Shown here: one piece after another, positions 1 to 64,000 of the stretch | How the letters are laid out: every line of letters begins with the position of its first letter | Position numbering within the stretch: the stretch's first letter is position 1 | Source of the DNA: Aquabacterium sp. NJ1 | Lineage (GTDB): Bacteria > Pseudomonadota > Gammaproteobacteria > Burkholderiales > Burkholderiaceae_C | DNA: 64,000 nt | Assembly (NCBI RefSeq): GCF_000768065.1 | Contig: NZ_JRKM01000001.1 | Coordinates: forward strand, 2,914,001 to 2,978,000 | Direction: 5' to 3' | Translations under genes and position numbers: made by a program | Notes under the pieces: generated by a model | Told to the model about the DNA's origin: nothing | Seen by the model: the letters and a program-made list of their open reading frames with translations, nothing else | Databases searched by the model: none

Positions 1-696
1 GCGCCGTGCCAGCACCGCGGCCAGCACGCCCGAGCCGGTGCCGATGTCGAACGCCAGCTGCGCGCCTGGGGGCAGCGGCGCCTTGGCCACCAGGTCCACA
101 TACTCACCACGCACGGGTGAGAACACGCCGTAGTGCGCATGGATGCGGCCGCGGATCGCCGGGACTTCCACGCCCTTCTTGCGCCACTCGTGCGCGCCGA
201 TCAGGCCCAGCAGCTCGCGCAGCGAGGCCACATAAGGTTCCGTGCCGGCCCCATAGGCTTCTTCGCAGGCCTGCTTCACATCGGGGGCGCGGCGCAAGGG
301 GATGGTGTGGTCGGCCTCGAAAGGGATCAACAACATGCCCAGGATGCGGGCGCGGTGGGCCAGCTTCTGGCGGTGCTGGTTGAAGGCCTGGCCGGCACTG
401 TTGGCTTCTTGATGCTTGGGGCGCTTGCCTTGCCCCTTGCCGCCCGCACGGCCCGCCGCAGGCTCCAGCCGCCGGGTCAAGGCCTGCAGCAGGTGGCGCG
501 CGTTCTGGAAGTCGCCTTGCCAAAGCAGGGCTGTGCCTTCGCAAGCCAGCTTGTAGGCGGTGTTGGCTGGCATCGTGTCATCGGCCAGCACCACCTTCTG
601 ATGCGCGGCCACACCGGCTTCGGAGCGCCACAGGGCGCTGGCGGCTTGGCCATCGGGGCCGGTCCAGTGAATCCGGTGAAGTGGGGCTGCGCACAT
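1..696 (-). CDS. Class I SAM-dependent methyltransferase, C-terminus cut by window edge
   Basis: The reverse strand carries an open frame of 232 codons from an ATG at 696 to the left edge. The last visible residues contain DIGTGSGVLAAVLARR, a glycine-rich motif I of Rossmann-fold methyltransferases, preceded by HYGVFSPVRGEYVDLVA, the usual lead-in of HemK/RsmC-like enzymes. The first roughly 200 residues are an N-terminal domain with a Lys/Gly-rich linker (GRAGGKGQGKRPKHQ) that I do not recognise. The S-adenosylmethionine-binding core and the substrate motif lie beyond the window, so whether it modifies RNA, protein or a small molecule cannot be said. The start is the first ATG in the frame; no strong Shine-Dalgarno is visible. 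It is divergent from gph. Confidence 0.75.
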   Translation of the reverse strand, partial: MCAAPLHRIHWTGPDGQAASALWRSEAGVAAHQKVVLADDTMPANTAYKLACEGTALLWQGDFQNARHLLQALTRRLEPAAGRAGGKGQGKRPKHQEANSAGQAFNQHRQKLAHRARILGMLLIPFEADHTIPLRRAPDVKQACEEAYGAGTEPYVASLRELLGLIGAHEWRKKGVEVPAIRGRIHAHYGVFSPVRGEYVDLVAKAPLPPGAQLAFDIGTGSGVLAAVLARR

Positions 697-841
697 GGCG
701 AGGTCAAGGTAAAGCGGGCAGTGGCGCAGTGTAAGGCGCAGAGATCGCCTACCCCGTATGGGGGCTCAGAGAAACACGCGTGGCGGCTTGGCGGCAGCCC
801 GGTCAGAATAGGCGGCGCGATTTTGCGGTCACCTTTTTCTG

Positions 842-1555
842 ATGCACCACATGCCCTTCCAAGCCGCCATCATTGATCTTGACGGCACCATGGTCGACAC
901 CATCGGTGACTTTGTCGTTGTCCTGCAGCACACGCTGGCCGATCTGGGTTGCCACCCGGTCGAGATCGCGCGCGTGGACCGCGCTTTCATCTCGCTGACC
1001 GTGGGCAAGGGCACCGAGGACCTGCTGCGGCGCAGCCTGGCGCAAGCCTGGGGCCTCACGCCCGAAGCCGCCGAGGTGGCCGAGGCCATGCCTGAGGCGC
1101 TGCACCACTATCACGAACATTACCCGCGCCTCAATGGCGAGGCTTCGGATGTCTTTCCCGGTGTGGCCGAAGGCCTGCGCCAGTTGCGCGAGCTGGGTGT
1201 TCAGCTCGCCTGCCTGACCAACAAGCCCACGGCCTTTGCCAGGCAACTGCTTGAGCGCAAGGGCCTGCTGCCTTATTTCGACCAGGTGTTTGGCGGTGAT
1301 GCCTTCGAGCGCAAGAAGCCCGACCCGCTGCCCTTGATCAAGACCTGCGAGGCCCTGGGTGCGAGCACGGCTCAGACGCTGATGGTCGGGGACTCCAGCA
1401 ACGATGCACAGGCCGCGCGTGCCGCGGGTTGCGAAGTCCTGCTGGTGACCTATGGCTACAACCATGGCCACCCGATCCAGGAGGTGCCGGCCGTGGCCCA
1501 CGTGCCGCGTCTGGATCAAGTGAATTGGCCTGCCGTGTTAGGGCAGGCCAATTGA
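842..1555 (+). CDS. gph: Phosphoglycolate phosphatase (HAD superfamily)
   Basis: Hydrolyses 2-phosphoglycolate to glycolate in the cytoplasm, salvaging a product of DNA repair and oxygenase side reactions. HAD motif I is DLDGTMVDT with nucleophile Asp12 and acid/base Asp14; motif II is the Thr of CLTNKPT; motif III is the Lys of KKPDP; motif IV is GDSSNDAQAARAAGC. The length of 237 residues is normal for Gph. Two ATGs (842 and 851) are possible; neither has a good ribosome site, and the second gives the more usual N-terminus MPFQAAIIDLDG. In Burkholderiales gph commonly lies just upstream of trpE, as here, although a gene on the other strand now intervenes. A related HAD phosphatase of other specificity cannot be excluded. 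Confidence 0.85.
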   Translation: MHHMPFQAAIIDLDGTMVDTIGDFVVVLQHTLADLGCHPVEIARVDRAFISLTVGKGTEDLLRRSLAQAWGLTPEAAEVAEAMPEALHHYHEHYPRLNGEASDVFPGVAEGLRQLRELGVQLACLTNKPTAFARQLLERKGLLPYFDQVFGGDAFERKKPDPLPLIKTCEALGASTAQTLMVGDSSNDAQAARAAGCEVLLVTYGYNHGHPIQEVPAVAHVPRLDQVNWPAVLGQAN

Positions 1556-1596
1556 GTGTGATCGGTTGCTGGCGGTGAGTCGCCAGGTGTGGCGGC

Positions 1597-2241
1597 TTAC
1601 TGCAGCGCGTCCAGCACCGGCGGTGCCTTGTAATCCAGCAGGGCATCCTTCAGGTCCTGCGTGACGGGGCGGTTGCCCAGCCAGGTGCGCAGCACGGCCG
1701 GGAAGAAGCCTGCATCTTCCAGCGGCAGGCCGGCAGGCTGGCCGTTGACGAAGAACATGGTGCCGCGCTTGGGCACGAACTCGATGGTGAAGACGTCACC
1801 GGCGTTCATGCGTCTGATGCGCGAGAACTCCTCGCCCATCATGCGGATGGAGGGGATCAGCTTGAAGAACTCTTCGCGGCTGCTGTTGTTCTCGATGCCC
1901 TTGGTGATGACCTTGCCCAGTTCGTCCACGCGCATGCCTTGCAGCATCACGAAGCGCAGTTGCTTGGGGCCGCCCGTGGCGAAGATGGCGTCCGACTTGC
2001 TGGCCTTTTGCGGCACGTACAGGCCGACCGTGTAGAGCTTGGCCACCGCACGGTAGCTGATGCCGCTGCCGTTGAGCGTCAGGTTGTTGCCTTCCACCTT
2101 GATGGTGGGAGGGTAGTGCACGCCCACCACATCGGCGCTTTGAGCGTGTGCCAGGTGTGGCAAACCGATCAACAGCGTCATGCCTGCGCTAATCAGGGCG
2201 TTGCGCCCGATGCGGGCCATTCCAGCGAGAGTCAACAACAT
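1597..2241 (-). CDS. Secreted chalcone-isomerase-like protein
   Basis: A 214-residue protein with an N-terminal signal peptide (hydrophobic stretch around residues 14-30, probable cleavage after AHA) and a body typical of the bacterial chalcone-isomerase-like family: SYRAVAKLYTVGLYVP near the start, MRVDELGKVITKGIENN in the middle, and the FVNGQPAG and FFPAVLRTWLGN segments near the end. Bacterial members are periplasmic and of unknown function; residues needed for flavonoid cyclisation are generally not conserved, so isomerase activity should not be assumed. An internal start at residue 8 (MARIGRNALIS) gives a more ordinary signal peptide. It is convergent with gph and divergent from the trpE leader. 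Confidence 0.75.
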   Translation of the reverse strand: MLLTLAGMARIGRNALISAGMTLLIGLPHLAHAQSADVVGVHYPPTIKVEGNNLTLNGSGISYRAVAKLYTVGLYVPQKASKSDAIFATGGPKQLRFVMLQGMRVDELGKVITKGIENNSSREEFFKLIPSIRMMGEEFSRIRRMNAGDVFTIEFVPKRGTMFFVNGQPAGLPLEDAGFFPAVLRTWLGNRPVTQDLKDALLDYKAPPVLDALQ

Positions 2242-2439
2242 ACGAATACTTTGGGTGTGTCCTGTGTGGCCAAACCAGCCTCAATCAAGGCCGATTCAAG
2301 CCAGACATGAACTGTACTGGTAAGAGATTGTTACCCGCTCAACGCGAATCGCAATCTGGGTTTGCCCTTGCCGCCATGGCTCACTCAAGGGGGGTGTTTT
2401 CTGGTCATGGGGCGCCAAGCTTTGTAAAGACTGCCCTGC

Positions 2440-2445
2440 TACACT
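2440..2445 (+). promoter_or_regulatory. Candidate -10 element of the trpE leader transcript
   Basis: TACACT, in the context TGCTACACT, resembles the GCTACAAT-type -10 seen at the rpsL promoter in this window. It ends 6 nt before the leader ATG at 2452, so initiation would fall at the ATG itself. The -35 region is weak (CAAGCTT at 2416-2422). Confidence 0.4.
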
Positions 2446-2451
2446 GTTTTG

Positions 2452-2517
2452 ATGTTCATCTCGCGCAAACAGACCAAAGGTTCGCACGACCGGGGGGCAT
2501 GGCCCTGGCGACGCTGA
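2452..2517 (+). CDS. Putative trp leader peptide (21 residues) upstream of trpE
   Basis: A 22-codon ORF, ATG to TGA, whose C-terminal end reads GAWPWRR, placing two Trp codons three and five codons before the stop. It ends 196 nt before trpE, the usual distance for a transcriptional attenuator. There is no Shine-Dalgarno; a -10-like hexamer sits 6 nt upstream, implying a leaderless mRNA. Two Trp codons in 21 could arise by chance in GC-rich DNA; support comes from the similar ORF before trpG and from the alternative stems that follow. Function as a Trp sensor is inference. Confidence 0.5.
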   Translation: MFISRKQTKGSHDRGAWPWRR

Positions 2518-2530
2518 CTCCCTTTTTTAT

Positions 2531-2647
2531 CTTGCCGCTCAGTGCGACGCGATCATAGCGGCGCGCTCCGGCGGCAAGCATCCGTTGACGTCACAACGGT
2601 AAGCGGGCGTTAACGGTCGGGTCTGTTCCACCCCTCAGGGGGTGTTT
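2531..2647 (+). promoter_or_regulatory. Candidate attenuator region between the leader peptide and trpE
   Basis: Several mutually exclusive stems are visible. CTTGCCGC (2531-2538) is perfectly complementary to GCGGCAAG (2571-2578), while the overlapping GCCGCT (2534-2539) is complementary to AGCGGC (2557-2562). CCGTTG (2582-2587) pairs with CAACGG (2594-2599), or CCGTT with AACGG at 2612-2616. A last hairpin CACCCC-TCAG-GGGGTG (2629-2644) is followed by TTT and is the best candidate terminator, though its T run is short. Pairings were read by eye; folding energies were not computed. No protein-coding gene other than the leader is supported in 2242-2713. Confidence 0.4.
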
Positions 2648-2713
2648 CACAGGATGACATATGTGGCGCAAACCAGACTGCAGGTTGCGCCATCGGGCTC
2701 GGAGGCCCCCACC

Positions 2714-4192
2714 ATGATCACTGAACAAGCATTCAATGCCCTGGCCGCAGAAGGCCACAACCGCATCCCCCTGGTCGCGCAGGCGCTGGCCGATCTGGAC
2801 ACCCCCCTGTCGCTCTACCTCAAGCTGACCAAGGGCCAGCCGCTGAGCTTCCTGCTGGAGTCCGTCGTGGGCGGCGAACGCTTCGGGCGTTACTCCTTCG
2901 TGGGCCTGCCGGCGCACACGCTGGTGCGCTCGACGGGCCGCCATGTCGAGGTCGTGACCGACGGCGCAGTGGTCGAAACGTTCGAGGGCAACCCGCTGGA
3001 CTTCATCGCCAGCTACCAGCAGCGCTTCAAGGTGGCCGTGCCGCAAGGCCTGCCGCGTTTCTGTGGCGGCCTGGCGGGCTACTTTGGTTACGACACGGTG
3101 CGCCACATCGAGCACCGCCTGGCCAAGACACACAAACCCGGTGGCATCGGCACGCCCGACATCCTGCTGCTGCAGTGCGAAGAGCTGGCCGTGATCGACA
3201 ACCTGGCCGATCGCCTCTTCCTGATCGTGTATGCCGACCCATCGCAGCCAGGCGCTTATGCCAAGGCGGCCACGCGCATCGCGCAACTGCAGGCACAGCT
3301 CAACGAGGTCGTGCCGGTGCCGCCGATCACGCCCAGCGAGTCCTACCCGGTGGAGCGCCATTTCGCCAAGGCCGACTTCGAAGCAGCGGTGCTCAAGTGC
3401 AAGGACTACATCGCTGCGGGTGACTGCATGCAGATCGTGATCGGCCAGCGCCTGCAAAAACGCTATACCGCGTCGCCCCTGAACCTGTACCGTGCGCTGC
3501 GCTCGCTCAACCCGAGCCCCTACATGTATTACTACGACATGGGCGATCACCATGTCGTGGGCTCTTCGCCCGAGATCCTGGTGCGCCAGGAAAAGAACAA
3601 GGACGGTGGCGAGACGGTCACCATCCGCCCGATTGCCGGCACGCGCCCACGAGGCACCACGCCCGAACTGGATGCGGCCAACGAGCGCGAGCTGCTGGCC
3701 GACCCGAAGGAGCGCGCCGAGCACGTCATGCTGATCGATCTGGCCCGCAACGACATCGGCCGCATCGCCAAGACCGGTTCGGTCAAGGTGACCGAGCAGT
3801 TCGGCATCGAGCGCTACTCGCACGTGATGCACATCGTCAGCAATGTCGAAGGTGCCTTGAAGGACGGGATGACCGGGCTGGACGTGCTGCGTGCCAGCTT
3901 CCCGGCCGGTACGCTCAGCGGTGCACCCAAGATCCGCGCGATGGAGATCATCGACGAGCTGGAGCCCGTGCAGCGTGGCGTCTACGGCGGTGCCGTGGGC
4001 TACCTGAGCTTTGCTGGTGACATGGACGTGGCCATTGCCATCCGCACCGGCGTCATCAAGGACCAGACCTTGTATGTGCAGGCGGGTGCCGGCGTGGTGG
4101 CTGACTCCGTGCCCGAGCTGGAATGGAAGGAGACCGAGGCCAAGGCCCGCGCCGTGGTGCGTGCGGCCGAGATGGTCGAGCAGGGTTTGTGA
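2714..4192 (+). CDS. trpE: Anthranilate synthase component I
   Basis: Converts chorismate and ammonia (delivered by TrpG) to anthranilate, the first committed step of tryptophan synthesis. The 492-residue product has the N-terminal domain with the feedback-binding segment [16 protein letters not shown], and the C-terminal chorismate-binding domain with [52 protein letters not shown] and [14 protein letters not shown]. The start at 2714 has GGAGG 8 nt upstream (2701-2705); an in-frame GTG at 2642 would add 24 residues but overlaps the attenuator hairpin and lacks a ribosome site. TrpG is encoded separately 3 kb downstream. Expression probably depends on the preceding leader peptide and RNA structures. 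Confidence 0.95.
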
Positions 4193-4227
4193 TGGGCTGG
4201 TGACGGCCTTGTGAGGGGCCGGGCGGC

Positions 4228-5349
4228 TCAGCGCGGGCCCAGGCGCTGGCGCAGCCAGGTCTGGGCGGGTACCTCCACCGCCTGGTACACCAGCGAGGCC
4301 AGGCCGAACACGGTCAGCAGATAGGCCAGCAGCCATGCAGGCTCATGCAGCGGCAAGTGCCAGCCCAGCGCACTGCTCAGGCAGGCCAGCAGCAATTGCA
4401 GCGGGAAGTGCAGCAAGTAGCTCGCATAAGTCGTGTTGCCGAGTGTGTTGATCCAGCGCACTGCGGCCTTTGAGGTGGGCTGCACCCAGTCCAGCAGGGC
4501 CAGCAAGGCCACCGGGGTCAGCAAGGCCACGTAGAACATGGGGCGTAACTTGCCGCTGGCCACCAGGGCCGTGCCCGCCGCCACCGCCAGCAGGCCAATG
4601 ATGTGCACCGCGCGTTGTGGCCCACGTGGCTGCTTGAGCAAGGCCTCGTGCGCGAGGTGTGTGAGCGCACCCAGGTAGAAGAAGAACACGCACAGCACGA
4701 TGGGGTGGGGCGTGAGCTTCAACGCATAGACCACGGCGGCCGCACCGATGATGCCCAGCGCCTGCCACCAGCGCGTCAGGCCCAGCCTGCACAGCACGAA
4801 GAACAGCGCATAGACCAGCACCTCGATGGAGATGCTCCAGATGGGGCCGTTGAACGACCACTCGCTGCGCCCCGGCCAGTCACTGGCCATGGCCAGTTGC
4901 AAGGCGAAGTGATACCAGTCGTTGTGCGCGTAGACATAGTCGACACCGTGCAACTGCCGGTACCACCATGCCAGCCCCGCCACGATCAGCAAGGTCAGCA
5001 CATGCAGCGGGTACAGGCGCGAAAAGCGCAGCACGGCGAAGCGCTGCGCGCTCACCTGACCTTGCGCCACCGGCCGGGCGTATTTCCAGAAGAAGATGAA
5101 GCCCGACAGCGCCCAGAAGGCCTGCACGCCCAGCCAGCCGGCTTCATAAAAGGGCTTGAGCAGGGCATACAGCGGTTGCTGTGACGGCACGAAACCGACG
5201 GGCGCCGCCCCCACGAAATAGAAGTGCTGGTAATGCCAGACCAGCACCGACACCGCGCAGGCAAACCGCAGCAACTCCAGGCCGAGCAGATTGTGTGTAG
5301 TTTGACGGGAAAGAGTGGACGGTATGGGCATTGGCCCACATCTTGGCAT
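4228..5349 (-). CDS. Acyltransferase 3 family membrane protein (OafA/YrhL type)
   Basis: A 373-residue polytopic membrane protein with about ten hydrophobic segments. The N-terminus LGLELLRFACAVSVLVWHYQHF is the diagnostic start of acyltransferase family 3, including the R-x10-H pair thought to bind the acyl donor; GVQAFWALSGFIFFW is the second typical motif. Members transfer acetyl or other acyl groups to surface sugars, so acetylation of the exopolysaccharide made by the cluster starting at 12847 is plausible but unproven. The start could be the ATG at 5349 or the one six codons later (5331). It lies convergent to trpE with a 35-nt gap and no visible terminator, and separates trpE from trpG. 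Confidence 0.8.
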   Translation of the reverse strand: MPRCGPMPIPSTLSRQTTHNLLGLELLRFACAVSVLVWHYQHFYFVGAAPVGFVPSQQPLYALLKPFYEAGWLGVQAFWALSGFIFFWKYARPVAQGQVSAQRFAVLRFSRLYPLHVLTLLIVAGLAWWYRQLHGVDYVYAHNDWYHFALQLAMASDWPGRSEWSFNGPIWSISIEVLVYALFFVLCRLGLTRWWQALGIIGAAAVVYALKLTPHPIVLCVFFFYLGALTHLAHEALLKQPRGPQRAVHIIGLLAVAAGTALVASGKLRPMFYVALLTPVALLALLDWVQPTSKAAVRWINTLGNTTYASYLLHFPLQLLLACLSSALGWHLPLHEPAWLLAYLLTVFGLASLVYQAVEVPAQTWLRQRLGPR

Positions 5350-5392
5350 GACCGGGTGCGGTGGCTACCCCCTTGATCATGGCGTATCCAGG

Positions 5393-6922
5393 TCAGAAGC
5401 GAACGGCGAAAACACGACGGTAAGGTGCCTCGTTGGCCGTATAGCCGTAGCCGTTGGGTGCTCGCCCATTTTGCCTGGGTACATCCAGGGCTGAATAAGC
5501 CAACAAGGCCGTGCCTTTGCTATTGATGGCCACAGCGGGGGCCAAGGGTTCGAATTTGTTGGCGGCGGTGAACCAGGATTGCCAGCCGCCGTCAAAGTCG
5601 AACCGAGCCACCATGATGCGGGGGTTGTACGTTGTGTCAGCTGAACTGACCTTGATGGCCGTGACAGCCTGGCCCTTTGCATTCATGGCCAGCACGGGGC
5701 CGAAGTAAGAGCTGTACTTGGTCGGCGGATCCTGGCTTGTGACCAGATTGGCTGGTGTCGACCAGTTTTGTCCGGGTAAGGACTTAGACCATTTGCATTG
5801 GGGATTGGCAGGGTAGCCATAGACATCACGCGTGGATTCGCACCAAACGGCAAGAGCCCGTCCCTGATCATCAATGGCCACTTGAGGCTCACTGTCGAAG
5901 ATCGTTTGTGGTGCGTTGGCCTCCATAGGCGTGATGGTAAAAGTGCCCAGGGCATCCACGCGGATGAGGTTCAGCCGGGGAGCGCGGCATGTGCCTCCAG
6001 CTTCATCTGTTAGCACTGCCGCGACGGCTGAGACCGATTTGCTCGCCGCGGCGTGCAAGCCGCTGATCCTGTAGTAGTCGCTGCAGATGGTCTTGTTCTG
6101 CAGCAAGGGCACGCCCGCGAATTGAGCGCCCGCCACAGGGGATTCATGTCGAACCCAAAGGTTCGAGCCTGTCGGCGTGCTGGTGCTGTAGAAATTGAAT
6201 ACGCCATCACTCTGCGGATCAAGGCGAGCGAAGGTCGTGTCGCCTGCATTGATGCCGGTGGGGCGGAAGGTTTCATGTCCTTGCACATCCATCAGCCAGA
6301 TGCCCGTCTGGTAAGGGGTGGAGTTCTTGGCTGTCGCGCTCGACATGATGGTCAGATCGTTGTTCAAGGCCAAATCCCAGCCGTGGTCGTGCCCGTTCGC
6401 CAACGCGCCTGTGCTGAAGTCGCTGGGTGTGGGGTCCCAGTTTTGGGTTGTGTGTTGCCATCTGAGCGTGCGACCCCAATTGCCGGTTGCTGTGTCGACC
6501 CATCCAAGCACCGCATCACCCATACTGTTGCGGCGCAGGTGCAGTGTCGATGCCGTGGGTGAGACACTGACTTGCTGCAGCTTGCTTGGTGTCTGCCAAG
6601 TGCCGTTGGGCGACAGCCTGGCTGTCAGCGCTTCACTGTGCTGGGCGTCCGCTGCGACTAACCATGCGATCAACCCCGAGTCATCATCGTGCAAGGTAAT
6701 GGCAACTGATGAGGCTGCCATCAGCGCATCATTGGCGCGGGCTTCGTTGCCCACAATCACCGTACCAGATATATGGCCTTCGTTACCTAGGCCATCTGCC
6801 ATGTTTAAGGCGTCAACCTTGGTGTCTGGTGGCGTGCTGCCACCGCCACCGCCACCGCCACAAGCTTGCAGGATCAGGCAAGCTATCAGGCCGATCGCCG
6901 TCGCTTTGTACAAATTGGCCAT
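5393..6922 (-). CDS. Secreted lipoprotein with beta-propeller-like repeats
   Basis: I place the start at the ATG at 6922, which gives a clean lipoprotein signal: MANLYK, a hydrophobic stretch, lipobox L-Q-A-C with lipidated Cys21, then seven Gly and STPPD. The long upstream extension of the open frame has no signal character. The 509-residue body repeats segments of the form V-A-x-(D/N)-x-x-G-x-A-(L/V)-x-x-W/Y (VAIDDQGRALAVW, LAMNAKGQAVTAI, VAINSKGTALLAY), as in predicted beta-propeller proteins of Burkholderiales. Residue 21 follows a poly-Gly linker common in outer-membrane lipoproteins of this order. No enzymatic motif is seen and the function is unknown. It sits between two halves of the trp genes. 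Confidence 0.7.
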   Translation of the reverse strand: MANLYKATAIGLIACLILQACGGGGGGGSTPPDTKVDALNMADGLGNEGHISGTVIVGNEARANDALMAASSVAITLHDDDSGLIAWLVAADAQHSEALTARLSPNGTWQTPSKLQQVSVSPTASTLHLRRNSMGDAVLGWVDTATGNWGRTLRWQHTTQNWDPTPSDFSTGALANGHDHGWDLALNNDLTIMSSATAKNSTPYQTGIWLMDVQGHETFRPTGINAGDTTFARLDPQSDGVFNFYSTSTPTGSNLWVRHESPVAGAQFAGVPLLQNKTICSDYYRISGLHAAASKSVSAVAAVLTDEAGGTCRAPRLNLIRVDALGTFTITPMEANAPQTIFDSEPQVAIDDQGRALAVWCESTRDVYGYPANPQCKWSKSLPGQNWSTPANLVTSQDPPTKYSSYFGPVLAMNAKGQAVTAIKVSSADTTYNPRIMVARFDFDGGWQSWFTAANKFEPLAPAVAINSKGTALLAYSALDVPRQNGRAPNGYGYTANEAPYRRVFAVRF

Positions 6923-7047
6923 GCGCCATCTCCCTGTGAGTGTGTTCTTGGGTGGCCGGCATCTTAGGCGGCAAACGTTGAAGAGCCCACCCCGTTGCCA
7001 GGGGGGCGGGTGTGTGGTCAAGTGGGAAAAGTCAAATGACAGCCATG

Positions 7048-7053
7048 TAGAAT
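7048..7053 (+). promoter_or_regulatory. Candidate -10 element of the trpG leader transcript
   Basis: TAGAAT (five of six matches to TATAAT) ends 7 nt before the leader ATG at 7061. No convincing -35 is present at 16-18 nt spacing (GGAAAA at 7025-7030), so an activator-dependent or weak promoter is possible. Confidence 0.4.
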
Positions 7054-7060
7054 CGATGCG

Positions 7061-7111
7061 ATGCAGCAACCCTCGGACTTCTCTCGCCTTGACGTACGCT
7101 GGTGGCGGTGA
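7061..7111 (+). CDS. Putative trp leader peptide (16 residues) upstream of trpGD
   Basis: A 17-codon ORF encoding MQQPSDFSRLDVRWWR. Two adjacent Trp codons stand immediately before Arg and the stop, the classic arrangement of trp attenuator leaders. It ends 137 nt before trpG. There is no Shine-Dalgarno, and a TAGAAT hexamer 7 nt upstream implies transcription starting at the ATG. The two Trp codons lie in the 5' arm of a stem, GCTGG (7098-7102) with CCAGC (7114-7118), as region 1:2 does in known attenuators. The parallel with the leader before trpE strengthens the call. Confidence 0.65.
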   Translation: MQQPSDFSRLDVRWWR

Positions 7112-7218
7112 CGCCAGCCAGACACTGCTCGACCCTGCGCGCGCACAAGCCCCTGTGCGCCCTTGCTCCAAAGGGTCTCCGAGGGGGAATCTTCTGAGGG
7201 ATGGTGCAAGACCATCCC
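7098..7218 (+). promoter_or_regulatory. Structured leader RNA before trpG
   Basis: After the Trp-codon stem (7098-7118) come a nested stem, GACCCT (7131-7136) with AGGGTC (7172-7177) enclosing GCGCACA (7141-7147) with TGTGCGC (7154-7160), and a perfect 8-bp hairpin GGGATGGT-GCAAG-ACCATCCC (7198-7218). The last hairpin is not followed by a T run, so this is not a canonical intrinsic terminator; control may act on translation or by another mechanism. The weak trpG ribosome site (CAGGA, about 7238-7242) lies 20 nt downstream. Apart from the leader ORF, nothing coding is supported in 6923-7248. Confidence 0.45.
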
Positions 7219-7248
7219 ATGCCTCACATCCCGAATCAGGATAGTGCC

Positions 7249-7833
7249 ATGCTGCTCATGATCGACAACTACGACAGTTTCACCTTCAACCTGGTGCAGT
7301 ACTTCTGCGAGCTGGGTGAAGAGGTCAAGGTCTACCGCAACGACGAGATCACCCTCGACCAGATCGCCGCGCTCAAGCCCGATCGCCTGGTGCTGTCGCC
7401 CGGCCCTTGCTCGCCTGCCGAAGCCGGCATCTGTGTGCCCGCCCTGCAGCGCTTCACCGGCCAGCTGCCCATCCTGGGTGTGTGCCTGGGCCACCAGAGC
7501 ATTGGCGCGGCCCTGGGTGGCAAGGTCATTCGGGCGCACGAGCAGATGCACGGCAAGACCAGCATCATCACCACCGATGAGCAGGGTGTGTACGCCGGCC
7601 TGCCGCGCCAGTTCACCGTGATCCGCTACCACTCGCTGGCCATCGAGCGCGAGAGCCTGCCTGATTGCCTGGAGATCACCTCCTGGACGGACGACGGCGA
7701 GATCATGGGCGTGCGCCACAAGGGCCCGCAGACGGACAAGAGCTTCGCGCCACTCGAAGGCGTGCAGTTCCATCCTGAGTCCATCCTGACCGAGCATGGC
7801 CATGCCATGCTGGCCAACTTCCTGAAGATGTAA
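7249..7833 (+). CDS. trpG: Anthranilate synthase component II (glutamine amidotransferase)
   Basis: Class I glutamine amidotransferase that releases ammonia from glutamine for TrpE. The 194-residue product starts [14 protein letters not shown], the invariant N-terminus of TrpG/PabA, which fixes the start at 7249 rather than the ATG 16 codons upstream. The catalytic triad is visible: Cys in [10 protein letters not shown], and His and Glu in [26 protein letters not shown] forms the oxyanion region. It may also serve PabB, as in organisms with a single amidotransferase. It is followed after 14 nt by trpD, with which it is surely cotranscribed, and is preceded by a structured leader with tandem Trp codons. 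Confidence 0.93.
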
Positions 7834-7847
7834 TCGAGGTCGTCGAC

Positions 7848-8888
7848 ATGTCCCAGCTGAGCGATCAACAGGCCCTGCAGCGCGTCATCGAGCACCGCGA
7901 GATCTTCCACGACGAGATGCTGGGCCTCATGCGCCGCATCATGCGTGGCGAGATGTCGCCGGTCACCATGGCGGCCTTCATCACGGGCTTGCGCGTCAAG
8001 AAGGAGACGGTCGGCGAGATCACGGCAGCGGCCCAGGTGATGCGCGAGTTTGCCACGCCGGTGCACGTCTCCAACAGGCTGCACCTGGTGGACCTCTGCG
8101 GCACGGGCGGTGATGGCCAGCACACCTTCAACATCTCGACCACGGCGATGTTCGTGGCGGCGGCTGCAGGTGCCCGTGTGGCCAAGCATGGCGGGCGCAG
8201 CGTGTCGTCGAGCACGGGCAGTGCCGATGCGCTGGAAGCCCTGGGGGCGGCCATCAACCTCACGCCCGAGCAGGTGGCGCAGAGCCTGGCGGCCAGCAAT
8301 GTGGGCTTCATGTTCGCGCCCAATCACCATGGCGCCATGAAACACGCCGCGCCGGTGCGCAAGGAGCTGGGTGTGCGCACCCTGTTCAATATCCTGGGCC
8401 CGCTGACCAACCCGGCTGGCGCGCCCAACCAGCTGATGGGCGTGTTCCATGCCGATCTGGTGGGCATCATGGCCCGCGTGCTGCAGCGCCTGGGCTCGGA
8501 TCACGTGCTGGTCGTGCACGGTTGCGACGGGCTCGATGAGATCACCTTGGCCGGCGACACGCTGGTGGCCGAGCTGAAAGACGGCGACGTGCGCGAGTAC
8601 CGAATCAACCCCGGCCAGTTCGGCCTGGCCGAGCACGACGGCGCCATGTTGAAGGCGCCCAACCGCGAGATGTCCGTGGCCATCATGCGCCGCGTGTTCG
8701 ACAACGAACCCGGCCCGGCGCGCGACATCGTGCTGCTCAATGCCGGTGCGGCGCTTTATGCGGCCAGCGTGGCCGATTCATTGGGCGATGGCATCGAGCG
8801 TGCCCGTGACGCCATCGCCAGCGGCAAGGCCGGCGAGGCGCTGTTCAACTTCATTCAGACGACGCAGGGCTTGGCTGCCCAGGCTTGA
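7848..8888 (+). CDS. trpD: Anthranilate phosphoribosyltransferase
   Basis: Transfers phosphoribosyl from PRPP to anthranilate, the second step of the tryptophan branch. The 346-residue length and motifs are canonical: [16 protein letters not shown] (PRPP binding), [43 protein letters not shown] (anthranilate side) and [12 protein letters not shown]. The ATG at 7848 follows GAGG at 7837-7840. The last 38 bp overlap the 3' end of the diguanylate cyclase gene on the other strand, so the two transcripts converge and there is no room for a terminator between them. Unlike the usual trpGDC order of relatives, trpC does not follow directly. Confidence 0.95.
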
Positions 8889-10785
8889 GCGGCTTGTCGG
8901 CGGAGCCCGACTTGGCCTTGCGCGGTAGCGTGGCCAGGGCCTCGGGGATGAGGGCGCAGCGGTTGCGCCCTTCCTGCTTGGCCTGGTAGAGCAGGCGGTC
9001 TGCGGCATTGAGCAGGGCCTGCGGCGGCAGGTCCACGGTGGGCACCACACTGGCCAGGCCGATGCTGACGGTCAGCGGGATCTGCTGCTCACCCCAACGG
9101 AACACGAGTGACTGCACGCCCAGGCGGATGGTCTCGGCAATGTGGGCGGCACCCACGGTGTTGGTCTGCGGCAGGATCACCAGGAACTCTTCGCCACCGT
9201 AGCGCACGGCGTGGTCGCCGGGCCGCTGCACGGTGTGGGCGATGACGTTGGCCACCTGTTTCAGCGCCTCGTCACCGGCCAGGTGGCCATGGCGGTCGTT
9301 GACCTGCTTGAAGTAATCCACGTCGATCATCAAGACCGAGATGGGTGTGTGCCAGCGCTGGGCCTGGCGCCACATCTCGGGCATGCGCTCGCTCAGGAAC
9401 ATGCGGTTCTTCAGGCCGGTCAGCGCGTCCTGCTCAGTCAGGGTGTGCAGGCGCTCGTTGGCCTGCGTCAGCTCGCTCATGGCCTTGTCGAGCTGCTGGG
9501 TGCGCGCCAGCACGCGGGCTTCCAGCTCGGCGGCATGCGCTTGTTGCAGGCGTTCGTTTTCTTCGCGCGCCAGCTTGACACGGTGGGCCAGCGCGAACGA
9601 GAGCAGCGAGAACTCCAGCATCGAGCCGATCTGCATGCTGTACTCGGTCAGGAAGTTGCGTTGCACGATGCCGAACATGTGCAGGGCGGTCAGCAACACG
9701 CCCAGCAGCAGCACGGTGAAAGCGGCCAGGAAGTAGCTGGCTTGGCGCACACCCTTGCGCAACAGGCCGATGGTGATGACCAGCAGCAAGACGGGTGTGA
9801 CGACGGTGGCCAGGGTCACGATCTTGATCGGTATCCCATATGGCAGCACATAGGTCTCGGGTACGGCAGCCAGGAACAACCATTGCAGCACCCGCATGGC
9901 CAGGTCGGCACGTGGCCAGTGCTTGTCCAGGCCCAGGAATTGGCGGCTGAACAACACCAGCGACCAGCCCGTCAGGCCCATGAACACGGGCGCCGCTTCA
10001 TTGCCCCAGTTCGGGTGGTTGGGCCACAGGTGCTCGAACGCCAGGCCACTGAGCGTGAGCTGCGTCATGCCGAACGCGCCGATGTAGATCACATAGTCGA
10101 CATAGGCCTTGTCGCGCAGCGAGATGCACAGCAGCAGGTTGTAGAGCAGCATGGCCAGCAGGGCGCCGCTGTAGATGCCCAGCAGCAGTTGCTCCTGGCG
10201 TGACTGCTGCGCATAGGCGCGGGGTGTGGTGATCTCCAGCGGGGCCTGCAGTGAACCTTGGCCGGCAATGCGCGCATACAGCTGGACGCGCTCGCCCGGT
10301 TGCAGCTTGAGCTTGAAGTAGAAGTTGCGATCGTCCAGGTCGCGCGTGTTGAAGGGGCGGCGGTCACCGCTGGCGTGGTGCTGAACGCGCCCGTCCGGCC
10401 ACACCACGTAGATGTCGACGTAGTCCAGCAAGGGGTAGCGCATGCCCAGCAGCCAGTCTGTTTGCTGGCTCTGGTTGAGCAGCTCGCCATGCAGCCACAG
10501 CGCCGATTTGCTGTAGCCGAAGTTCAGGTTCTCGCTGCGGCGATCTTCCCAGTGGCTGCTTTGGGTGGTGGCTGCCACCTCCTGCAGGCCCATGCGCCCG
10601 CTGCGGTCTTCCAGCACACGCAGGTGGCGACCGATGGCGTCGCTGCTGAAGCGGTCGTTCAGCGTGATCGTGTCGGCGAGCACGCCGGTGGCCAGCCCGC
10701 TCAGCAAGGTGAGGGCCAACAAGCGAATCAGGAAACGGTGAACAGTGGCCCAGGCCAAAACGCAAACTCCCGAACGGGGCATCAT
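8851..10785 (-). CDS. Diguanylate cyclase with 7TMR-DISM sensor module
   Basis: A 644-residue membrane sensor making cyclic di-GMP. In order: signal peptide (about residues 15-37), extracytoplasmic 7TMR-DISM extracellular domain (about 50-185, with the [11 protein letters not shown] and [11 protein letters not shown] segments typical of this carbohydrate-binding-like fold), seven transmembrane helices (about 195-395), a coiled coil (about 400-455), and a GGDEF domain with [30 protein letters not shown] and the active site RYGGEEF. An inhibitory I-site, RPGD, lies five residues before GGEEF, so product inhibition is likely. It sits reversed between trpD and trpC. Cyclic di-GMP often controls exopolysaccharide output, so a link to the adjacent cluster is possible but inferred. 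Confidence 0.93.
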
Positions 10786-10843
10786 GGTTTATCGGCGCGT
10801 GCCGGCACAATTGCAGGCATCAAGGTGCGCCAAACGGTCGCCT

Positions 10844-10873
10844 TTCACGCGGGGCGTGCCAAACGCGGATAAT
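10844..10873 (+). promoter_or_regulatory. Candidate promoter for trpC-ung
   Basis: TTCACG (10844-10849) and GATAAT (10868-10873) are spaced by 18 nt. trpC needs its own promoter because the preceding gene is on the opposite strand. No Trp-rich leader ORF is visible in this 116-nt gap. Confidence 0.45.
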
Positions 10874-10901
10874 CCGGGTCTGACCGAAACCAGGCTCGCC
10901 C

Positions 10902-11702
10902 ATGTCCGACATCCTCAACAAGATCGTTGCCGTCAAGCACGAAGAAATCGCCGCCGCTCTTCAGCACACATCATTGAGCCAGGTGCGGGCACAAGCCGAG
11001 GCGCGCAACCGCGATCTGGCCGATGTGCGTGACTTTGTTGGCGCCTTGCGCACCAAGATCGCGGCGGGCCGGGCCGGTGTCATCGCTGAAGTCAAGAAGG
11101 CCAGCCCCAGCAAGGGCGTGCTGCGCGAGCACTTCGTGCCCGCCGAGATCGCGGCGAGCTACGCCAGCCACGGTGCCGCCTGCCTGAGCGTGTTGACCGA
11201 TGCGCAGTTCTTCCAGGGCTGCGAGCGCTACCTGCAGGAGGCCCGCGCTGCCTGCACCTTGCCCGTGCTGCGCAAGGACTTCATGGTGGACGCCTACCAA
11301 GTCTACGAAGCCCGTGCCATGGGCGCCGACTGCATCTTGCTGATCGCAGCCTGCCTGGACGACGCGCAGATGGCCGATCTCGAAGCCTGCGCGATGGACC
11401 TGGGCATGGCCGTGCTGGTCGAGGTGCATGACGGCGCCGAGCTGGACCGCGCGCTCAAGCTCAAGACGCCGCTGGTGGGCATCAACAACCGCAACCTGCG
11501 CACCTTCGAGGTCACGCTGGATACCACGCTGGGCTTGCTGCCACGCGTGCCGGCTGACCGCCTGCTGGTGACCGAGTCGGGCATCCTGGGCGCCGCCGAT
11601 GTGCAGCGCATGCGCGATGCCAACGTGCATGCCTTCCTGGTGGGCGAGGCCTTCATGCGCCAGCCTGACCCGGGTGTGGCGCTGGCCACGCTGTTCGCCT
11701 GA
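10902..11702 (+). CDS. trpC: Indole-3-glycerol phosphate synthase
   Basis: Cyclises carboxyphenylaminodeoxyribulose phosphate to indole-3-glycerol phosphate. The 266-residue TIM barrel shows [17 protein letters not shown] (catalytic Lys and phosphate loop), [58 protein letters not shown] and VTESGI. It is monofunctional; no TrpF domain is fused. The start at 10902 is the first ATG and matches the usual N-terminus ([15 protein letters not shown]). It is followed after 15 nt by ung, the common Burkholderiales pairing, but is cut off from trpGD by the reversed diguanylate cyclase gene and so should be transcribed separately from them. Confidence 0.95.
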
Positions 11703-11717
11703 TCAGGCGGGGCACGC

Positions 11718-12563
11718 ATGGGCAGCCAGCAAGCCTTGTTTGATGATGGGGCAACCGCAGCGACCGGCTCGATGGCCGGAACGCAGGGCCTGCAAGTTGA
11801 TGCCCCACTTGACGCCCCACTTGGCGCATTGGGGGGCCACCAACTCGACCGCCCCTTGGGGCAATTGTTCGATGAGGTGCCGCCCGACTGGCAGCCGCTC
11901 ACGGCGGCCTTTCGCGCCAGCCCGCTGGGCGCAGCGCTGGTCACCAGGGTCGAGGCCGCTCGCCAGGCGGGTGAGGCCCTCTTTCCGCAAGATGTGTTTG
12001 CCGCCCTGCGCCTGACGCGTCGTGCGCAGATCAAGGTGGTCATCCTCGGGCAAGACCCGTATCACGGGCCGGGCCAGGCTCACGGCCTGGCGTTTTCGGT
12101 GCGTCCTGGCGTGGCCATCCCGCCCAGCCTGCGCAACATCCGCAAAGAGATCCTGCGTGATCTGGGTTTGACGCCACCGGTGCACGGTTGCCTGCAAGCC
12201 TGGGCCGAGCGGGGCGTGCTGCTGCTCAACACGGTGCTGACGGTCAAATCCGGCGAGGCCGCCAGCCATGCGGGTTGGGGCTGGGAAGCCTTGACCGATG
12301 CGCTCATCGCCGCGGTGGCGGCCGATGCCGGGCCCAAGGTTTTCATGCTCTGGGGCGCGCATGCGCAACGCAAGGCACCCTTGATCGCGCAGGCCGCTGC
12401 GCAGCCGGGCGACGAGGCCAGGCACCTGATCCTGCAGAGCAACCATCCATCGCCTTTGTCCGCCACGCGCGGGCCGGTGCCATTCGTGGGCAATGGCCAT
12501 TTCAGCCAGGCCTGTGCGTTCTGGCAAGAAAAGGGCGCCGAGCTGGACTGGTCGCTGAGCTGA
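11718..12563 (+). CDS. ung: Uracil-DNA glycosylase
   Basis: Excises uracil from DNA in base-excision repair. Family 1 motifs are complete: [18 protein letters not shown] holds the catalytic Asp and water-activating loop, [11 protein letters not shown] follows, and NHPSPLSA carries the catalytic His and the DNA-intercalation loop. The 281-residue product is about 50 residues longer than the E. coli enzyme; the extra N-terminal part ([17 protein letters not shown] onwards) is low-complexity and poorly conserved in style, and could hold a short clamp- or SSB-binding peptide such as QQALFDD, or mean that a later start is used. It lies 15 nt after trpC and is probably cotranscribed. Confidence 0.93.
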
Positions 12564-12635
12564 TCGGCGTCTGCCGCGCGCATGCCCGCGTGTGACGCAT
12601 GCACAACATCAGGGCAGAAATGCCGACATGTATTG

Positions 12636-12714
12636 TAACGCGAAGCGTTAAATTCGCGGCTATTGAAACGGGTGCGTACAAGTACCACCTGTTTGCGGGG
12701 CCTAGGGTTCACCC
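12636..12714 (+). promoter_or_regulatory. Regulatory region of the exopolysaccharide operon with two inverted repeats
   Basis: The 283-nt gap between ung and the first glycosyltransferase holds two palindromes: TAACGC-GAA-GCGTTA (12636-12650), and AGGGT-TC-ACCCT within CCTAGGGTTCACCCTGA (from 12701). The latter resembles CCTAGGGTTTTTACCC at 47869. AT-rich sequence follows (to about 12780) and could hold the promoter, but no convincing -35/-10 or sigma-54 -24/-12 pair was found. The sites look like operators for DNA-binding regulators; which ones is unknown. Confidence 0.45.
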
Positions 12715-12846
12715 TGATTCGACCGGAAACATTGGAAAATCCTGCATATCGTTCAGCGAAAACTGAATGCATCCATTTTCCGATAGCCCGCGTACGTGCT
12801 TCTCTGCTTCGTGTGTACCTGGCAGTGCTTCAGAGGGACCCTCACC

Positions 12847-13764
12847 ATGACCGAAAACCAGTTTTCTGGCCAGCAGGCACCCTCCAGCAGCCTGGGTGTG
12901 GTCATCGTCAACTACCAGACCTACGACCTGACCATGCAGTGCGTGGCGTCCTTGCTGGAGCACCACATTGCCCTGCCGCAGCACATCGTCGTGGTCGACA
13001 ACGATTCGCCGGATGGCTCGGGCCAGCGGCTGAACCAGAGTCTGCCTGAGGGCGTGGTGCGCGTCTTGTCCAAGGTCAATGGGGGTTTCGGTGCGGGCGT
13101 GAACCTGGGCGTCGCGGCCCTGAAAACCGATCTGGTGCTGGTGCTCAACCCGGACACCCACTTCCTGCGCAACAACATGGACGTGGTGCGCCGCCTGTTC
13201 GACCAGCGTCCCCGGCTGGGTGTGGTGGGCCTCAAGCTCATCAACCCCGATGGCAGCCTGCAGTATTCGGCCCGCCGCTTCTATTCCTTGCCCGACATCC
13301 TGGCGCGGCGCACGCCGTTGGGCCGCCTGGCGCCCATGCGCAAGCTGGAGCGCTCGCACCTGCTGACTCGCAAATGGCGCGACGAGCCTTTCGAGGCGGA
13401 CTGGGTCATGGGCACGGGCTTCATCGTGCGCCGCAGCGCCTTCGACATGGTGGGCCGCATGGACGAAGGCTACTTCCTGTATTTCGAGGAGGTGGATTTG
13501 TGCGCCCGCATGTGGGCTTACGGCTGGCGTGTGCTGGCCGTGCCCGAGGTCGAACTGGTGCATGACCACCAACGTGCCAGCGGCGCCGGCATCCTGTCGC
13601 GTTCGGGCAAGACCCACCTGCGCAGCATGGCGCGCTTTTTCGCCAAGTTCGGAGTGCCCTGGGTGCGGCGCCCTTCGCGCAACCGCATGGCCGCGGCGCT
13701 GGTGCGCTGGCAGCACTCGATCGGCGCAGCGGCGCACATCACGAAGCCACAACATGGGGGGTGA
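12847..13764 (+). CDS. Glycosyltransferase family 2 (rhamnosyltransferase-like)
   Basis: A 305-residue GT-A enzyme: GVVIVNYQTYDLTMQCVASL, IVVVDNDSPDGSG (nucleotide binding), NGGFGAGVNLGV, LVLNPDTHF (the DxD-like metal site region) and YFLYFEEVDLCARMWAYGW, the last two being typical of WbbL-like rhamnosyltransferases. The substrate is not determined by sequence. The start at 12847 has GAGGG about 10 nt upstream; the track frame could extend 17 codons further but that part is not conserved in character. It is the first gene of a ten-gene exopolysaccharide operon, with the regulatory palindromes just upstream. It lacks membrane helices, so it acts at the inner face of the membrane on an undecaprenyl-linked acceptor. 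Confidence 0.85.
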   Translation: MTENQFSGQQAPSSSLGVVIVNYQTYDLTMQCVASLLEHHIALPQHIVVVDNDSPDGSGQRLNQSLPEGVVRVLSKVNGGFGAGVNLGVAALKTDLVLVLNPDTHFLRNNMDVVRRLFDQRPRLGVVGLKLINPDGSLQYSARRFYSLPDILARRTPLGRLAPMRKLERSHLLTRKWRDEPFEADWVMGTGFIVRRSAFDMVGRMDEGYFLYFEEVDLCARMWAYGWRVLAVPEVELVHDHQRASGAGILSRSGKTHLRSMARFFAKFGVPWVRRPSRNRMAAALVRWQHSIGAAAHITKPQHGG

Positions 13765-13851
13765 GCCCCGCCATGCGGGTAGCCTGCCGGGTTTCGACCT
13801 CTTATCATCCGCGCACGGGCGTTCGCTCGTGCCGAGCCCTGTCTGTGTTTC

Positions 13852-14637
13852 ATGAAGATGTACCTAGTGCGCCTGCTGACCTTTGTGCTTGCGGTATGCA
13901 GCCTGTGTGCCTGCACGCCCATGAGCGTCCTCGAGACGCCGGACGAAGCGTCGCTCCAGGTGATCACCTTGTCGACCGCCCAGCTGGCCGCCATGCCCAA
14001 GGCGCCGACGCGCATCCACGCGGGGGACACCTTGCGCATCGTGCGCGACGCGCAGGATTCGGCCTCGCTGGACTTGCGCAACCTGGTGGAAGACAGCCAG
14101 ACACAGCTTTACGTGGTGCGTTCCGATGGCACGTTCTCGTTCCGTTACGCGGGCACCGTCGAAGCCGCGGGCAAGACGCCTGATGAACTGGCCACCCTGT
14201 TGCGCAGCAAGCTCGACACCTACTACCGCGAGCCCGGCGTGACGGTCAACATCGTGTCTTCGCCTTCCAGCAAGGTGGTGATCGGTGGCGCGGTGCGCAA
14301 CCCCCTGACCATCGACCTCAATGCCGTGGCCAACCTGGAGCAGGCCATGTTCGCCGCGGGCGGGCTGGCCGTGTCGGCCGACCCCAGCCGCGTGGCCCTG
14401 CTGCGCCTGGATGACAAGGACCGCTACCAGGTCTACTACGTCAACTTCAGCAACGTGCTGCAACAAGCCGGCGATGGGCGCACGTCGATTGCGCTGCAGC
14501 GCGGCGACATCGTGTTCGTGCCCAAGTCCACGGCCGGGGGCAAGGCCGATGGGGTGGACTTGTATTTCAATCAGCTGCTGCCGTTCTCGCGCTCCGTGGG
14601 TGTGGGCCTCAACGGCAATGTCAATCTGAATCACTGA
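13852..14637 (+). CDS. Polysaccharide export outer-membrane lipoprotein (Wza/GumB family)
   Basis: A 261-residue lipoprotein with signal peptide and lipobox L-C-A-C (lipidated Cys21). The Poly_export domain is at about residues 60-145 (RIHAGDTLRIVRD ... VRSDGTFSFRYAGTVEAAGKTPDELATLLRSKL), followed by an SLBB-like domain (VVIGGAVRNPLTIDL ... RGDIVFVP). Proteins of this family form the octameric export channel in the periplasm and outer membrane. The C-terminal amphipathic helix of Wza that spans the outer membrane is not obvious; the end is short (YFNQLLPFSRSVGVGLNGN). It is followed after 13 nt by its usual partner, the Wzz/GumC-like polymerisation protein. Confidence 0.9.
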   Translation: MKMYLVRLLTFVLAVCSLCACTPMSVLETPDEASLQVITLSTAQLAAMPKAPTRIHAGDTLRIVRDAQDSASLDLRNLVEDSQTQLYVVRSDGTFSFRYAGTVEAAGKTPDELATLLRSKLDTYYREPGVTVNIVSSPSSKVVIGGAVRNPLTIDLNAVANLEQAMFAAGGLAVSADPSRVALLRLDDKDRYQVYYVNFSNVLQQAGDGRTSIALQRGDIVFVPKSTAGGKADGVDLYFNQLLPFSRSVGVGLNGNVNLNH

Positions 14638-14650
14638 TCGCGCTCTTTAC

Positions 14651-16627
14651 ATGATCGATATTCGTTCTTTGCGCGATCTGATTCGCCTGTTCTACATCTT
14701 CAACCCTCAGTTCCGCCTGGCCTTCGTGACGACGGTGGTGCTGGCCGTGCTCGGCGCCTTCCTGCTGCCGCACAAATACGTCTCGGATGCGCGCCTGCTG
14801 GTCAAGCCTGGGCGCGAGAACATGACCGTGCCCATTGATGCGGGCGACCGTCAGACCATCTACCCGCAGAGCACCACGCGTGACCCGATCATTGACGAGG
14901 AGAAGATGATCACGGGCCGCCCCGTGTTGATGGAGGTGGCGCGGCTGTACCTGAACGAGATGAGCGCCGAGAAGCCCAGGGACGGCGTGTTCGCGTCGAT
15001 CAAGGGTGGGCTGAAGGCCGCCAGGCGCGCCGTGGGCAAGGCCGTCGCCGAGGGGCTGTCCTTCATCGGCCTGGCCGAGGTCCAAAGCGAAGAAGAGGCT
15101 CTGGCCGAGTTGCTGGCGGCGCGCTTTCAGGTCAGCCACGGGCCGGGCTCCAATGTGATGGAGTTGAGCTTCACCTGGAGCGATCCGCAACAGGCGCAGC
15201 GCGTGCTGCAGACCTGGGTGCGTGTCTACATGGATCAACGCACGGCCGCATTGGGCCGCAAGGGCCTGGTCCTGTTCTATGAGGGCAAGGTGCGTGATGT
15301 GGATCAGCAGATCGAATCCGCCAAGTCCCTGCTGCGTACGCGTCTCGAAGAGATCGACGGCACCAGTGCGCAGGAGCGCCTGGACAACCTGGGCAAGCGG
15401 CTCAATGACCTGCGCACCCGCCTGGCCGAGATCGTGGCCGAGCGCAATGCCTTGCAGAACGGCATCAGCTTCGCAGCGGGCCGCGCGCGCGCCCTGCCCA
15501 AGGAGTCCGTGTCCGAGCGTGACCTGAGCCAGAGCGCCAGCTGGCAGGCGCTGAGTGCGCAACTGGCCGAGCTCAAGCGCCAGCGCGCCGATGCGCTGCG
15601 CGTGTTCAAGGACACCGCGCCCACCATCCTCGCCCTCAACGAAAGCATCAGCACGCTGGCGTCGCAACTCAAGGCCGAAGACCGTGTGGTGCAGCGTTCC
15701 GAGAAGCGCACGCCCAATGAGCTCAATGTGAGCATGGAGCGCAACCAGCTGGAGAAGTCGGTGCGCCTGCAGGAGCTCAACACCCTGTACGCCGCCTTCG
15801 ACAAGGAGATCAACGATCTGCAAGCCACGCGCCGCAAGGTGCTGGAGCATGAGCCCGAGCTGGCGCGGCTCGAGCAGGTGCTGTCGGTGGCGGAGAAGAG
15901 CCGTGGCCTGTACCTGGACAGCCTGGAGAAGGCGCGCATCGACCAGGCCCTGGACGACCAGCGCATCAACAACATCGCCGAGATCCAGGAGCCCACGTTC
16001 AACCCGACCCGCAGCTCGCCCAAGAGCTTGTTGCTGATCCTGATGGCCTTGCCGGCCGGTGGCATGGTCGGGCTGCTGGTGGTGTACCTGTGCTCGCTGT
16101 TTGACCAGCGCATCCACGATGGTGGTCGCTTCGAGGAGCGCTTTGGCGTGCCGTTGTGGTCCACCGTGAAGGACATCACCGAAGGCGGGCCGGACAACGA
16201 CTTCCATGCCAGCCTCTACCGCATCTACGGCACGCTGCCACTGGCGCGCATCAAGCAGGAAGGCCTCGTCCTGGGCCTGGCCTCGGCGCGTGCCGGCGAA
16301 GGGGTGAGCTTCATCGTCGCCCACCTGAAAGCCTTGCTGGATGCGCAGGAGGTGGCGGTACGTGTCAACCCCGATGTCGCCAAAGCCGCACCGGGTGAGG
16401 TCGTTTTGCTTGAAGCTTCGGGTTTGCACAGCAACCGTGAGGCATTTGTGCGACTCAGTCAGGCCAATCTCATCGTCTTGGTGGTGGAAGCACGCGCCAG
16501 CACCATCCCCGTGGTGGACAATGCGCTGGGTGTCTTGCGCACCGCCTTCCGCAAAGTGGACGGCGTCATTGTCAACCGCCGGCGATTCGAACTTCCCCCG
16601 AAGGTGCTTCGCTGGCTGCAACGTTGA
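14651..16627 (+). CDS. Wzz/GumC-like polysaccharide co-polymerase with a degenerate kinase domain
   Basis: A 658-residue inner-membrane protein. The first membrane helix is at about residues 24-43, a long periplasmic coiled coil at about 190-430, and the second helix at about 457-480, as in chain-length determinants. Residues 538-658 then look like a tyrosine-kinase (CpsD/Wzc) domain: LGLASARAGEGVSF replaces the Walker A motif and lacks its Lys, and the end GVIVNRRRFELPPKVL matches kinase C-termini but lacks a Tyr cluster. It is therefore probably not a kinase. It controls chain length and links polymerisation with export through the preceding lipoprotein. No other bacterial tyrosine kinase is in the window. 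Confidence 0.87.
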   Translation: MIDIRSLRDLIRLFYIFNPQFRLAFVTTVVLAVLGAFLLPHKYVSDARLLVKPGRENMTVPIDAGDRQTIYPQSTTRDPIIDEEKMITGRPVLMEVARLYLNEMSAEKPRDGVFASIKGGLKAARRAVGKAVAEGLSFIGLAEVQSEEEALAELLAARFQVSHGPGSNVMELSFTWSDPQQAQRVLQTWVRVYMDQRTAALGRKGLVLFYEGKVRDVDQQIESAKSLLRTRLEEIDGTSAQERLDNLGKRLNDLRTRLAEIVAERNALQNGISFAAGRARALPKESVSERDLSQSASWQALSAQLAELKRQRADALRVFKDTAPTILALNESISTLASQLKAEDRVVQRSEKRTPNELNVSMERNQLEKSVRLQELNTLYAAFDKEINDLQATRRKVLEHEPELARLEQVLSVAEKSRGLYLDSLEKARIDQALDDQRINNIAEIQEPTFNPTRSSPKSLLLILMALPAGGMVGLLVVYLCSLFDQRIHDGGRFEERFGVPLWSTVKDITEGGPDNDFHASLYRIYGTLPLARIKQEGLVLGLASARAGEGVSFIVAHLKALLDAQEVAVRVNPDVAKAAPGEVVLLEASGLHSNREAFVRLSQANLIVLVVEARASTIPVVDNALGVLRTAFRKVDGVIVNRRRFELPPKVLRWLQR

Positions 16628-16635
16628 GGGGCGTT

Positions 16636-17886
16636 ATGCGTCTGGCCTTGTTGTCGCCTTTGCCACCTGAACAAAACGGGATCGCCGATTACGCGGCCCA
16701 TTTCCGCACCTCGCTCAACCAGGCGGGGGTCGATGTGCTCACGCCGCTGGCAGGGCAGCGTCCGATCGAGTCCCTGGCTGCTGCGCGCGCCTGGGTGGCC
16801 GAGCGCGACTGGCGCCGTGTGGACGTGGTCCATGCCGAGCTAGGGGGCGGTCGTCAAAGCGAATTTCTCACCTTGTGCGCCCTGGCCAGTCTGCCGAATC
16901 GGCCGGCCTTGTCGGCCACCGTGCACGATCCCGAACGCCTGATCTGGAAGCCCGTCAACCGCGTGTGGTCCATGGTCAACGGCATGTCGGCCATGCCACG
17001 CACGGCCAAGCAGGCCGTGGCCTTGCTGTCCGACCCCGCCACGCTGATGGCCGAACGCAAGCTGGCGCGTCAGCTGGATGGCCTGGTCACCTTGACCCAG
17101 ACCGGCGCGAGCCGCCTGGTCAAGCGCATGAAGCTGCCGGTCGACCGCGTCAGCGTCATCTCGCATGGCGCCCTGACCCTGCCGCACAAGCCGCTGCCGC
17201 CGCTGGACCCGATCCGCCTGCTGTACTTCGGTTTCATCTACAGCGGCAAGGGCATCGAGGACCTGATCGACGCGGTGGGCAAGGTCAAGGCGCAACAGCC
17301 TGAACTCGCTTCGCGTCTGCGCTTGACGATTGCGGGCGGCACGTCCCCCGACATCGCGTTTGGCGCGCAAGGCAGCTACCTGGACCAGTTGCGCGCCCGT
17401 GTCGAGCGACGCGGCCTCACGCCCCAGGTCGACTGGGAGCTCGATGTCGACGAGCGTGACATCCCTTACCTCATCCAGCGTCACCATTTGATGGTGCTGC
17501 CTTACCGCGAGTCGCGCAAGCTGGCCTTGCTCGGGCAGATGCGCGGCACCAGTGGCTCGCTGGCCTGGGCCATCGCCTGCGGCCGCGGCGCCATCACCTC
17601 GGATGCCCGCGCGTTTGCTGAAGAGATCAGCCATGGCAACGGTTCGTCCTATCGCCAGGGCGACGTGGCGGCCTTGGCCGCGCAGATCGAAGGCGTGCTC
17701 AACAAGCCCGAGATCCTGTCGCAATGGGCCGACCGCGCCAGCGCGCTGGCCCAGGAGCGCGCCTGGCCCATGACCGGCCAGCGTTTTGTCGGCCACTTCC
17801 AGCGGGCCGTGGCCCGTGCGCCGCGTGCGCGTGGCGTGTCCAGCAGCGGCCCCGCATCGGTGTGGTCGCAAAAGGAATCCCTGTGA
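16636..17886 (+). CDS. Glycosyltransferase family 4
   Basis: A 416-residue GT-B glycosyltransferase. The N-terminal half opens MRLALLSPLPPEQNGIADYAAHF, a glycine-containing acceptor loop common in GT4; the C-terminal half has IRLLYFGFIYSGKGIEDLIDAV and a donor-binding region near LAWAIACGRGAITSDARAFAEE. The start at 16636 has GAGGGG at 16627-16632; a TTG at 16624 overlapping the upstream stop is less likely. Its 3' end overlaps the next gene by four bases (GTGA). The enzyme should add one sugar of the repeat unit at the cytoplasmic face; donor and linkage are unknown. Confidence 0.85.
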   Translation: MRLALLSPLPPEQNGIADYAAHFRTSLNQAGVDVLTPLAGQRPIESLAAARAWVAERDWRRVDVVHAELGGGRQSEFLTLCALASLPNRPALSATVHDPERLIWKPVNRVWSMVNGMSAMPRTAKQAVALLSDPATLMAERKLARQLDGLVTLTQTGASRLVKRMKLPVDRVSVISHGALTLPHKPLPPLDPIRLLYFGFIYSGKGIEDLIDAVGKVKAQQPELASRLRLTIAGGTSPDIAFGAQGSYLDQLRARVERRGLTPQVDWELDVDERDIPYLIQRHHLMVLPYRESRKLALLGQMRGTSGSLAWAIACGRGAITSDARAFAEEISHGNGSSYRQGDVAALAAQIEGVLNKPEILSQWADRASALAQERAWPMTGQRFVGHFQRAVARAPRARGVSSSGPASVWSQKESL

Positions 17887-19262
17887 CCCTGCCGGCCGCC
17901 ACCCGGCGCCAGCAGCTGCGCCTCGGTGGCGCGCTGGCGCTCGGTGCCGTCGGGATCGGCTCGGGTGGTCGGGCCCTGGCCGGGTGGTCGATGTGGCCCC
18001 GCAAGAAGCCGCCTGCCTTGGCATTGATACCCATGCGCCCGGTTGTGTGGCAGGACTTTCTCGGCGTCAATGCGCAGTTTCAGTGGTTCCCGCCCGATGT
18101 GGCGCGCCTGCAGGTCGAGCGCCTCAAGGCCCTGGGTTTGAACTGGGTTCGGCTGGCCTTGCACTGGATGCTGATCGAGCCTGAAGCCGGCAAGTGGCAG
18201 CTCGACACCACCGACCGCATGATGAGCCTGGTCAAGCAGGCCGGCCTGCACAGCCTGACCTATGTGGTGGGGACACCCCGCTTTGCCAGTTCGGCGCCCG
18301 CCGGCGCACCCTACAGCGACAAGTACCCACCCAAAGACCCGGGCGTGTACGCGCAGCGCTTGCAGGGTCTGGTCAAGCGCTACCCCAATGTGGACGTCTG
18401 GCAGGTCTGGAACGAGCCCAACATCCCTGCCTTCTGGCAACCTCGCATCGACCCCGAAGGCTATGGCCGCCTGCTGCAACCGGCCGTGGCCGCCTTGCGC
18501 CAGGCCGCGCCTGACAAGCCTGTGGCCATGGCAGGCATGGCCTATTACAGCCAGATGGCCGGCCGCGATGGCCTGATGCTCGATGCCATGGGCAAGCTGG
18601 GCGCCTACCAGCTCAAGCTGATTGCCTGCTACCACCCCTACACCGCCGAGCCCGAAGGCGCTGACGACGGCTCGCGTGATCTGCTCACGCACGTGCCCTT
18701 CCTGAACAAGGGCTTGCGTGCCTATGGCGTCAAACAGATATGGGCCACCGAGTGGGGCTGGTCCAGTTACGACGGCCCGGTGGAAGAGCAGCCCCTGGTG
18801 GGCGAAGACGGCCAGGCCAGCTACACGCTCAAGCGCCTGGCCCTCATGGCCACGCAGGACTTCGACCGCGTCTTCCTGTTCACCCTGGCCGATCTGGATG
18901 ACCCTCGCGTTGGCCCACGCGACAAGCGCTACGGCCTGCTGCGCGCCAATGGCCAGCCCAAGCCGGTCTACACGGCCTTGCAACGCTTCCTGTCCATCAG
19001 CGGGGCACGCCTGGAGCCTGCCCCGCTGATGCGACTGGCCGAGGGCAAGCCTGAAGGGCTGGTCAGCATCCAGTGGCAACGCGGCGATGGCAAGCGCCTG
19101 TGGATGGCCTGGGCGCACGAGCCCATGCGCGTGACCCTGCCCGACGTCAAGGCCGGCGTCTGGCACGACCCACAGCGCGGCACACAGCGCGCGCTCAAGG
19201 CGGATGCACAAGGCCTGGTGCTGGACATCGGCACCGATCTTCAGATGCTGGTGTACGCATGA
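17883..19262 (+). CDS. GH-A clan glycoside hydrolase (cellulase-like), probably exported
   Basis: A 459-residue protein starting at GTG 17883, overlapping the previous stop (GTGA), with AAGGA about 7 nt upstream. The N-terminus TRRQQLRLGGALALGAVGIG resembles a Tat or Sec signal anchor. The barrel has GVNAQFQWFP, LGLNWVRLALHWMLIEPEAG, WQVWNEPNIPAFW with the probable acid/base Glu178, and IWATEWGWSS with the probable nucleophile Glu290, both placed as in clan GH-A (GH39/GH5-like) enzymes. Located inside the biosynthetic operon it could trim or release the polymer in the periplasm, as exopolysaccharide-linked hydrolases do elsewhere. Substrate unknown. Confidence 0.82.
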   Translation: MTLPAATRRQQLRLGGALALGAVGIGSGGRALAGWSMWPRKKPPALALIPMRPVVWQDFLGVNAQFQWFPPDVARLQVERLKALGLNWVRLALHWMLIEPEAGKWQLDTTDRMMSLVKQAGLHSLTYVVGTPRFASSAPAGAPYSDKYPPKDPGVYAQRLQGLVKRYPNVDVWQVWNEPNIPAFWQPRIDPEGYGRLLQPAVAALRQAAPDKPVAMAGMAYYSQMAGRDGLMLDAMGKLGAYQLKLIACYHPYTAEPEGADDGSRDLLTHVPFLNKGLRAYGVKQIWATEWGWSSYDGPVEEQPLVGEDGQASYTLKRLALMATQDFDRVFLFTLADLDDPRVGPRDKRYGLLRANGQPKPVYTALQRFLSISGARLEPAPLMRLAEGKPEGLVSIQWQRGDGKRLWMAWAHEPMRVTLPDVKAGVWHDPQRGTQRALKADAQGLVLDIGTDLQMLVYA

Positions 19263-20488
19263 AGCCTTTGCGCATCTTGCTGACCATGCCTTATCTGCCC
19301 TGGCCCATCACCAGCGGGGGCAAGGCGCGCCAATATCACCTGCTGCGTGCGATGGCGCAGCGTGGCCATGACATCACCCTGCTCGTGCAAGCCAAGACAG
19401 AGGCCGATGCCGATGTGAAAGCGGCGCTGGCCCCATGGGTCAAAGAACTCATCGTCTTGCCGCGTCGCGCCCTGAAGGACCCGCGTACCTTGTGGCGTGC
19501 GGCCTTCTCGCCCTTGCCCCTGCTGACCACGGTCAACGGCCATGCACCGGCCTTGACCCGCCAGTTCGAGCAGCTGCTCCAGCGCCAGCATTGGGACATC
19601 GTCCAGATCGAGCACAGCTATGGCTACCAGCCTTTCGAGGCCGTGTTGAGTCGCCATCGTCAGCCCTTTGTGCTCGTTGAGCACAACGTGGAGTCCGAAC
19701 TCGGGGCGGCCACCTACGGCAAGTGGCCCGCGTGGGCCAAGCCCTTTGCGCGTTACGACCAATGGCGTGGCCGACGCTGGGAACGGCATGTGCTGGGTCA
19801 GGCCAGCCTGGTCGTGGCCGTCACCGAATCGGATGCGCGCAAGCTGGGGGCCTGGACGCGCCGCCCGCCGCATGTCGTCACCAATGGCGCGGACATCCAG
19901 GGTTTTGCCAGCGTCAAGCCTGATCTGGCCAGCAAGCGCGTGCTGTTCGTGGGCAACTACGAATACGCACCCAATGTGGACGCCATCGAGTGGGCCATGG
20001 AGGCCATCTGGCCGCGCCTGTGGGCCTTGCAGCCTGACGCGCGCTTCGTGGTGTGCGGCCACGCCTTGCCACCGGCCTGGCGCCAGCGCTGGGCCGACCC
20101 GCGCATCGAATGGCGCGGTTATGTCGACCACCTGCCCTCGGTGCAGTCGCAGTCGGCGGTGTTCCTGGCGGCGCTGCGCTTTGGTGGCGGCTCCAAGCTC
20201 AAGGTGCTGGAAGCCCTGGCAGCTGGCCTGCCCGTGGTCAGCACCACCGAAGGGCTCTCCGGCCTGGGGGTGAAAGCGGGCGAGCAAGCCATGGTGGCCG
20301 ACAACGCCGAGGCCATTGCCCAGGCTGTGTCTCACTTGCTCGATCACCCCGAGCAGGCGGTGCAGATGGGCCTGCGCGCACGCGCACACGTTACCGCGCG
20401 CTTTGACTGGCAGGCCTGTGCCACGCAACTCGAAGCGGCCTACGCTGCCTTGCTGGCCGATGACAGAAGGGAGCCAGCATGCGCGTAG
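19259..20488 (+). CDS. Glycosyltransferase family 4
   Basis: A 409-residue GT-B enzyme whose ATG (19259) overlaps the preceding stop (ATGA). MPYLPWPITSGGKARQYHLLRAMAQRGHDITLLVQ is the typical N-terminal Gly-rich loop of GT4 enzymes. The C-terminal domain has VLFVGNYEYAPNVDAIEWAM, WRGYVDHLPSVQSQSAVFLAALRFGGGSKLKVLEALAAGLPVVST with the E-x7-E-like donor-binding segment. The longer frame upstream of 19259 lies within the glycosidase gene and is not real. Sequence of this kind is often called sugar transferase, PEP-CTERM/EpsH1 associated, which fits the PEP-CTERM protein at 48.4-49.0 kb, but I cannot verify that subfamily. Confidence 0.87.
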   Translation: MKPLRILLTMPYLPWPITSGGKARQYHLLRAMAQRGHDITLLVQAKTEADADVKAALAPWVKELIVLPRRALKDPRTLWRAAFSPLPLLTTVNGHAPALTRQFEQLLQRQHWDIVQIEHSYGYQPFEAVLSRHRQPFVLVEHNVESELGAATYGKWPAWAKPFARYDQWRGRRWERHVLGQASLVVAVTESDARKLGAWTRRPPHVVTNGADIQGFASVKPDLASKRVLFVGNYEYAPNVDAIEWAMEAIWPRLWALQPDARFVVCGHALPPAWRQRWADPRIEWRGYVDHLPSVQSQSAVFLAALRFGGGSKLKVLEALAAGLPVVSTTEGLSGLGVKAGEQAMVADNAEAIAQAVSHLLDHPEQAVQMGLRARAHVTARFDWQACATQLEAAYAALLADDRREPACA

Positions 20489-21588
20489 GGCTGGACATCC
20501 GCCCCTTGACCGCGGCGCCTTACTCCGGTGTGGGCCGCCAGGCCCTGGCGCTATACAACACCGTGCGCCTGCGTGCAGACACCGAGGTCGTGCCGTTCAC
20601 CAACGCGCCCTTGACGCACCAGCACCGCACCTGGGCCTGTGCGCCGCAGCGCCCCGCCGCCATCGAGGGCCTGCGCAGCCCGCGCGAGCGCCTGCGCTTC
20701 GAGCGCGACTTCCTGCCTGACGCACTCAGCGCCCTGGCCATTGATGTGTACGTGGCCACGGGCAACATGGGCCTGCCCATCGGCCTGAGTGATGTGCGCC
20801 GCCAGCGCACACGCTGGGTGCTGCAGCTGCACGATGTCTTTCAGATCACGCAGCGCGACCCGCAGCAAACGGGCGTGAAGGCGCTGTTTCATCGCTGGTG
20901 TGACCGCTGGAGCATCGGCCATGCCACTCGTCTGGCCGATGCCATCTGGGTGCCGTCCACCTACACCGCGCAGGCCCTGGTTGATCTGTTTCCTGACACG
21001 CGGCAACGCATCCGCCTCCTGCCTGGTGCGGTGCCTTTTGAGGCCTGGCAATGCCTGCAGCAGGATGTCTTCGCGCCGCCGCGTTACTGGTTGATGGTGG
21101 GCACGCACGCACCGCGCAAGAACATCGCCTGGTTCCTGCAGGCCTGGCAACAAGCCCGCGACACCTGGCCGGACCTGATCCCGCAACTGGTGGTCATCGG
21201 CCACCCACGCGATGTGCCCGACGCACCCTCCCAGGTGCGTTTCGTGCATGGCATCAACGATGCGCAACTGGGCAACTGGTACCGCCAGGCCGAGCGCCTG
21301 TGGCATCCCTCGCTGGCCGAAGGCTTTGGCCTGCCCGTGCTCGAAGCGGCGGCTTGCGGCACGCCCGTGGCCACAGCCCGCGGCTCGTCGCTGGATGAAG
21401 TCACGCCACATGGCGCCCCGCGTTTCGACCCCGAGGACAGCGTGGGCCTGGTCCAGCTGATGCACCGCGTGGCACGGCAGGGCCGCAGCGAGGATGAGTC
21501 GCTGGGTGCCTTGCATCAATGGGCGCAACGTTATGACCTGCCCACTTACGCCAGTCGCGTCGACGAACTCTTGCGGGAGCTGGCATGA
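20479..21588 (+). CDS. Glycosyltransferase family 4
   Basis: A 369-residue GT-B enzyme overlapping the previous gene by 10 bp. RVGLDIRPLTAAPYSGVGRQALALYN is the acceptor-side loop of mannosyltransferase-like GT4 proteins; the C-terminal domain has YWLMVGTHAPRKNIAWFLQAW and HPSLAEGFGLPVLEAAACGTPVATARGSSLDEV, where EGFGLPVLEA is the E-x7-E donor-binding motif. The ATG at 20479 is preceded by AAGGGAG within the end of the upstream gene, a good ribosome site. It is the third GT4 in the operon, so with the GT2 the repeat unit may contain at least four transferred sugars, plus the priming sugar added by an enzyme not seen here. Confidence 0.88.
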   Translation: MRVGLDIRPLTAAPYSGVGRQALALYNTVRLRADTEVVPFTNAPLTHQHRTWACAPQRPAAIEGLRSPRERLRFERDFLPDALSALAIDVYVATGNMGLPIGLSDVRRQRTRWVLQLHDVFQITQRDPQQTGVKALFHRWCDRWSIGHATRLADAIWVPSTYTAQALVDLFPDTRQRIRLLPGAVPFEAWQCLQQDVFAPPRYWLMVGTHAPRKNIAWFLQAWQQARDTWPDLIPQLVVIGHPRDVPDAPSQVRFVHGINDAQLGNWYRQAERLWHPSLAEGFGLPVLEAAACGTPVATARGSSLDEVTPHGAPRFDPEDSVGLVQLMHRVARQGRSEDESLGALHQWAQRYDLPTYASRVDELLRELA

Positions 21589-22991
21589 GCCTGCTGCCCC
21601 GTTTGCAACTGAGCGCGTCCACTCTGCTGCCCGTGCTGGCCGGGCTGCTGTTTGGCAGTTTGATGCTGCTGGGCGGCCCGCCCGCCTTGGTGGGCGCATT
21701 GGTCGCCGTGCTCACAGTGGTGGCCATCCTGACCCGGCCCGTGCGTGGCCTGCTGCTGTTTTGCCTGATCGCCCCCTTCGTGCCCTGGACGACGGTCACC
21801 ATTGGCATCCGCATGACGGTCTCCGAGGCCCTGCTGGCGCTGACATGGGCAGGCGTTTTCACACAGTGGCTCATGGGGCGTTTGCCTTCGTGGAAGGCGG
21901 GCCCCACCGAGCGGCGCATGCTGTGGCTCATGGCCTGGAGCATCGTGCCGCTGGTGGCGGGCCAGTACATGGTTCATGAAGAGGGCAATGGCCCGGTCAA
22001 CTGGGTGCGCTGGCTGCTCAACGTGTCCACGCTGTTGCTCGTCCCCATCCTCACCCCGACACCAGCCTTGCGCCAACGCATGATGGATTGCCTGGTGATC
22101 GGCTTCACGGCCATGCTGGCCTTGTCCTTGGGTGTGTTCATCAAGAGCCCCGACGCCCGCACCATGATCCCGGTGTTGGCCAGCCTGCACTATGCGCACC
22201 CCGAGGCCCTGATGGACATCTTCTCGTCCATGTACAACCGCATGGCCTCGCCCTGGGTGCACCCCAACTCCACCGGTGGGGTGCTGCTGCTGGGGGTGCC
22301 CTTGGCCGCGTTTTATGGCGTGTCGCAAACAGGTTGGCGGCGAGCCCTGAGCCTGTTCGTGGCGCTGGCGGGTTCGGCCGGCATCGTGTTCAGCGGCTCG
22401 CGGGGGGCCTTGTTGTGCCTGGCCGCACTCGTGGTCTGGCTGGCCTGGCGCCGCGTGCCCATGGCCGGTCGCGCCCTGTTGATCGGTACCTTGCTGGCGG
22501 CCACGATGCTGGTGGCCTACCCGCCAGCGCGTGAACGCCTGGTCTCGCTGACCCAAGGCTCGCAAGACGCCAGCACCAGTGTCCGTTTTGATGAATATCG
22601 CAACTTCCACCGTGCGGTCGAACGCTACCCGCTGGGCCTGGGCTTCAAGGTCGAAACCCCGGCCACCGGCGGTGGCGTGTACGGCATCTCCAACCTCTGG
22701 CTCAACTACTGGTACAAGCTGGGCCTGCCCGGCATGCTGTTCTTCATCGCCTTGACCGTGGCCTGGTGGCGAGAAGTCCGCCTGACGGGCGACCTCTCCA
22801 AGATGAAGGCCGACCAGGCCCTGCACGTGGGCAGCGTTGGCGCGATGCTTGCTGCGCTCCTGACAGGCTTCATCGATCACTACTTCAGCTTCACCCAGGT
22901 TTTGATCGCCTTGTTCTGGCTGACCATGGCCATCAGCCTGCAGGCCTCGCGCCCCTTGCCGCAGCCTGTTCGCGAAACGACACCGTCATGA
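21585..22991 (+). CDS. O-antigen ligase/polymerase-like membrane protein (Wzy_C family)
   Basis: A 468-residue polytopic membrane protein with about 11-12 hydrophobic segments. The central periplasmic region contains MASPWVHPNSTGGVLLLGVPLA and the motif SGSRGALLCLAALVVWLAWR, both characteristic of the Wzy_C/O-antigen ligase superfamily; ERYPLGLGFKVETPATGGG and a following NLWLNYWYKLG fit the catalytic periplasmic loop. It is probably the polymerase joining repeat units in the periplasm (Wzy role) given its place in the operon. The start overlaps the upstream stop (ATGA) and its own stop overlaps the next start, indicating translational coupling. Confidence 0.85.
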   Translation: MSLLPRLQLSASTLLPVLAGLLFGSLMLLGGPPALVGALVAVLTVVAILTRPVRGLLLFCLIAPFVPWTTVTIGIRMTVSEALLALTWAGVFTQWLMGRLPSWKAGPTERRMLWLMAWSIVPLVAGQYMVHEEGNGPVNWVRWLLNVSTLLLVPILTPTPALRQRMMDCLVIGFTAMLALSLGVFIKSPDARTMIPVLASLHYAHPEALMDIFSSMYNRMASPWVHPNSTGGVLLLGVPLAAFYGVSQTGWRRALSLFVALAGSAGIVFSGSRGALLCLAALVVWLAWRRVPMAGRALLIGTLLAATMLVAYPPARERLVSLTQGSQDASTSVRFDEYRNFHRAVERYPLGLGFKVETPATGGGVYGISNLWLNYWYKLGLPGMLFFIALTVAWWREVRLTGDLSKMKADQALHVGSVGAMLAALLTGFIDHYFSFTQVLIALFWLTMAISLQASRPLPQPVRETTPS

Positions 22992-23812
22992 AACACCGCA
23001 TCCTTCACAGCAACAACCTGCGCGAACGCCTGGCCGACTACGTCGCGCGCCTGAACGTGGATCTGCCCGCGCTGGCCGAGGCCTTTGACTGGATGTGCAC
23101 CCACGATGTGGCCTTCGAGCAGCCAGGTCGCGGTGGCGTGACGCAGACCTACATCGCTTACGTCAACATCGAAAAGCGCATCGAGCATCCGCTGGCGCGG
23201 CGCTTCTATGCCATGTTGCGCGACGAGATCCCGGCGGGCTTCGTGCCCCTGTACGGCATCAACTGGCCCACCCTGGTGGACCGTTGGCGCCGAGCCTGGG
23301 AGCAGGTCTACAACATGCTGATCAACAAGATCCCCAGCCACACCATCCGCCTGGCCTGGTTGCGCATCGGTGGCGCCAAGATCGGCAAGGGCTCGACCTT
23401 GTGGCGCAACACCGAGGTGCTGGGCATCGAGGGGCTGCAGATCGGTGACGACACCTGCATAGGCTGGCACTGCCAGATCGATGCCCGGGGTGGTCTGCGC
23501 ATCGGCAACCACGTGACCATCGCGTCCCACACGCTCATGATCGCTGGCGGCCATGACATGAAGGCGCCCGAGTTCTGGGCCGTGGGTGGCCCCATCGTCA
23601 TCGAGGACTACGCCTGGATCACCACCCGCGTGATCTTGCTCACAGGTGCCTACATTGGCGAAGGCGCCGTGGTGGCCGCCAACACGGTGGTGGCGCGTGC
23701 CGTTGAGCCCTACACCATCGTGGGTGGAGAGGGGCCCAAAGTGATGGGTGAGCGCGTGCGTGGCCTCAACTACAAGGTGGGCGGCAAAGGCCTGTTCACC
23801 TTGTTCCACTGA
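22988..23812 (+). CDS. Hexapeptide-repeat (LbH) acetyltransferase
   Basis: A 274-residue protein starting at ATG 22988 (overlap ATGA). The N-terminal 110 residues are unassigned; from about residue 125 there are left-handed beta-helix repeats of the I-G-x-x-x kind (IGGAKIGKGSTLWRNTEVLGIEGLQIGDDTCIGWHCQIDA and following), then GAYIGEGAVVAANTVVARAVEPYTIVGGEGPKVMG, close to WcaF/WbbJ-type O-acetyltransferases. The catalytic His is probably that of IASHTLMIAGGHDM. It likely acetylates a sugar of the repeat unit using acetyl-CoA. The N-terminal part is longer than in minimal members and could bind the polymer or a partner. Confidence 0.8.
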   Translation: MKHRILHSNNLRERLADYVARLNVDLPALAEAFDWMCTHDVAFEQPGRGGVTQTYIAYVNIEKRIEHPLARRFYAMLRDEIPAGFVPLYGINWPTLVDRWRRAWEQVYNMLINKIPSHTIRLAWLRIGGAKIGKGSTLWRNTEVLGIEGLQIGDDTCIGWHCQIDARGGLRIGNHVTIASHTLMIAGGHDMKAPEFWAVGGPIVIEDYAWITTRVILLTGAYIGEGAVVAANTVVARAVEPYTIVGGEGPKVMGERVRGLNYKVGGKGLFTLFH

Positions 23813-23824
23813 CCGGTCCGCAAC

Positions 23825-25237
23825 GTGCTGGGCTCGGCATCCCTGCTGACCTTGGTCACGCTGGCTGGCTTGGTGGCGGGCTTTGCGCGTGAATGGCTGC
23901 TGGTCGCCAACTGGGGCGCGGGCGCACGCACCGATGCCTTTGTGATCGCCATGTTCCTGCCCGAGGCCATCCGCAGCATGCTGGCGGCCGGTTTGCTGAC
24001 CTCGTCCGCATTGGCCTTGTGGCAAGGGCGAACGCCCGTTCAGCGGTCACACTGGTTCAGCCAGCTCAGCATGGTGCTGGGTCTGGGGAGCGTGGCCCTG
24101 GCTGCGTTGATCAGTCTGGCGTCACCCGGGCTGGTTCACCTCATGGGGCCGGGGCTGACGGCGGCGCAGCAAGCCGATACCGTGGGCGCTTTGCGCATCC
24201 TCGCCTGGAGCCTGCCCGGGCTGGTGCTGCAGGCCTGGTGGGCGGTGCCCAGGCAGGCCGCCGGTCACTTCCTGCTCGCCGGCATGGGCTCCCTGCTCTA
24301 CAACCTGCCCGCCATGCTCTACCTGGCGTGGCAGCGCCAGCAATCGCAAGAGGCCATGCTGTCATGGGCCTTCGTCGGCGGCAGCCTGGCCATGGGCCTG
24401 ATCATGCTGCCATCGGCCGTGCAAAGTGGCCTGCGCCCGGTGTCCTTGCGGGGCAGTCGCGCCACCATGGTCGAACTGGGGCACAAGTTGGCGCCCTTGC
24501 TGGGCAGCGCCCTGGCGGGCCAGGGCCTGACCTTGCTGGAGCGCATCGTGGCGTCCTACCTGGGCGAGGGCGTCGTCACGGCGGTCAACCTGGCGCGCAA
24601 ACTCATCAACCTGCCCTTGATTGCGCTGCAAAGCCTCAACCAGGTGCTCCTGAGCCTGATGAGCCGCAGCGAAAACGAGCGGCTTGTCTTGCTGAAGAGG
24701 GGCCTGGCCGCGGTCACGGTGGTGTCCCTGCCGGCGGCGGTGGGCTTGATGCTGGGCGCGCCGGCCTTGGTTGGCATGCTGTTTCCCAAGGTGCAGGGCA
24801 CGGCGGTGGTGGTGCCGCTGCTGGCCGGTTATGCCGCTGTCCTGGTCCTGGCCAGCTGGAACACCTTGCTGGCGAGATACCACTACGCCGAAGGCGACAC
24901 GCGCGGCCCGGTTGTGGCCGAACTGCGGGGTAGCCTGCTGCAGGCCTTGGCGCTGGCGCCCCTTGCGTGGGTATCTGGCTCTTTGGGCATCGTCTGGGCC
25001 CTCCTGGCGGGCACCTTGTTGACGGGGCACCGTTTGCTGCGTGCACCCGGTCTTCAGCAGGGGCTGGGCTTGTGGCCCCAGGCCTTGGCGTCTGCTGCGT
25101 GGTTGGTGCTCGCGTGGTGGGGGCTCAGGCCCTGGCTGAGTTCGGATGCATGGTGGCAACTGGCTGAAGCCGCCGCCGCCGGGGTGGCCTGCCTGCTGAG
25201 CATGGCCATCTGGCTGCGCCCCTGGCGCCTCCGGTGA
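23825..25237 (+). CDS. MurJ/MviN-like flippase, probable Wzx function
   Basis: A 470-residue membrane protein with about 13 hydrophobic segments. LVTLAGLVAGFAREWLLVANWGAGARTDAFVIAMFLPE is the conserved start of the MurJ/MviN branch of the MOP superfamily, including the R-D/E-x-x-x-x-x-G-x-G-x-x-x-D-A-F pattern. Being last in an exopolysaccharide operon that lacks another flippase, it probably moves the undecaprenyl-linked repeat unit across the inner membrane rather than lipid II. The start is GTG 23825, 12 nt after the previous stop, without a clear Shine-Dalgarno. No terminator is evident before the tRNA promoter 25 nt downstream. Confidence 0.82.
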   Translation: MLGSASLLTLVTLAGLVAGFAREWLLVANWGAGARTDAFVIAMFLPEAIRSMLAAGLLTSSALALWQGRTPVQRSHWFSQLSMVLGLGSVALAALISLASPGLVHLMGPGLTAAQQADTVGALRILAWSLPGLVLQAWWAVPRQAAGHFLLAGMGSLLYNLPAMLYLAWQRQQSQEAMLSWAFVGGSLAMGLIMLPSAVQSGLRPVSLRGSRATMVELGHKLAPLLGSALAGQGLTLLERIVASYLGEGVVTAVNLARKLINLPLIALQSLNQVLLSLMSRSENERLVLLKRGLAAVTVVSLPAAVGLMLGAPALVGMLFPKVQGTAVVVPLLAGYAAVLVLASWNTLLARYHYAEGDTRGPVVAELRGSLLQALALAPLAWVSGSLGIVWALLAGTLLTGHRLLRAPGLQQGLGLWPQALASAAWLVLAWWGLRPWLSSDAWWQLAEAAAAGVACLLSMAIWLRPWRLR

Positions 25238-25261
25238 AATCGCACAAAAAACCACAAAACC

Positions 25262-25291
25262 TTGGCAAGGCCTGAAAAGCTGTGCTAAAGT
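25262..25291 (+). promoter_or_regulatory. Promoter of the tRNA-tuf operon
   Basis: TTGGCA (25262-25267) and TAAAGT (25286-25291, in the context TGCTAAAGT) with 18-nt spacing, ending 13 nt before the first tRNA. A GC-rich stretch (CTAGGGCTTCCC) follows the -10, as in stringently controlled stable-RNA promoters. Confidence 0.6.
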
Positions 25292-25304
25292 CTAGGGCTT
25301 CCCT

Positions 25305-25390
25305 GGAGGGGTGCCCGAGTGGCTAAAGGGGGCAGACTGTAAATCTGTTGGCTTACGCCTACGCTGGTTCGAATCCAGCCTCCTCCACCA
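25305..25390 (+). tRNA. tRNA-Tyr (GTA)
   Basis: A class II tRNA of 86 nt including the encoded CCA. Acceptor GGAGGGG pairs with CTCCTCC (one G-T pair); anticodon GTA lies in CTGTAAATC; the long variable arm typical of bacterial tRNA-Tyr and the T-loop GGTTCGAATCC are present. It is first in the tRNA-tuf transcript. Confidence 0.95.
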
Positions 25391-25477
25391 GGGAAACCTA
25401 ATTCGTACATGCTGAACGTCAGACCAGGGTTGGTTGGCTCGCCGAAGGTGGGTTGATGGCCATGTGAAGGCTCCCGA

Positions 25478-25551
25478 GCGGGAGTAGTTCAATGGTAGAA
25501 CCTTAGCCTTCCAAGCTAATGACGCGGGTTCGATTCCCGTCTCCCGCTCCA
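25478..25551 (+). tRNA. tRNA-Gly (TCC)
   Basis: 74 nt with encoded CCA. Acceptor GCGGGAG pairs perfectly with CTCCCGC; anticodon TCC in CTTCCAA; T-loop GGTTCGATTCC. Second tRNA of the tuf-linked cluster, 87 nt after tRNA-Tyr. Confidence 0.95.
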
Positions 25552-25682
25552 AGGTCACGGTTCTGTCACTGCAGGCGTGCTACAGTCGCGGTCTTCGCAC
25601 GGTAATGCGAAGGGTGCAAAAGTGTCAGGTCGGCACTGGTTTGCGTTCAGGCCCTGGTGGCGGAATTCAAACCTGTGTCGAT

Positions 25683-25757
25683 GCCCATGTGGCTCAGTGG
25701 TAGAGCACCCCCTTGGTAAGGGGGAGGTCGGCAGTTCGATCCTGCCCATGGGCACCA
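25683..25757 (+). tRNA. tRNA-Thr (GGT)
   Basis: 75 nt with encoded CCA. Acceptor GCCCATG pairs with CATGGGC; anticodon GGT in TTGGTAA; T-loop AGTTCGATCCT. It precedes tuf by 72 nt, the same Thr-tufB arrangement as in many proteobacteria. Confidence 0.95.
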
Positions 25758-25829
25758 CACACCCCATCCCTTTTTTTCTTTTCATTCGGCTTTTCATTCG
25801 GGCCAATCAGGGCGCCAGGAGCGAGAAAC

Positions 25830-27020
<1,191 letters not shown>

Positions 27021-27046
27021 AATACGCAGTTCAGTTTTTGGCCAGT

Positions 27047-27122
27047 AGGGGTATAGCTCAATTGGCAGAGCGTCGGTCTCCAAAACCGAAGGTTGTAGGT
27101 TCGATTCCTACTGCCCCTGCCA
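27047..27122 (+). tRNA. tRNA-Trp (CCA)
   Basis: 76 nt with encoded CCA. Acceptor AGGGGTA pairs with TGCCCCT; anticodon CCA in CTCCAAA; T-loop GGTTCGATTCC. It lies 26 nt after tuf and before secE, the common proteobacterial position. Confidence 0.95.
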
Positions 27123-27157
27123 GACACTGAACAAAGACACTGTCGCTGTATCACAGC

Positions 27158-27185
27158 AGCCCGCAGACCGAGAGGTCCGCGGGCT
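27158..27185 (+). terminator. Hairpin between tRNA-Trp and secE
   Basis: AGCCCGC-A-GACC-GAGA-GGTC-C-GCGGGCT forms an 11-bp interrupted stem with a GAGA loop, followed by TTTG. The T run is short, so it may be a partial terminator or a tRNA-processing boundary that lets some transcription into secE-nusG. Confidence 0.55.
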
Positions 27186-27208
27186 TTGCTGCCTCAAACA
27201 TTTCGTTC

Positions 27209-27592
27209 ATGGCTACTACGCAAATCGAAACCGTCACGACAAGTGCCGACAAAGCCAAGCTGGCCGTCACAGGCCTGCTGGTCGTGGGCGCCGTGGCCGT
27301 GTTCTACCTGCTGGGCAAGCAGGACCTGTGGGTTCGTGTCCTGGCTCTGCTGGTCCTGATTGCCGCGGCCGTGGGCGTGTTCTTCACCTCCGCGCAAGGC
27401 AAGGAACTGATCGCTTTTGGTCAGGACTCTGCCAAGGAGCTGCGCAAGGTCGTGTGGCCCAGCCGCCCTGAAGCCACCCAGATGACCGCCTATGTGTTCG
27501 CCTTCGTGGTGATCATGGCGCTCTTCCTGTGGCTGACCGACAAGACGCTGGAGTGGGTGATCTACGGCCTGATCCTGGGCTGGAAGCACTGA
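27209..27592 (+). CDS. secE: Preprotein translocase subunit SecE
   Basis: Essential subunit of the SecYEG channel in the inner membrane. The 127-residue product has three predicted membrane helices: about residues 18-37, 42-61 and 96-118. The conserved SecE amphipathic segment [24 protein letters not shown] precedes the last helix, as in E. coli. It is followed after 37 nt by nusG, the near-universal pairing. The ribosome site before the ATG at 27209 is weak. Confidence 0.95.
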
Positions 27593-27629
27593 TTTCTGCA
27601 AGCAGACACATCGAAGCGAGGTTGATCCC

Positions 27630-28199
27630 ATGACTGACGTTCAAACCACCCCCGCCACCGCTGCCGCACCGCTGCGCTGGTATGTGGTGCACGCCTATTC
27701 CGGCATGGAAAAGGCCGTCGAACGCAACCTGCGCGAGCGCATTGACCGCGCCGGCATGCAAGACCAGTTCGGTCGCATCCTGGTGCCGACCGAAGAAGTC
27801 GTCGAAGTCAAGAACGGCAAGAAGTCCGTGACCGAGCGCCGTTTCTTCCCCGGCTACGTGCTGGTCGAAATGGTCATGAGCGACGACACCTGGCACCTGG
27901 TCAAGAACACCTCCAAGGTGACGGGTTTTGTGGGCGGCGCCAAGAACCGTCCGGTGCCCATCTCGGAAGACGAAGTCATGAAGATCGTCAACCAGATGCA
28001 AGAGGGCATCGAGAAGCCGCGTCCCAAGGTTGAGTGGGAAAACGGCGAAGTCGTTCGTGTCAAGGAAGGCCCGTTCACGGACTTCAACGGCTCGATCGAA
28101 GACGTGAACTACGAAAAATCCAAGCTGCGCGTGTCTGTCACGATCTTCGGTCGTGCCACCCCCGTCGAGCTGGACTTCGGTCAGGTCGAGAAGATCTAA
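27630..28199 (+). CDS. nusG: Transcription termination/antitermination factor NusG
   Basis: Binds RNA polymerase and links it to Rho or to ribosomal protein S10. The 189-residue protein has an NGN domain ([23 protein letters not shown] ... [14 protein letters not shown] ... [16 protein letters not shown]) and a C-terminal KOW domain ([43 protein letters not shown]). About ten residues ([14 protein letters not shown]) precede the NGN domain. The ATG at 27630 follows GAGG about 10 nt upstream. Length and motifs are normal. Confidence 0.97.
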
Positions 28200-28371
28200 C
28201 CGGGCAGATTCAGGCCTTGCAGGTGAGGCCGCAGTCGCAAGGCTGCATCCACCTGCCGTACCAGGCGCGAACGAGACCGCGTCAAGAGGAGCCAGGAAGT
28301 TCGTTGTGAACAAGCCTGGCGTTTGACTCAACCGTACTGGCGTGGCCGCCAGGCGGTTCTAGGAGAAATAC

Positions 28372-28803
28372 ATGGCCAAGAAAATTGTCGGCTTCATCAA
28401 GCTGCAAATTCCGGCTGGCAAGGCAAACCCTTCGCCTCCAGTCGGTCCCGCACTGGGTCAGCGCGGTCTGAACATCATGGAATTCTGCAAGGCGTTCAAC
28501 GCCCAGACCCAAGGCGTCGAGCCCGGTCTGAAGCTGCCCGTGGTGATCACTGCCTACGCAGACAAGTCCTTCACCTTCATCATCAAGACACCGCCCGCAA
28601 CGGTGCTGCTGAAGAAGGCTGCCAAGATCGACAAGGGTTCGCCCCGTCCTCAGTCTGACAAGGTCGGCAAGCTGACCCGTGAGCAACTGGAAGAAATCGC
28701 CAAGACCAAGCAGAAGGACCTGACCGCTGCTGACTTGGACGCTGCTGTTCGCACGATCGCCGGTTCGGCTCGTTCGATGGGCATCATCGTGGAAGGTGTT
28801 TAA
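28372..28803 (+). CDS. rplK: 50S ribosomal protein L11
   Basis: Binds the GTPase-associated region of 23S rRNA. 143 residues, starting [38 protein letters not shown] with the Pro-rich hinge [11 protein letters not shown], the thiostrepton-associated N-terminal domain, and ending [10 protein letters not shown]. The start at 28372 has AGGAGA about 8 nt upstream. rplA follows with a 2-nt gap. The 172-nt gap after nusG may carry the L1-binding autoregulatory target known for L11-L1 operons, but I could not locate it with confidence. Confidence 0.98.
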
Positions 28804-28805
28804 TC

Positions 28806-29504
28806 ATGGCTAAGCTGACCAAACGCCAAAAGGCTTTCGCTGGCAAGGTGGACACCACCAAGCTGTACGCCTTCGACGACGCCCTGAGCCTGATCAAGGA
28901 AGCCGCCGTTGCCAAGTTCGATGAATCCATCGACGTGGCCGTGCAACTGGGCGTGGACGCCAAGAAGTCGGACCAAGTGGTTCGTGGCGCTGTCGTGATG
29001 CCCAACGGCACCGGCAAGACCAAGCGCGTGGCCGTGTTCGCCCAAGGTGCCAAGGCTGAAGAAGCCAAGGCCGCCGGTGCTGACGTCGTCGGCATGGAAG
29101 ACCTGGCTGAGCAAGTCAAGGCTGGCAACATCAACTTCGACGTGGTGATCGCCTCCCCTGACACGATGCGTATCGTCGGTACCCTGGGTACGGTGCTGGG
29201 TCCTCGCGGCCTGATGCCTAACCCCAAGGTCGGCACCGTGACGCCTGACGTCGCCACCGCTGTCAAGAACGCCAAGGCTGGTCAAGTCCAGTTCCGCGTT
29301 GACAAGGCCGGCATCATCCACGGCACCATCGGTCGCCGTTCGTTCGACGCCGACAAGCTCAAGGGCAACCTGGCTGCTCTGCTGGACGCGCTGAACAAGC
29401 TCAAGCCTGCTTCGAGCAAGGGCGTGTACCTGAAGAAGGTCGCCGTGTCGTCCACCATGGGTGTGGGCGTGCGCGTGGACGTCAACAGCATCACGGGCGC
29501 CTGA
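28806..29504 (+). CDS. rplA: 50S ribosomal protein L1
   Basis: Forms the L1 stalk that moves deacylated tRNA, and represses its own operon in E. coli. 232 residues with [15 protein letters not shown], the [25 protein letters not shown] signature, [18 protein letters not shown] and the end [15 protein letters not shown]. It sits directly after rplK and is separated from rplJ by a 350-nt leader. Confidence 0.98.
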
Positions 29505-29854
29505 TAGGCAACAGACATTGTCGGCTCGGGTCGCAAGGCCTGAGTTGACCGGATCCCGCGCGAGTCTGGTGCGGTGTATCTGAACAAGATTGGTGGGCTG
29601 GGGTCCGACGCAAGTCGAGTCCCAGGCTATCAAAGACCGTAGGCGTCAAAGAGCGTGCTTGTACAGGTGCTCCGAGGCTTAATCGTCCAGCCTACGCAGA
29701 TGGCGTACCCGCTGTTGAAGTGTCCGTGTCGTGCAGCCCTTCGGGGTCTGGATGGCATGGGTTCCGAGGCAGAAGGTCGCTGAAACTGGGTGTGTCCCCA
29801 GGTGTCCGCTCCCGATGGGGTGGGTGCCCAAGGACATGTTTTAAGGAGTAGACC
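29505..29854 (+). promoter_or_regulatory. rplJ leader region (probable L10-responsive RNA)
   Basis: A 350-nt gap before rplJ with no coding signal. Its middle part (about 29625-29710, from CAAAGACCGTAGGCGTC to CAGCCTACGCAGATGGCGT) contains complementary segments GTAGGC (about 29640-29645) and GCCTAC, as expected for the L10(L12)4-binding leader that controls rplJL translation in proteobacteria. This is assigned by position and pairing; promoter elements were not identified. Confidence 0.55.
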
Positions 29855-30388
29855 TTGAGTCTCAATCGCAACGAAAAAGAAGCCGTCATTGCGGAAGTGG
29901 CTGCCCAGGCGGGCAAGTCGCAGACGCTTGCACTGGCTGAGTACCGCGGTCTCACGGTGGCTCAACTGGATCAGCTGCGCAAAACCGCACGCGCCCAAGG
30001 TGTGTATCTTCACGTGCTGAAGAACACCCTGGCTCGTCGCGCTGTTGCCGGCACCCCGTTCGAAGTCGCCGCCGAGAGCATGAGCGGCCCGCTGATCTAC
30101 GGCTTCTCTGAAGACGCCGTGGCTGCAGCAAAGGTGATCGCTGACTTTGCCAAGGGCAATGACAAGCTGGTCATCAAGGCTGGTGCATACGCTGGCAAGG
30201 CTCTGGACGCCAATGGCGTCAAGTCCTTGGCATCGATCCCCAGCAAGGAAGTTCTGCTGGCCCAAATTTGCGGTCTGCTGCAATCGCCGATCTCGGGCTT
30301 CGCCCGCGTGCTGGCTGCAGTGTCCGAGCAAAAGGGTGGTGGCGCTCCTGCTGCCGAGGCAGCTCCTGCCGAAGCTCCCGCTGCTTGA
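29855..30388 (+). CDS. rplJ: 50S ribosomal protein L10
   Basis: Anchors L7/L12 dimers to the ribosome. 177 residues: [42 protein letters not shown] and [16 protein letters not shown] are canonical; the Ala-rich tail ([17 protein letters not shown]) is a common extension in betaproteobacteria. The start is TTG at 29855, with AAGGAG 9 nt upstream; the protein alignment (MSLNRNEKE) leaves no alternative. The rare start codon could contribute to translational control by the preceding leader. It is followed by rplL after 60 nt. Confidence 0.97.
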
Positions 30389-30448
30389 TCTGCTCACCGA
30401 GCAATCAACCGTACCGCATTCAACTTTTACCGATTTTAGGAACCCAAA

Positions 30449-30829
30449 ATGGCATTCGATAAAGACGCATTCCTGACCGCCCTGGACAGCATGTCCGTGA
30501 TGGAGCTCAACGAGCTGGTCAAGGCCATCGAAGAGAAGTTCGGCGTGTCCGCCGCTGCAATGGCTGCTCCCGCTGCTGGCGGCGCTGCTGGCGGTGGCGC
30601 TGCTGCTGCTGAAGAGAAGACTGAATTCAACGTGGTGCTGACCGGCGCCGGCGCCAACAAGGTTGGCGTGATCAAGGCCGTGCGCGAAATCACCGGCCTG
30701 GGTCTGAAGGAAGCCAAGGACCTGGTTGACGGCGCTCCCAAGAACGTCAAGGAAGGCATTGCCAAGGCTGACGCTGAAGCCGCTGTGAAGAAGCTGGTTG
30801 AAGCTGGCGCTACTGCCGAAATGAAGTGA
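30449..30829 (+). CDS. rplL: 50S ribosomal protein L7/L12
   Basis: Stalk protein that recruits translational GTPases. 126 residues: N-terminal dimerisation domain ([32 protein letters not shown]), Ala/Gly hinge (about residues 36-53), and C-terminal factor-binding domain ([40 protein letters not shown]). Length and motifs are normal. A strong hairpin begins seven nucleotides after the stop. Confidence 0.98.
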
Positions 30830-30835
30830 TTCCCT

Positions 30836-31175
30836 GCCCGCCTTCTGGCGGGCGTCGGAAGACGATGAGCTGCCCTCCTCGTGAGGGCGGCTTTCGGCTT
30901 TTCAGGGGTGAAAATCCCTGAGAGCAGCCGAAAAGCCATCCGGTAGTACACTGGAGGGCTTTTCGAGTGTTCTCTGAACCGACTGCGGAGAACCGGTTTG
31001 GTCGAGCCTGTGTGCAATGCGCGGGTTGTCTGCCAGCGGTTGGTAGTGGCCAACCACCAAGCCTCGGACGCAAGGTCCGAATGGCCAGTCGCCGAACAAC
31101 AGCGCGCCCCCACGGCCAGGGAGCGGGCTGAATTCGAAACGGTGCATCGCTGATGGTGCCCGAAACGGAGAGTTT
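30836..31175 (+). promoter_or_regulatory. rplL-rpoB intergenic region with attenuator-like hairpins
   Basis: A 346-nt gap. GCCCGCC-TTCT-GGCGGGC (30836-30853) is a perfect 7-bp hairpin just after rplL, without a T run. A second hairpin, GCCCTC-CTCGT-GAGGGC (about 30874-30890), is followed by GGCTTTCGGCTTTTC. By analogy with E. coli this region should partly terminate transcription and set the ratio of ribosomal proteins to RNA polymerase subunits. Nothing coding is supported. Confidence 0.55.
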
Positions 31176-35303
<4,128 letters not shown>

Positions 35304-35458
35304 TCTGAGTGCCCCATGCCACGCCATGCGGCGTTGGTCGGTCGGTTGCATAGCGCTGCTATGCCGCCCTCCCGCCCGCCTTGCCTGGCCTGCCATGGAC
35401 CCCTCAGATTCGTTGCCACGTCGACACGGTACCCAACTGAAATATTTAGGAGAAAGCC

Positions 35459-38400
35459 ATGAAAGGCTTGCTGGACCTCTTTAAGCAATTCACCCCTGAT
35501 GAGCACTTCGATGCCATCAAGATCGGCCTGGCCTCGCCCGAGAAGATTCGGTCGTGGTCGTTCGGCGAAGTGAAGAAGCCCGAAACCATCAACTACCGTA
35601 CGTTCAAGCCTGAGCGTGATGGCCTGTTCTGCGCCAAGATCTTTGGCCCGATCAAGGATTACGAGTGCCTGTGCGGCAAGTACAAGCGCCTGAAGCACCG
35701 CGGCGTGATCTGTGAGAAGTGCGGCGTCGAAGTGACCCAGACCAAGGTCCGTCGTGACCGCATGGGCCACATCGAACTGGCTGCGCCTTGCGCCCACATC
35801 TGGTTCCTGAAGTCGCTGCCTTCGCGTCTGGGCCTGGTCCTGGACATGACGCTGCGCGACATCGAGCGCGTGCTGTACTTTGAAGCCTACGTGGTGGTGG
35901 ACCCCGGCATGACCCCGCTGAAGAAGTTCAGCATCATGTCCGAGGACGATTACGACGCCAAGCGCATCGAGTACGGCGATGAATTCGAAGCCCTGATGGG
36001 CGCCGAAGGCATCAAGAAGTTGCTCGAAGAGATGGACCTGGACGTCGAGATCGACAAGCTGCGCAACGACATGACGGGCAGCGAGCTGAAGATCAAGAAG
36101 AACGCCAAGCGCCTGAAGGTGATGGAAGCGTTCAAGAAGTCCGGCATCAAGCCCAACTGGATGGTGATGGACGTGCTGCCCGTGCTGCCGCCCGATCTGC
36201 GTCCGCTGGTGCCGCTGGACGGCGGTCGTTTCGCGACATCCGACCTGAACGACCTGTACCGCCGCGTCATCAACCGTAACAACCGTCTGGCCCGCTTGCT
36301 CGAACTGAAGGCGCCAGAAATCATCGTGCGCAACGAAAAGCGCATGCTGCAGGAATCGGTTGACTCGCTGCTGGACAACGGCCGTCGTGGCAAGGCCATG
36401 ACCGGTGCGAACAAGCGTGCCCTGAAGTCGCTGGCCGACATGATCAAGGGTAAGAGCGGTCGCTTCCGTCAGAACTTGCTGGGTAAGCGCGTCGACTACT
36501 CCGGTCGTTCCGTGATCACCGTGGGCCCGACCCTGAAGCTGCACCAGTGCGGTCTGCCCAAGCTGATGGCGCTTGAACTGTTCAAGCCCTTCATCTTCGC
36601 GCGCCTGGAAGCCATGGGTATCGCCACCACGATCAAGGCTGCCAAGAAGGAAGTCGAATCCGGCACCCCTGTGGTGTGGGACATCCTTGAAGAAGTGATC
36701 AAGGAACACCCCGTGATGCTGAACCGTGCGCCTACGCTGCACCGTCTCGGCATCCAGGCGTTCGAGCCTGTGCTGATCGAAGGCAAGGCCATCCAGCTGC
36801 ACCCCCTCGTTTGCGCGGCCTTCAACGCCGACTTCGACGGTGACCAGATGGCCGTTCACGTGCCGCTGTCGATCGAAGCCCAGATGGAAGCCCGCACCCT
36901 GATGCTGGCCTCCAACAACGTGCTGTTCCCTGCCAACGGCGAACCTTCCATTGTGCCGTCGCAAGACGTGGTGCTGGGTCTTTACTACGCCACCCGCGAG
37001 CGCATCAACGGCAAGGGCGAAGGCATGGTCTTCTCCGATATCCCCGAGCTGCAACGCGCGCTGGATAACGGTGTGGTCGAGATCACTGCCCGCATCAACA
37101 TCCGTCTGACCGAGTACACCAAGAACAAGGACACGGGCGAGTTCGTCCCCGAGACCAAGCTGGTGGAAACGACCGTCGGTCGTGCGCTGCTGTCCGAGAT
37201 CCTGCCCAAGGGCCTGCCTTTTGCGAACATCAACAAGGCGCTCAAGAAGAAGGAAATCTCCCGCCTCATCAATACTTCGTTCCGCAAGTGCGGTCTGAAG
37301 GAAACGGTGGTGCTGGCTGACAAGCTGCTGCAAAACGGCTTCCGTCTGGCGACCCGCGCTGGCATCTCCATCGGCATCGACGACATGCTCGTGCCGAAGG
37401 AAAAGTACGGCCTGATCGAGCGCGCCGAAAAGGAAGTCAAGGAAATCGAACAGCAGTACGTCTCCGGTCTGGTGACGGCTGGCGAGCGATACAACAAGGT
37501 GGTGGACATCTGGGGCAAGACCGGCGACGAAGTCGGCAAGGTCATGATGTCGCAGCTGTCCAAGCAAAAGACCATCGACCGCAACGGCGTGGAAGTCGAT
37601 CAGGAATCGTTCAACTCGATTTACATGATGGCTGACTCCGGTGCCCGTGGTTCTGCCGCTCAGATCCGCCAGCTGGCCGGTATGCGGGGCCTGATGGCCA
37701 AGCCTGACGGCTCCATCATCGAGACCCCCATCACGGCTAACTTCCGTGAAGGTCTGAACGTGTTGCAGTACTTCATCTCGACCCACGGCGCCCGTAAGGG
37801 TCTGGCCGACACGGCGTTGAAGACCGCGAACTCCGGTTACCTGACCCGTCGTCTGGTGGACGTGACGCAGGACTTGGTTGTGACCGAGGAAGATTGCGGC
37901 ACCGACCAGGGTATCGCCACGCGCGCCCTGGTTGAAGGCGGTGAAGTCATCGAATCGCTGCGCGACCGTATCCTGGGCCGCGTGCCCGCGATCGACGTGC
38001 TGCACCCCGAGACCCAACAGGTCGTCATCACCGCCGGCACCATGCTGGACGAAGACGCCCTGGACATCCTCGAAGCCGCTGGCGTCGACGAAGTCAAGGT
38101 CCGCACGCCGCTGACTTGCGCCACACGCTTCGGCCTGTGCGCCAAGTGCTACGGCCGCGACCTGGGCCGCGGTGGCCTGGTGAACTCCGGTGAAGCTGTC
38201 GGCGTGATCGCTGCGCAGTCCATCGGTGAACCCGGCACGCAGTTGACGATGCGTACCTTCCACATCGGTGGTGCCGCTTCGCGTGCCGCCATCGCTTCGA
38301 GCGTGGAAGCCAAGTCGGACGGCATCATCGGCTTCAATGCCACGATGCGTTACGTCACGAACGGCAAGGGCGATCTGGTGGTGATTTCGCGTTCCGGCGA

Positions 38401-39712
38401 AATCATCATCGCCGACCAGCACGGCCGTGAGCGTGAGCGCCACAAGGTGCCGTATGGCGCGCAGCTCAACGTCAAGGCCGACCAGACCGTCAAGGCTGGC
38501 CTGATCCTGGCAACCTGGGATCCGCTGACCCGTCCGATCATCACCGAGTTCGCCGGTAAGGCCAAGTTCGAGAACGTCGAAGAAGGCGTGACCGTGGCCA
38601 AGCAGGTGGACGAAGTGACCGGTCTGTCGACCCTGGTCGTGATCGACCCCAAGCGCCGTGGCGCTGCCAAGGTCATCCGTCCTCAGGTCAAGCTGCTCGA
38701 CGCCTCTGGCGCCGAAGTGAAGATCCCCGGTACCGACCACGCCGTGACCATCGGCTTCCAGGTTGGCGCGCTGATTCAGGTGCGCGACGGCCAGGATCTG
38801 TCGCCTGGTGAAGTGCTGGCCCGTATCCCAATCGAAGGTCAGAAGACCCGCGACATTACCGGCGGTCTGCCGCGTGTGGCCGAGCTGTTCGAAGCCCGTT
38901 CGCCCAAGGACAAGGGTTCGCTGGCCGAGATCACGGGTACCGTGTCCTTCGGTAAGGAAACCAAGGGCAAGGTTCGCTTGCAGATCACCGACCCCGAAGG
39001 CAAGGTCTGGGAAGACCTGGTTCCGAAGGAAAAGAACATCCTGGTGCACGAAGGCCAGGTGGTCAACAAGGGCGAATCCATCGTCGACGGCCCGGCCGAT
39101 CCGCAGGACATCCTGCGTCTGCTGGGTATCGAAGAGCTGGCCCGCTACATCGTCGACGAAGTGCAGGACGTCTACCGTTTGCAAGGCGTGAAGATCAACG
39201 ACAAGCACATCCAGGTGATCGTTCGCCAGATGCTGCGTCGTGTTCAGATCACCAATGCCGGTGACACCAACTACATCGTTGGCGAACAGGTGGAACGTTC
39301 GGAACTGCTGGACACCAACGACCGCATGCGCGCCGAGGGCAAGATGATCGCCACGCACAGCGATGTGCTGCTGGGTATCACCAAGGCTTCGCTGTCGACC
39401 GACTCCTTCATCTCGGCCGCTTCCTTCCAGGAAACGACCCGCGTGCTGACCGAGGCTGCCATCATGGGCAAGCGCGACGAGCTGCGCGGCCTGAAGGAAA
39501 ACGTCATCGTGGGTCGCCTGATCCCCGCTGGTACCGGCATGGCCTTCCACCAGGCTCGCAAGGCCAAGGAAGAGATGGACGACAGCGAACGCCGCGCCAT
39601 CGCCATGCAGGAAGCCCAGGAGCGCGCTGCGCTCGAACTGGCTGCCCTGGATGGTGACGACGATGGTGCCGATGCCGCCGCACCCGCTGAAGGTGGTGCC
39701 GCTGCCGAGTAA
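35459..39712 (+). CDS. rpoC: DNA-directed RNA polymerase subunit beta'
   Basis: Largest polymerase subunit, 1417 residues. The N-terminal zinc site is [20 protein letters not shown]; the active-site Mg motif is [13 protein letters not shown]; the bridge/trigger region includes [21 protein letters not shown]; the second zinc site is in [15 protein letters not shown]. The Ala/Glu-rich tail ([16 protein letters not shown]) is usual in this order. The ATG at 35459 follows AGGAGA. A strong terminator lies 38 nt after the stop, ending the rpoBC transcript. Confidence 0.98.
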
Positions 39713-39749
39713 TCGCCAGTTGTTCTGACCGCTTTTCAAGCGATCGCCA

Positions 39750-39786
39750 AGCGCCAGGCCCGAAAGGGTGCTGGCGCTTTTTCTTT
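39750..39786 (+). terminator. Intrinsic terminator after rpoC
   Basis: AGCGCCAG (39750-39757) pairs with CTGGCGCT (39771-39778), loop with GCCC/GGGT inner pairs, followed by TTTTTCTTT. A canonical Rho-independent terminator. Confidence 0.9.
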
Positions 39787-39941
39787 GTTCGGGCGTGAGC
39801 CGTGCAATTCGTCACGCTCATCAAAGCTGGTTGCACGCGCTGTTCACAAGCGGCTGGAAAGAGCCGGTTTTTCTGCCCATGAAGCCAGGGTGGCCTCTCA
39901 TATCTTTCGACGCATCCCATTCATCACAGGTGTGTCGCTTC

Positions 39942-40622
39942 ATGAGCTCTCTTGCCCATAACTTCGAGGTTTGTATCGCCAGCACGGAGGCCGAACTGAC
40001 GCAGGCCTGTATCGTGCGCAAGGTGGCTTATGGCCACCATCTCGGCGACGAAGCGGTGGCGGGGTTCTCGTCCGTCGAAGCGCTGGACCGCACACCCGGT
40101 ACGGTGGTGCTGCTGTGCCGCGACAAGCTGACGGGTGAGGCGGTCGGCACGGCGCGCATCAATGTGGGCCATGAAGCCCATGCCCTGCTCATTGAGCGCC
40201 ATGTGATCCTGCCTCGCCAGATCACCTCACGGCTGCGTGCCGAGGTGACGCGCCTGGCGGTGCTGCCCGGCGCCCATGGCCTGGTCAAACTGTGCCTGAT
40301 GAAGGCGGTGTACCACTACTGCCTGGCCAAGGGCATCGACTGGCTGGTCATCGCCGCCCGCAACGATGCGCTGGGCCGCGCCTACCGGGGCCTGGGCTTC
40401 AAGGACTTTCTGGCACCCGGGCAGATGATGCCCCTGGCTTATGCGGGCAACCTGCCGCACTACATCTTCACGATGGATGTGCAAGGTGCCGAGCCCGCCT
40501 GGCGCCAGTCAGGTCACCGCCTGCTGGGTTTCATGATGGACCTGTCGCTGCGGGACATGCCCGACTTCGGCCTCAAGCCTCAGCCTGCTGTGGCTTCGCC
40601 GTCGCGGGCTTTGGTGGCTTGA
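39942..40622 (+). CDS. N-acyltransferase of the GNAT/FeeM-like superfamily
   Basis: The open frame starts at 39768 inside the rpoC terminator, so a later start must be used; I chose ATG 39942 (MSSLAHNFEVCIASTEAEL, 226 residues), with ATG 39879 as an alternative. The body resembles FeeM/autoinducer-synthase-like acyltransferases: VRKVAYGHHLGDE near the start, then TGEAVGTARINVG, ERHVILP, LRAEVTRLAVLPGA, and AARNDALGRAYRGLGFKDF. These enzymes join an acyl group from acyl carrier protein to an amino acid or amine; substrate here is unknown. Its last 50 bp overlap the 3' end of the hybrid kinase on the other strand. Confidence 0.65.
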   Translation: MSSLAHNFEVCIASTEAELTQACIVRKVAYGHHLGDEAVAGFSSVEALDRTPGTVVLLCRDKLTGEAVGTARINVGHEAHALLIERHVILPRQITSRLRAEVTRLAVLPGAHGLVKLCLMKAVYHYCLAKGIDWLVIAARNDALGRAYRGLGFKDFLAPGQMMPLAYAGNLPHYIFTMDVQGAEPAWRQSGHRLLGFMMDLSLRDMPDFGLKPQPAVASPSRALVA

Positions 40623-42393
40623 CGCCGGGACCGCTCCAGCGCGCAATGGTCGCGGACAACTCTTCGAGCGTGCAGGGCTTGGGCAGGAAGTCGTCCATGC
40701 CGGCATCCAGGCAGTCCTGGCGTTCGGAATCGGTGGCCGTGGCGGTCAGGGCCACGATGGGCACCCGCGGCAGCCCTAGCGCCCGCTCTTGCTCGCGGAT
40801 CATGCGCGAAGCCTGGTAACCGCTCATCACCGGCATCTGGCAGTCCATGAGGATGAGGTCGGGACGATGCTCGCCGGCAAGGGCTTGATGCAGGGCCTCG
40901 GCGCCATCCTTGGCCCGGACCGCCTGCATGCCCAGGATCTCCAGAAAGTTCATGGCCACCAGGGCGCTGACGTCGTTGTCTTCGGCCAGCAGGGCCTTGC
41001 AAGGGGTGGGGGCGCTGGGCTGTGCGGCAGGCGATGCCGCTGGATGAGGGCCTGCCGCCGTGGCCTGTGGCAGCCTGGCCGTGAAGGTCAAGGTGCTGCC
41101 TTCTCCGGGCACGCTGCGCGCGACCACATCGCCGCCCATGGCGCGGGCGATGTCGCGGGCAATGGTCAGGCCCAGGCCGGCGCCTTCGGTGTTGCCATTG
41201 CTCGCCTCTGATTGCTGGAAGGCCTCGAAGATCCGGCTCAGATCGGCGGGAGGAATGCCCGGGCCGGTGTCGCGCACCTCAGCTTGCACCATGCCCGTGG
41301 CCTCGTCGCGGCTGATGCTCAGGGTCACGCCACCGTGCCGTGTGAACTTGACGGCATTGCCCAGCAGGTTGTGCAGGACCTGCCGGAATCGCCCGGGGTC
41401 CACCAGCACCCAGCAGGGCTTGGGCAAGTCATCCTGCAGTTGAAAGCTGAGCCCCTTTTCTTCGCAGCGCACCGTGTAGACACCGGCGATCTGCTCGATC
41501 TGTGCCGCCAGATCGTTGCGCTCGCTGCGGATCAGGAACTGGCCTGATTCGATGCGGGAGATGTCCAGCAAGTCGTTGATCAGGTTGAGCAGGTGGGCAC
41601 CCGAGGTCTCGATCAGCTCGACGCGGCGGCTCAGTGCGGGTTCCGGCACGGCATCGCGCAAGAGCCTGGCCACCCCCAGGATGCCGTGCAGCGGGGTGCG
41701 CAGCTCGTGGCTGATGTTGGCCAGGAACTGCGTGCGAACCGCGCTCTGGCGCATCGCCACCTTCAGGGCTTCGGCCTTGTCCTGGGCCAGCGCCTCGGCT
41801 TGAAGCCGCAGCTGGATGCCTTCCTGGATCCGCTTTTCGGTGCGTGCGGCCGTGGCCATCTGCAGTACCAGCAACAGCAGCAAGCCGATGCCACCGAGCT
41901 CGCCGTAGATCTCGCCCCGCATGAACAGCCCCAGCGCGGCCGGCGCCATGATCGGCGCGGCGTAACCCATGGTGAAGCGGGCGCTGACCTGCAGCCCGAA
42001 GGTCGCCACGCAGGAGATGCAGGCCAGCACGGCCGCAAAAAAGGAGGCCATGGGCCAGGGCGCCATGTTGATCACGTAAAAGCCGGCCACACCCCAGACG
42101 GCGCCGTCGGCGATCAAGGCGACCAGGGTGCCGGTGGCCCAGGCGGGCGGGTGGGTCGCGCGGCGGGCATACAGCCAGCCCTGGACGAAGCGAAAGCCCG
42201 AGATCGCCAGCTTCAGGGCCAGCCAGGCATCCACCATTGTCTTGGGCGCGACGACACCACGCAGGGCCACGGCCAGCGCCACCGCAAATGCAGTGGCCAC
42301 AACCATGCCAAGCCGAGCATGGGTCCAGACCATGTCCAGCTGTTCATCGCTGATCTTGTGTCGATACCAGTCCGGGCGTGGTGATGGGCGCAT
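40573..42393 (-). CDS. Hybrid sensor histidine kinase with receiver domain
   Basis: A 606-residue inner-membrane kinase. Residues about 25-180 hold five to six membrane helices without a large periplasmic loop; a short coiled coil leads into a HisKA domain with SHELRTPLHG (phospho-acceptor His229), a HATPase domain (N-box HNLLGNAVKFTRHGG, G1 DTGPGIP, G2 EGAGLGLTIA), and a C-terminal receiver domain with phospho-acceptor Asp517 in LILMDCQMPVMSGY and conserved Lys in DDFLPKP. No Hpt domain or cognate regulator is adjacent, so phosphorelay partners are elsewhere. The start ATG at 42393 gives a plausible cytoplasmic N-terminus. Confidence 0.93.
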   Translation of the reverse strand: MRPSPRPDWYRHKISDEQLDMVWTHARLGMVVATAFAVALAVALRGVVAPKTMVDAWLALKLAISGFRFVQGWLYARRATHPPAWATGTLVALIADGAVWGVAGFYVINMAPWPMASFFAAVLACISCVATFGLQVSARFTMGYAAPIMAPAALGLFMRGEIYGELGGIGLLLLLVLQMATAARTEKRIQEGIQLRLQAEALAQDKAEALKVAMRQSAVRTQFLANISHELRTPLHGILGVARLLRDAVPEPALSRRVELIETSGAHLLNLINDLLDISRIESGQFLIRSERNDLAAQIEQIAGVYTVRCEEKGLSFQLQDDLPKPCWVLVDPGRFRQVLHNLLGNAVKFTRHGGVTLSISRDEATGMVQAEVRDTGPGIPPADLSRIFEAFQQSEASNGNTEGAGLGLTIARDIARAMGGDVVARSVPGEGSTLTFTARLPQATAAGPHPAASPAAQPSAPTPCKALLAEDNDVSALVAMNFLEILGMQAVRAKDGAEALHQALAGEHRPDLILMDCQMPVMSGYQASRMIREQERALGLPRVPIVALTATATDSERQDCLDAGMDDFLPKPCTLEELSATIARWSGPGVKPPKPATAKPQQAEA

Positions 42394-42532
42394 TGCCGTT
42401 CCCGCAAGGAGCGCAACTTCCGCCTTGTCGTCCCTAGTTAGTCACCGCAACACTTTGCGCCAAAAACGGCGCAAGGTCCAGTGCCGTTCCTGTCGCGCTT
42501 TGGCGTCAGAAAATGGCAGCCGGGTCGCCACC

Positions 42533-43061
42533 TCACTGCCAGCCCGGCATCACAGGCAGGTCGGTCGGGCCGATGTCGGCGCCCAGCTGGGTGAGCAGGG
42601 TCGTGATCTGGCCTCGGTGGTGCGTCTGGTGGTTGAACAGGTGCATCACGGCGACCACGTAGGGCATGGTGATCTGCTTCTGGTAGCTCACGCTGAAGAA
42701 GCTCAGCAGCCGGGACGGCGTCTCGGCCTGCAGGCCCTCTGCCCAGTCCATCAGGCGCTGGTCCATGGCCTGGCCGGTCGGCGCGCAAGGCGGTGAACTC
42801 ACTGTGCAGCTCCTGATCCGGGGATGTCATCGTGACGGCCTGGCCGTGCAGGCGCTGCATCCAGGCCTCATCGGTCAGCAGCAGGTGGTTGAGCGTGCCG
42901 TGGATGGAGCGGAAAAAGGCGCCTCGATCGGCCTTGCGCTGCTCGTCCGCCAGCGAGTCGGCCGCAGCGTACAGCTTCTCGTTCATCCAGCGGTTGTAGC
43001 GTGCCATGGTGGTGGCGTAGTCACGCAAGTCCCACGGTGCGGGTGGCGGGTGCTCGTTCAT
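42533..43061 (-). pseudogene. DinB-family protein gene broken by a single-base frameshift
   Basis: The ATG at 43061 has an excellent ribosome site (AAAGGAGG). The first frame encodes YATTMARYNRWMNEKLYAAA, FFRSIHGTLNHLLLTDEAWM and ELHSEFTALRAD, then loses similarity. A neighbouring frame continues with QAMDQRLMDWAEGL, VVAVMHLFNHQTHHRGQIT and TQLGADIGPTDLPVMPGWQ and a stop at 42533. Removing one base near 42773-42774 (GGCCGG on the + strand) restores a 175-residue DinB/DUF664-like protein with the expected metal-binding His residues (TLNHL, HLFNHQTHHRG). Either a real recent mutation or a sequencing error; the rest is intact. Confidence 0.8.
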
Positions 43062-43211
43062 GCAGGCCTCCTTTGTTGGCGACATGGTGCAAGCAAGGCT
43101 AAACCTTGTGGAATGCTCGGGCTTTGTCACGGGGTATGGCCTGGCGCTGACTAGAGTGTGGCGTGCGGGCGCCATGGGCGGTGCCCGCCCCTGATCAAAA
43201 GAGGTGAGCAG

Positions 43212-44027
43212 ATGGACATGCACGCGATACAGCTGTTTCTCAGCACCACGGTGACGGAGCTGGCCATCAAGGTGGTGGCCGCCATCCTGTTCTGGGTCAT
43301 CGGGCGATGGTTGATCAGCAAGGTGATCGCCATCATGTCGATGACGATGAGCCGCAACCATGTGGACCCGACGCTGACCAAGTACCTGGGCTCCATCGTG
43401 GCCGTGGCCCTCAACATCGCCTTGGTGCTGGGCATCCTGGGCTACTTCGGCATCCAGACCACCTCGTTTGCGGCCATGCTGGCCGGCGCGGGGGTGGCCA
43501 TTGGCGCGGCCTGGAGCGGCTTGCTGGGCAACTTCGCGGCGGGCGCCTTCATGCTGGTGCTGCGCCCCTTCAAGGTGGGGGATTTCGTGTCCATCGGGGG
43601 CGTGGTCGGCACGGTGCACGAACTGGGTTTGTTCGGCACCACCATCGTCACGCCGGACAACGTGCTCACCGTGGTGGGCAACGGCAAGATCTTTGGCGAG
43701 ACCATCCAGAACTTTGATGCGCTGCCCGTGCGCCGGGTGGACCGCATCGCCCAGCTGGCCAATGGCGTGGACCCGCTGGACGCGATCGCGCGCCTGCAGG
43801 CCGCCGTGGCCCAGATCCCCAACGTGGCGCAGTCCCCCGCACCCGAGATCAACCTGCTGGACATGAAGCTGGAAGGCCCGCAGATTGCGGTGCGCCCCTA
43901 CACGGCCAACGCCAACTACTGGCAGGTGTACTTCGCCACCAACGAGGCCATCGTCAAGGTCTGCGCCGAAGCCGGCTGGCCGGCACCGGCCCTGACGCAG
44001 ATCCACAAGGTGCAGCAGGCGGCCTGA
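43212..44027 (+). CDS. MscS-family mechanosensitive channel
   Basis: A 271-residue small-conductance mechanosensitive channel that releases solutes on hypo-osmotic shock. Three membrane helices at about residues 12-32, 52-75 and 80-108; the third is the Ala/Gly pore helix AAMLAGAGVAIGAAWSGLLGNFAAG, followed by the beta domain (RPFKVGDFVSIGGVVGTVHELGLFGTTI, PDNVLTVVGNGKI). The C-terminal alpha/beta domain is shorter than in E. coli MscS. The ATG at 43212 follows GAGGTGAG; an upstream in-frame start has no ribosome site. It is divergent from the broken DinB gene. Confidence 0.93.
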   Translation: MDMHAIQLFLSTTVTELAIKVVAAILFWVIGRWLISKVIAIMSMTMSRNHVDPTLTKYLGSIVAVALNIALVLGILGYFGIQTTSFAAMLAGAGVAIGAAWSGLLGNFAAGAFMLVLRPFKVGDFVSIGGVVGTVHELGLFGTTIVTPDNVLTVVGNGKIFGETIQNFDALPVRRVDRIAQLANGVDPLDAIARLQAAVAQIPNVAQSPAPEINLLDMKLEGPQIAVRPYTANANYWQVYFATNEAIVKVCAEAGWPAPALTQIHKVQQAA

Positions 44028-44049
44028 TGCGTCAGGGGCATTCGAGGTT

Positions 44050-44766
44050 TCAGGGCTTGGCCGGCAGGTAGAACTCGCTGGCCAGCAGCTTGCTGCCCTT
44101 GCGTGTGCCGCCATCCAGCGCATGCAGGCGCACCGGCACGATGGCGCCTGCCGCCAGGATGCCCGTGCTGCCCAGTGCCTCATAACCGGCCTGAATCTGC
44201 TTGTCGCTGGCGCCAGTCAGGCTCAAGTCCAGATCGGGGTTGAGCACCGGCGCGATCACATTGAGCTTGGTGGCCGCCAGCGAAGGGCAGGGGGCCGTGA
44301 TGCACACGATGCCCGTGCTCTTGACGCCGTAGAAGCTGCCCAAAGGCTTGTTGCGCAGGCCCTGGCCTTGCCAGGCCTCGGTGATGGTCAGCTGATCGGC
44401 CGTGTAGAAGCCTGCCGGTGCGGGCTCCAGCAGGCCGCGGACCAGTGCGTGGCCTTGCGCGAACTCGGCGTCAAACGCGGCGCGCTGTTCACTTGTCCAG
44501 CCCAGTGCATTGGCGTTCAGTTGCACAGCATGACACTCTCTTTGCATGCTGCCATCCGCGCAGCGTGTCTGGGCCTGATTGACGGCCTTCACGAAGTAGC
44601 CGCCGCACATCGGGTAGGCGCACTTGCGGGTGTCCACGCGTGTGACGATCAGGTAAGCATCGCGGGTCTGCAGCGTGGGCGTGGTGGCGTCTTGTGCGGT
44701 GGCGAATAGGGGGCTGCCAAGCAGCATCAGCGCGCTGCATGCGCTCAAGGTCAGTCGTTTGATCAT
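44050..44766 (-). CDS. Secreted protein, DUF6748-like
   Basis: The start at 44766 (MIKRLTLSACSALMLLGSPLFATAQ, 238 residues) has GGAGG about 9 nt upstream and yields a clear signal peptide; the frame upstream is not needed. The mature part has two Cys-Pro motifs, RKCAYPMCGGYFVKAVN and CITAPCPSLAATKLN, which resemble the domain I recall as DUF6748; the family name is tentative. The paired cysteines could form disulphides in the periplasm. No enzymatic motif is seen. It is convergent with mscS and in the same direction as the next small gene. Confidence 0.6.
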   Translation of the reverse strand: MIKRLTLSACSALMLLGSPLFATAQDATTPTLQTRDAYLIVTRVDTRKCAYPMCGGYFVKAVNQAQTRCADGSMQRECHAVQLNANALGWTSEQRAAFDAEFAQGHALVRGLLEPAPAGFYTADQLTITEAWQGQGLRNKPLGSFYGVKSTGIVCITAPCPSLAATKLNVIAPVLNPDLDLSLTGASDKQIQAGYEALGSTGILAAGAIVPVRLHALDGGTRKGSKLLASEFYLPAKP

Positions 44767-44935
44767 GATGAGGGCCTCCATGGCGTGGGTTGTGCCGCGC
44801 AATATAGGCGCCTGCCATGTGAATGGCATCAGGGTCTGGCCACCAGCAGAGGCAAGAGGTATTGCAGCTTGTAAACGGCACGCTGAATGCCCCGCTGGCT
44901 ACGCTGCAAGCGGCAGCAAGCCGTCCCAGTGCCGC

Positions 44936-45268
44936 TCAGCGTCGCTCGCTGTCTTCGGGCGTGGGCAAGCCAGGATGCGGCCAGCCCAGCAGTTCGGCCA
45001 GGCGCGTCACCACCCACACGGCTTCGGCCTCCTGCACCGCGCCATCGGGCGACAACAGGCCCTTGAGGCAGCGATCCAGCACCTCCTGCTCGTCCACACC
45101 GATCTCGACATGGATGCTGCGGCAGTGTTCGGTCAGGTGCTGGGCCAGGTCCTCGCACACCTCGTAGCGGTCGCGCAGTTCGCACAAGGGGATCGTCAAC
45201 CGCTTGCGTGCATCGCTGTGCAAGGCGATGAACGAAGGTGGGATCTCGATTTGGTATTCATCCGACAT
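44936..45268 (-). CDS. Small conserved protein ('ATPase with chaperone activity' family)
   Basis: A 110-residue protein, MSDEYQIEIPPSFIALHSD at the start, with RDRYEVCEDLAQHLTEHCR, LDRCLKGLL and EAEAVWVVTRLAELLGWPHP. This matches a short protein family of Burkholderiales usually named 'ATPase with chaperone activity', though no ATPase motif is visible and the name is probably inherited by error. It is mostly helical, about 110 residues as usual. It is divergent from the SNF2 helicase gene with a 48-nt gap. Function unknown. Confidence 0.75.
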   Translation of the reverse strand: MSDEYQIEIPPSFIALHSDARKRLTIPLCELRDRYEVCEDLAQHLTEHCRSIHVEIGVDEQEVLDRCLKGLLSPDGAVQEAEAVWVVTRLAELLGWPHPGLPTPEDSERR

Positions 45269-45316
45269 GCTGGCTTTGTACCTCAAGCCACCCCCGCGGC
45301 GTTGGACAATCTCGCC

Positions 45317-47821
45317 ATGCCCGCCACTTCCCAGCCGGCGCCGCCTCCAACCAGTGGCTGGCGCTTTCGTCCCCGCCTGACCTTGCAGACCCTGACCCGG
45401 GGCGATGGCCTGCTGGGCATGCAGGCGCAAGGGCGCTTCGGGCCGCGGGGCCCCCAGGTCACGCTGGCACGCGTGGACTGGACCTACACCGGCCCGCAAG
45501 GCAGCTGGTGGGCCATGCCCGCGCCCACCAGCGTGCTCTACGTCCGCCAGGGCCTGGCCGTGGACGTGCCCGACACCAACGGCCGCCTGCACACCCTGCA
45601 GCGCGACGTGCAGGCCGAAGCGGACGCCCTCGACGACTTGCTGGACAGCGGCCTGCGCCCCTTGCCCGACGAGACCCTGCAATGGCGCGCCCCCCAGCTG
45701 GCCCAGGCGGCCGGCCAGGCCCACGAGCCCTTGTGGTCCCTGCACCAGGAAGACCAGTTCGCCGACTACTGGGTCGAGCAACTGCCCCGCTTGCAGGCCC
45801 GCGGCTGGTCCATCGTCGTGCGGCCCGGCTTTGCGCACCAGAGCACGCCCGTATCGGCCTGGCGCCTGGTCATCAGCCCGGAAACCGGCGAGGCCACCGG
45901 GCAGGAGCTGGTCGGCACCATTGCCGCACCGCCAACGCCGGTGCGGGCCCTGGGCGCCCCTCGCCGCGAAGGCTCCTGGCTGGTCACCCTGGGCGTGGAG
46001 GTCGATGGCCAGCAGCTCGACCTCGCCCCCTTGATCGCGGACCTCATCAAGCGCGACAAGCGTTGGCTCAACGCCAGCGACATCGCCGACATCGACGACC
46101 GGGCTATCGTCATCCTCAGGGCGCCCGGGGGCAAACGCATCGAAGCCCCGGCGGCCCCACTCAAGGCCATCGTGGGCGCCATGGTCGACCTGCTGACCGA
46201 CCCACGCCGCCGCGAAGGCCCGCTCAAGCTGCACGACTGGGATGCCATGCGGCTGGAGAAACTGCGCGAGCAGCTGGCCGACAGCCAGGCCGCGCGCGCC
46301 GGCCAACATGGCCGCTGGCAATTGCAAGGTGACGCCGGCTTGCGCAGCCTGGCCCAACGCCTGCGCGCGGCCGGCAGCCCGCAGCCTGTGCCTGATCCCC
46401 AGGGGCTGGGCATCCAGCTGCGCCCCTATCAACAGCAAGGCGTGGCCTGGCTGCAATACCTGCGCGAACAGCAACTCGCCGGCATCCTGGCCGACGACAT
46501 GGGCCTGGGCAAGACCGCGCAAGCCCTCACACACCTGCTGATCGAGCAGCAAGCCGGCCGGCTGGATCACCCCGCGCTGATCGTTTTGCCGACCTCGCTC
46601 GTCTTCAACTGGCAGGCCGAAGCGCAACGCATGGCGCCCAGCTTGCGCGTGCTGGTGCTGCAAGGGCCGGACCGCGCCGCGCACTTCCCGCGCATCGCCG
46701 AACACGACATCGTGCTCACCACCTACCCCCTGCTGTGGCGCGACATCGATCACCTGGCGGCCCAACCCTTCCACACCGTCATCCTGGACGAAGCCCAAAC
46801 CGTCAAGAACGCCACCAGCAAAAGCGCCGCGGCCGTGCGCCGCCTGCAATCCCGCCACCGCCTGTGCCTCACCGGCACCCCGCTGGAGAACCACCTGGGC
46901 GAGCTGTGGGCCCAGTTCGACTTCCTGATGCCTGGTTTCCTGGGCGACATGCGCAGCTTCCAGCGCCAATGGCGCGACCCCATCGAGCAAAACGGCGAAA
47001 CCCTGCGCGCCCAGTTGCTGGCCCAACGCGTGCGGCCCTTCATCCTGCGCCGCCGCAAGGCCGATGTGCTGGCCGAGCTGCCGCCCAAGACCGAAGTCGT
47101 GCAACACCTCCAGCTCGAAGGCCACCAGAAGGCCCTGTATGAAAGCGTGCGTGTGGCCGCCGACGAGATGGTGCGCCGCGCCCTGACCAAACAAGGCTTC
47201 GAGGGATCCCAGATTGCCGTGCTGGACGCCCTGCTCAAGCTCCGCCAGGTCTGCTGCGACCCCTGGCTGGTCAAGGGCCGCAAGATGCCCCGCGCCATGG
47301 AGCGCGCCAAACTCGCCTGGCTGGTGGACACGCTGCCCGCCCTGGTCGAAGAAGGGCGGCGCGTGCTGGTGTTTTCCCAGTTCGCCGAGATGCTGGGCCT
47401 GATCGCCGACGAACTGGTCGAGCTGCGCCTGCCGTTTGCCATGCTCACGGGCGAAACCCCGCCCGCACAGCGCGCCGAGGTCGTCCGGACCTTCCAGGCC
47501 CGCGAAACGCCGCTGATGCTGGTCAGCCTCAAGGCCGGCGGCGTGGGCCTGAACCTCACGGCGGCCGACACGGTGATCCATGTGGACCCCTGGTGGAACC
47601 CCGCCGTGGAGCAACAGGCGACCGACCGCGCCCACCGCATCGGGCAGGACCAGGCCGTCACGGTTTACAAGCTGGTGGTGGCCGGCAGCATCGAGGAGCG
47701 CATCCAGGCCTTGCAGGCGCGCAAGGCCGCCTTGGCCAATGGCGTGCTCGGCGAGGACGCGCAGGGGGCCGTGAAGTTCAGCGAAACCGATCTCGTGGCG
47801 CTGTTGGCCCCATTGGGTTGA
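45317..47821 (+). CDS. SNF2-family DEAD/DEAH-type helicase
   Basis: An 834-residue Swi2/Snf2 ATPase. The N-terminal 350 residues include DUF-like SNF2-associated sequence but no SWIM zinc finger (no CxC...CxH pattern). The ATPase core has motif I LADDMGLGKTAQALTHLL, motif Ia VLPTSLVFNWQAEA, motif II ILDEAQTVKN, motif III LTGTPLENHLGELWAQFDFL, and the C-terminal lobe with VFSQFAEML, LVSLKAGGVGLNLTAADTVI, DPWWNPAVEQQATDRAHRIGQ and an end GSIEERIQALQARKAAL. It translocates on double-stranded DNA or remodels protein-DNA complexes; target unknown. The ATG at 45317 is the first start inside the conserved frame. Confidence 0.93.
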   Translation: MPATSQPAPPPTSGWRFRPRLTLQTLTRGDGLLGMQAQGRFGPRGPQVTLARVDWTYTGPQGSWWAMPAPTSVLYVRQGLAVDVPDTNGRLHTLQRDVQAEADALDDLLDSGLRPLPDETLQWRAPQLAQAAGQAHEPLWSLHQEDQFADYWVEQLPRLQARGWSIVVRPGFAHQSTPVSAWRLVISPETGEATGQELVGTIAAPPTPVRALGAPRREGSWLVTLGVEVDGQQLDLAPLIADLIKRDKRWLNASDIADIDDRAIVILRAPGGKRIEAPAAPLKAIVGAMVDLLTDPRRREGPLKLHDWDAMRLEKLREQLADSQAARAGQHGRWQLQGDAGLRSLAQRLRAAGSPQPVPDPQGLGIQLRPYQQQGVAWLQYLREQQLAGILADDMGLGKTAQALTHLLIEQQAGRLDHPALIVLPTSLVFNWQAEAQRMAPSLRVLVLQGPDRAAHFPRIAEHDIVLTTYPLLWRDIDHLAAQPFHTVILDEAQTVKNATSKSAAAVRRLQSRHRLCLTGTPLENHLGELWAQFDFLMPGFLGDMRSFQRQWRDPIEQNGETLRAQLLAQRVRPFILRRRKADVLAELPPKTEVVQHLQLEGHQKALYESVRVAADEMVRRALTKQGFEGSQIAVLDALLKLRQVCCDPWLVKGRKMPRAMERAKLAWLVDTLPALVEEGRRVLVFSQFAEMLGLIADELVELRLPFAMLTGETPPAQRAEVVRTFQARETPLMLVSLKAGGVGLNLTAADTVIHVDPWWNPAVEQQATDRAHRIGQDQAVTVYKLVVAGSIEERIQALQARKAALANGVLGEDAQGAVKFSETDLVALLAPLG

Positions 47822-47868
47822 CGTTTAACAACGCCCAGCGCCAAAGTCCGGAAAATTGCATTCTGTTA

Positions 47869-47906
47869 CCTAGGGTTTTTACCCACTACCGAGTGTTTTC
47901 CCCTAG
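47869..47906 (+). promoter_or_regulatory. CCTAGGG-type regulatory site upstream of a small membrane-protein gene
   Basis: CCTAGGGTTTTTACCC (47869-47884) contains GGGT/ACCC inverted half-sites and is followed by CCCCTAG (47900-47906), the reverse complement of CTAGGGG. It shares CCTAGGGTT...ACCC with the site at 12701 before the exopolysaccharide operon. TAGACT (47904-47909) could be the -10 of the gene starting at 47939. The binding protein is unknown. Confidence 0.45.
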
Positions 47907-47938
47907 ACTGAATGCCATCGAACACAAGGAGTCCCATC

Positions 47939-48211
47939 ATGGCTCAGACAGGTTTCAAGCTGCATCAAGTCTCGCACCAGAGCCCGGCTGATCTGGCGCA
48001 CAAGCAACTGGAAGTGGAAAAGGTCGGCGTGATCGCCGGTTTCCTGGCCGGTTTGCCCCTGGCTGTGGGGACGGTTCAGGAAGTGCTCAATGCGCACGCC
48101 GCACCTGAATGGCTGGTGGGCTTGGCCATGGTCATGACCGTGGCGGCCACCACCTCGGTCGGTTTGCGTGTGGGTGCGGCCCTTGCCGGCCTGATGGGCA
48201 AGCGCCACTGA
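47939..48211 (+). CDS. Small predicted membrane protein, unknown function
   Basis: 90 residues with AAGGAG 8 nt before the ATG at 47939. Residues 1-28 are polar (MAQTGFKLHQVSHQSPADLA); two hydrophobic segments follow (GVIAGFLAGLPLAVGTV and WLVGLAMVMTVAATTSVGLRVGAALAGL). I recognise no family. The own promoter region with a CCTAGGG-type site and the own terminator 60-100 nt downstream indicate a monocistronic, regulated gene. The shared upstream motif suggests co-regulation with the exopolysaccharide operon. Confidence 0.7.
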   Translation: MAQTGFKLHQVSHQSPADLAHKQLEVEKVGVIAGFLAGLPLAVGTVQEVLNAHAAPEWLVGLAMVMTVAATTSVGLRVGAALAGLMGKRH

Positions 48212-48273
48212 CGCGTCCAGCTTGCATCTCGCGGGCGCGGCAGGCTTGCCGCTGACGCGATTCTCCAGAGCAG

Positions 48274-48312
48274 ACGGCTCGGTCCTGATCAGACCGGGCC
48301 GTTTTGTTTTTT
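48274..48312 (+). terminator. Intrinsic terminator of the small membrane-protein gene
   Basis: CGGC-T-CGGTC (48275-48284) pairs with GACCG-G-GCCG (ending 48301), followed by TTTTGTTTTTT. A canonical terminator. Confidence 0.85.
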
Positions 48313-48345
48313 AGGTTGCTGAGCGGCTGGCAATCGCCCATGAAA

Positions 48346-48365
48346 AAACCGCCCGAAGGCGGTTT
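48346..48365 (-). terminator. Intrinsic terminator of the PEP-CTERM gene
   Basis: On the reverse strand AAACCGCC-TTCG-GGCGGTTT is followed by TTT, 22 nt after the PEP-CTERM stop codon. Stem of 8 bp with a UUCG tetraloop. Confidence 0.85.
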
Positions 48366-48386
48366 CTTGAACGACGCAAGCGGCGA

Positions 48387-49019
48387 TCAGCCCTGGCGAC
48401 GACGCTTGACCAGCGCCAGACCCACCAGGCCCAGGCCCATCAGCGCGTAGCTGGCGGGTTCGGGCACAGCGGCCACGGCATTGATGCCCGCCAGACGGAA
48501 GGCGCTCAGGTTGCCCGTTGCCTGGATGGTGAAGGTGTTGCTCACCACATTGCCCAGGTCGAAGGTCTTGAGGATCAGGCCATTGTCGTTGCTGTTGCTC
48601 AGCAGCTTGGAGCCACCCACCCAGCTCACCGTGGCGTGGTCGAAGGTATTGAACAGGTAGTCGTTTTCCCACATCGAGAAACGCAGGCTGCTCAGCTTGA
48701 CCGCCTTGTTGAAGCTCAGCACCAGCTTCTCGCCGGGGTTGGCAAACAGGCTGCTGTTGAGCTCGCCCGGCTCCAGGAGGCCGCCGCTGGCGCCGATGCC
48801 ATCCCAGCGCTTGTCCACGTCGATCTGCTGGCCAGCACCGTTGTAGGCGCGGATGGTCACGCCCAGATCACCCGACACGAACGTCGGGGCGGTGCTGACT
48901 TCGTCAAAGACCGGGCCTTCAAAATAGAACTGGAACGTGCTGTTGGGAACGGTGGCGTGGGCAGACAACGGCGCAACCACGGCCAGGGCCAACAACAGAT
49001 TCTTCTTGATCAGAGACAT
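48387..49019 (-). CDS. PEP-CTERM sorting-domain protein
   Basis: A 210-residue exported protein: signal peptide (MSLIKKNLLLALAVVAPLSAHA), a beta-rich body resembling PEP-CTERM galactose-binding-like domains, and the C-terminal signal VPEPASYALMGLGLVGLAL with a basic tail KRRRQG. Such proteins are recognised by exosortase EpsH at the inner membrane and go with exopolysaccharide loci in Gram-negative biofilm formers. No exosortase gene is in the window, so it must be elsewhere. It fits the exopolysaccharide operon at 12.8-25.2 kb. Body function is unknown. Confidence 0.92.
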   Translation of the reverse strand: MSLIKKNLLLALAVVAPLSAHATVPNSTFQFYFEGPVFDEVSTAPTFVSGDLGVTIRAYNGAGQQIDVDKRWDGIGASGGLLEPGELNSSLFANPGEKLVLSFNKAVKLSSLRFSMWENDYLFNTFDHATVSWVGGSKLLSNSNDNGLILKTFDLGNVVSNTFTIQATGNLSAFRLAGINAVAAVPEPASYALMGLGLVGLALVKRRRQG

Positions 49020-49187
49020 GCGCTCTCCTGTGCATGAAATGGTGTGAGGCCTGACACGTTTCAGGCTCGTCCACAGAGGGTTTCCACTTTAACCGGATCG
49101 GGTTAGTTTCCGCATCCCCATTGTCGCGGGGGTGGGGGTGGCACGAGGGGGTAAAGCGCGAACAAAGTCACGCCTGATCTGGGGTGC

Positions 49188-49217
49188 TTGCGCCCGCCAG
49201 GGCTGTGGCGCTACAAT
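49188..49217 (+). promoter_or_regulatory. Promoter of the str operon (rpsL)
   Basis: TTGCGC (49188-49193), 18-nt spacer, TACAAT (49212-49217, context GCGCTACAATGG). It is 163 nt before rpsL. The 361-nt gap 49020-49380 otherwise shows a G-rich run (about 49127-49150) and no coding signal; a PEP-CTERM promoter on the other strand was not identified. Confidence 0.75.
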
Positions 49218-49380
49218 GGAAAGCTTTTCGGCTTGCGCCAGGCCTTTTCGTCTCCACAGGAAATGTGGCGAAAAGACATGGCGCGGGCCGATTTGTGCTT
49301 GTCGCAAGCGTGGTCGGTTGTTCGTTCAAACACCACCAAGTGCTTGATTTTCAAGTGTTTTTTCAACGGGAACCAACTCA

Positions 49381-49758
49381 ATGCCAACGATCAATCAGCT
49401 CGTGCGCCAAGGCCGTCAGGTCGAGGTCACGAAATCCAAGTCGCCTGCGATGCAGAACTGCCCGCAGCGCCGTGGTGTGTGCACCCGCGTGTACACCACC
49501 ACGCCCAAGAAGCCTAACTCCGCTCTGCGTAAGGTCGCCAAGGTGCGCCTGACCAACGGTTTCGAGGTGATCTCCTACATCGGCGGTGAAGGCCACAACC
49601 TGCAGGAACACAGCGTCGTGCTGGTTCGCGGCGGTCGTGTGAAGGACTTGCCTGGTGTGCGTTACCACATCGTGCGCGGCTCGCTTGACCTGCAAGGCGT
49701 CAAGGACCGTAAGCAGTCCCGCTCCAAGTACGGCGCCAAGCGCCCGAAGAAGGCCTAA
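49381..49758 (+). CDS. rpsL: 30S ribosomal protein S12
   Basis: Decoding-centre protein, 125 residues. [18 protein letters not shown] contains the Lys (position 43) and [13 protein letters not shown] the Lys (position 88) whose substitutions give streptomycin resistance; both are wild type here. [12 protein letters not shown] is the normal N-terminus. It is the first gene of the str operon, with the promoter about 160 nt upstream, and is followed by rpsG after 202 nt. Confidence 0.98.
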
Positions 49759-49960
49759 TCAGCCTGCTAGAGAATTTGTCGGTCCATCTTCATCGGCGCG
49801 TCACCAAGTGGGCGCAAGCTGTTGTCGAGAAGGCCGAGGTGGCGGTTGTGTCCGGGTTGTCCGGCATGAACCGAGTAAGTGGAGTGTTCAGCCTCATTTT
49901 TGATGGCGCTCCAGATGCAGGCGAAAGTCAGCATCAACTGAAGCATTGAAAGGAAACGAA

Positions 49961-50431
49961 ATGCCTCGTCGTCGCGAAGTACCCAAGCGTGAAATCCTCC
50001 CAGATCCCAAGTTCGGATCTGTGGACCTCTCCAAGTTCATGAACGTGATCATGGAATCCGGCAAGAAGGCCGTTGCAGAGCGCATCATTTACGGTGCTCT
50101 GGAACAGGTCGAAAAGAAGGCCGGCAAGGATCCGCTGGAAATCTTTAACGTCGCTTTGAACAACATCAAGCCCGTGGTGGAAGTGAAATCCCGCCGCGTG
50201 GGTGGTGCGAACTACCAGGTTCCCGTTGAAGTTCGCCCTGCTCGTCGTATGGCCCTGGCCATGCGTTGGTTGAAAGAATCGTCGCGCAAGCGTTCCGAGA
50301 AGTCGATGGCCCAACGTCTGGCCAACGAACTGCTGGAAGCCGCTGAAGGCCGCGGCGGCGCGATGAAGAAGCGTGACGAAGTCCACCGTATGGCTGAGGC
50401 CAACAAGGCCTTCTCGCACTTCCGCTTCTAA
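49961..50431 (+). CDS. rpsG: 30S ribosomal protein S7
   Basis: Primary 16S rRNA binding protein that nucleates the 30S head. 156 residues: [24 protein letters not shown]-like [22 protein letters not shown] and [22 protein letters not shown]. The start at 49961 follows GAAAGGAAACG; an upstream in-frame ATG at 49946 lacks spacing. A 202-nt gap from rpsL holds no other gene. In E. coli S7 represses the str operon by binding the rpsL-rpsG spacer, so the long gap may serve that role here. Confidence 0.98.
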
Positions 50432-50527
50432 TCCACCACCTGCGGCTTCGGCCGCAAAAAAGCGCCCGGTCCGTGATTCTGTGTTCGACAGACACGGCCG
50501 GCGCTTTGTCAAATCTGGAGTGACACC

Positions 50528-52633
50528 ATGTCCCGCAAGACCCCGATTGAGCGTTACCGCAACATTGGTATCTCGGCTCACATCGACGCCGGCAAGACCA
50601 CCACGACCGAACGCATCCTGTACTACACCGGCGTGAACCACAAGATCGGTGAAGTGCACGAAGGCGCTGCCACCATGGACTGGATGGAGCAGGAACAAGA
50701 GCGCGGCATCACGATCACGTCGGCTGCCACGACCTGCTTCTGGAAGGGCATGGACCTGTCCTACCCCGAGCACCGCTTCAACATCATCGACACCCCGGGC
50801 CACGTGGACTTCACCATCGAGGTGGAGCGTTCCATGCGCGTGCTCGACGGCGCCTGCATGGTGTACTGCGCCGTGGGCGGCGTGCAGCCTCAGTCTGAAA
50901 CCGTGTGGCGTCAGGCTAACAAGTACAAGGTGCCCCGCCTGGCCTTCGTCAACAAGATGGACCGTACCGGTGCCAACTTCTTCAAGGTCTACGACCAGAT
51001 GAAGCTGCGCCTGAAGGCCAACCCCGTGCCCGTGGTGATCCCCATCGGCGCCGAAGAAAACTTCGTGGGCGTGGTCGACCTGCTCAAGATGAAGGCCATC
51101 ATCTGGGACGAAGCCTCGCAAGGCATGAAGTTCGACTACCAGGACATCCCTGCGAACCTGGTGGAAGACGCCAAGAAGTGGCGCGAGAACATGATCGAAA
51201 CGGCGGCCGAAGCCACCGAAGATCTGATGAACAAGTACCTCGAAGAGGGCGACCTCTCCGAAGAAGACATCAAGCTGGCCCTGCGCACTCGCACCATCAA
51301 CTGCGAGATCCAGCCCATGCTGTGCGGCACCGCGTTCAAGAACAAGGGCGTGCAACGCATGCTGGACGCCGTGATCGACTACCTGCCTTCGCCCGTGGAC
51401 ATCCCTCCCGTGGCCGGCACGGACGACAACGAGCAGCCCACCACGCGCCGTGCTGACGACAACGAGAAGTTCGCCGCCCTGGCCTTCAAGCTGATGACCG
51501 ACCCGTACGTCGGTCAGCTGACCTTCGTGCGCGTCTACTCCGGCGTGCTGAAGTCGGGCGACTCCGTCTTCAACCCGATCAAGGGCAAGAAGGAACGTAT
51601 CGGCCGTATTCTGCAGATGCACGCCAACCAGCGTGAAGAAATCTCCGAAATTCTGGCTGGCGACATCGCCGCTTGCGTGGGCCTGAAGGAAGTCACCACG
51701 GGTGAGACCCTGTGTGATCCGGACGCCATCGTGACGCTGGAAAAGATGGTCTTCCCTGAGCCCGTGATCTCGCAGGCTGTCGAGCCCAAGACCAAGGCTG
51801 ACCAGGAAAAGATGGGTATCGCCCTGAGCCGTCTGGCCAAGGAAGACCCGTCCTTCCGTTTGCGCACCGACGAAGAATCGGGCCAGACCATCATCTCCGG
51901 CATGGGCGAGCTCCACCTGGAAATCATCGTCGACCGCATGAAGCGCGAATTCGGCGTGGAAGCCAACGTGGGCAAGCCTCAAGTGGCTTACCGCGAAACC
52001 ATCCGCAAGACCGTCACCGAAGTCGAAGGCAAGTTCGTTCGCCAGTCGGGCGGTAAGGGCCAGTACGGTCACGTCGTGCTGACCGTCGAGCCGTTGGAAC
52101 CCGGCGGCAAGGGCTTCGAGTTCGTCGACGAAATCAAGGGTGGTGTGGTTCCTCGTGAATACATCCCCGCGGTGGAAAAGGGCATCATCGACACGCTGCC
52201 TGCCGGCGTGCTGGCTGGTTACCCCGTCGTCGACGTGCGCGTGCGCCTGACCTTCGGTTCGTACCACGACGTGGACTCCAACGAAAACGCCTTCAAGATG
52301 GCTGCTTCGATGGGCTTCAAGGAAGGTATGCGCAAGGCCAGCCCCGTGATCCTCGAGCCGATGATGGCCGTGGAAGTGGAAACGCCGGAAGACTACGCCG
52401 GTACCGTGATGGGTGACCTGTCGTCTCGTCGCGGCATGGTGCAGGGCATGGACGACATGGTCGGCGGTGGCAAGGTCATCAAGGCCGAAGTGCCGCTGTC
52501 GGAAATGTTCGGCTACTCGACCTCGCTGCGTTCCGCCACGCAAGGTCGCGCCACGTACACGATGGAGTTCAAGCAGTACGCTGAAGCTCCGAAGAACGTG
52601 GCCGACGCCATCATCAGCGCTCGCTCCAAGTAA
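50528..52633 (+). CDS. fusA: Elongation factor G
   Basis: Ribosomal translocase, 701 residues. G1 is [20 protein letters not shown], switch [23 protein letters not shown]4 [10 protein letters not shown]; domains II-V follow, with domain IV near [16 protein letters not shown]. Length is typical of the main EF-G. The ATG at 50528 follows GGAG. The 96-nt gap before it carries TGCGGC-TTCG-GCCGCA and a longer GC hairpin but no T run. It is followed by tuf after 242 nt. Confidence 0.98.
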
Positions 52634-52653
52634 AGTCCACCCCCTACGCGCTT

Positions 52654-52679
52654 CGCGCGCCCCCTCAAGGGGGCGCGCG
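52654..52679. repeat. Palindromic REP-like element between fusA and tuf
   Basis: Eleven bases CGCGCGCCCCC are followed by TCAA and their perfect complement GGGGGCGCGCG. No T run follows, so it is a weak terminator at best. The CCCTCAAGGG core recalls the dispersed intergenic palindromes of Comamonadaceae. A related core, CACCCC-TCAG-GGGGTG, precedes trpE. Confidence 0.6.
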
Positions 52680-52709
52680 GCGTAAAGGGTGTGCTTTGTG
52701 CTCCGTCGA

Positions 52710-52738
52710 TTGATGGTGCCGGGTTCGGGTGGTAACAT
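52710..52738 (+). promoter_or_regulatory. Promoter of the second tuf gene
   Basis: TTGATG (52710-52715) and TAACAT (52733-52738) with optimal 17-nt spacing, 137 nt before the tuf ATG. It would let tuf and rpsJ be expressed independently of fusA. Confidence 0.6.
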
Positions 52739-52875
52739 CCGGCCCCTCCCTTTGTTGGGACCAATTTCAAGCCGGTCTTCGGCGCCTCCTTTGTGGGGTT
52801 GGCTTGCTGCCCATGGCAAGCCTGTGCTGGAGACCTAAAACACGCATGGGCAACTGTTCTTTGTTGGAGAAACAA

Positions 52876-54066
<1,191 letters not shown>

Positions 54067-54144
54067 TTTGCATGACACCTGCCCGTCTCTGGCCTTCGGG
54101 TCTTGACGGGCGTCTCATCGCTCTTTAATTAAAGGAAGTGTGTC

Positions 54145-54456
54145 ATGGCACAACAGAAGATCCGCATCCGCCTGAAGGCGTTTGACTACAAGCTGATCGA
54201 CCAGTCGTCGGCTGAAATCGTGGAAACCGCCAAGCGTACCGGCGCCATCGTCAAGGGCCCTGTGCCCCTGCCGACCCGCCTGCAACGTTTCGACATCCTG
54301 CGTTCGCCGCACGTCAACAAGACGTCGCGCGACCAGTTCGAAATCCGCACCCACCAGCGTCTGATGGACATCGTGGACCCGACCGATAAGACGGTTGACG
54401 CCCTGATGAAGCTCGACCTGCCGGCTGGCGTGGACGTCGAAATCAAGCTGCAGTGA
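54145..54456 (+). CDS. rpsJ: 30S ribosomal protein S10
   Basis: Ribosomal protein and NusG/NusE transcription partner, 103 residues: [42 protein letters not shown] and [15 protein letters not shown] are canonical. Good ribosome site AAAGGAAG. It is followed by a strong terminator and a new promoter instead of running directly into rplC, so it is here part of the tuf transcript rather than the head of the S10 operon. Confidence 0.98.
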
Positions 54457-54493
54457 TGTGATGCGTTCCTGGTGAACGCATGGCAGAACTGAG

Positions 54494-54530
54494 AAACCGC
54501 CTCAGGGCTTCGGCTCTCGGGCGGTTTTTT
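54494..54530 (+). terminator. Intrinsic terminator between rpsJ and rplC
   Basis: AAACCGCC (54494-54501) pairs with GGCGGTTT (54520-54527); inner AGGGC-TTCG-GCTCT pairs; TTTTTT follows. Canonical. Confidence 0.9.
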
Positions 54531-54553
54531 CATGCCCGGGGCCTGCGTGCGGC

Positions 54554-54582
54554 TTGCGCAATGTTCGGTGCATTGTTATACT
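54554..54582 (+). promoter_or_regulatory. Promoter of the rplC-rpsQ operon with a long leader
   Basis: TTGCGC (54554-54559), 17-nt spacer, TATACT (54577-54582). Transcription would give a leader of about 180 nt before rplC. The leader ends with GGCTCC-CAATTGT-GGAGCT (about 54741-54759), a hairpin that includes the rplC Shine-Dalgarno GGAG; this could be a control site for an operon-encoded protein such as L4 (inference). Confidence 0.75.
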
Positions 54583-54768
54583 CGCAGGCTTTCCCGTAAT
54601 GGGTGGATTGCGCGTTGCCTAAATTTTAAGCAGCAAACAACCATTCGAGCAGGAATTCGAAGGCGCTTGCCATGTCCGTACGAGTGACAGGCGCCGAAAG
54701 AGTCGGCCCGGCCAATCGATGTCGGGCTTGTGTAAAAGGCTCCCAATTGTGGAGCTGGAGAAAAAACC

Positions 54769-55443
54769 ATGAGTCTTAGCAATCGCCTCGGATTGCTGGG
54801 CCGCAAGGTGGGCATGATGCGCATCTACACAGACGACGGCGACGCCGTGCCTGTGACTGTGCTCGACGTGTCCAACAACCGCGTGTCCCAGGTCAAAACC
54901 GTTGAGACTGACGGCTACACCGCTGTGCAAGTGGTGTTCGGCTCGCGCAAAGCATCGCGCGTGACCAAGCCTGAAGCTGGCCATATGGCCAAAGCTGGTG
55001 TGGAAGCTGGTGAAATCACCCGCGAATTCCGCGTCGCTCCTGAAGTCGCCGCCGATCTGAAGGCCGGTGCCACCATTGCCCCCGCCACCCTGTTCCAGGC
55101 TGGCCAGCTGGTTGACGTGCAAGGCACCTCGATCGGTAAGGGCTACGCCGGCACCATCAAGCGCCACAACTTCGGTTCGCAACGTGCCTCGCACGGTAAC
55201 TCGCGTTCGCACAACGTTCCTGGCTCCATCTCGATGGCGCAGGATCCTGGCCGCGTGTTCCCTGGCAAGCGCATGACGGGCCACATGGGCGATGAAACCG
55301 TGACCACGCAAAACCTCGACGTCGTGCGCGTTGACGAAGCTCGTCAACTGCTGCTGGTCAAGGGTGCCGTGCCTGGCGCCAAGGGTGGCTTTGTCACCGT
55401 GCGTCCTGCCGTCAAGGTCAAGATCAAGAAAGGGGCCAACTGA
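54769..55443 (+). CDS. rplC: 50S ribosomal protein L3
   Basis: Early assembly protein close to the peptidyl-transferase centre. 224 residues with [21 protein letters not shown], the loop [19 protein letters not shown], and [17 protein letters not shown]; the methylated Gln region (Q of [10 protein letters not shown]) is conserved. First gene of the operon started by the promoter at 54554; its last base is the first of the rplD start. Confidence 0.98.
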
Positions 55444-56066
55444 TGGCACAGCTGGAACTCCTGAATGAACAGGGTCAGGCTGCCTCCAAGGTTGAGGCTT
55501 CTGACACCGTGTTCGGCCGTGAGTACAACGAAGCCCTGATCCATCAGGTCGTCGTCGCTTACCAGGCCAATGCCCGTCAAGGTACCCGCGCCCAGAAGGA
55601 CCGCGAGACCGTCAAGCACACCACCAAGAAGCCCTGGCGCCAAAAGGGCACCGGTCGCGCTCGTGCTGGTATGTCGTCCTCGCCCCTGTGGCGTGGCGGT
55701 GGTCGGATCTTCCCGAACAGCCCTGACGAAAACTTCACCCACAAGGTCAACAAGAAGATGTACCGCGCCGGTATGGCCGCCATCTTCTCGCAGCTGGCCC
55801 GCGAAGGCCGCCTGGCCGTGGTGGATTCGATCACGGTCGAAGCCCCCAAGACCAAGTTGCTGGCTGCCAAGCTGAAGGCCATGAACCTGGACCACGTCCT
55901 GGTCATCGCTGACACCGTGGACGAGAACCTGTTCCTGGCCGCTCGCAACCTGCCCAACGTGCTGGTGGTTGAGCCCCGTTACGCCGATCCCCTGTCCCTG
56001 GTCCATTACAAGAAGGTTCTGGTCACCAAGGGCGCGATCGACAAGCTGCAGGAGATGTTCGCATGA
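55443..56066 (+). CDS. rplD: 50S ribosomal protein L4
   Basis: 207 residues lining the exit tunnel; [32 protein letters not shown] is the extended loop and [24 protein letters not shown] the globular part. In E. coli it autoregulates the S10 operon through the rpsJ leader; that leader is not in the same place here because rpsJ is in another transcript. Overlaps rplC by 1 base and rplW by 4. Confidence 0.98.
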
Positions 56067-56377
56067 GCACTCTGAAATTCGATGAAAGCCGCCTGCTGAA
56101 GGTGCTGGTCGCTCCGATCATTTCGGAAAAGGCCACCGCTGCTGCTGAAGAGCGCGGCCAAGTGCTGTTCAAGGTGATGCGCGACGCCACCAAGCCCGAG
56201 ATCAAGGCCGCTGTTGAGCTGCTGTTCAAGGTCGAAGTGAAGTCGGTGCAAGTCCTGAACCAGAAGGGCAAGACCAAGCGTTTCGGTGGCCGTACCGGCC
56301 GTCGTGACCACGCCAAGAAGGCCTTCGTGGCCCTCAAGGAAGGTCAAGAGCTGAACTTCTCCGGGGAGGCTGCGTAA
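56063..56377 (+). CDS. rplW: 50S ribosomal protein L23
   Basis: 104 residues at the exit-tunnel rim, docking site of SRP and trigger factor. [28 protein letters not shown] and [38 protein letters not shown] are canonical. ATGA overlap with rplD. Confidence 0.98.
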
Positions 56378-56379
56378 TC

Positions 56380-57204
56380 ATGGCCGTCGTTAAAGTCAAA
56401 CCAACCTCGCCTGGCCGCCGTGGCGTGGTCAAGGTGGTGCACAAGCACCTGCACAAGGGCAAGCCGGAAGCCTCGCTGCTGGAACCCCAGAAGCAGAACT
56501 CGGGCCGTAACAACAACGGTCACATCACGGTTCGCCACAAGGGCGGTGGTCACAAGCACCACTACCGCGTGGTCGATTTCATCCGTAACAAGGATGGCAT
56601 CCCCGCGAAGGTCGAGCGCATCGAGTACGACCCCAACCGCACGGCTCACATCGCTCTGGTGTGTTATGCCGACGGTGAGCGTCGCTACATCATCGCTCCC
56701 CGTGGCCTGGAAGCTGGCGCTACCGTGATCAGCGGCTCTGAAGCCCCGATCAAGGCTGGCAACACGCTGCCTATCCGCAACATCCCCGTGGGTTCGACCA
56801 TCCACAACATCGAACTGAAGCCTGGCAAGGGCGGTCAGATCGCTCGTTCGGCTGGTACGTCCGCTGTGCTGATGGCCCGCGAAGGCACCTACGCTCAGGT
56901 TCGCCTGCGCTCCGGTGAAGTTCGCAAGGTGCACATCGAATGCCGCGCCACCCTGGGTGAAGTGAGCAACGAAGAGCACAGCCTGCGTCAATACGGTAAG
57001 GCCGGTGCCATCCGCTGGAAGGGTATCCGCCCGACCGTTCGTGGCGTCGCCATGAACCCGGTGGACCACCCGCACGGTGGTGGCGAAGGCCGTACTGGCG
57101 AAGGTCAAGTCCCTGTGTCCCCATGGAACACACTGACGAAGGGCTATCGCACCCGCAACAACAAGCGCACGCAGACCTTCATTGTGTCGCGTCGCAAGAA
57201 GTAA
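56380..57204 (+). CDS. rplB: 50S ribosomal protein L2
   Basis: 274 residues, central to peptidyl-transferase assembly. [70 protein letters not shown] (containing the functionally important His) and the basic tail [20 protein letters not shown] are all present. Follows rplW by 2 nt. Confidence 0.98.
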
Positions 57205-57217
57205 GAGGTAGGCTGAT

Positions 57218-57493
57218 ATGGCTCGTTCTCTTAAAAAGGGTCCTTTCATTGACCACCACTTGGCCGCCAAGGTCGAGAAGGCTGTGGCAACCAAGGACAA
57301 AAAGCCCATCAAGACCTGGTCGCGTCGTTCGACCATCCTGCCTGAGTTCATCGGCCTGACGATTGCTGTGCACAACGGTAAGCAGCACGTGCCCGTGTAC
57401 ATCCAGGATCAGATGGTTGGCCACAAGCTCGGCGAGTTCGCCCTGACCCGTACGTTCAAGGGTCACCCAGGCGACAAGAAAGCCAAGAAATAA
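57218..57493 (+). CDS. rpsS: 30S ribosomal protein S19
   Basis: 91 residues: [50 protein letters not shown], and [24 protein letters not shown] are canonical for S19 of the 30S head. Good ribosome site AGAGG. Confidence 0.98.
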
Positions 57494-57505
57494 GGAGCAG
57501 CGACG

Positions 57506-57835
57506 ATGGAAACGAAAGCAATCGTTCGCGGTGTTCGCCTGTCTTGCGACAAGGGTCGTCTGGTTGCAGACATGATCCGTGGCAAGAAGGTTGACCAAGC
57601 CCTGAACATCCTGGAATTCACCCAGAAGAAGGCCGCTGGCATCATCAAGAAGGCTCTGGAGTCGGCAATCGCCAACGCCGAGCACAACGACGGTGCTGAC
57701 ATCGATGAACTGAAGGTCAAGACCATCTATGTGGAGCAAGGCACCACGTTGAAGCGTTTCACCGCCCGCGCAAAGGGCCGTGGCAATCGCATCAGCAAGC
57801 CGACCTGCCACATCTATGTGACCGTGGGCAACTAA
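57506..57835 (+). CDS. rplV: 50S ribosomal protein L22
   Basis: 109 residues. [29 protein letters not shown] at the start and the exit-tunnel hairpin near [24 protein letters not shown] are typical. The hairpin tip, whose deletion gives macrolide resistance, is intact. 12 nt after rpsS. Confidence 0.98.
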
Positions 57836-57848
57836 GCAGAGGCTGACT

Positions 57849-58709
57849 ATGGGACAGAAAATCCACCCAACCGGCTTCCGCCTGGCCGTCACCCGCAATT
57901 GGGCATCGCGTTGGTACGCTACCAACCGTCAATTTGCCTCGATGCTGGCTGAAGACCTGGAAGTCCGTGAATTCCTGAAGAAGAAGCTCAAGAACGCGGC
58001 CGTGTCGCGCATCTTGATCGAGCGTCCCGCCAAGAGCGCACGCATCACCATTTTCTCGGCTCGTCCGGGCGTGGTGATCGGCAAGAAGGGCGAAGACATC
58101 GAAAACCTGAAGCTCGAACTGGCCAAGCGTCTGAATTGCCCGGTCTCGGTGAACATCGAAGAAGTGCGCAAGCCTGAAGTCGATGCTCAACTGATCGCCG
58201 ATTCGATCACGCAGCAGCTGGAAAAGCGCATCATGTTCCGCCGCGCCATGAAGCGCGCGATGCAGAACGCCATGCGTCTGGGCGCCCAGGGCATCAAGAT
58301 CATGTCGTCGGGTCGCCTCAACGGCATCGAAATCGCTCGTACCGAGTGGTACCGTGAAGGCCGCGTGCCTCTCCACACCCTGCGTGCGGACATCGACTAC
58401 GGCACCTCCGAAGCTCACACCACCTACGGTGTGATCGGCGTGAAGGTGTGGGTCTACCGCGGTGACCGTCTGGCCAATGGCGAAGCCCCTGTGCTCAAGG
58501 GCGACGACAGCCAGGATGACCGTCGCAACCGCCGTGGCCCTCGTAACGACCGTCCCGGTGGCGATCGCCGCCCTGGTGGTCGTGGCCCTGGTCGTGGTGC
58601 CCCTCGTGCCGATGGCGCTCCGTCTGATGGCAGCGACAAGCCTGCTGTCGCCGCTGACGCCAAGCGCGTTCGCAAGGCAGCTCCTGCTGCCGAGGCGAAA
58701 GGAGAATAA
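57849..58709 (+). CDS. rpsC: 30S ribosomal protein S3 with an Arg/Gly-rich tail
   Basis: 286 residues. The normal core includes [21 protein letters not shown], the KH domain with [14 protein letters not shown], and [13 protein letters not shown]. Residues about 218-286 form a low-complexity tail rich in Arg, Gly, Asp and Ala ([32 protein letters not shown]) that E. coli S3 (233 residues) lacks; similar tails occur in other Burkholderiales. The tail would be disordered and basic on the solvent side near the mRNA entry site. Confidence 0.97.
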
Positions 58710-58711
58710 AC

Positions 58712-59128
58712 ATGTTGCAACCTAATCGTCGCAAGTTCCGCAAGGAGCACAAGGGCCGTAACACGGGTGTCGCCACCCGCGGTGCCGATGTGTCCTTTGG
58801 TGATTTCGGCCTGAAGGCGACCGAACGTGGCCGTATCACGGCTCGTCAGATCGAAGCCGCACGTCGTGCGATTTCGCGTCACATCAAGCGTGGCGGTCGT
58901 ATCTTCATCCGCATCTTCCCGGACAAGCCCATTTCGAACAAGCCTGCCGAAGTCCGTATGGGCAACGGTAAGGGTAACGTCGAGTACTACGTGGCTGAAA
59001 TTCAGCCCGGCAAGGTGCTCTACGAAATCCAGGGCGTGCCCGAAGAACTCGCTCGCGAGGCGTTCACGCTGGCCGCTGCCAAGCTGCCACTGAGCACCAC
59101 GTTCGTTGGCCGCCAGTTCGGCATCTAA
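58712..59128 (+). CDS. rplP: 50S ribosomal protein L16
   Basis: 138 residues: [67 protein letters not shown]. Contacts tRNA in the A site. Two nt after rpsC. Confidence 0.98.
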
Positions 59129-59150
59129 TTCAAGGCGTAAGGAGAAAGTT

Positions 59151-59351
59151 ATGGCGAAAGCCTCTGAACTGCGCGCCAAGGATGTGGCCGCACTGGAAAC
59201 CGAAATCAAGGACTTGCTGAAGTCGCACTTCAACCTGCGTATGCAGCGTGCCACCCAGCAGCTCAATGACCACTCGGCTCTGAAGAAGACTCGTCGCGAC
59301 ATCGCTCGCGCCAAGACGATTCTGACCGAGAAGAAAGGAGCCGCCCAATGA
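59151..59351 (+). CDS. rpmC: 50S ribosomal protein L29
   Basis: 66 residues: [36 protein letters not shown] and [13 protein letters not shown] are canonical. The ATG at 59151 has AAGGAG upstream; the frame extends into rplP but that part is not L29. Stop overlaps the rpsQ start (ATGA). Confidence 0.97.
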
Positions 59352-59617
59352 CGGAAGCTCAAACCAAAGTGACCCGTACCCTGGTGGGTAAGGTTGTCAG
59401 CGACGCTCGCGCCAAGACCGTGACCGTGCTGGTCGAGCGTCGTGTCAAGCACGAGCTCTACGGCAAGATCGTGGCCAAGTCGAGCAAGTACCACGCTCAC
59501 GATGAGAACAATGAGTTCCACATCGGCGACGTGGTCGAGATCACCGAAAGCCGCCCGCTGTCCAAGACCAAGAACTGGGTTGTGTCCCGTCTGGTCGAGA
59601 AGGCTCAAGGCGTCTGA
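59348..59617 (+). CDS. rpsQ: 30S ribosomal protein S17
   Basis: 89 residues: [69 protein letters not shown]. Last gene of the operon: a strong terminator follows 77 nt later, and rplN/rplX/rplE of the spc operon, which follow in E. coli, are absent. Confidence 0.98.
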
Positions 59618-59693
59618 TCTGTCCTTGCTGACACCCTAGGCAACTCACATTGCCACAAAGCCACCGGGGCGTAATCCTCGGTGGTGCAAGCAA

Positions 59694-59729
59694 AACCGGC
59701 TTGCCAGTCATACTGGCGGCCGGTTTTTT
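59694..59729 (+). terminator. Intrinsic terminator after rpsQ
   Basis: AACCGGC (59694-59700) pairs with GCCGGTT (59719-59725), with an inner TGCCAG-TCATA-CTGGC(G) stem, followed by TTTT. Ends the rplC-rpsQ operon. Confidence 0.9.
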
Positions 59730-59758
59730 CATTGCTGATTTGATTTCAGGAGACGAAC

Positions 59759-60274
59759 ATGATCAAGGTTGGTGACAAGCTGCCCGCAGGCACGCTGTTC
59801 GAGTTCATCGAGGTGGAAGGCGAAGGCTGTAGCCTGGGTCCCAATGCCTTTGACATTGGCAAGGCCACAGCGGGCAAGACCATCGCGCTGTTCGGGTTGC
59901 CGGGTGCGTTCACCCCCACCTGCTCGGCCCAGCATGCGCCAGGCTACATCGCTCAGGCCGAGGCCTTCAAGGCGGTCGGTGTGGACGAGATCTGGTGCGT
60001 GTCGGTGAACGATGCCTTCGTGATGGGCGCCTGGGGCCGTGAGCTGAAGGCTGCCGGCAAGGTCCGCATGATGGCCGATGGCAGTGCCGACTTCGCCAAG
60101 GCGACCGGCCTGACGCTGGACCTGACGGCCAAGGGCCTGGGCCTGCGTTCAGGGCGCTACAGCATGCTGGTCAAGGACGGCGTGGTGGCCGCCTTGAACG
60201 TGGAAGAGGGCGGCGGCTACAAGGTGAGCGATGCCGAGACGCTGCTGACTCAGGCGCGCAAGCTGCAGGCCTGA
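59759..60274 (+). CDS. Peroxiredoxin, Prx5 type
   Basis: A thiol peroxidase reducing hydrogen and organic peroxides. 171 residues of the Prx5/AhpC-TSA fold: VGDKLPAGTLFEF, KTIALFGLPGAFTPTCSAQHAPGY with the peroxidatic Cys in PTCS, DEIWCVSVNDAFVMGAWG, and FAKATGLTLDLTAKGLGLRSGRYSMLV. Whether a second Cys resolves it (candidates are the Cys in GEGCSLG and in IWCVSV) or glutathione/thioredoxin does is open. AGGAG lies 6 nt before the ATG. Own terminator downstream; probably monocistronic. Confidence 0.93.
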   Translation: MIKVGDKLPAGTLFEFIEVEGEGCSLGPNAFDIGKATAGKTIALFGLPGAFTPTCSAQHAPGYIAQAEAFKAVGVDEIWCVSVNDAFVMGAWGRELKAAGKVRMMADGSADFAKATGLTLDLTAKGLGLRSGRYSMLVKDGVVAALNVEEGGGYKVSDAETLLTQARKLQA

Positions 60275-60311
60275 TCAGGCCTTGAAGCGCGCGGCGAGCG
60301 CCAATGAAGAA

Positions 60312-60340
60312 GGGCGATGCACATGCGGCATCGCCCTTTT
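60312..60340 (+). terminator. Intrinsic terminator after the peroxiredoxin gene
   Basis: GGGCGATGC (60312-60320) pairs perfectly with GCATCGCCC (60328-60336), followed by TTTT. The convergent DUF962 gene ends 41 nt away. Confidence 0.88.
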
Positions 60341-60377
60341 GTATTGGGGGTGGGTGAGGTGGCGAGCGAGTGAGACT

Positions 60378-60878
60378 TCAGCGGGGCGCACCGGCTCGCG
60401 CATTAACCTCTGCTTCGACATCCTTGCGCAGGCCCATCAGGAAGCCGGCTTCGGCGGCGATGAACAGGGGGCCGATCAGCAGGCCGATGAGGTCATCGAC
60501 GAAGGCAGGTTTGCGGCCCTCGAAGTAATGGCCCACGAACTGGATGACCCAGCCCAGGAAGAACAGGCACACACCCATGCCCAGCCAGGCGCCTGTTGAC
60601 CAGGCTGCCATGGATTGCGCGCCGGCCAGGCAGGCCCAGAGGTAGGCGCCCAGGACGACGCCATAGCGCACGTCGAGCCTGAGGTAGTAGAGCGTGACCA
60701 GGGCCGAGATCACGGCGCCAGGTGTGAGCCACGGCAGATCGGCGGACAAGGCGGGGCGTGACAGCAGGATGCACATGGAGGCCACGATCATCGGGATGCC
60801 GATGAAGTGGGTGACGATGTTGCGCCGGTCGCGGTGGTAGGTCGCGTACTGGGTGAGTTGGTCCGTGAGGGTCTTCAT
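60378..60878 (-). CDS. DUF962/Mpo1-like membrane protein
   Basis: 166 residues with four hydrophobic segments. TYHRDRRNIVTHFIGIPM and FVGHYFEGRKPAFVDDLIGLLIGPLF are the two conserved His-containing motifs of DUF962. The yeast member Mpo1 is an iron-dependent dioxygenase that acts on 2-hydroxy fatty acids in the fatty-acid alpha-oxidation route; bacterial function is not settled. Start ATG at 60878. Confidence 0.9.
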   Translation of the reverse strand: MKTLTDQLTQYATYHRDRRNIVTHFIGIPMIVASMCILLSRPALSADLPWLTPGAVISALVTLYYLRLDVRYGVVLGAYLWACLAGAQSMAAWSTGAWLGMGVCLFFLGWVIQFVGHYFEGRKPAFVDDLIGLLIGPLFIAAEAGFLMGLRKDVEAEVNARAGAPR

Positions 60879-61037
60879 GTCAACGCGGGGGTGTCTGAAC
60901 TGAGCAGCATGCTAGCGAGCTGCGGCCGGCCAAGGTGTCACATACCGGACGATTGACGACGATTGGCCTGCGATTGCGTGTAAACGAGACTATCGGGCTG
61001 ATCAATCCAGATCAAGCCATGGCTCAGGCAACCGTGC

Positions 61038-61043
61038 TACATT
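61038..61043 (+). promoter_or_regulatory. Candidate -10 element of the DAHP synthase leader transcript
   Basis: TACATT in the context GTGCTACATT, ending 7 nt before the leader ATG at 61051. It resembles TGCTACACT before the trpE leader; both are preceded at 19-20 nt by CAAGC. A strong -35 is not evident. Confidence 0.45.
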
Positions 61044-61050
61044 AGCAATC

Positions 61051-61125
61051 ATGAATCGCGCTCGCTTTTACTTTTGGTACTTTTACTTCTCGCCCGTTAC
61101 CGGCGCAGGAGTGGCCAACGCATAA
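61051..61125 (+). CDS. Aromatic-rich leader peptide (24 residues) of the DAHP synthase attenuator
   Basis: A 25-codon ORF with RFYFWYFYFS at residues 5-14: four Phe, three Tyr and one Trp in eight consecutive codons, far beyond chance. It has no Shine-Dalgarno and a -10-like hexamer 7 nt upstream, so a leaderless mRNA is likely. The rest (PVTGAGVANA) overlaps the segment that can pair with the terminator arm. Low charged Phe- or Tyr-tRNA would stall the ribosome here and favour antitermination; both are end products that commonly inhibit DAHP synthases. Confidence 0.85.
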   Translation: MNRARFYFWYFYFSPVTGAGVANA

Positions 61126-61178
61126 GCGAACCACACCATATCCTGAAAACCGCCGGTCTAGCCCCGGCGGTTTTTTTT
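61099..61178 (+). promoter_or_regulatory. DAHP synthase attenuator: alternative antiterminator and terminator stems
   Basis: The terminator is CCGCCGG (61150-61156), TCTAGCC loop, CCGGCGG (61164-61170) and eight T residues (61171-61178). Its 5' arm, CGCCGGT (61151-61157), is also perfectly complementary to ACCGGCG (61099-61105) inside the leader ORF, so the two pairings exclude each other, as in classical attenuators. The stall codons end at 61089, ten nt before the antiterminator arm. DAHP synthase starts 43 nt after the T run. The rest of 60879-61221 is non-coding. Confidence 0.85.
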
Positions 61179-61221
61179 CGACTCCGACTTTCGTCCGCCC
61201 ATCGCATCAAGAGGAAGCCCC

Positions 61222-62340
61222 ATGAACGCCAAATCCAGTGCCGCAGAAGGCTGGGTACCCCCCGCCGACAAGACGTCGCAGACCGACGATCAACGCATCA
61301 AGAACGTCACGCCGCTGCCGCCGCCCGAGCACTTGATCCGCTTCTTCCCGATCCGTGGCACGCCGGTCGAGGCGCTGGTGGCGCACACCCGCAAGGCCAT
61401 TGGCAAGATCGTGCACGGCAAGGACGACCGCATGCTGGTCGTCATCGGCCCTTGCTCGATCCATGACCCGGCTGCCGCCGTCGAATACGCGAGCAAGCTG
61501 CGTGTGCTGCGCGAACAGTACGCCGACACGCTGGAAGTGGTCATGCGCGTGTACTTCGAGAAACCGCGCACGACCGTGGGCTGGAAGGGGCTGATCAACG
61601 ACCCGTACATGGACGAGAGCTTCAAGATCGACGAAGGCCTGCGCATGGCCCGTCATCTGCTGCTGGAGATCAACCGCCTGGGCGTGCCGGCCGCCAGCGA
61701 GTTCCTGGACGTGGTCTCGCCGCAGTACATCGGTGACCTGATCAGTTGGGGCGCCATTGGTGCGCGCACCACCGAGAGCCAGGTCCACCGCGAGCTGGCC
61801 TCGGGCTTGAGCGCCCCGATTGGTTTCAAGAACGGCACGGACGGCAACATCAAGATCGCCACCGACGCCATCCAGGCTGCGGCACGCCCGCACCACTTCC
61901 TGTCGGTTCACAAGAACGGCCAGGTGGCGATTGTCGAGACGGCCGGCAACCCCGATTGCCACGTGATCCTGCGTGGTGGCAAGGCCCCGAACTACGACGC
62001 GGACAGCGTGGCAGCGGCCTGCAAGGACCTGGAAGCGGCCAAGCTGCATCCTTCGCTGATGGTGGACTTCTCGCACGCCAACAGCTCCAAGCAGCACGAG
62101 CGCCAGGTGGTGGTGGCCAAGGACATCGCTGCGCAGGTGTCGGGCGGTTCGCACAAGGTGTTCGGCGTGATGGTGGAAAGCCACCTGTGCGCCGGTGCCC
62201 AGAAGTTCACGCCGGGCAAGGATGACCCGTCGAAGCTGGTCTATGGCCAGAGCATCACCGATGCCTGTATCGGTTGGGATGATTCTGCGGAAGTGCTGCA
62301 GATCCTGTCGGATGCCGTGAAGGCGCGTCGCGCGCGCTGA
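61222..62340 (+). CDS. aroG: 3-deoxy-7-phosphoheptulonate (DAHP) synthase, class I
   Basis: Condenses phosphoenolpyruvate and erythrose-4-phosphate, the first step of aromatic amino-acid synthesis. 372 residues: LVVIGPCSIHDPAAAVEYASKL, MRVYFEKPRTTVGWKGLINDP, RTTESQVHRELASGL, GFKNGTDGNIKIATDAI, VDFSHANSSKQHERQ and GVMVESHL cover the PEP, metal and phosphate sites of the AroFGH type. I cannot tell by eye whether Phe or Tyr inhibits it; the leader contains both plus Trp, so the symbol is a family-level choice. Good ribosome site GAGGAAG. Own terminator downstream. Confidence 0.93.
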   Translation: MNAKSSAAEGWVPPADKTSQTDDQRIKNVTPLPPPEHLIRFFPIRGTPVEALVAHTRKAIGKIVHGKDDRMLVVIGPCSIHDPAAAVEYASKLRVLREQYADTLEVVMRVYFEKPRTTVGWKGLINDPYMDESFKIDEGLRMARHLLLEINRLGVPAASEFLDVVSPQYIGDLISWGAIGARTTESQVHRELASGLSAPIGFKNGTDGNIKIATDAIQAAARPHHFLSVHKNGQVAIVETAGNPDCHVILRGGKAPNYDADSVAAACKDLEAAKLHPSLMVDFSHANSSKQHERQVVVAKDIAAQVSGGSHKVFGVMVESHLCAGAQKFTPGKDDPSKLVYGQSITDACIGWDDSAEVLQILSDAVKARRAR

Positions 62341-62366
62341 GATATCACCCTTAAGAGGGGAATAGG

Positions 62367-62394
62367 GGCCGATCCTGAGTGATCGGCCTTTTTT
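62367..62394 (+). terminator. Intrinsic terminator after DAHP synthase
   Basis: GGCCGATC (62367-62374) pairs perfectly with GATCGGCC (62381-62388), loop CTGAGT, followed by TTTTTT. Confidence 0.92.
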
Positions 62395-62441
62395 ATGCGC
62401 GCCGAAGCGCGATACTGCAGGAGCCTGTCTGTCTTGAATCC

Positions 62442-63113
62442 ATGAGTGCGCCGCATCCCCATTTCCTGCTGGTTGATGACCATGCCCTGTTTCGCACGGG
62501 CCTGGGCTTGATGCTGTCGGAGCACTGGCCACAAGGGCGGGTGACGCAGGCCGTCAACCTGGCGCAGGCGCTGGAGAGCCTCGGGCGCGAGACGCCGGAT
62601 CTGGTCTTGCTGGATGTGCACCTGCCTGATGGCCATGGCCTGGCAGACCTGCCAGCTTTGCGGGCGAAGGCGCCGGCATGCCCGGTGCTGATGATGTCGG
62701 CCGATGTCAGTGGGCAGCAGATCCTGCAGGCGCGGGCGGCCGGGGTCACGGGCTTTTTGCCCAAGGTGGCGTCGGCGGCCGAGGTGCTTGCCGCGGTGCA
62801 CTCGGCCCTGGCTGGGCAGCCCAGTTATGCCGCGGTGCCGTATGCGGTGCTGACCCAGGCCAGTGCGCCGCAGGCCCTGGTGGCGCCGCCGGTGATGCAG
62901 GTGGCCGAGGCCGAACCGCATCTGTCGCAGCGCCAGTTGCTGATCCTGGGCTATCTGGGGCGCGGCACGCCTAATAAAGCCATCGCCCGCCAGATGGGCA
63001 TGAACGAAAACGAGGTGCGTGCCGAGGTGTCGTGGCTGACGGAGTGGCTGGGTGCCAGCAGCCGTGAGCAGGCGCATGCCGAGGCGGTGGCCCGAGGCTT
63101 GTTGCAGCCATGA
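62442..63113 (+). CDS. NarL/LuxR-type response regulator
   Basis: 223 residues. Receiver domain (1-120) with acidic Asp12/Asp13 in LLVDDHALFRTGL, phospho-acceptor Asp58 in LVLLDVHLPDGHGL and Lys in GFLPKVASA. After a linker (about 125-155), a LuxR-type HTH (LSQRQLLILGYLGRGTPNKAIARQMGMNENEVRAEVSWL). The start at 62442 avoids the upstream terminator; the open frame begins inside it. The stop overlaps the kinase start (ATGA), so the pair is translationally coupled. Confidence 0.92.
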   Translation: MSAPHPHFLLVDDHALFRTGLGLMLSEHWPQGRVTQAVNLAQALESLGRETPDLVLLDVHLPDGHGLADLPALRAKAPACPVLMMSADVSGQQILQARAAGVTGFLPKVASAAEVLAAVHSALAGQPSYAAVPYAVLTQASAPQALVAPPVMQVAEAEPHLSQRQLLILGYLGRGTPNKAIARQMGMNENEVRAEVSWLTEWLGASSREQAHAEAVARGLLQP

Positions 63114-64000
63114 GCGTGAGGGCGCTCCTGACGCGGGCGTGGCGTTTTGACAGCCCGCGCGTGCTGTCCGCGCAGATGACGCTGCTGGACCGCAACCTGC
63201 CTTATGCCTTTGTGATCTCGGCGCTGGTGGCCTTGTTGACGGCATGGATCGGCAGCCGCACGGTGCATGTGGCCGGGACCTGGGCATGGGCTGGCGCCAC
63301 AATGGCGATGACCTTGTTGTGCCTGTCGGTGCGGCATGCGCTGCCGCGGCCCAGCGATGTCGCGCGCGTGGCGGTGTATGCCCATGTGGTGCGCCTGATG
63401 GCTGTCATCCTTGGGCTGTGCTGGGGCGCGATGGGCGTGTTGTGGCTGGACAAGGCCAACCCCATGTCGATCGCCATCGTGCTGGGCATCTCGGCGGGCA
63501 TGAACTCTGGGGGGTTGGCGGTGTTCGCGCCGTCGTGGCCGGTGGCCATCGGCTACTGGGTGGCCAGCATCGTGCCCGTGATGACCGTGTTGCTGCGCTC
63601 CAGCGATGAGTTCAGTTTCATGATGGGGTTGGCCGTGGCGCTCTACCTGCTGGCCATGACGGTGTTCTCTTACTTCGCGGCACAGGGCGCCTTGAAGGCC
63701 ATTGAGCTGGGCTTTGAAAACGAGGGCCTGGTCAGGCGTTTGCGTGACCAGACGCAGCGCGCGCTGGAGGCGCGGCAGGTGGCCGAGGTGGCGCTGGCCG
63801 AGGCCGAGGAGGCCAACCGGGCCAAGACGGTGTTCCTGGCTTCAGCCAGCCACGACCTGCGCCAGCCGCTGCATGCCATGGGCCTGTTCCTCAACGCCCT
63901 GGCGCGAGCCGGCCTCAATGAACGCCAGCAGCAATTGCTGCAGCAGGCGCAGGCCTCGGCGTCGGCCACGGGCGAGATGCTCAACACCTTGATGGATTTT
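63110..64000 (+). CDS. Sensor histidine kinase, cut by window edge
   Basis: The first 297 residues: N-terminal membrane region (about five to six helices between residues 25 and 195), a coiled coil (about 205-240), then HisKA with phospho-acceptor His in LASASHDLRQPLHAMGLFLNAL. The HATPase domain lies beyond the window. The form SHDLRQPLHA is typical of kinases often paired with LuxR-type regulators, as here. The start codon overlaps the regulator's stop codon. Signal unknown. Confidence 0.9.
   Translation, partial: MSVRALLTRAWRFDSPRVLSAQMTLLDRNLPYAFVISALVALLTAWIGSRTVHVAGTWAWAGATMAMTLLCLSVRHALPRPSDVARVAVYAHVVRLMAVILGLCWGAMGVLWLDKANPMSIAIVLGISAGMNSGGLAVFAPSWPVAIGYWVASIVPVMTVLLRSSDEFSFMMGLAVALYLLAMTVFSYFAAQGALKAIELGFENEGLVRRLRDQTQRALEARQVAEVALAEAEEANRAKTVFLASASHDLRQPLHAMGLFLNALARAGLNERQQQLLQQAQASASATGEMLNTLMDF

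Follow-up and report, generated by a model that had tools for sequence, protein, structure and literature searches.

What does a short, aromatic-rich open reading frame (ORF) do between a predicted promoter and a DAHP synthase gene in Aquabacterium sp. NJ1? In the stretch of DNA analysed here (64,000 nt, hereafter the window; all features of the locus lie on its forward strand), a leader peptide ORF of 24 codons (61051–61125, ATG at 61051 and stop codon TAA at 61123–61125) encodes MNRARFYFWYFYFSPVTGAGVANA and includes eight consecutive putative control codons, Phe-Tyr-Phe-Trp-Tyr-Phe-Tyr-Phe (61066–61089). The ORF is followed by an intrinsic terminator with a T-tract (61146–61178), in which the stem arms AAAACCGCCGG (61146–61156) and CCGGCGGTTTT (61164–61174) enclose a loop at 61157–61163, and the T-tract spans 61171–61178. 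A class I, AroG-like DAHP synthase gene (61222–62340) begins with an ATG at 61222, 43 nt after the terminator. Positions 61099–61105 of the leader (ACCGGCG) show perfect 7-bp complementarity to 61151–61157 (CGCCGGT) at the terminator 5' arm. An earlier reading of these letters without database searches (the sequence-only reading) had proposed from this arrangement that the DAHP synthase gene is under ribosome-mediated attenuation. The aromatic-run ORF, the terminator, the 43-nt spacing and the alternative pairing of the terminator arm with the leader are all borne out by the sequence, and the attenuation itself is supported by conservation of the leader, its codons and both stems, with covariation, across relatives. 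We consider it very probable that a ribosome-mediated transcription attenuator with up to three aromatic inputs controls this gene, the only DAHP synthase gene detected. Comparative evidence covers the leader, the aromatic codons, the terminator and antiterminator pairings, the promoter spacing and the linkage to DAHP synthase; from sequence we infer the start site, the stalling, the read-through and which amino acids act.

The identity of the downstream gene is clear. It matches the aroFGH model TIGR00034 with 534.5 bits (cut-off 173.2), and DAHP synthetase 1n8f is a solved relative (E 4.7e-141). It is the one class I match in this genome, where no match to class II DAHP synthase was found. 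A second DAHP_synth_1 match in the genome was rejected as a DAHP synthase, as it fell under the cut-off of the type I-beta model and corresponds to KDO8P synthase. That leaves the gene at 61222 as the sole DAHP synthase detected in the genome.

The aromatic ORF is not a chance product. In dinucleotide shuffles of the 300 nt upstream of the gene, at least seven aromatics within eight residues never arose (0 of 3000), and six arose twice (2 of 3000). Folding relative to shuffles gave z scores of −3.43 for the terminator, −2.62 for the antiterminator state (61088–61160) and −2.88 for the leader plus terminator, and a transcript ending before the terminator 3' arm (61051–61160) folded no better than shuffles (z −0.57). 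Simple scans of 60880–61260 reported neither a terminator nor a −35/−10 promoter; in our reading, A:T stem pairs consume part of the T-tract, and the promoter would be an extended −10 element lacking a −35.

To follow the leader beyond this genome, it was defined as at least four aromatics within eight residues, no more than 300 nt upstream of a DAHP synthase gene. Of the 210 upstream regions surveyed, 31 belong to the same genus; 74 further genera of the family, picked among the matches listed, contributed 75, and other families of the order 24, while the remaining 80 are named loci (the best 80 among the matches listed). The closest named relatives among the matches listed were a Comamonadaceae bacterium, with 91% identity, and Aquabacterium commune, with 87%. 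A leader was found in 184 of the 210 (31/31, 74/75, 7/24 and 72/80, respectively). These counts are not independent events, because the sets share lineages and, in part, organisms, and L232, which scores lowest, is a doubtful leader. Shuffles satisfied the same definition in 163 of 2090 cases and opposite strands in 15 of 209; a stricter one (at least six aromatics) was satisfied by 154 of 209 upstream regions versus 1 of 2090 shuffles and none of 209 opposite strands. L220, with too short an upstream region, was omitted from this comparison, and L003, a duplicate of the window, was dropped. A lack of conservation of the aromatic codons or of either stem in close relatives had been named beforehand as the outcome that would refute attenuation, and both codons and stems turned out to be kept far beyond the genus. 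No leader was found at 17 of the 24 loci from other families of the order, at 1 of the 75 loci from other genera of the family, or at 8 of the 80 named loci: four Polynucleobacter (L190, L199, L208 and L210), three Cupriavidus (L211, L213 and L223) and the short-upstream L220. Yet L186 and L193, also named Polynucleobacter, do have a leader. Its absence at the Polynucleobacter and Cupriavidus loci may reflect loss, a paralogue or a mislabelled assembly. Of the 184 leaders, 183 are followed by a terminator, and 176 of these remain once identical ones are removed. When 399 genomes of the order were searched for an exact DNA match to codons spelling FYFWYF, 24 genomes were found, with one place each, and DAHP synthase was present only at the window's own locus; as the remaining matches lack DAHP synthase, the exact peptide string is not diagnostic.

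The element as a whole was tracked with a covariance model (R1), which has one strong site in this genome (97.4 bits). The search for a second copy yielded the opposite strand of the same site (25.9) and further sites at 23.9 and less; none of these further sites is near a DAHP synthase gene, and they were taken as chance terminators. At E ≤ 0.01 the model matches 128 of the 399 genomes of the order; at E ≤ 3e-5 it matches 104, in 14 of 51 families and with 105 sites. At all 89 of these 105 sites that were examined (tblastn was used for the own locus and 85 others, coordinates for three; five of those 85 also belonged to the training alignment), DAHP synthase lies downstream. This linkage bears on another possibility, an independent gene for a small RNA or small protein that ends at the terminator, with DAHP synthase transcribed from its own promoter inside the 43-nt gap. 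The gap could house start signals, and termination would release a discrete RNA of ~128 nt. Against it stand the linkage to DAHP synthase in all 89 examined strong matches and the covariation of the alternative pairing with the terminator arm, and we regard this explanation as extremely unlikely. The promoter scan also reported no site in the gap, which weighs little because the same scan misses the proposed extended −10.

Weaker matches were discarded: four of four fetched loci with weak matches in the order (E 1.6e-4 to 7.6e-4) hold no DAHP synthase, nor does the locus of one match in the class at E 6.8e-5. Among 369 genomes of the class, five outside the order match at E ≤ 1e-4, and four of the five sites precede DAHP synthase (L332, L333 and L335 of family f63, and L334 of f68); the element also stands before DAHP synthase in a locus named Solimonas sp. 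(L229). These occurrences outside the order may stem from transfer or from common descent. Ten of the 11 other genomes of the family in the order-wide search have two DAHP synthase matches but one model match, suggesting that usually one paralogue is under attenuator control. None of six plasmid-borne DAHP synthase copies (five from Burkholderiales and one from Enterobacter; 6 of 476 matching records) matches the model. Three loci of family f44 (L319, L321 and L324) have model sites with a terminator before DAHP synthase, and their best ORF holds three or one aromatics in eight residues; these aromatic-poor elements may be decayed or may respond to another input.

Four RNA segments could form mutually exclusive pairings at the locus. 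In the minimum free energy structure, segment 1 (61084–61094) is able to pair with 61102–61105 and 61107–61113 as a protector hairpin (1:2). Segment 2 (61099–61110) pairs through ACCGGCG with segment 3, and its CAGGA may extend the pairing to 61141–61145; segment 3 with this extension (UCCUG ... CGCCGGU, 61141–61157) is the partner in the putative antiterminator (2:3), and the terminator represents 3:4. An alignment of upstream regions had been suggested in the sequence-only reading as the check for covariation. In an alignment of 83 leaders, the terminator stem is paired in 93.8% of cells (slid versions at most 67.9%) and the 2:3 pairing in 87.0% (slid versions at most 49.5%). The 2:3 pairing contains 20 doubly changed cells, compared with a shuffle mean of 6.6 and reached by none of 500 shuffles; 12 of the 20 fall in the outermost pair, which is unpaired in 30 cells, and eight in two inner pairs. 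Two of five covariation measures, pairs with double changes (3 vs 2.2) and pair types (9 vs 9.0), are not above shuffles. A CTGGCGG:CCGCCAG version of the helix occurs in 3 of the 83 sequences. A helix of at least 6 bp between the leader and the terminator 5' arm is present at 151 of 176 loci (23.3 expected). The terminator arm reads CCGTC at four of the 176 loci, all with GACG in the leader, and GGCG is combined with CCGCC at 167; mixed combinations are absent and five loci are unclassified. The four CCGTC/GACG loci may descend from one ancestral change. As judged from these alignments, the predicted 2:3 antiterminator, mutually exclusive with the terminator, covaries. For 1:2, the family stem UUCUC:GAGAG is paired in 93.7% of cells and has five doubly changed cells, whereas the mean of the shuffles is 92.6% and slid versions reach at most 75.2%; as modelled, this protector hairpin looks weak.

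A predicted extended −10 promoter element, TGCTACATT (61035–61043), lies 7 nt 5' of the leader AUG. The distance from TGNTANNNT to the leader start is 6, 7 or 8 nt in 22, 85 and 34 of the 176 loci, respectively, and any other single gap occurs at no more than five. A Shine-Dalgarno-like 4-mer precedes the leader start at 1 of the 176 loci. This spacing and the near-absence of Shine-Dalgarno sequences imply that transcription would start at or next to the leader AUG, and the leader is probably translated as a leaderless mRNA. There is a precedent in Sinorhizobium meliloti trpL, reported to have an attenuator RNA that begins at the ATG of the leader ORF, with both RNA and peptide also acting in trans; that leader, however, has Trp codons and trpE(G) as its target (PMC7298713).

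The attenuator would operate as follows. Transcription would begin at or beside the leader AUG, and ribosomes would load on the leaderless message. When any charged aromatic tRNA is short, the ribosome would stall on the Phe/Tyr/Trp block and leave segment 2 free, so that 2:3 could pair and RNA polymerase could read into the gene. When all charged aromatic tRNAs are plentiful, the ribosome would cover segment 2, 2:3 would be blocked, 3:4 would form and transcription would stop. If the leader is not translated, the 1:2 hairpin would favour termination, weakly. In a stall model with an assumed downstream ribosome footprint of 13 nt, the probability of 2:3 in the window RNA is 0.24 when ribosome-free and 0.85–0.97 when the A site holds any one of the eight aromatic codons; it falls to 0.0 at the codon after the block and beyond. 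It is also at least 0.95 at codons preceding the block, and the modelled contrast would hence arise mainly from the ribosome covering segment 2 once past the block. Across the 151 loci with a 6-bp 2:3 helix (25 loci without one were excluded), the mean probability rises from 0.42 to 0.98 at the best aromatic codon. A gain above 0.3 is seen at 94 of them and a gain of at most 0.05 at 36, presumably because 2:3 already dominates there without a ribosome, which again makes 1:2 look weak, in line with the z of −0.57 for 61051–61160.

Which amino acids could the leader sense? All 176 distinct leaders with a terminator contain Phe codons, 171 contain Tyr and 153 Trp; 149 contain all three and 27 lack one of them. 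Two groups can be distinguished within the family. Window-type leaders (29, chosen by a GAG(V/A/L) tail) correspond to 29 of the 31 same-genus loci and follow the order Phe-Tyr-Phe-Trp-(His/Tyr)-Phe, with Trp in 18 and at the window's position in 16. In the 140 leaders of the family outside this type, Trp is present in 130 and all three aromatics in 126. Most of these (122 of 140; 18 could not be anchored) were anchored on a TTCTC-like site, and the residues preceding the anchor are Tyr in 95, Phe in 119, Trp in 111 and Phe in 122, the last by virtue of the anchoring itself. The sequence-only reading had the leader sampling all three aromatic amino acids. Its codon part stands, with codons for all three in 149 of 176 leaders; a response to all three is extrapolated from the codons, and Trp is found in only 18 of 29 window-type leaders.

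The main rival to the three-input attenuator is accordingly the same attenuator effectively sensing Phe, or Phe and Tyr, with the Trp and perhaps the Tyr codons of minor weight. The universal presence of Phe codons, the lower counts for Tyr and Trp and the patchy Trp of window-type leaders fit it, as does the Corynebacterium glutamicum aroR leader, reported to respond to Phe and not to Tyr (PMC11802643). Against it, 111 of the 122 anchored leaders have Trp at one fixed position and 95 have Tyr two codons earlier, directly before segment 1. Moreover, six and five codons before the anchor, Tyr is the top alternative to Phe (56, compared with Ala 7, Ser 6 and Gly 5, among the six commonest residues), but seven codons before it Ala is as frequent as Tyr (23 and 22). 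On balance a Phe-centred input appears rather unlikely, and an attenuator with up to three inputs is preferred.

Conservation of the peptide itself raises a further alternative, a TnaC-like nascent-chain arrest peptide that senses a ligand via the peptide and not via codon-limited stalling. Much of the family shares the core YFWFS. Arrest peptides usually retain fixed residues, however, and the core varies by clade (window-type leaders have FYFWHF, and many other residue orders occur elsewhere), while the C-terminal half shifts frame: in the tail of the 140 family leaders, G[A/G]CGG lies in frame 0 in 115, in frame 2 in 18 and is absent from 7. Since the tail bases persist while the reading frame varies, the tail looks kept as RNA and the aromatic block as codons, and an arrest peptide is considered very unlikely. 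Codon-limited stalling remains the preferred reading of the aromatic block. Within the leaders, Phe codons are mostly TTT (180 TTT, 103 TTC), whereas the adjoining DAHP synthase genes mostly use TTC (123 TTT, 417 TTC; 64 loci among the named L155–L234); slow wobble decoding or low structure might explain this bias. In window-type leaders, GAGTG replaces GAGAG in 27 of 29 (cf. 61084–61113 in the window), the 1:2 stem is seemingly shifted by one register with a TAC-like codon where others have TGG, and the Trp codon, if kept, sits further upstream.

Attenuation by a leader ORF with 1:2, 2:3 and 3:4 pairings is known from the trp, pheA and ilv operons of enteric bacteria, the ilv type sampling several end products. 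Unlike these, the present element would control the first common step of its pathway and has no Shine-Dalgarno sequence. A comparative survey of proteobacterial attenuators reportedly appeared in 2004, and Neshat et al. (2014) are said to have described the aroR-aroF attenuator of C. glutamicum. The sequence-only reading, which saw control of DAHP synthase as best known from repressors and feedback inhibition and knew of no case with this mixed codon run, has to be corrected in that attenuation of DAHP synthase is not without precedent: besides aroR-aroF, there are a predicted upstream ORF (uORF) motif in Acholeplasma and a hypothesis for Escherichia coli aroF. At aroR-aroF, ribosome stalling is reported to raise transcription under Phe limitation (PMC11802643, PMC4046766). 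By description only, aroR resembles our leader in being a short aromatic leader (Phe-Tyr-Phe) before a DAHP synthase gene. It differs in being actinobacterial, with Phe and Tyr codons, no Trp codon mentioned in the text available and a response to Phe but not Tyr (PMC11802643, PMC4046766), whereas the leaders described here combine codons for Phe, Tyr and Trp and are conserved across many families within a single proteobacterial order. The uORFC-13-1 motif, predicted from 24 sequences of Acholeplasma and unknown organisms, resembles it in placing a uORF, with at least one Phe codon, and a terminator ahead of aroF (PMC8632094). Leader RNAs have also been predicted for Shewanella aroF and aroH, with aroF given as sensing Tyr-tRNA, and the E. 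coli aroF attenuator hypothesis is traced by two papers to a 1980 reference (one of them PMC2659441). In both, attenuation was proposed before DAHP synthase too, but in a different order and with no leader peptide of this kind shown in the text available (PMC2659441).

Among the matches listed in the openly licensed PMC literature, no description of this element was found. The Rfam search called for in the sequence-only reading likewise returned no family that fits: in Rfam 15 the element is under the gathering score of every family, the best being Leu_leader (61051–61177; 26.4 bits against 50, E 0.0012), a weak match that presumably reflects shared attenuator architecture. The attenuation principle is classic, and a member with a Phe/Tyr/Trp leader before DAHP synthase seems undescribed; the features that would set it apart are the three-aromatic codon input and the probable leaderless start.

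With no fitting family in Rfam 15, the predicted attenuator offers a basis for annotation. For a large order that includes Comamonadaceae and many more families, it also supplies a specific mechanism, open to experiment, by which entry to the aromatic pathway could be controlled at the level of transcription. With its probable leaderless start and three-amino-acid input, it would be a compact natural system for studying how a single stall block combines the charging signals of several tRNAs. In a far-reaching version, argued by analogy with S. meliloti trpL, the element would be an ancient, order-wide leaderless switch: transcriptional control of the pathway's entry would lie mainly in its reading of the charging of all three aromatic tRNAs, and the ~128-nt terminated RNA and the peptide would also act in trans; we think this improbable. 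In Ralstonia, aroG fusions are reported as rising 10–20 fold on deletion of the paralogue and, in deletion strains, falling 2–3 fold with added Phe (PMC6379268), for which an attenuator is a possible reading if those genes carry the leader. Within the window, the only Rfam matches at or above the gathering score are four tRNAs. The genes for tRNA-Tyr (25305–25390) and tRNA-Trp (27047–27122) lie in the same 64 kb as the putative attenuator, a proximity that is probably coincidental.
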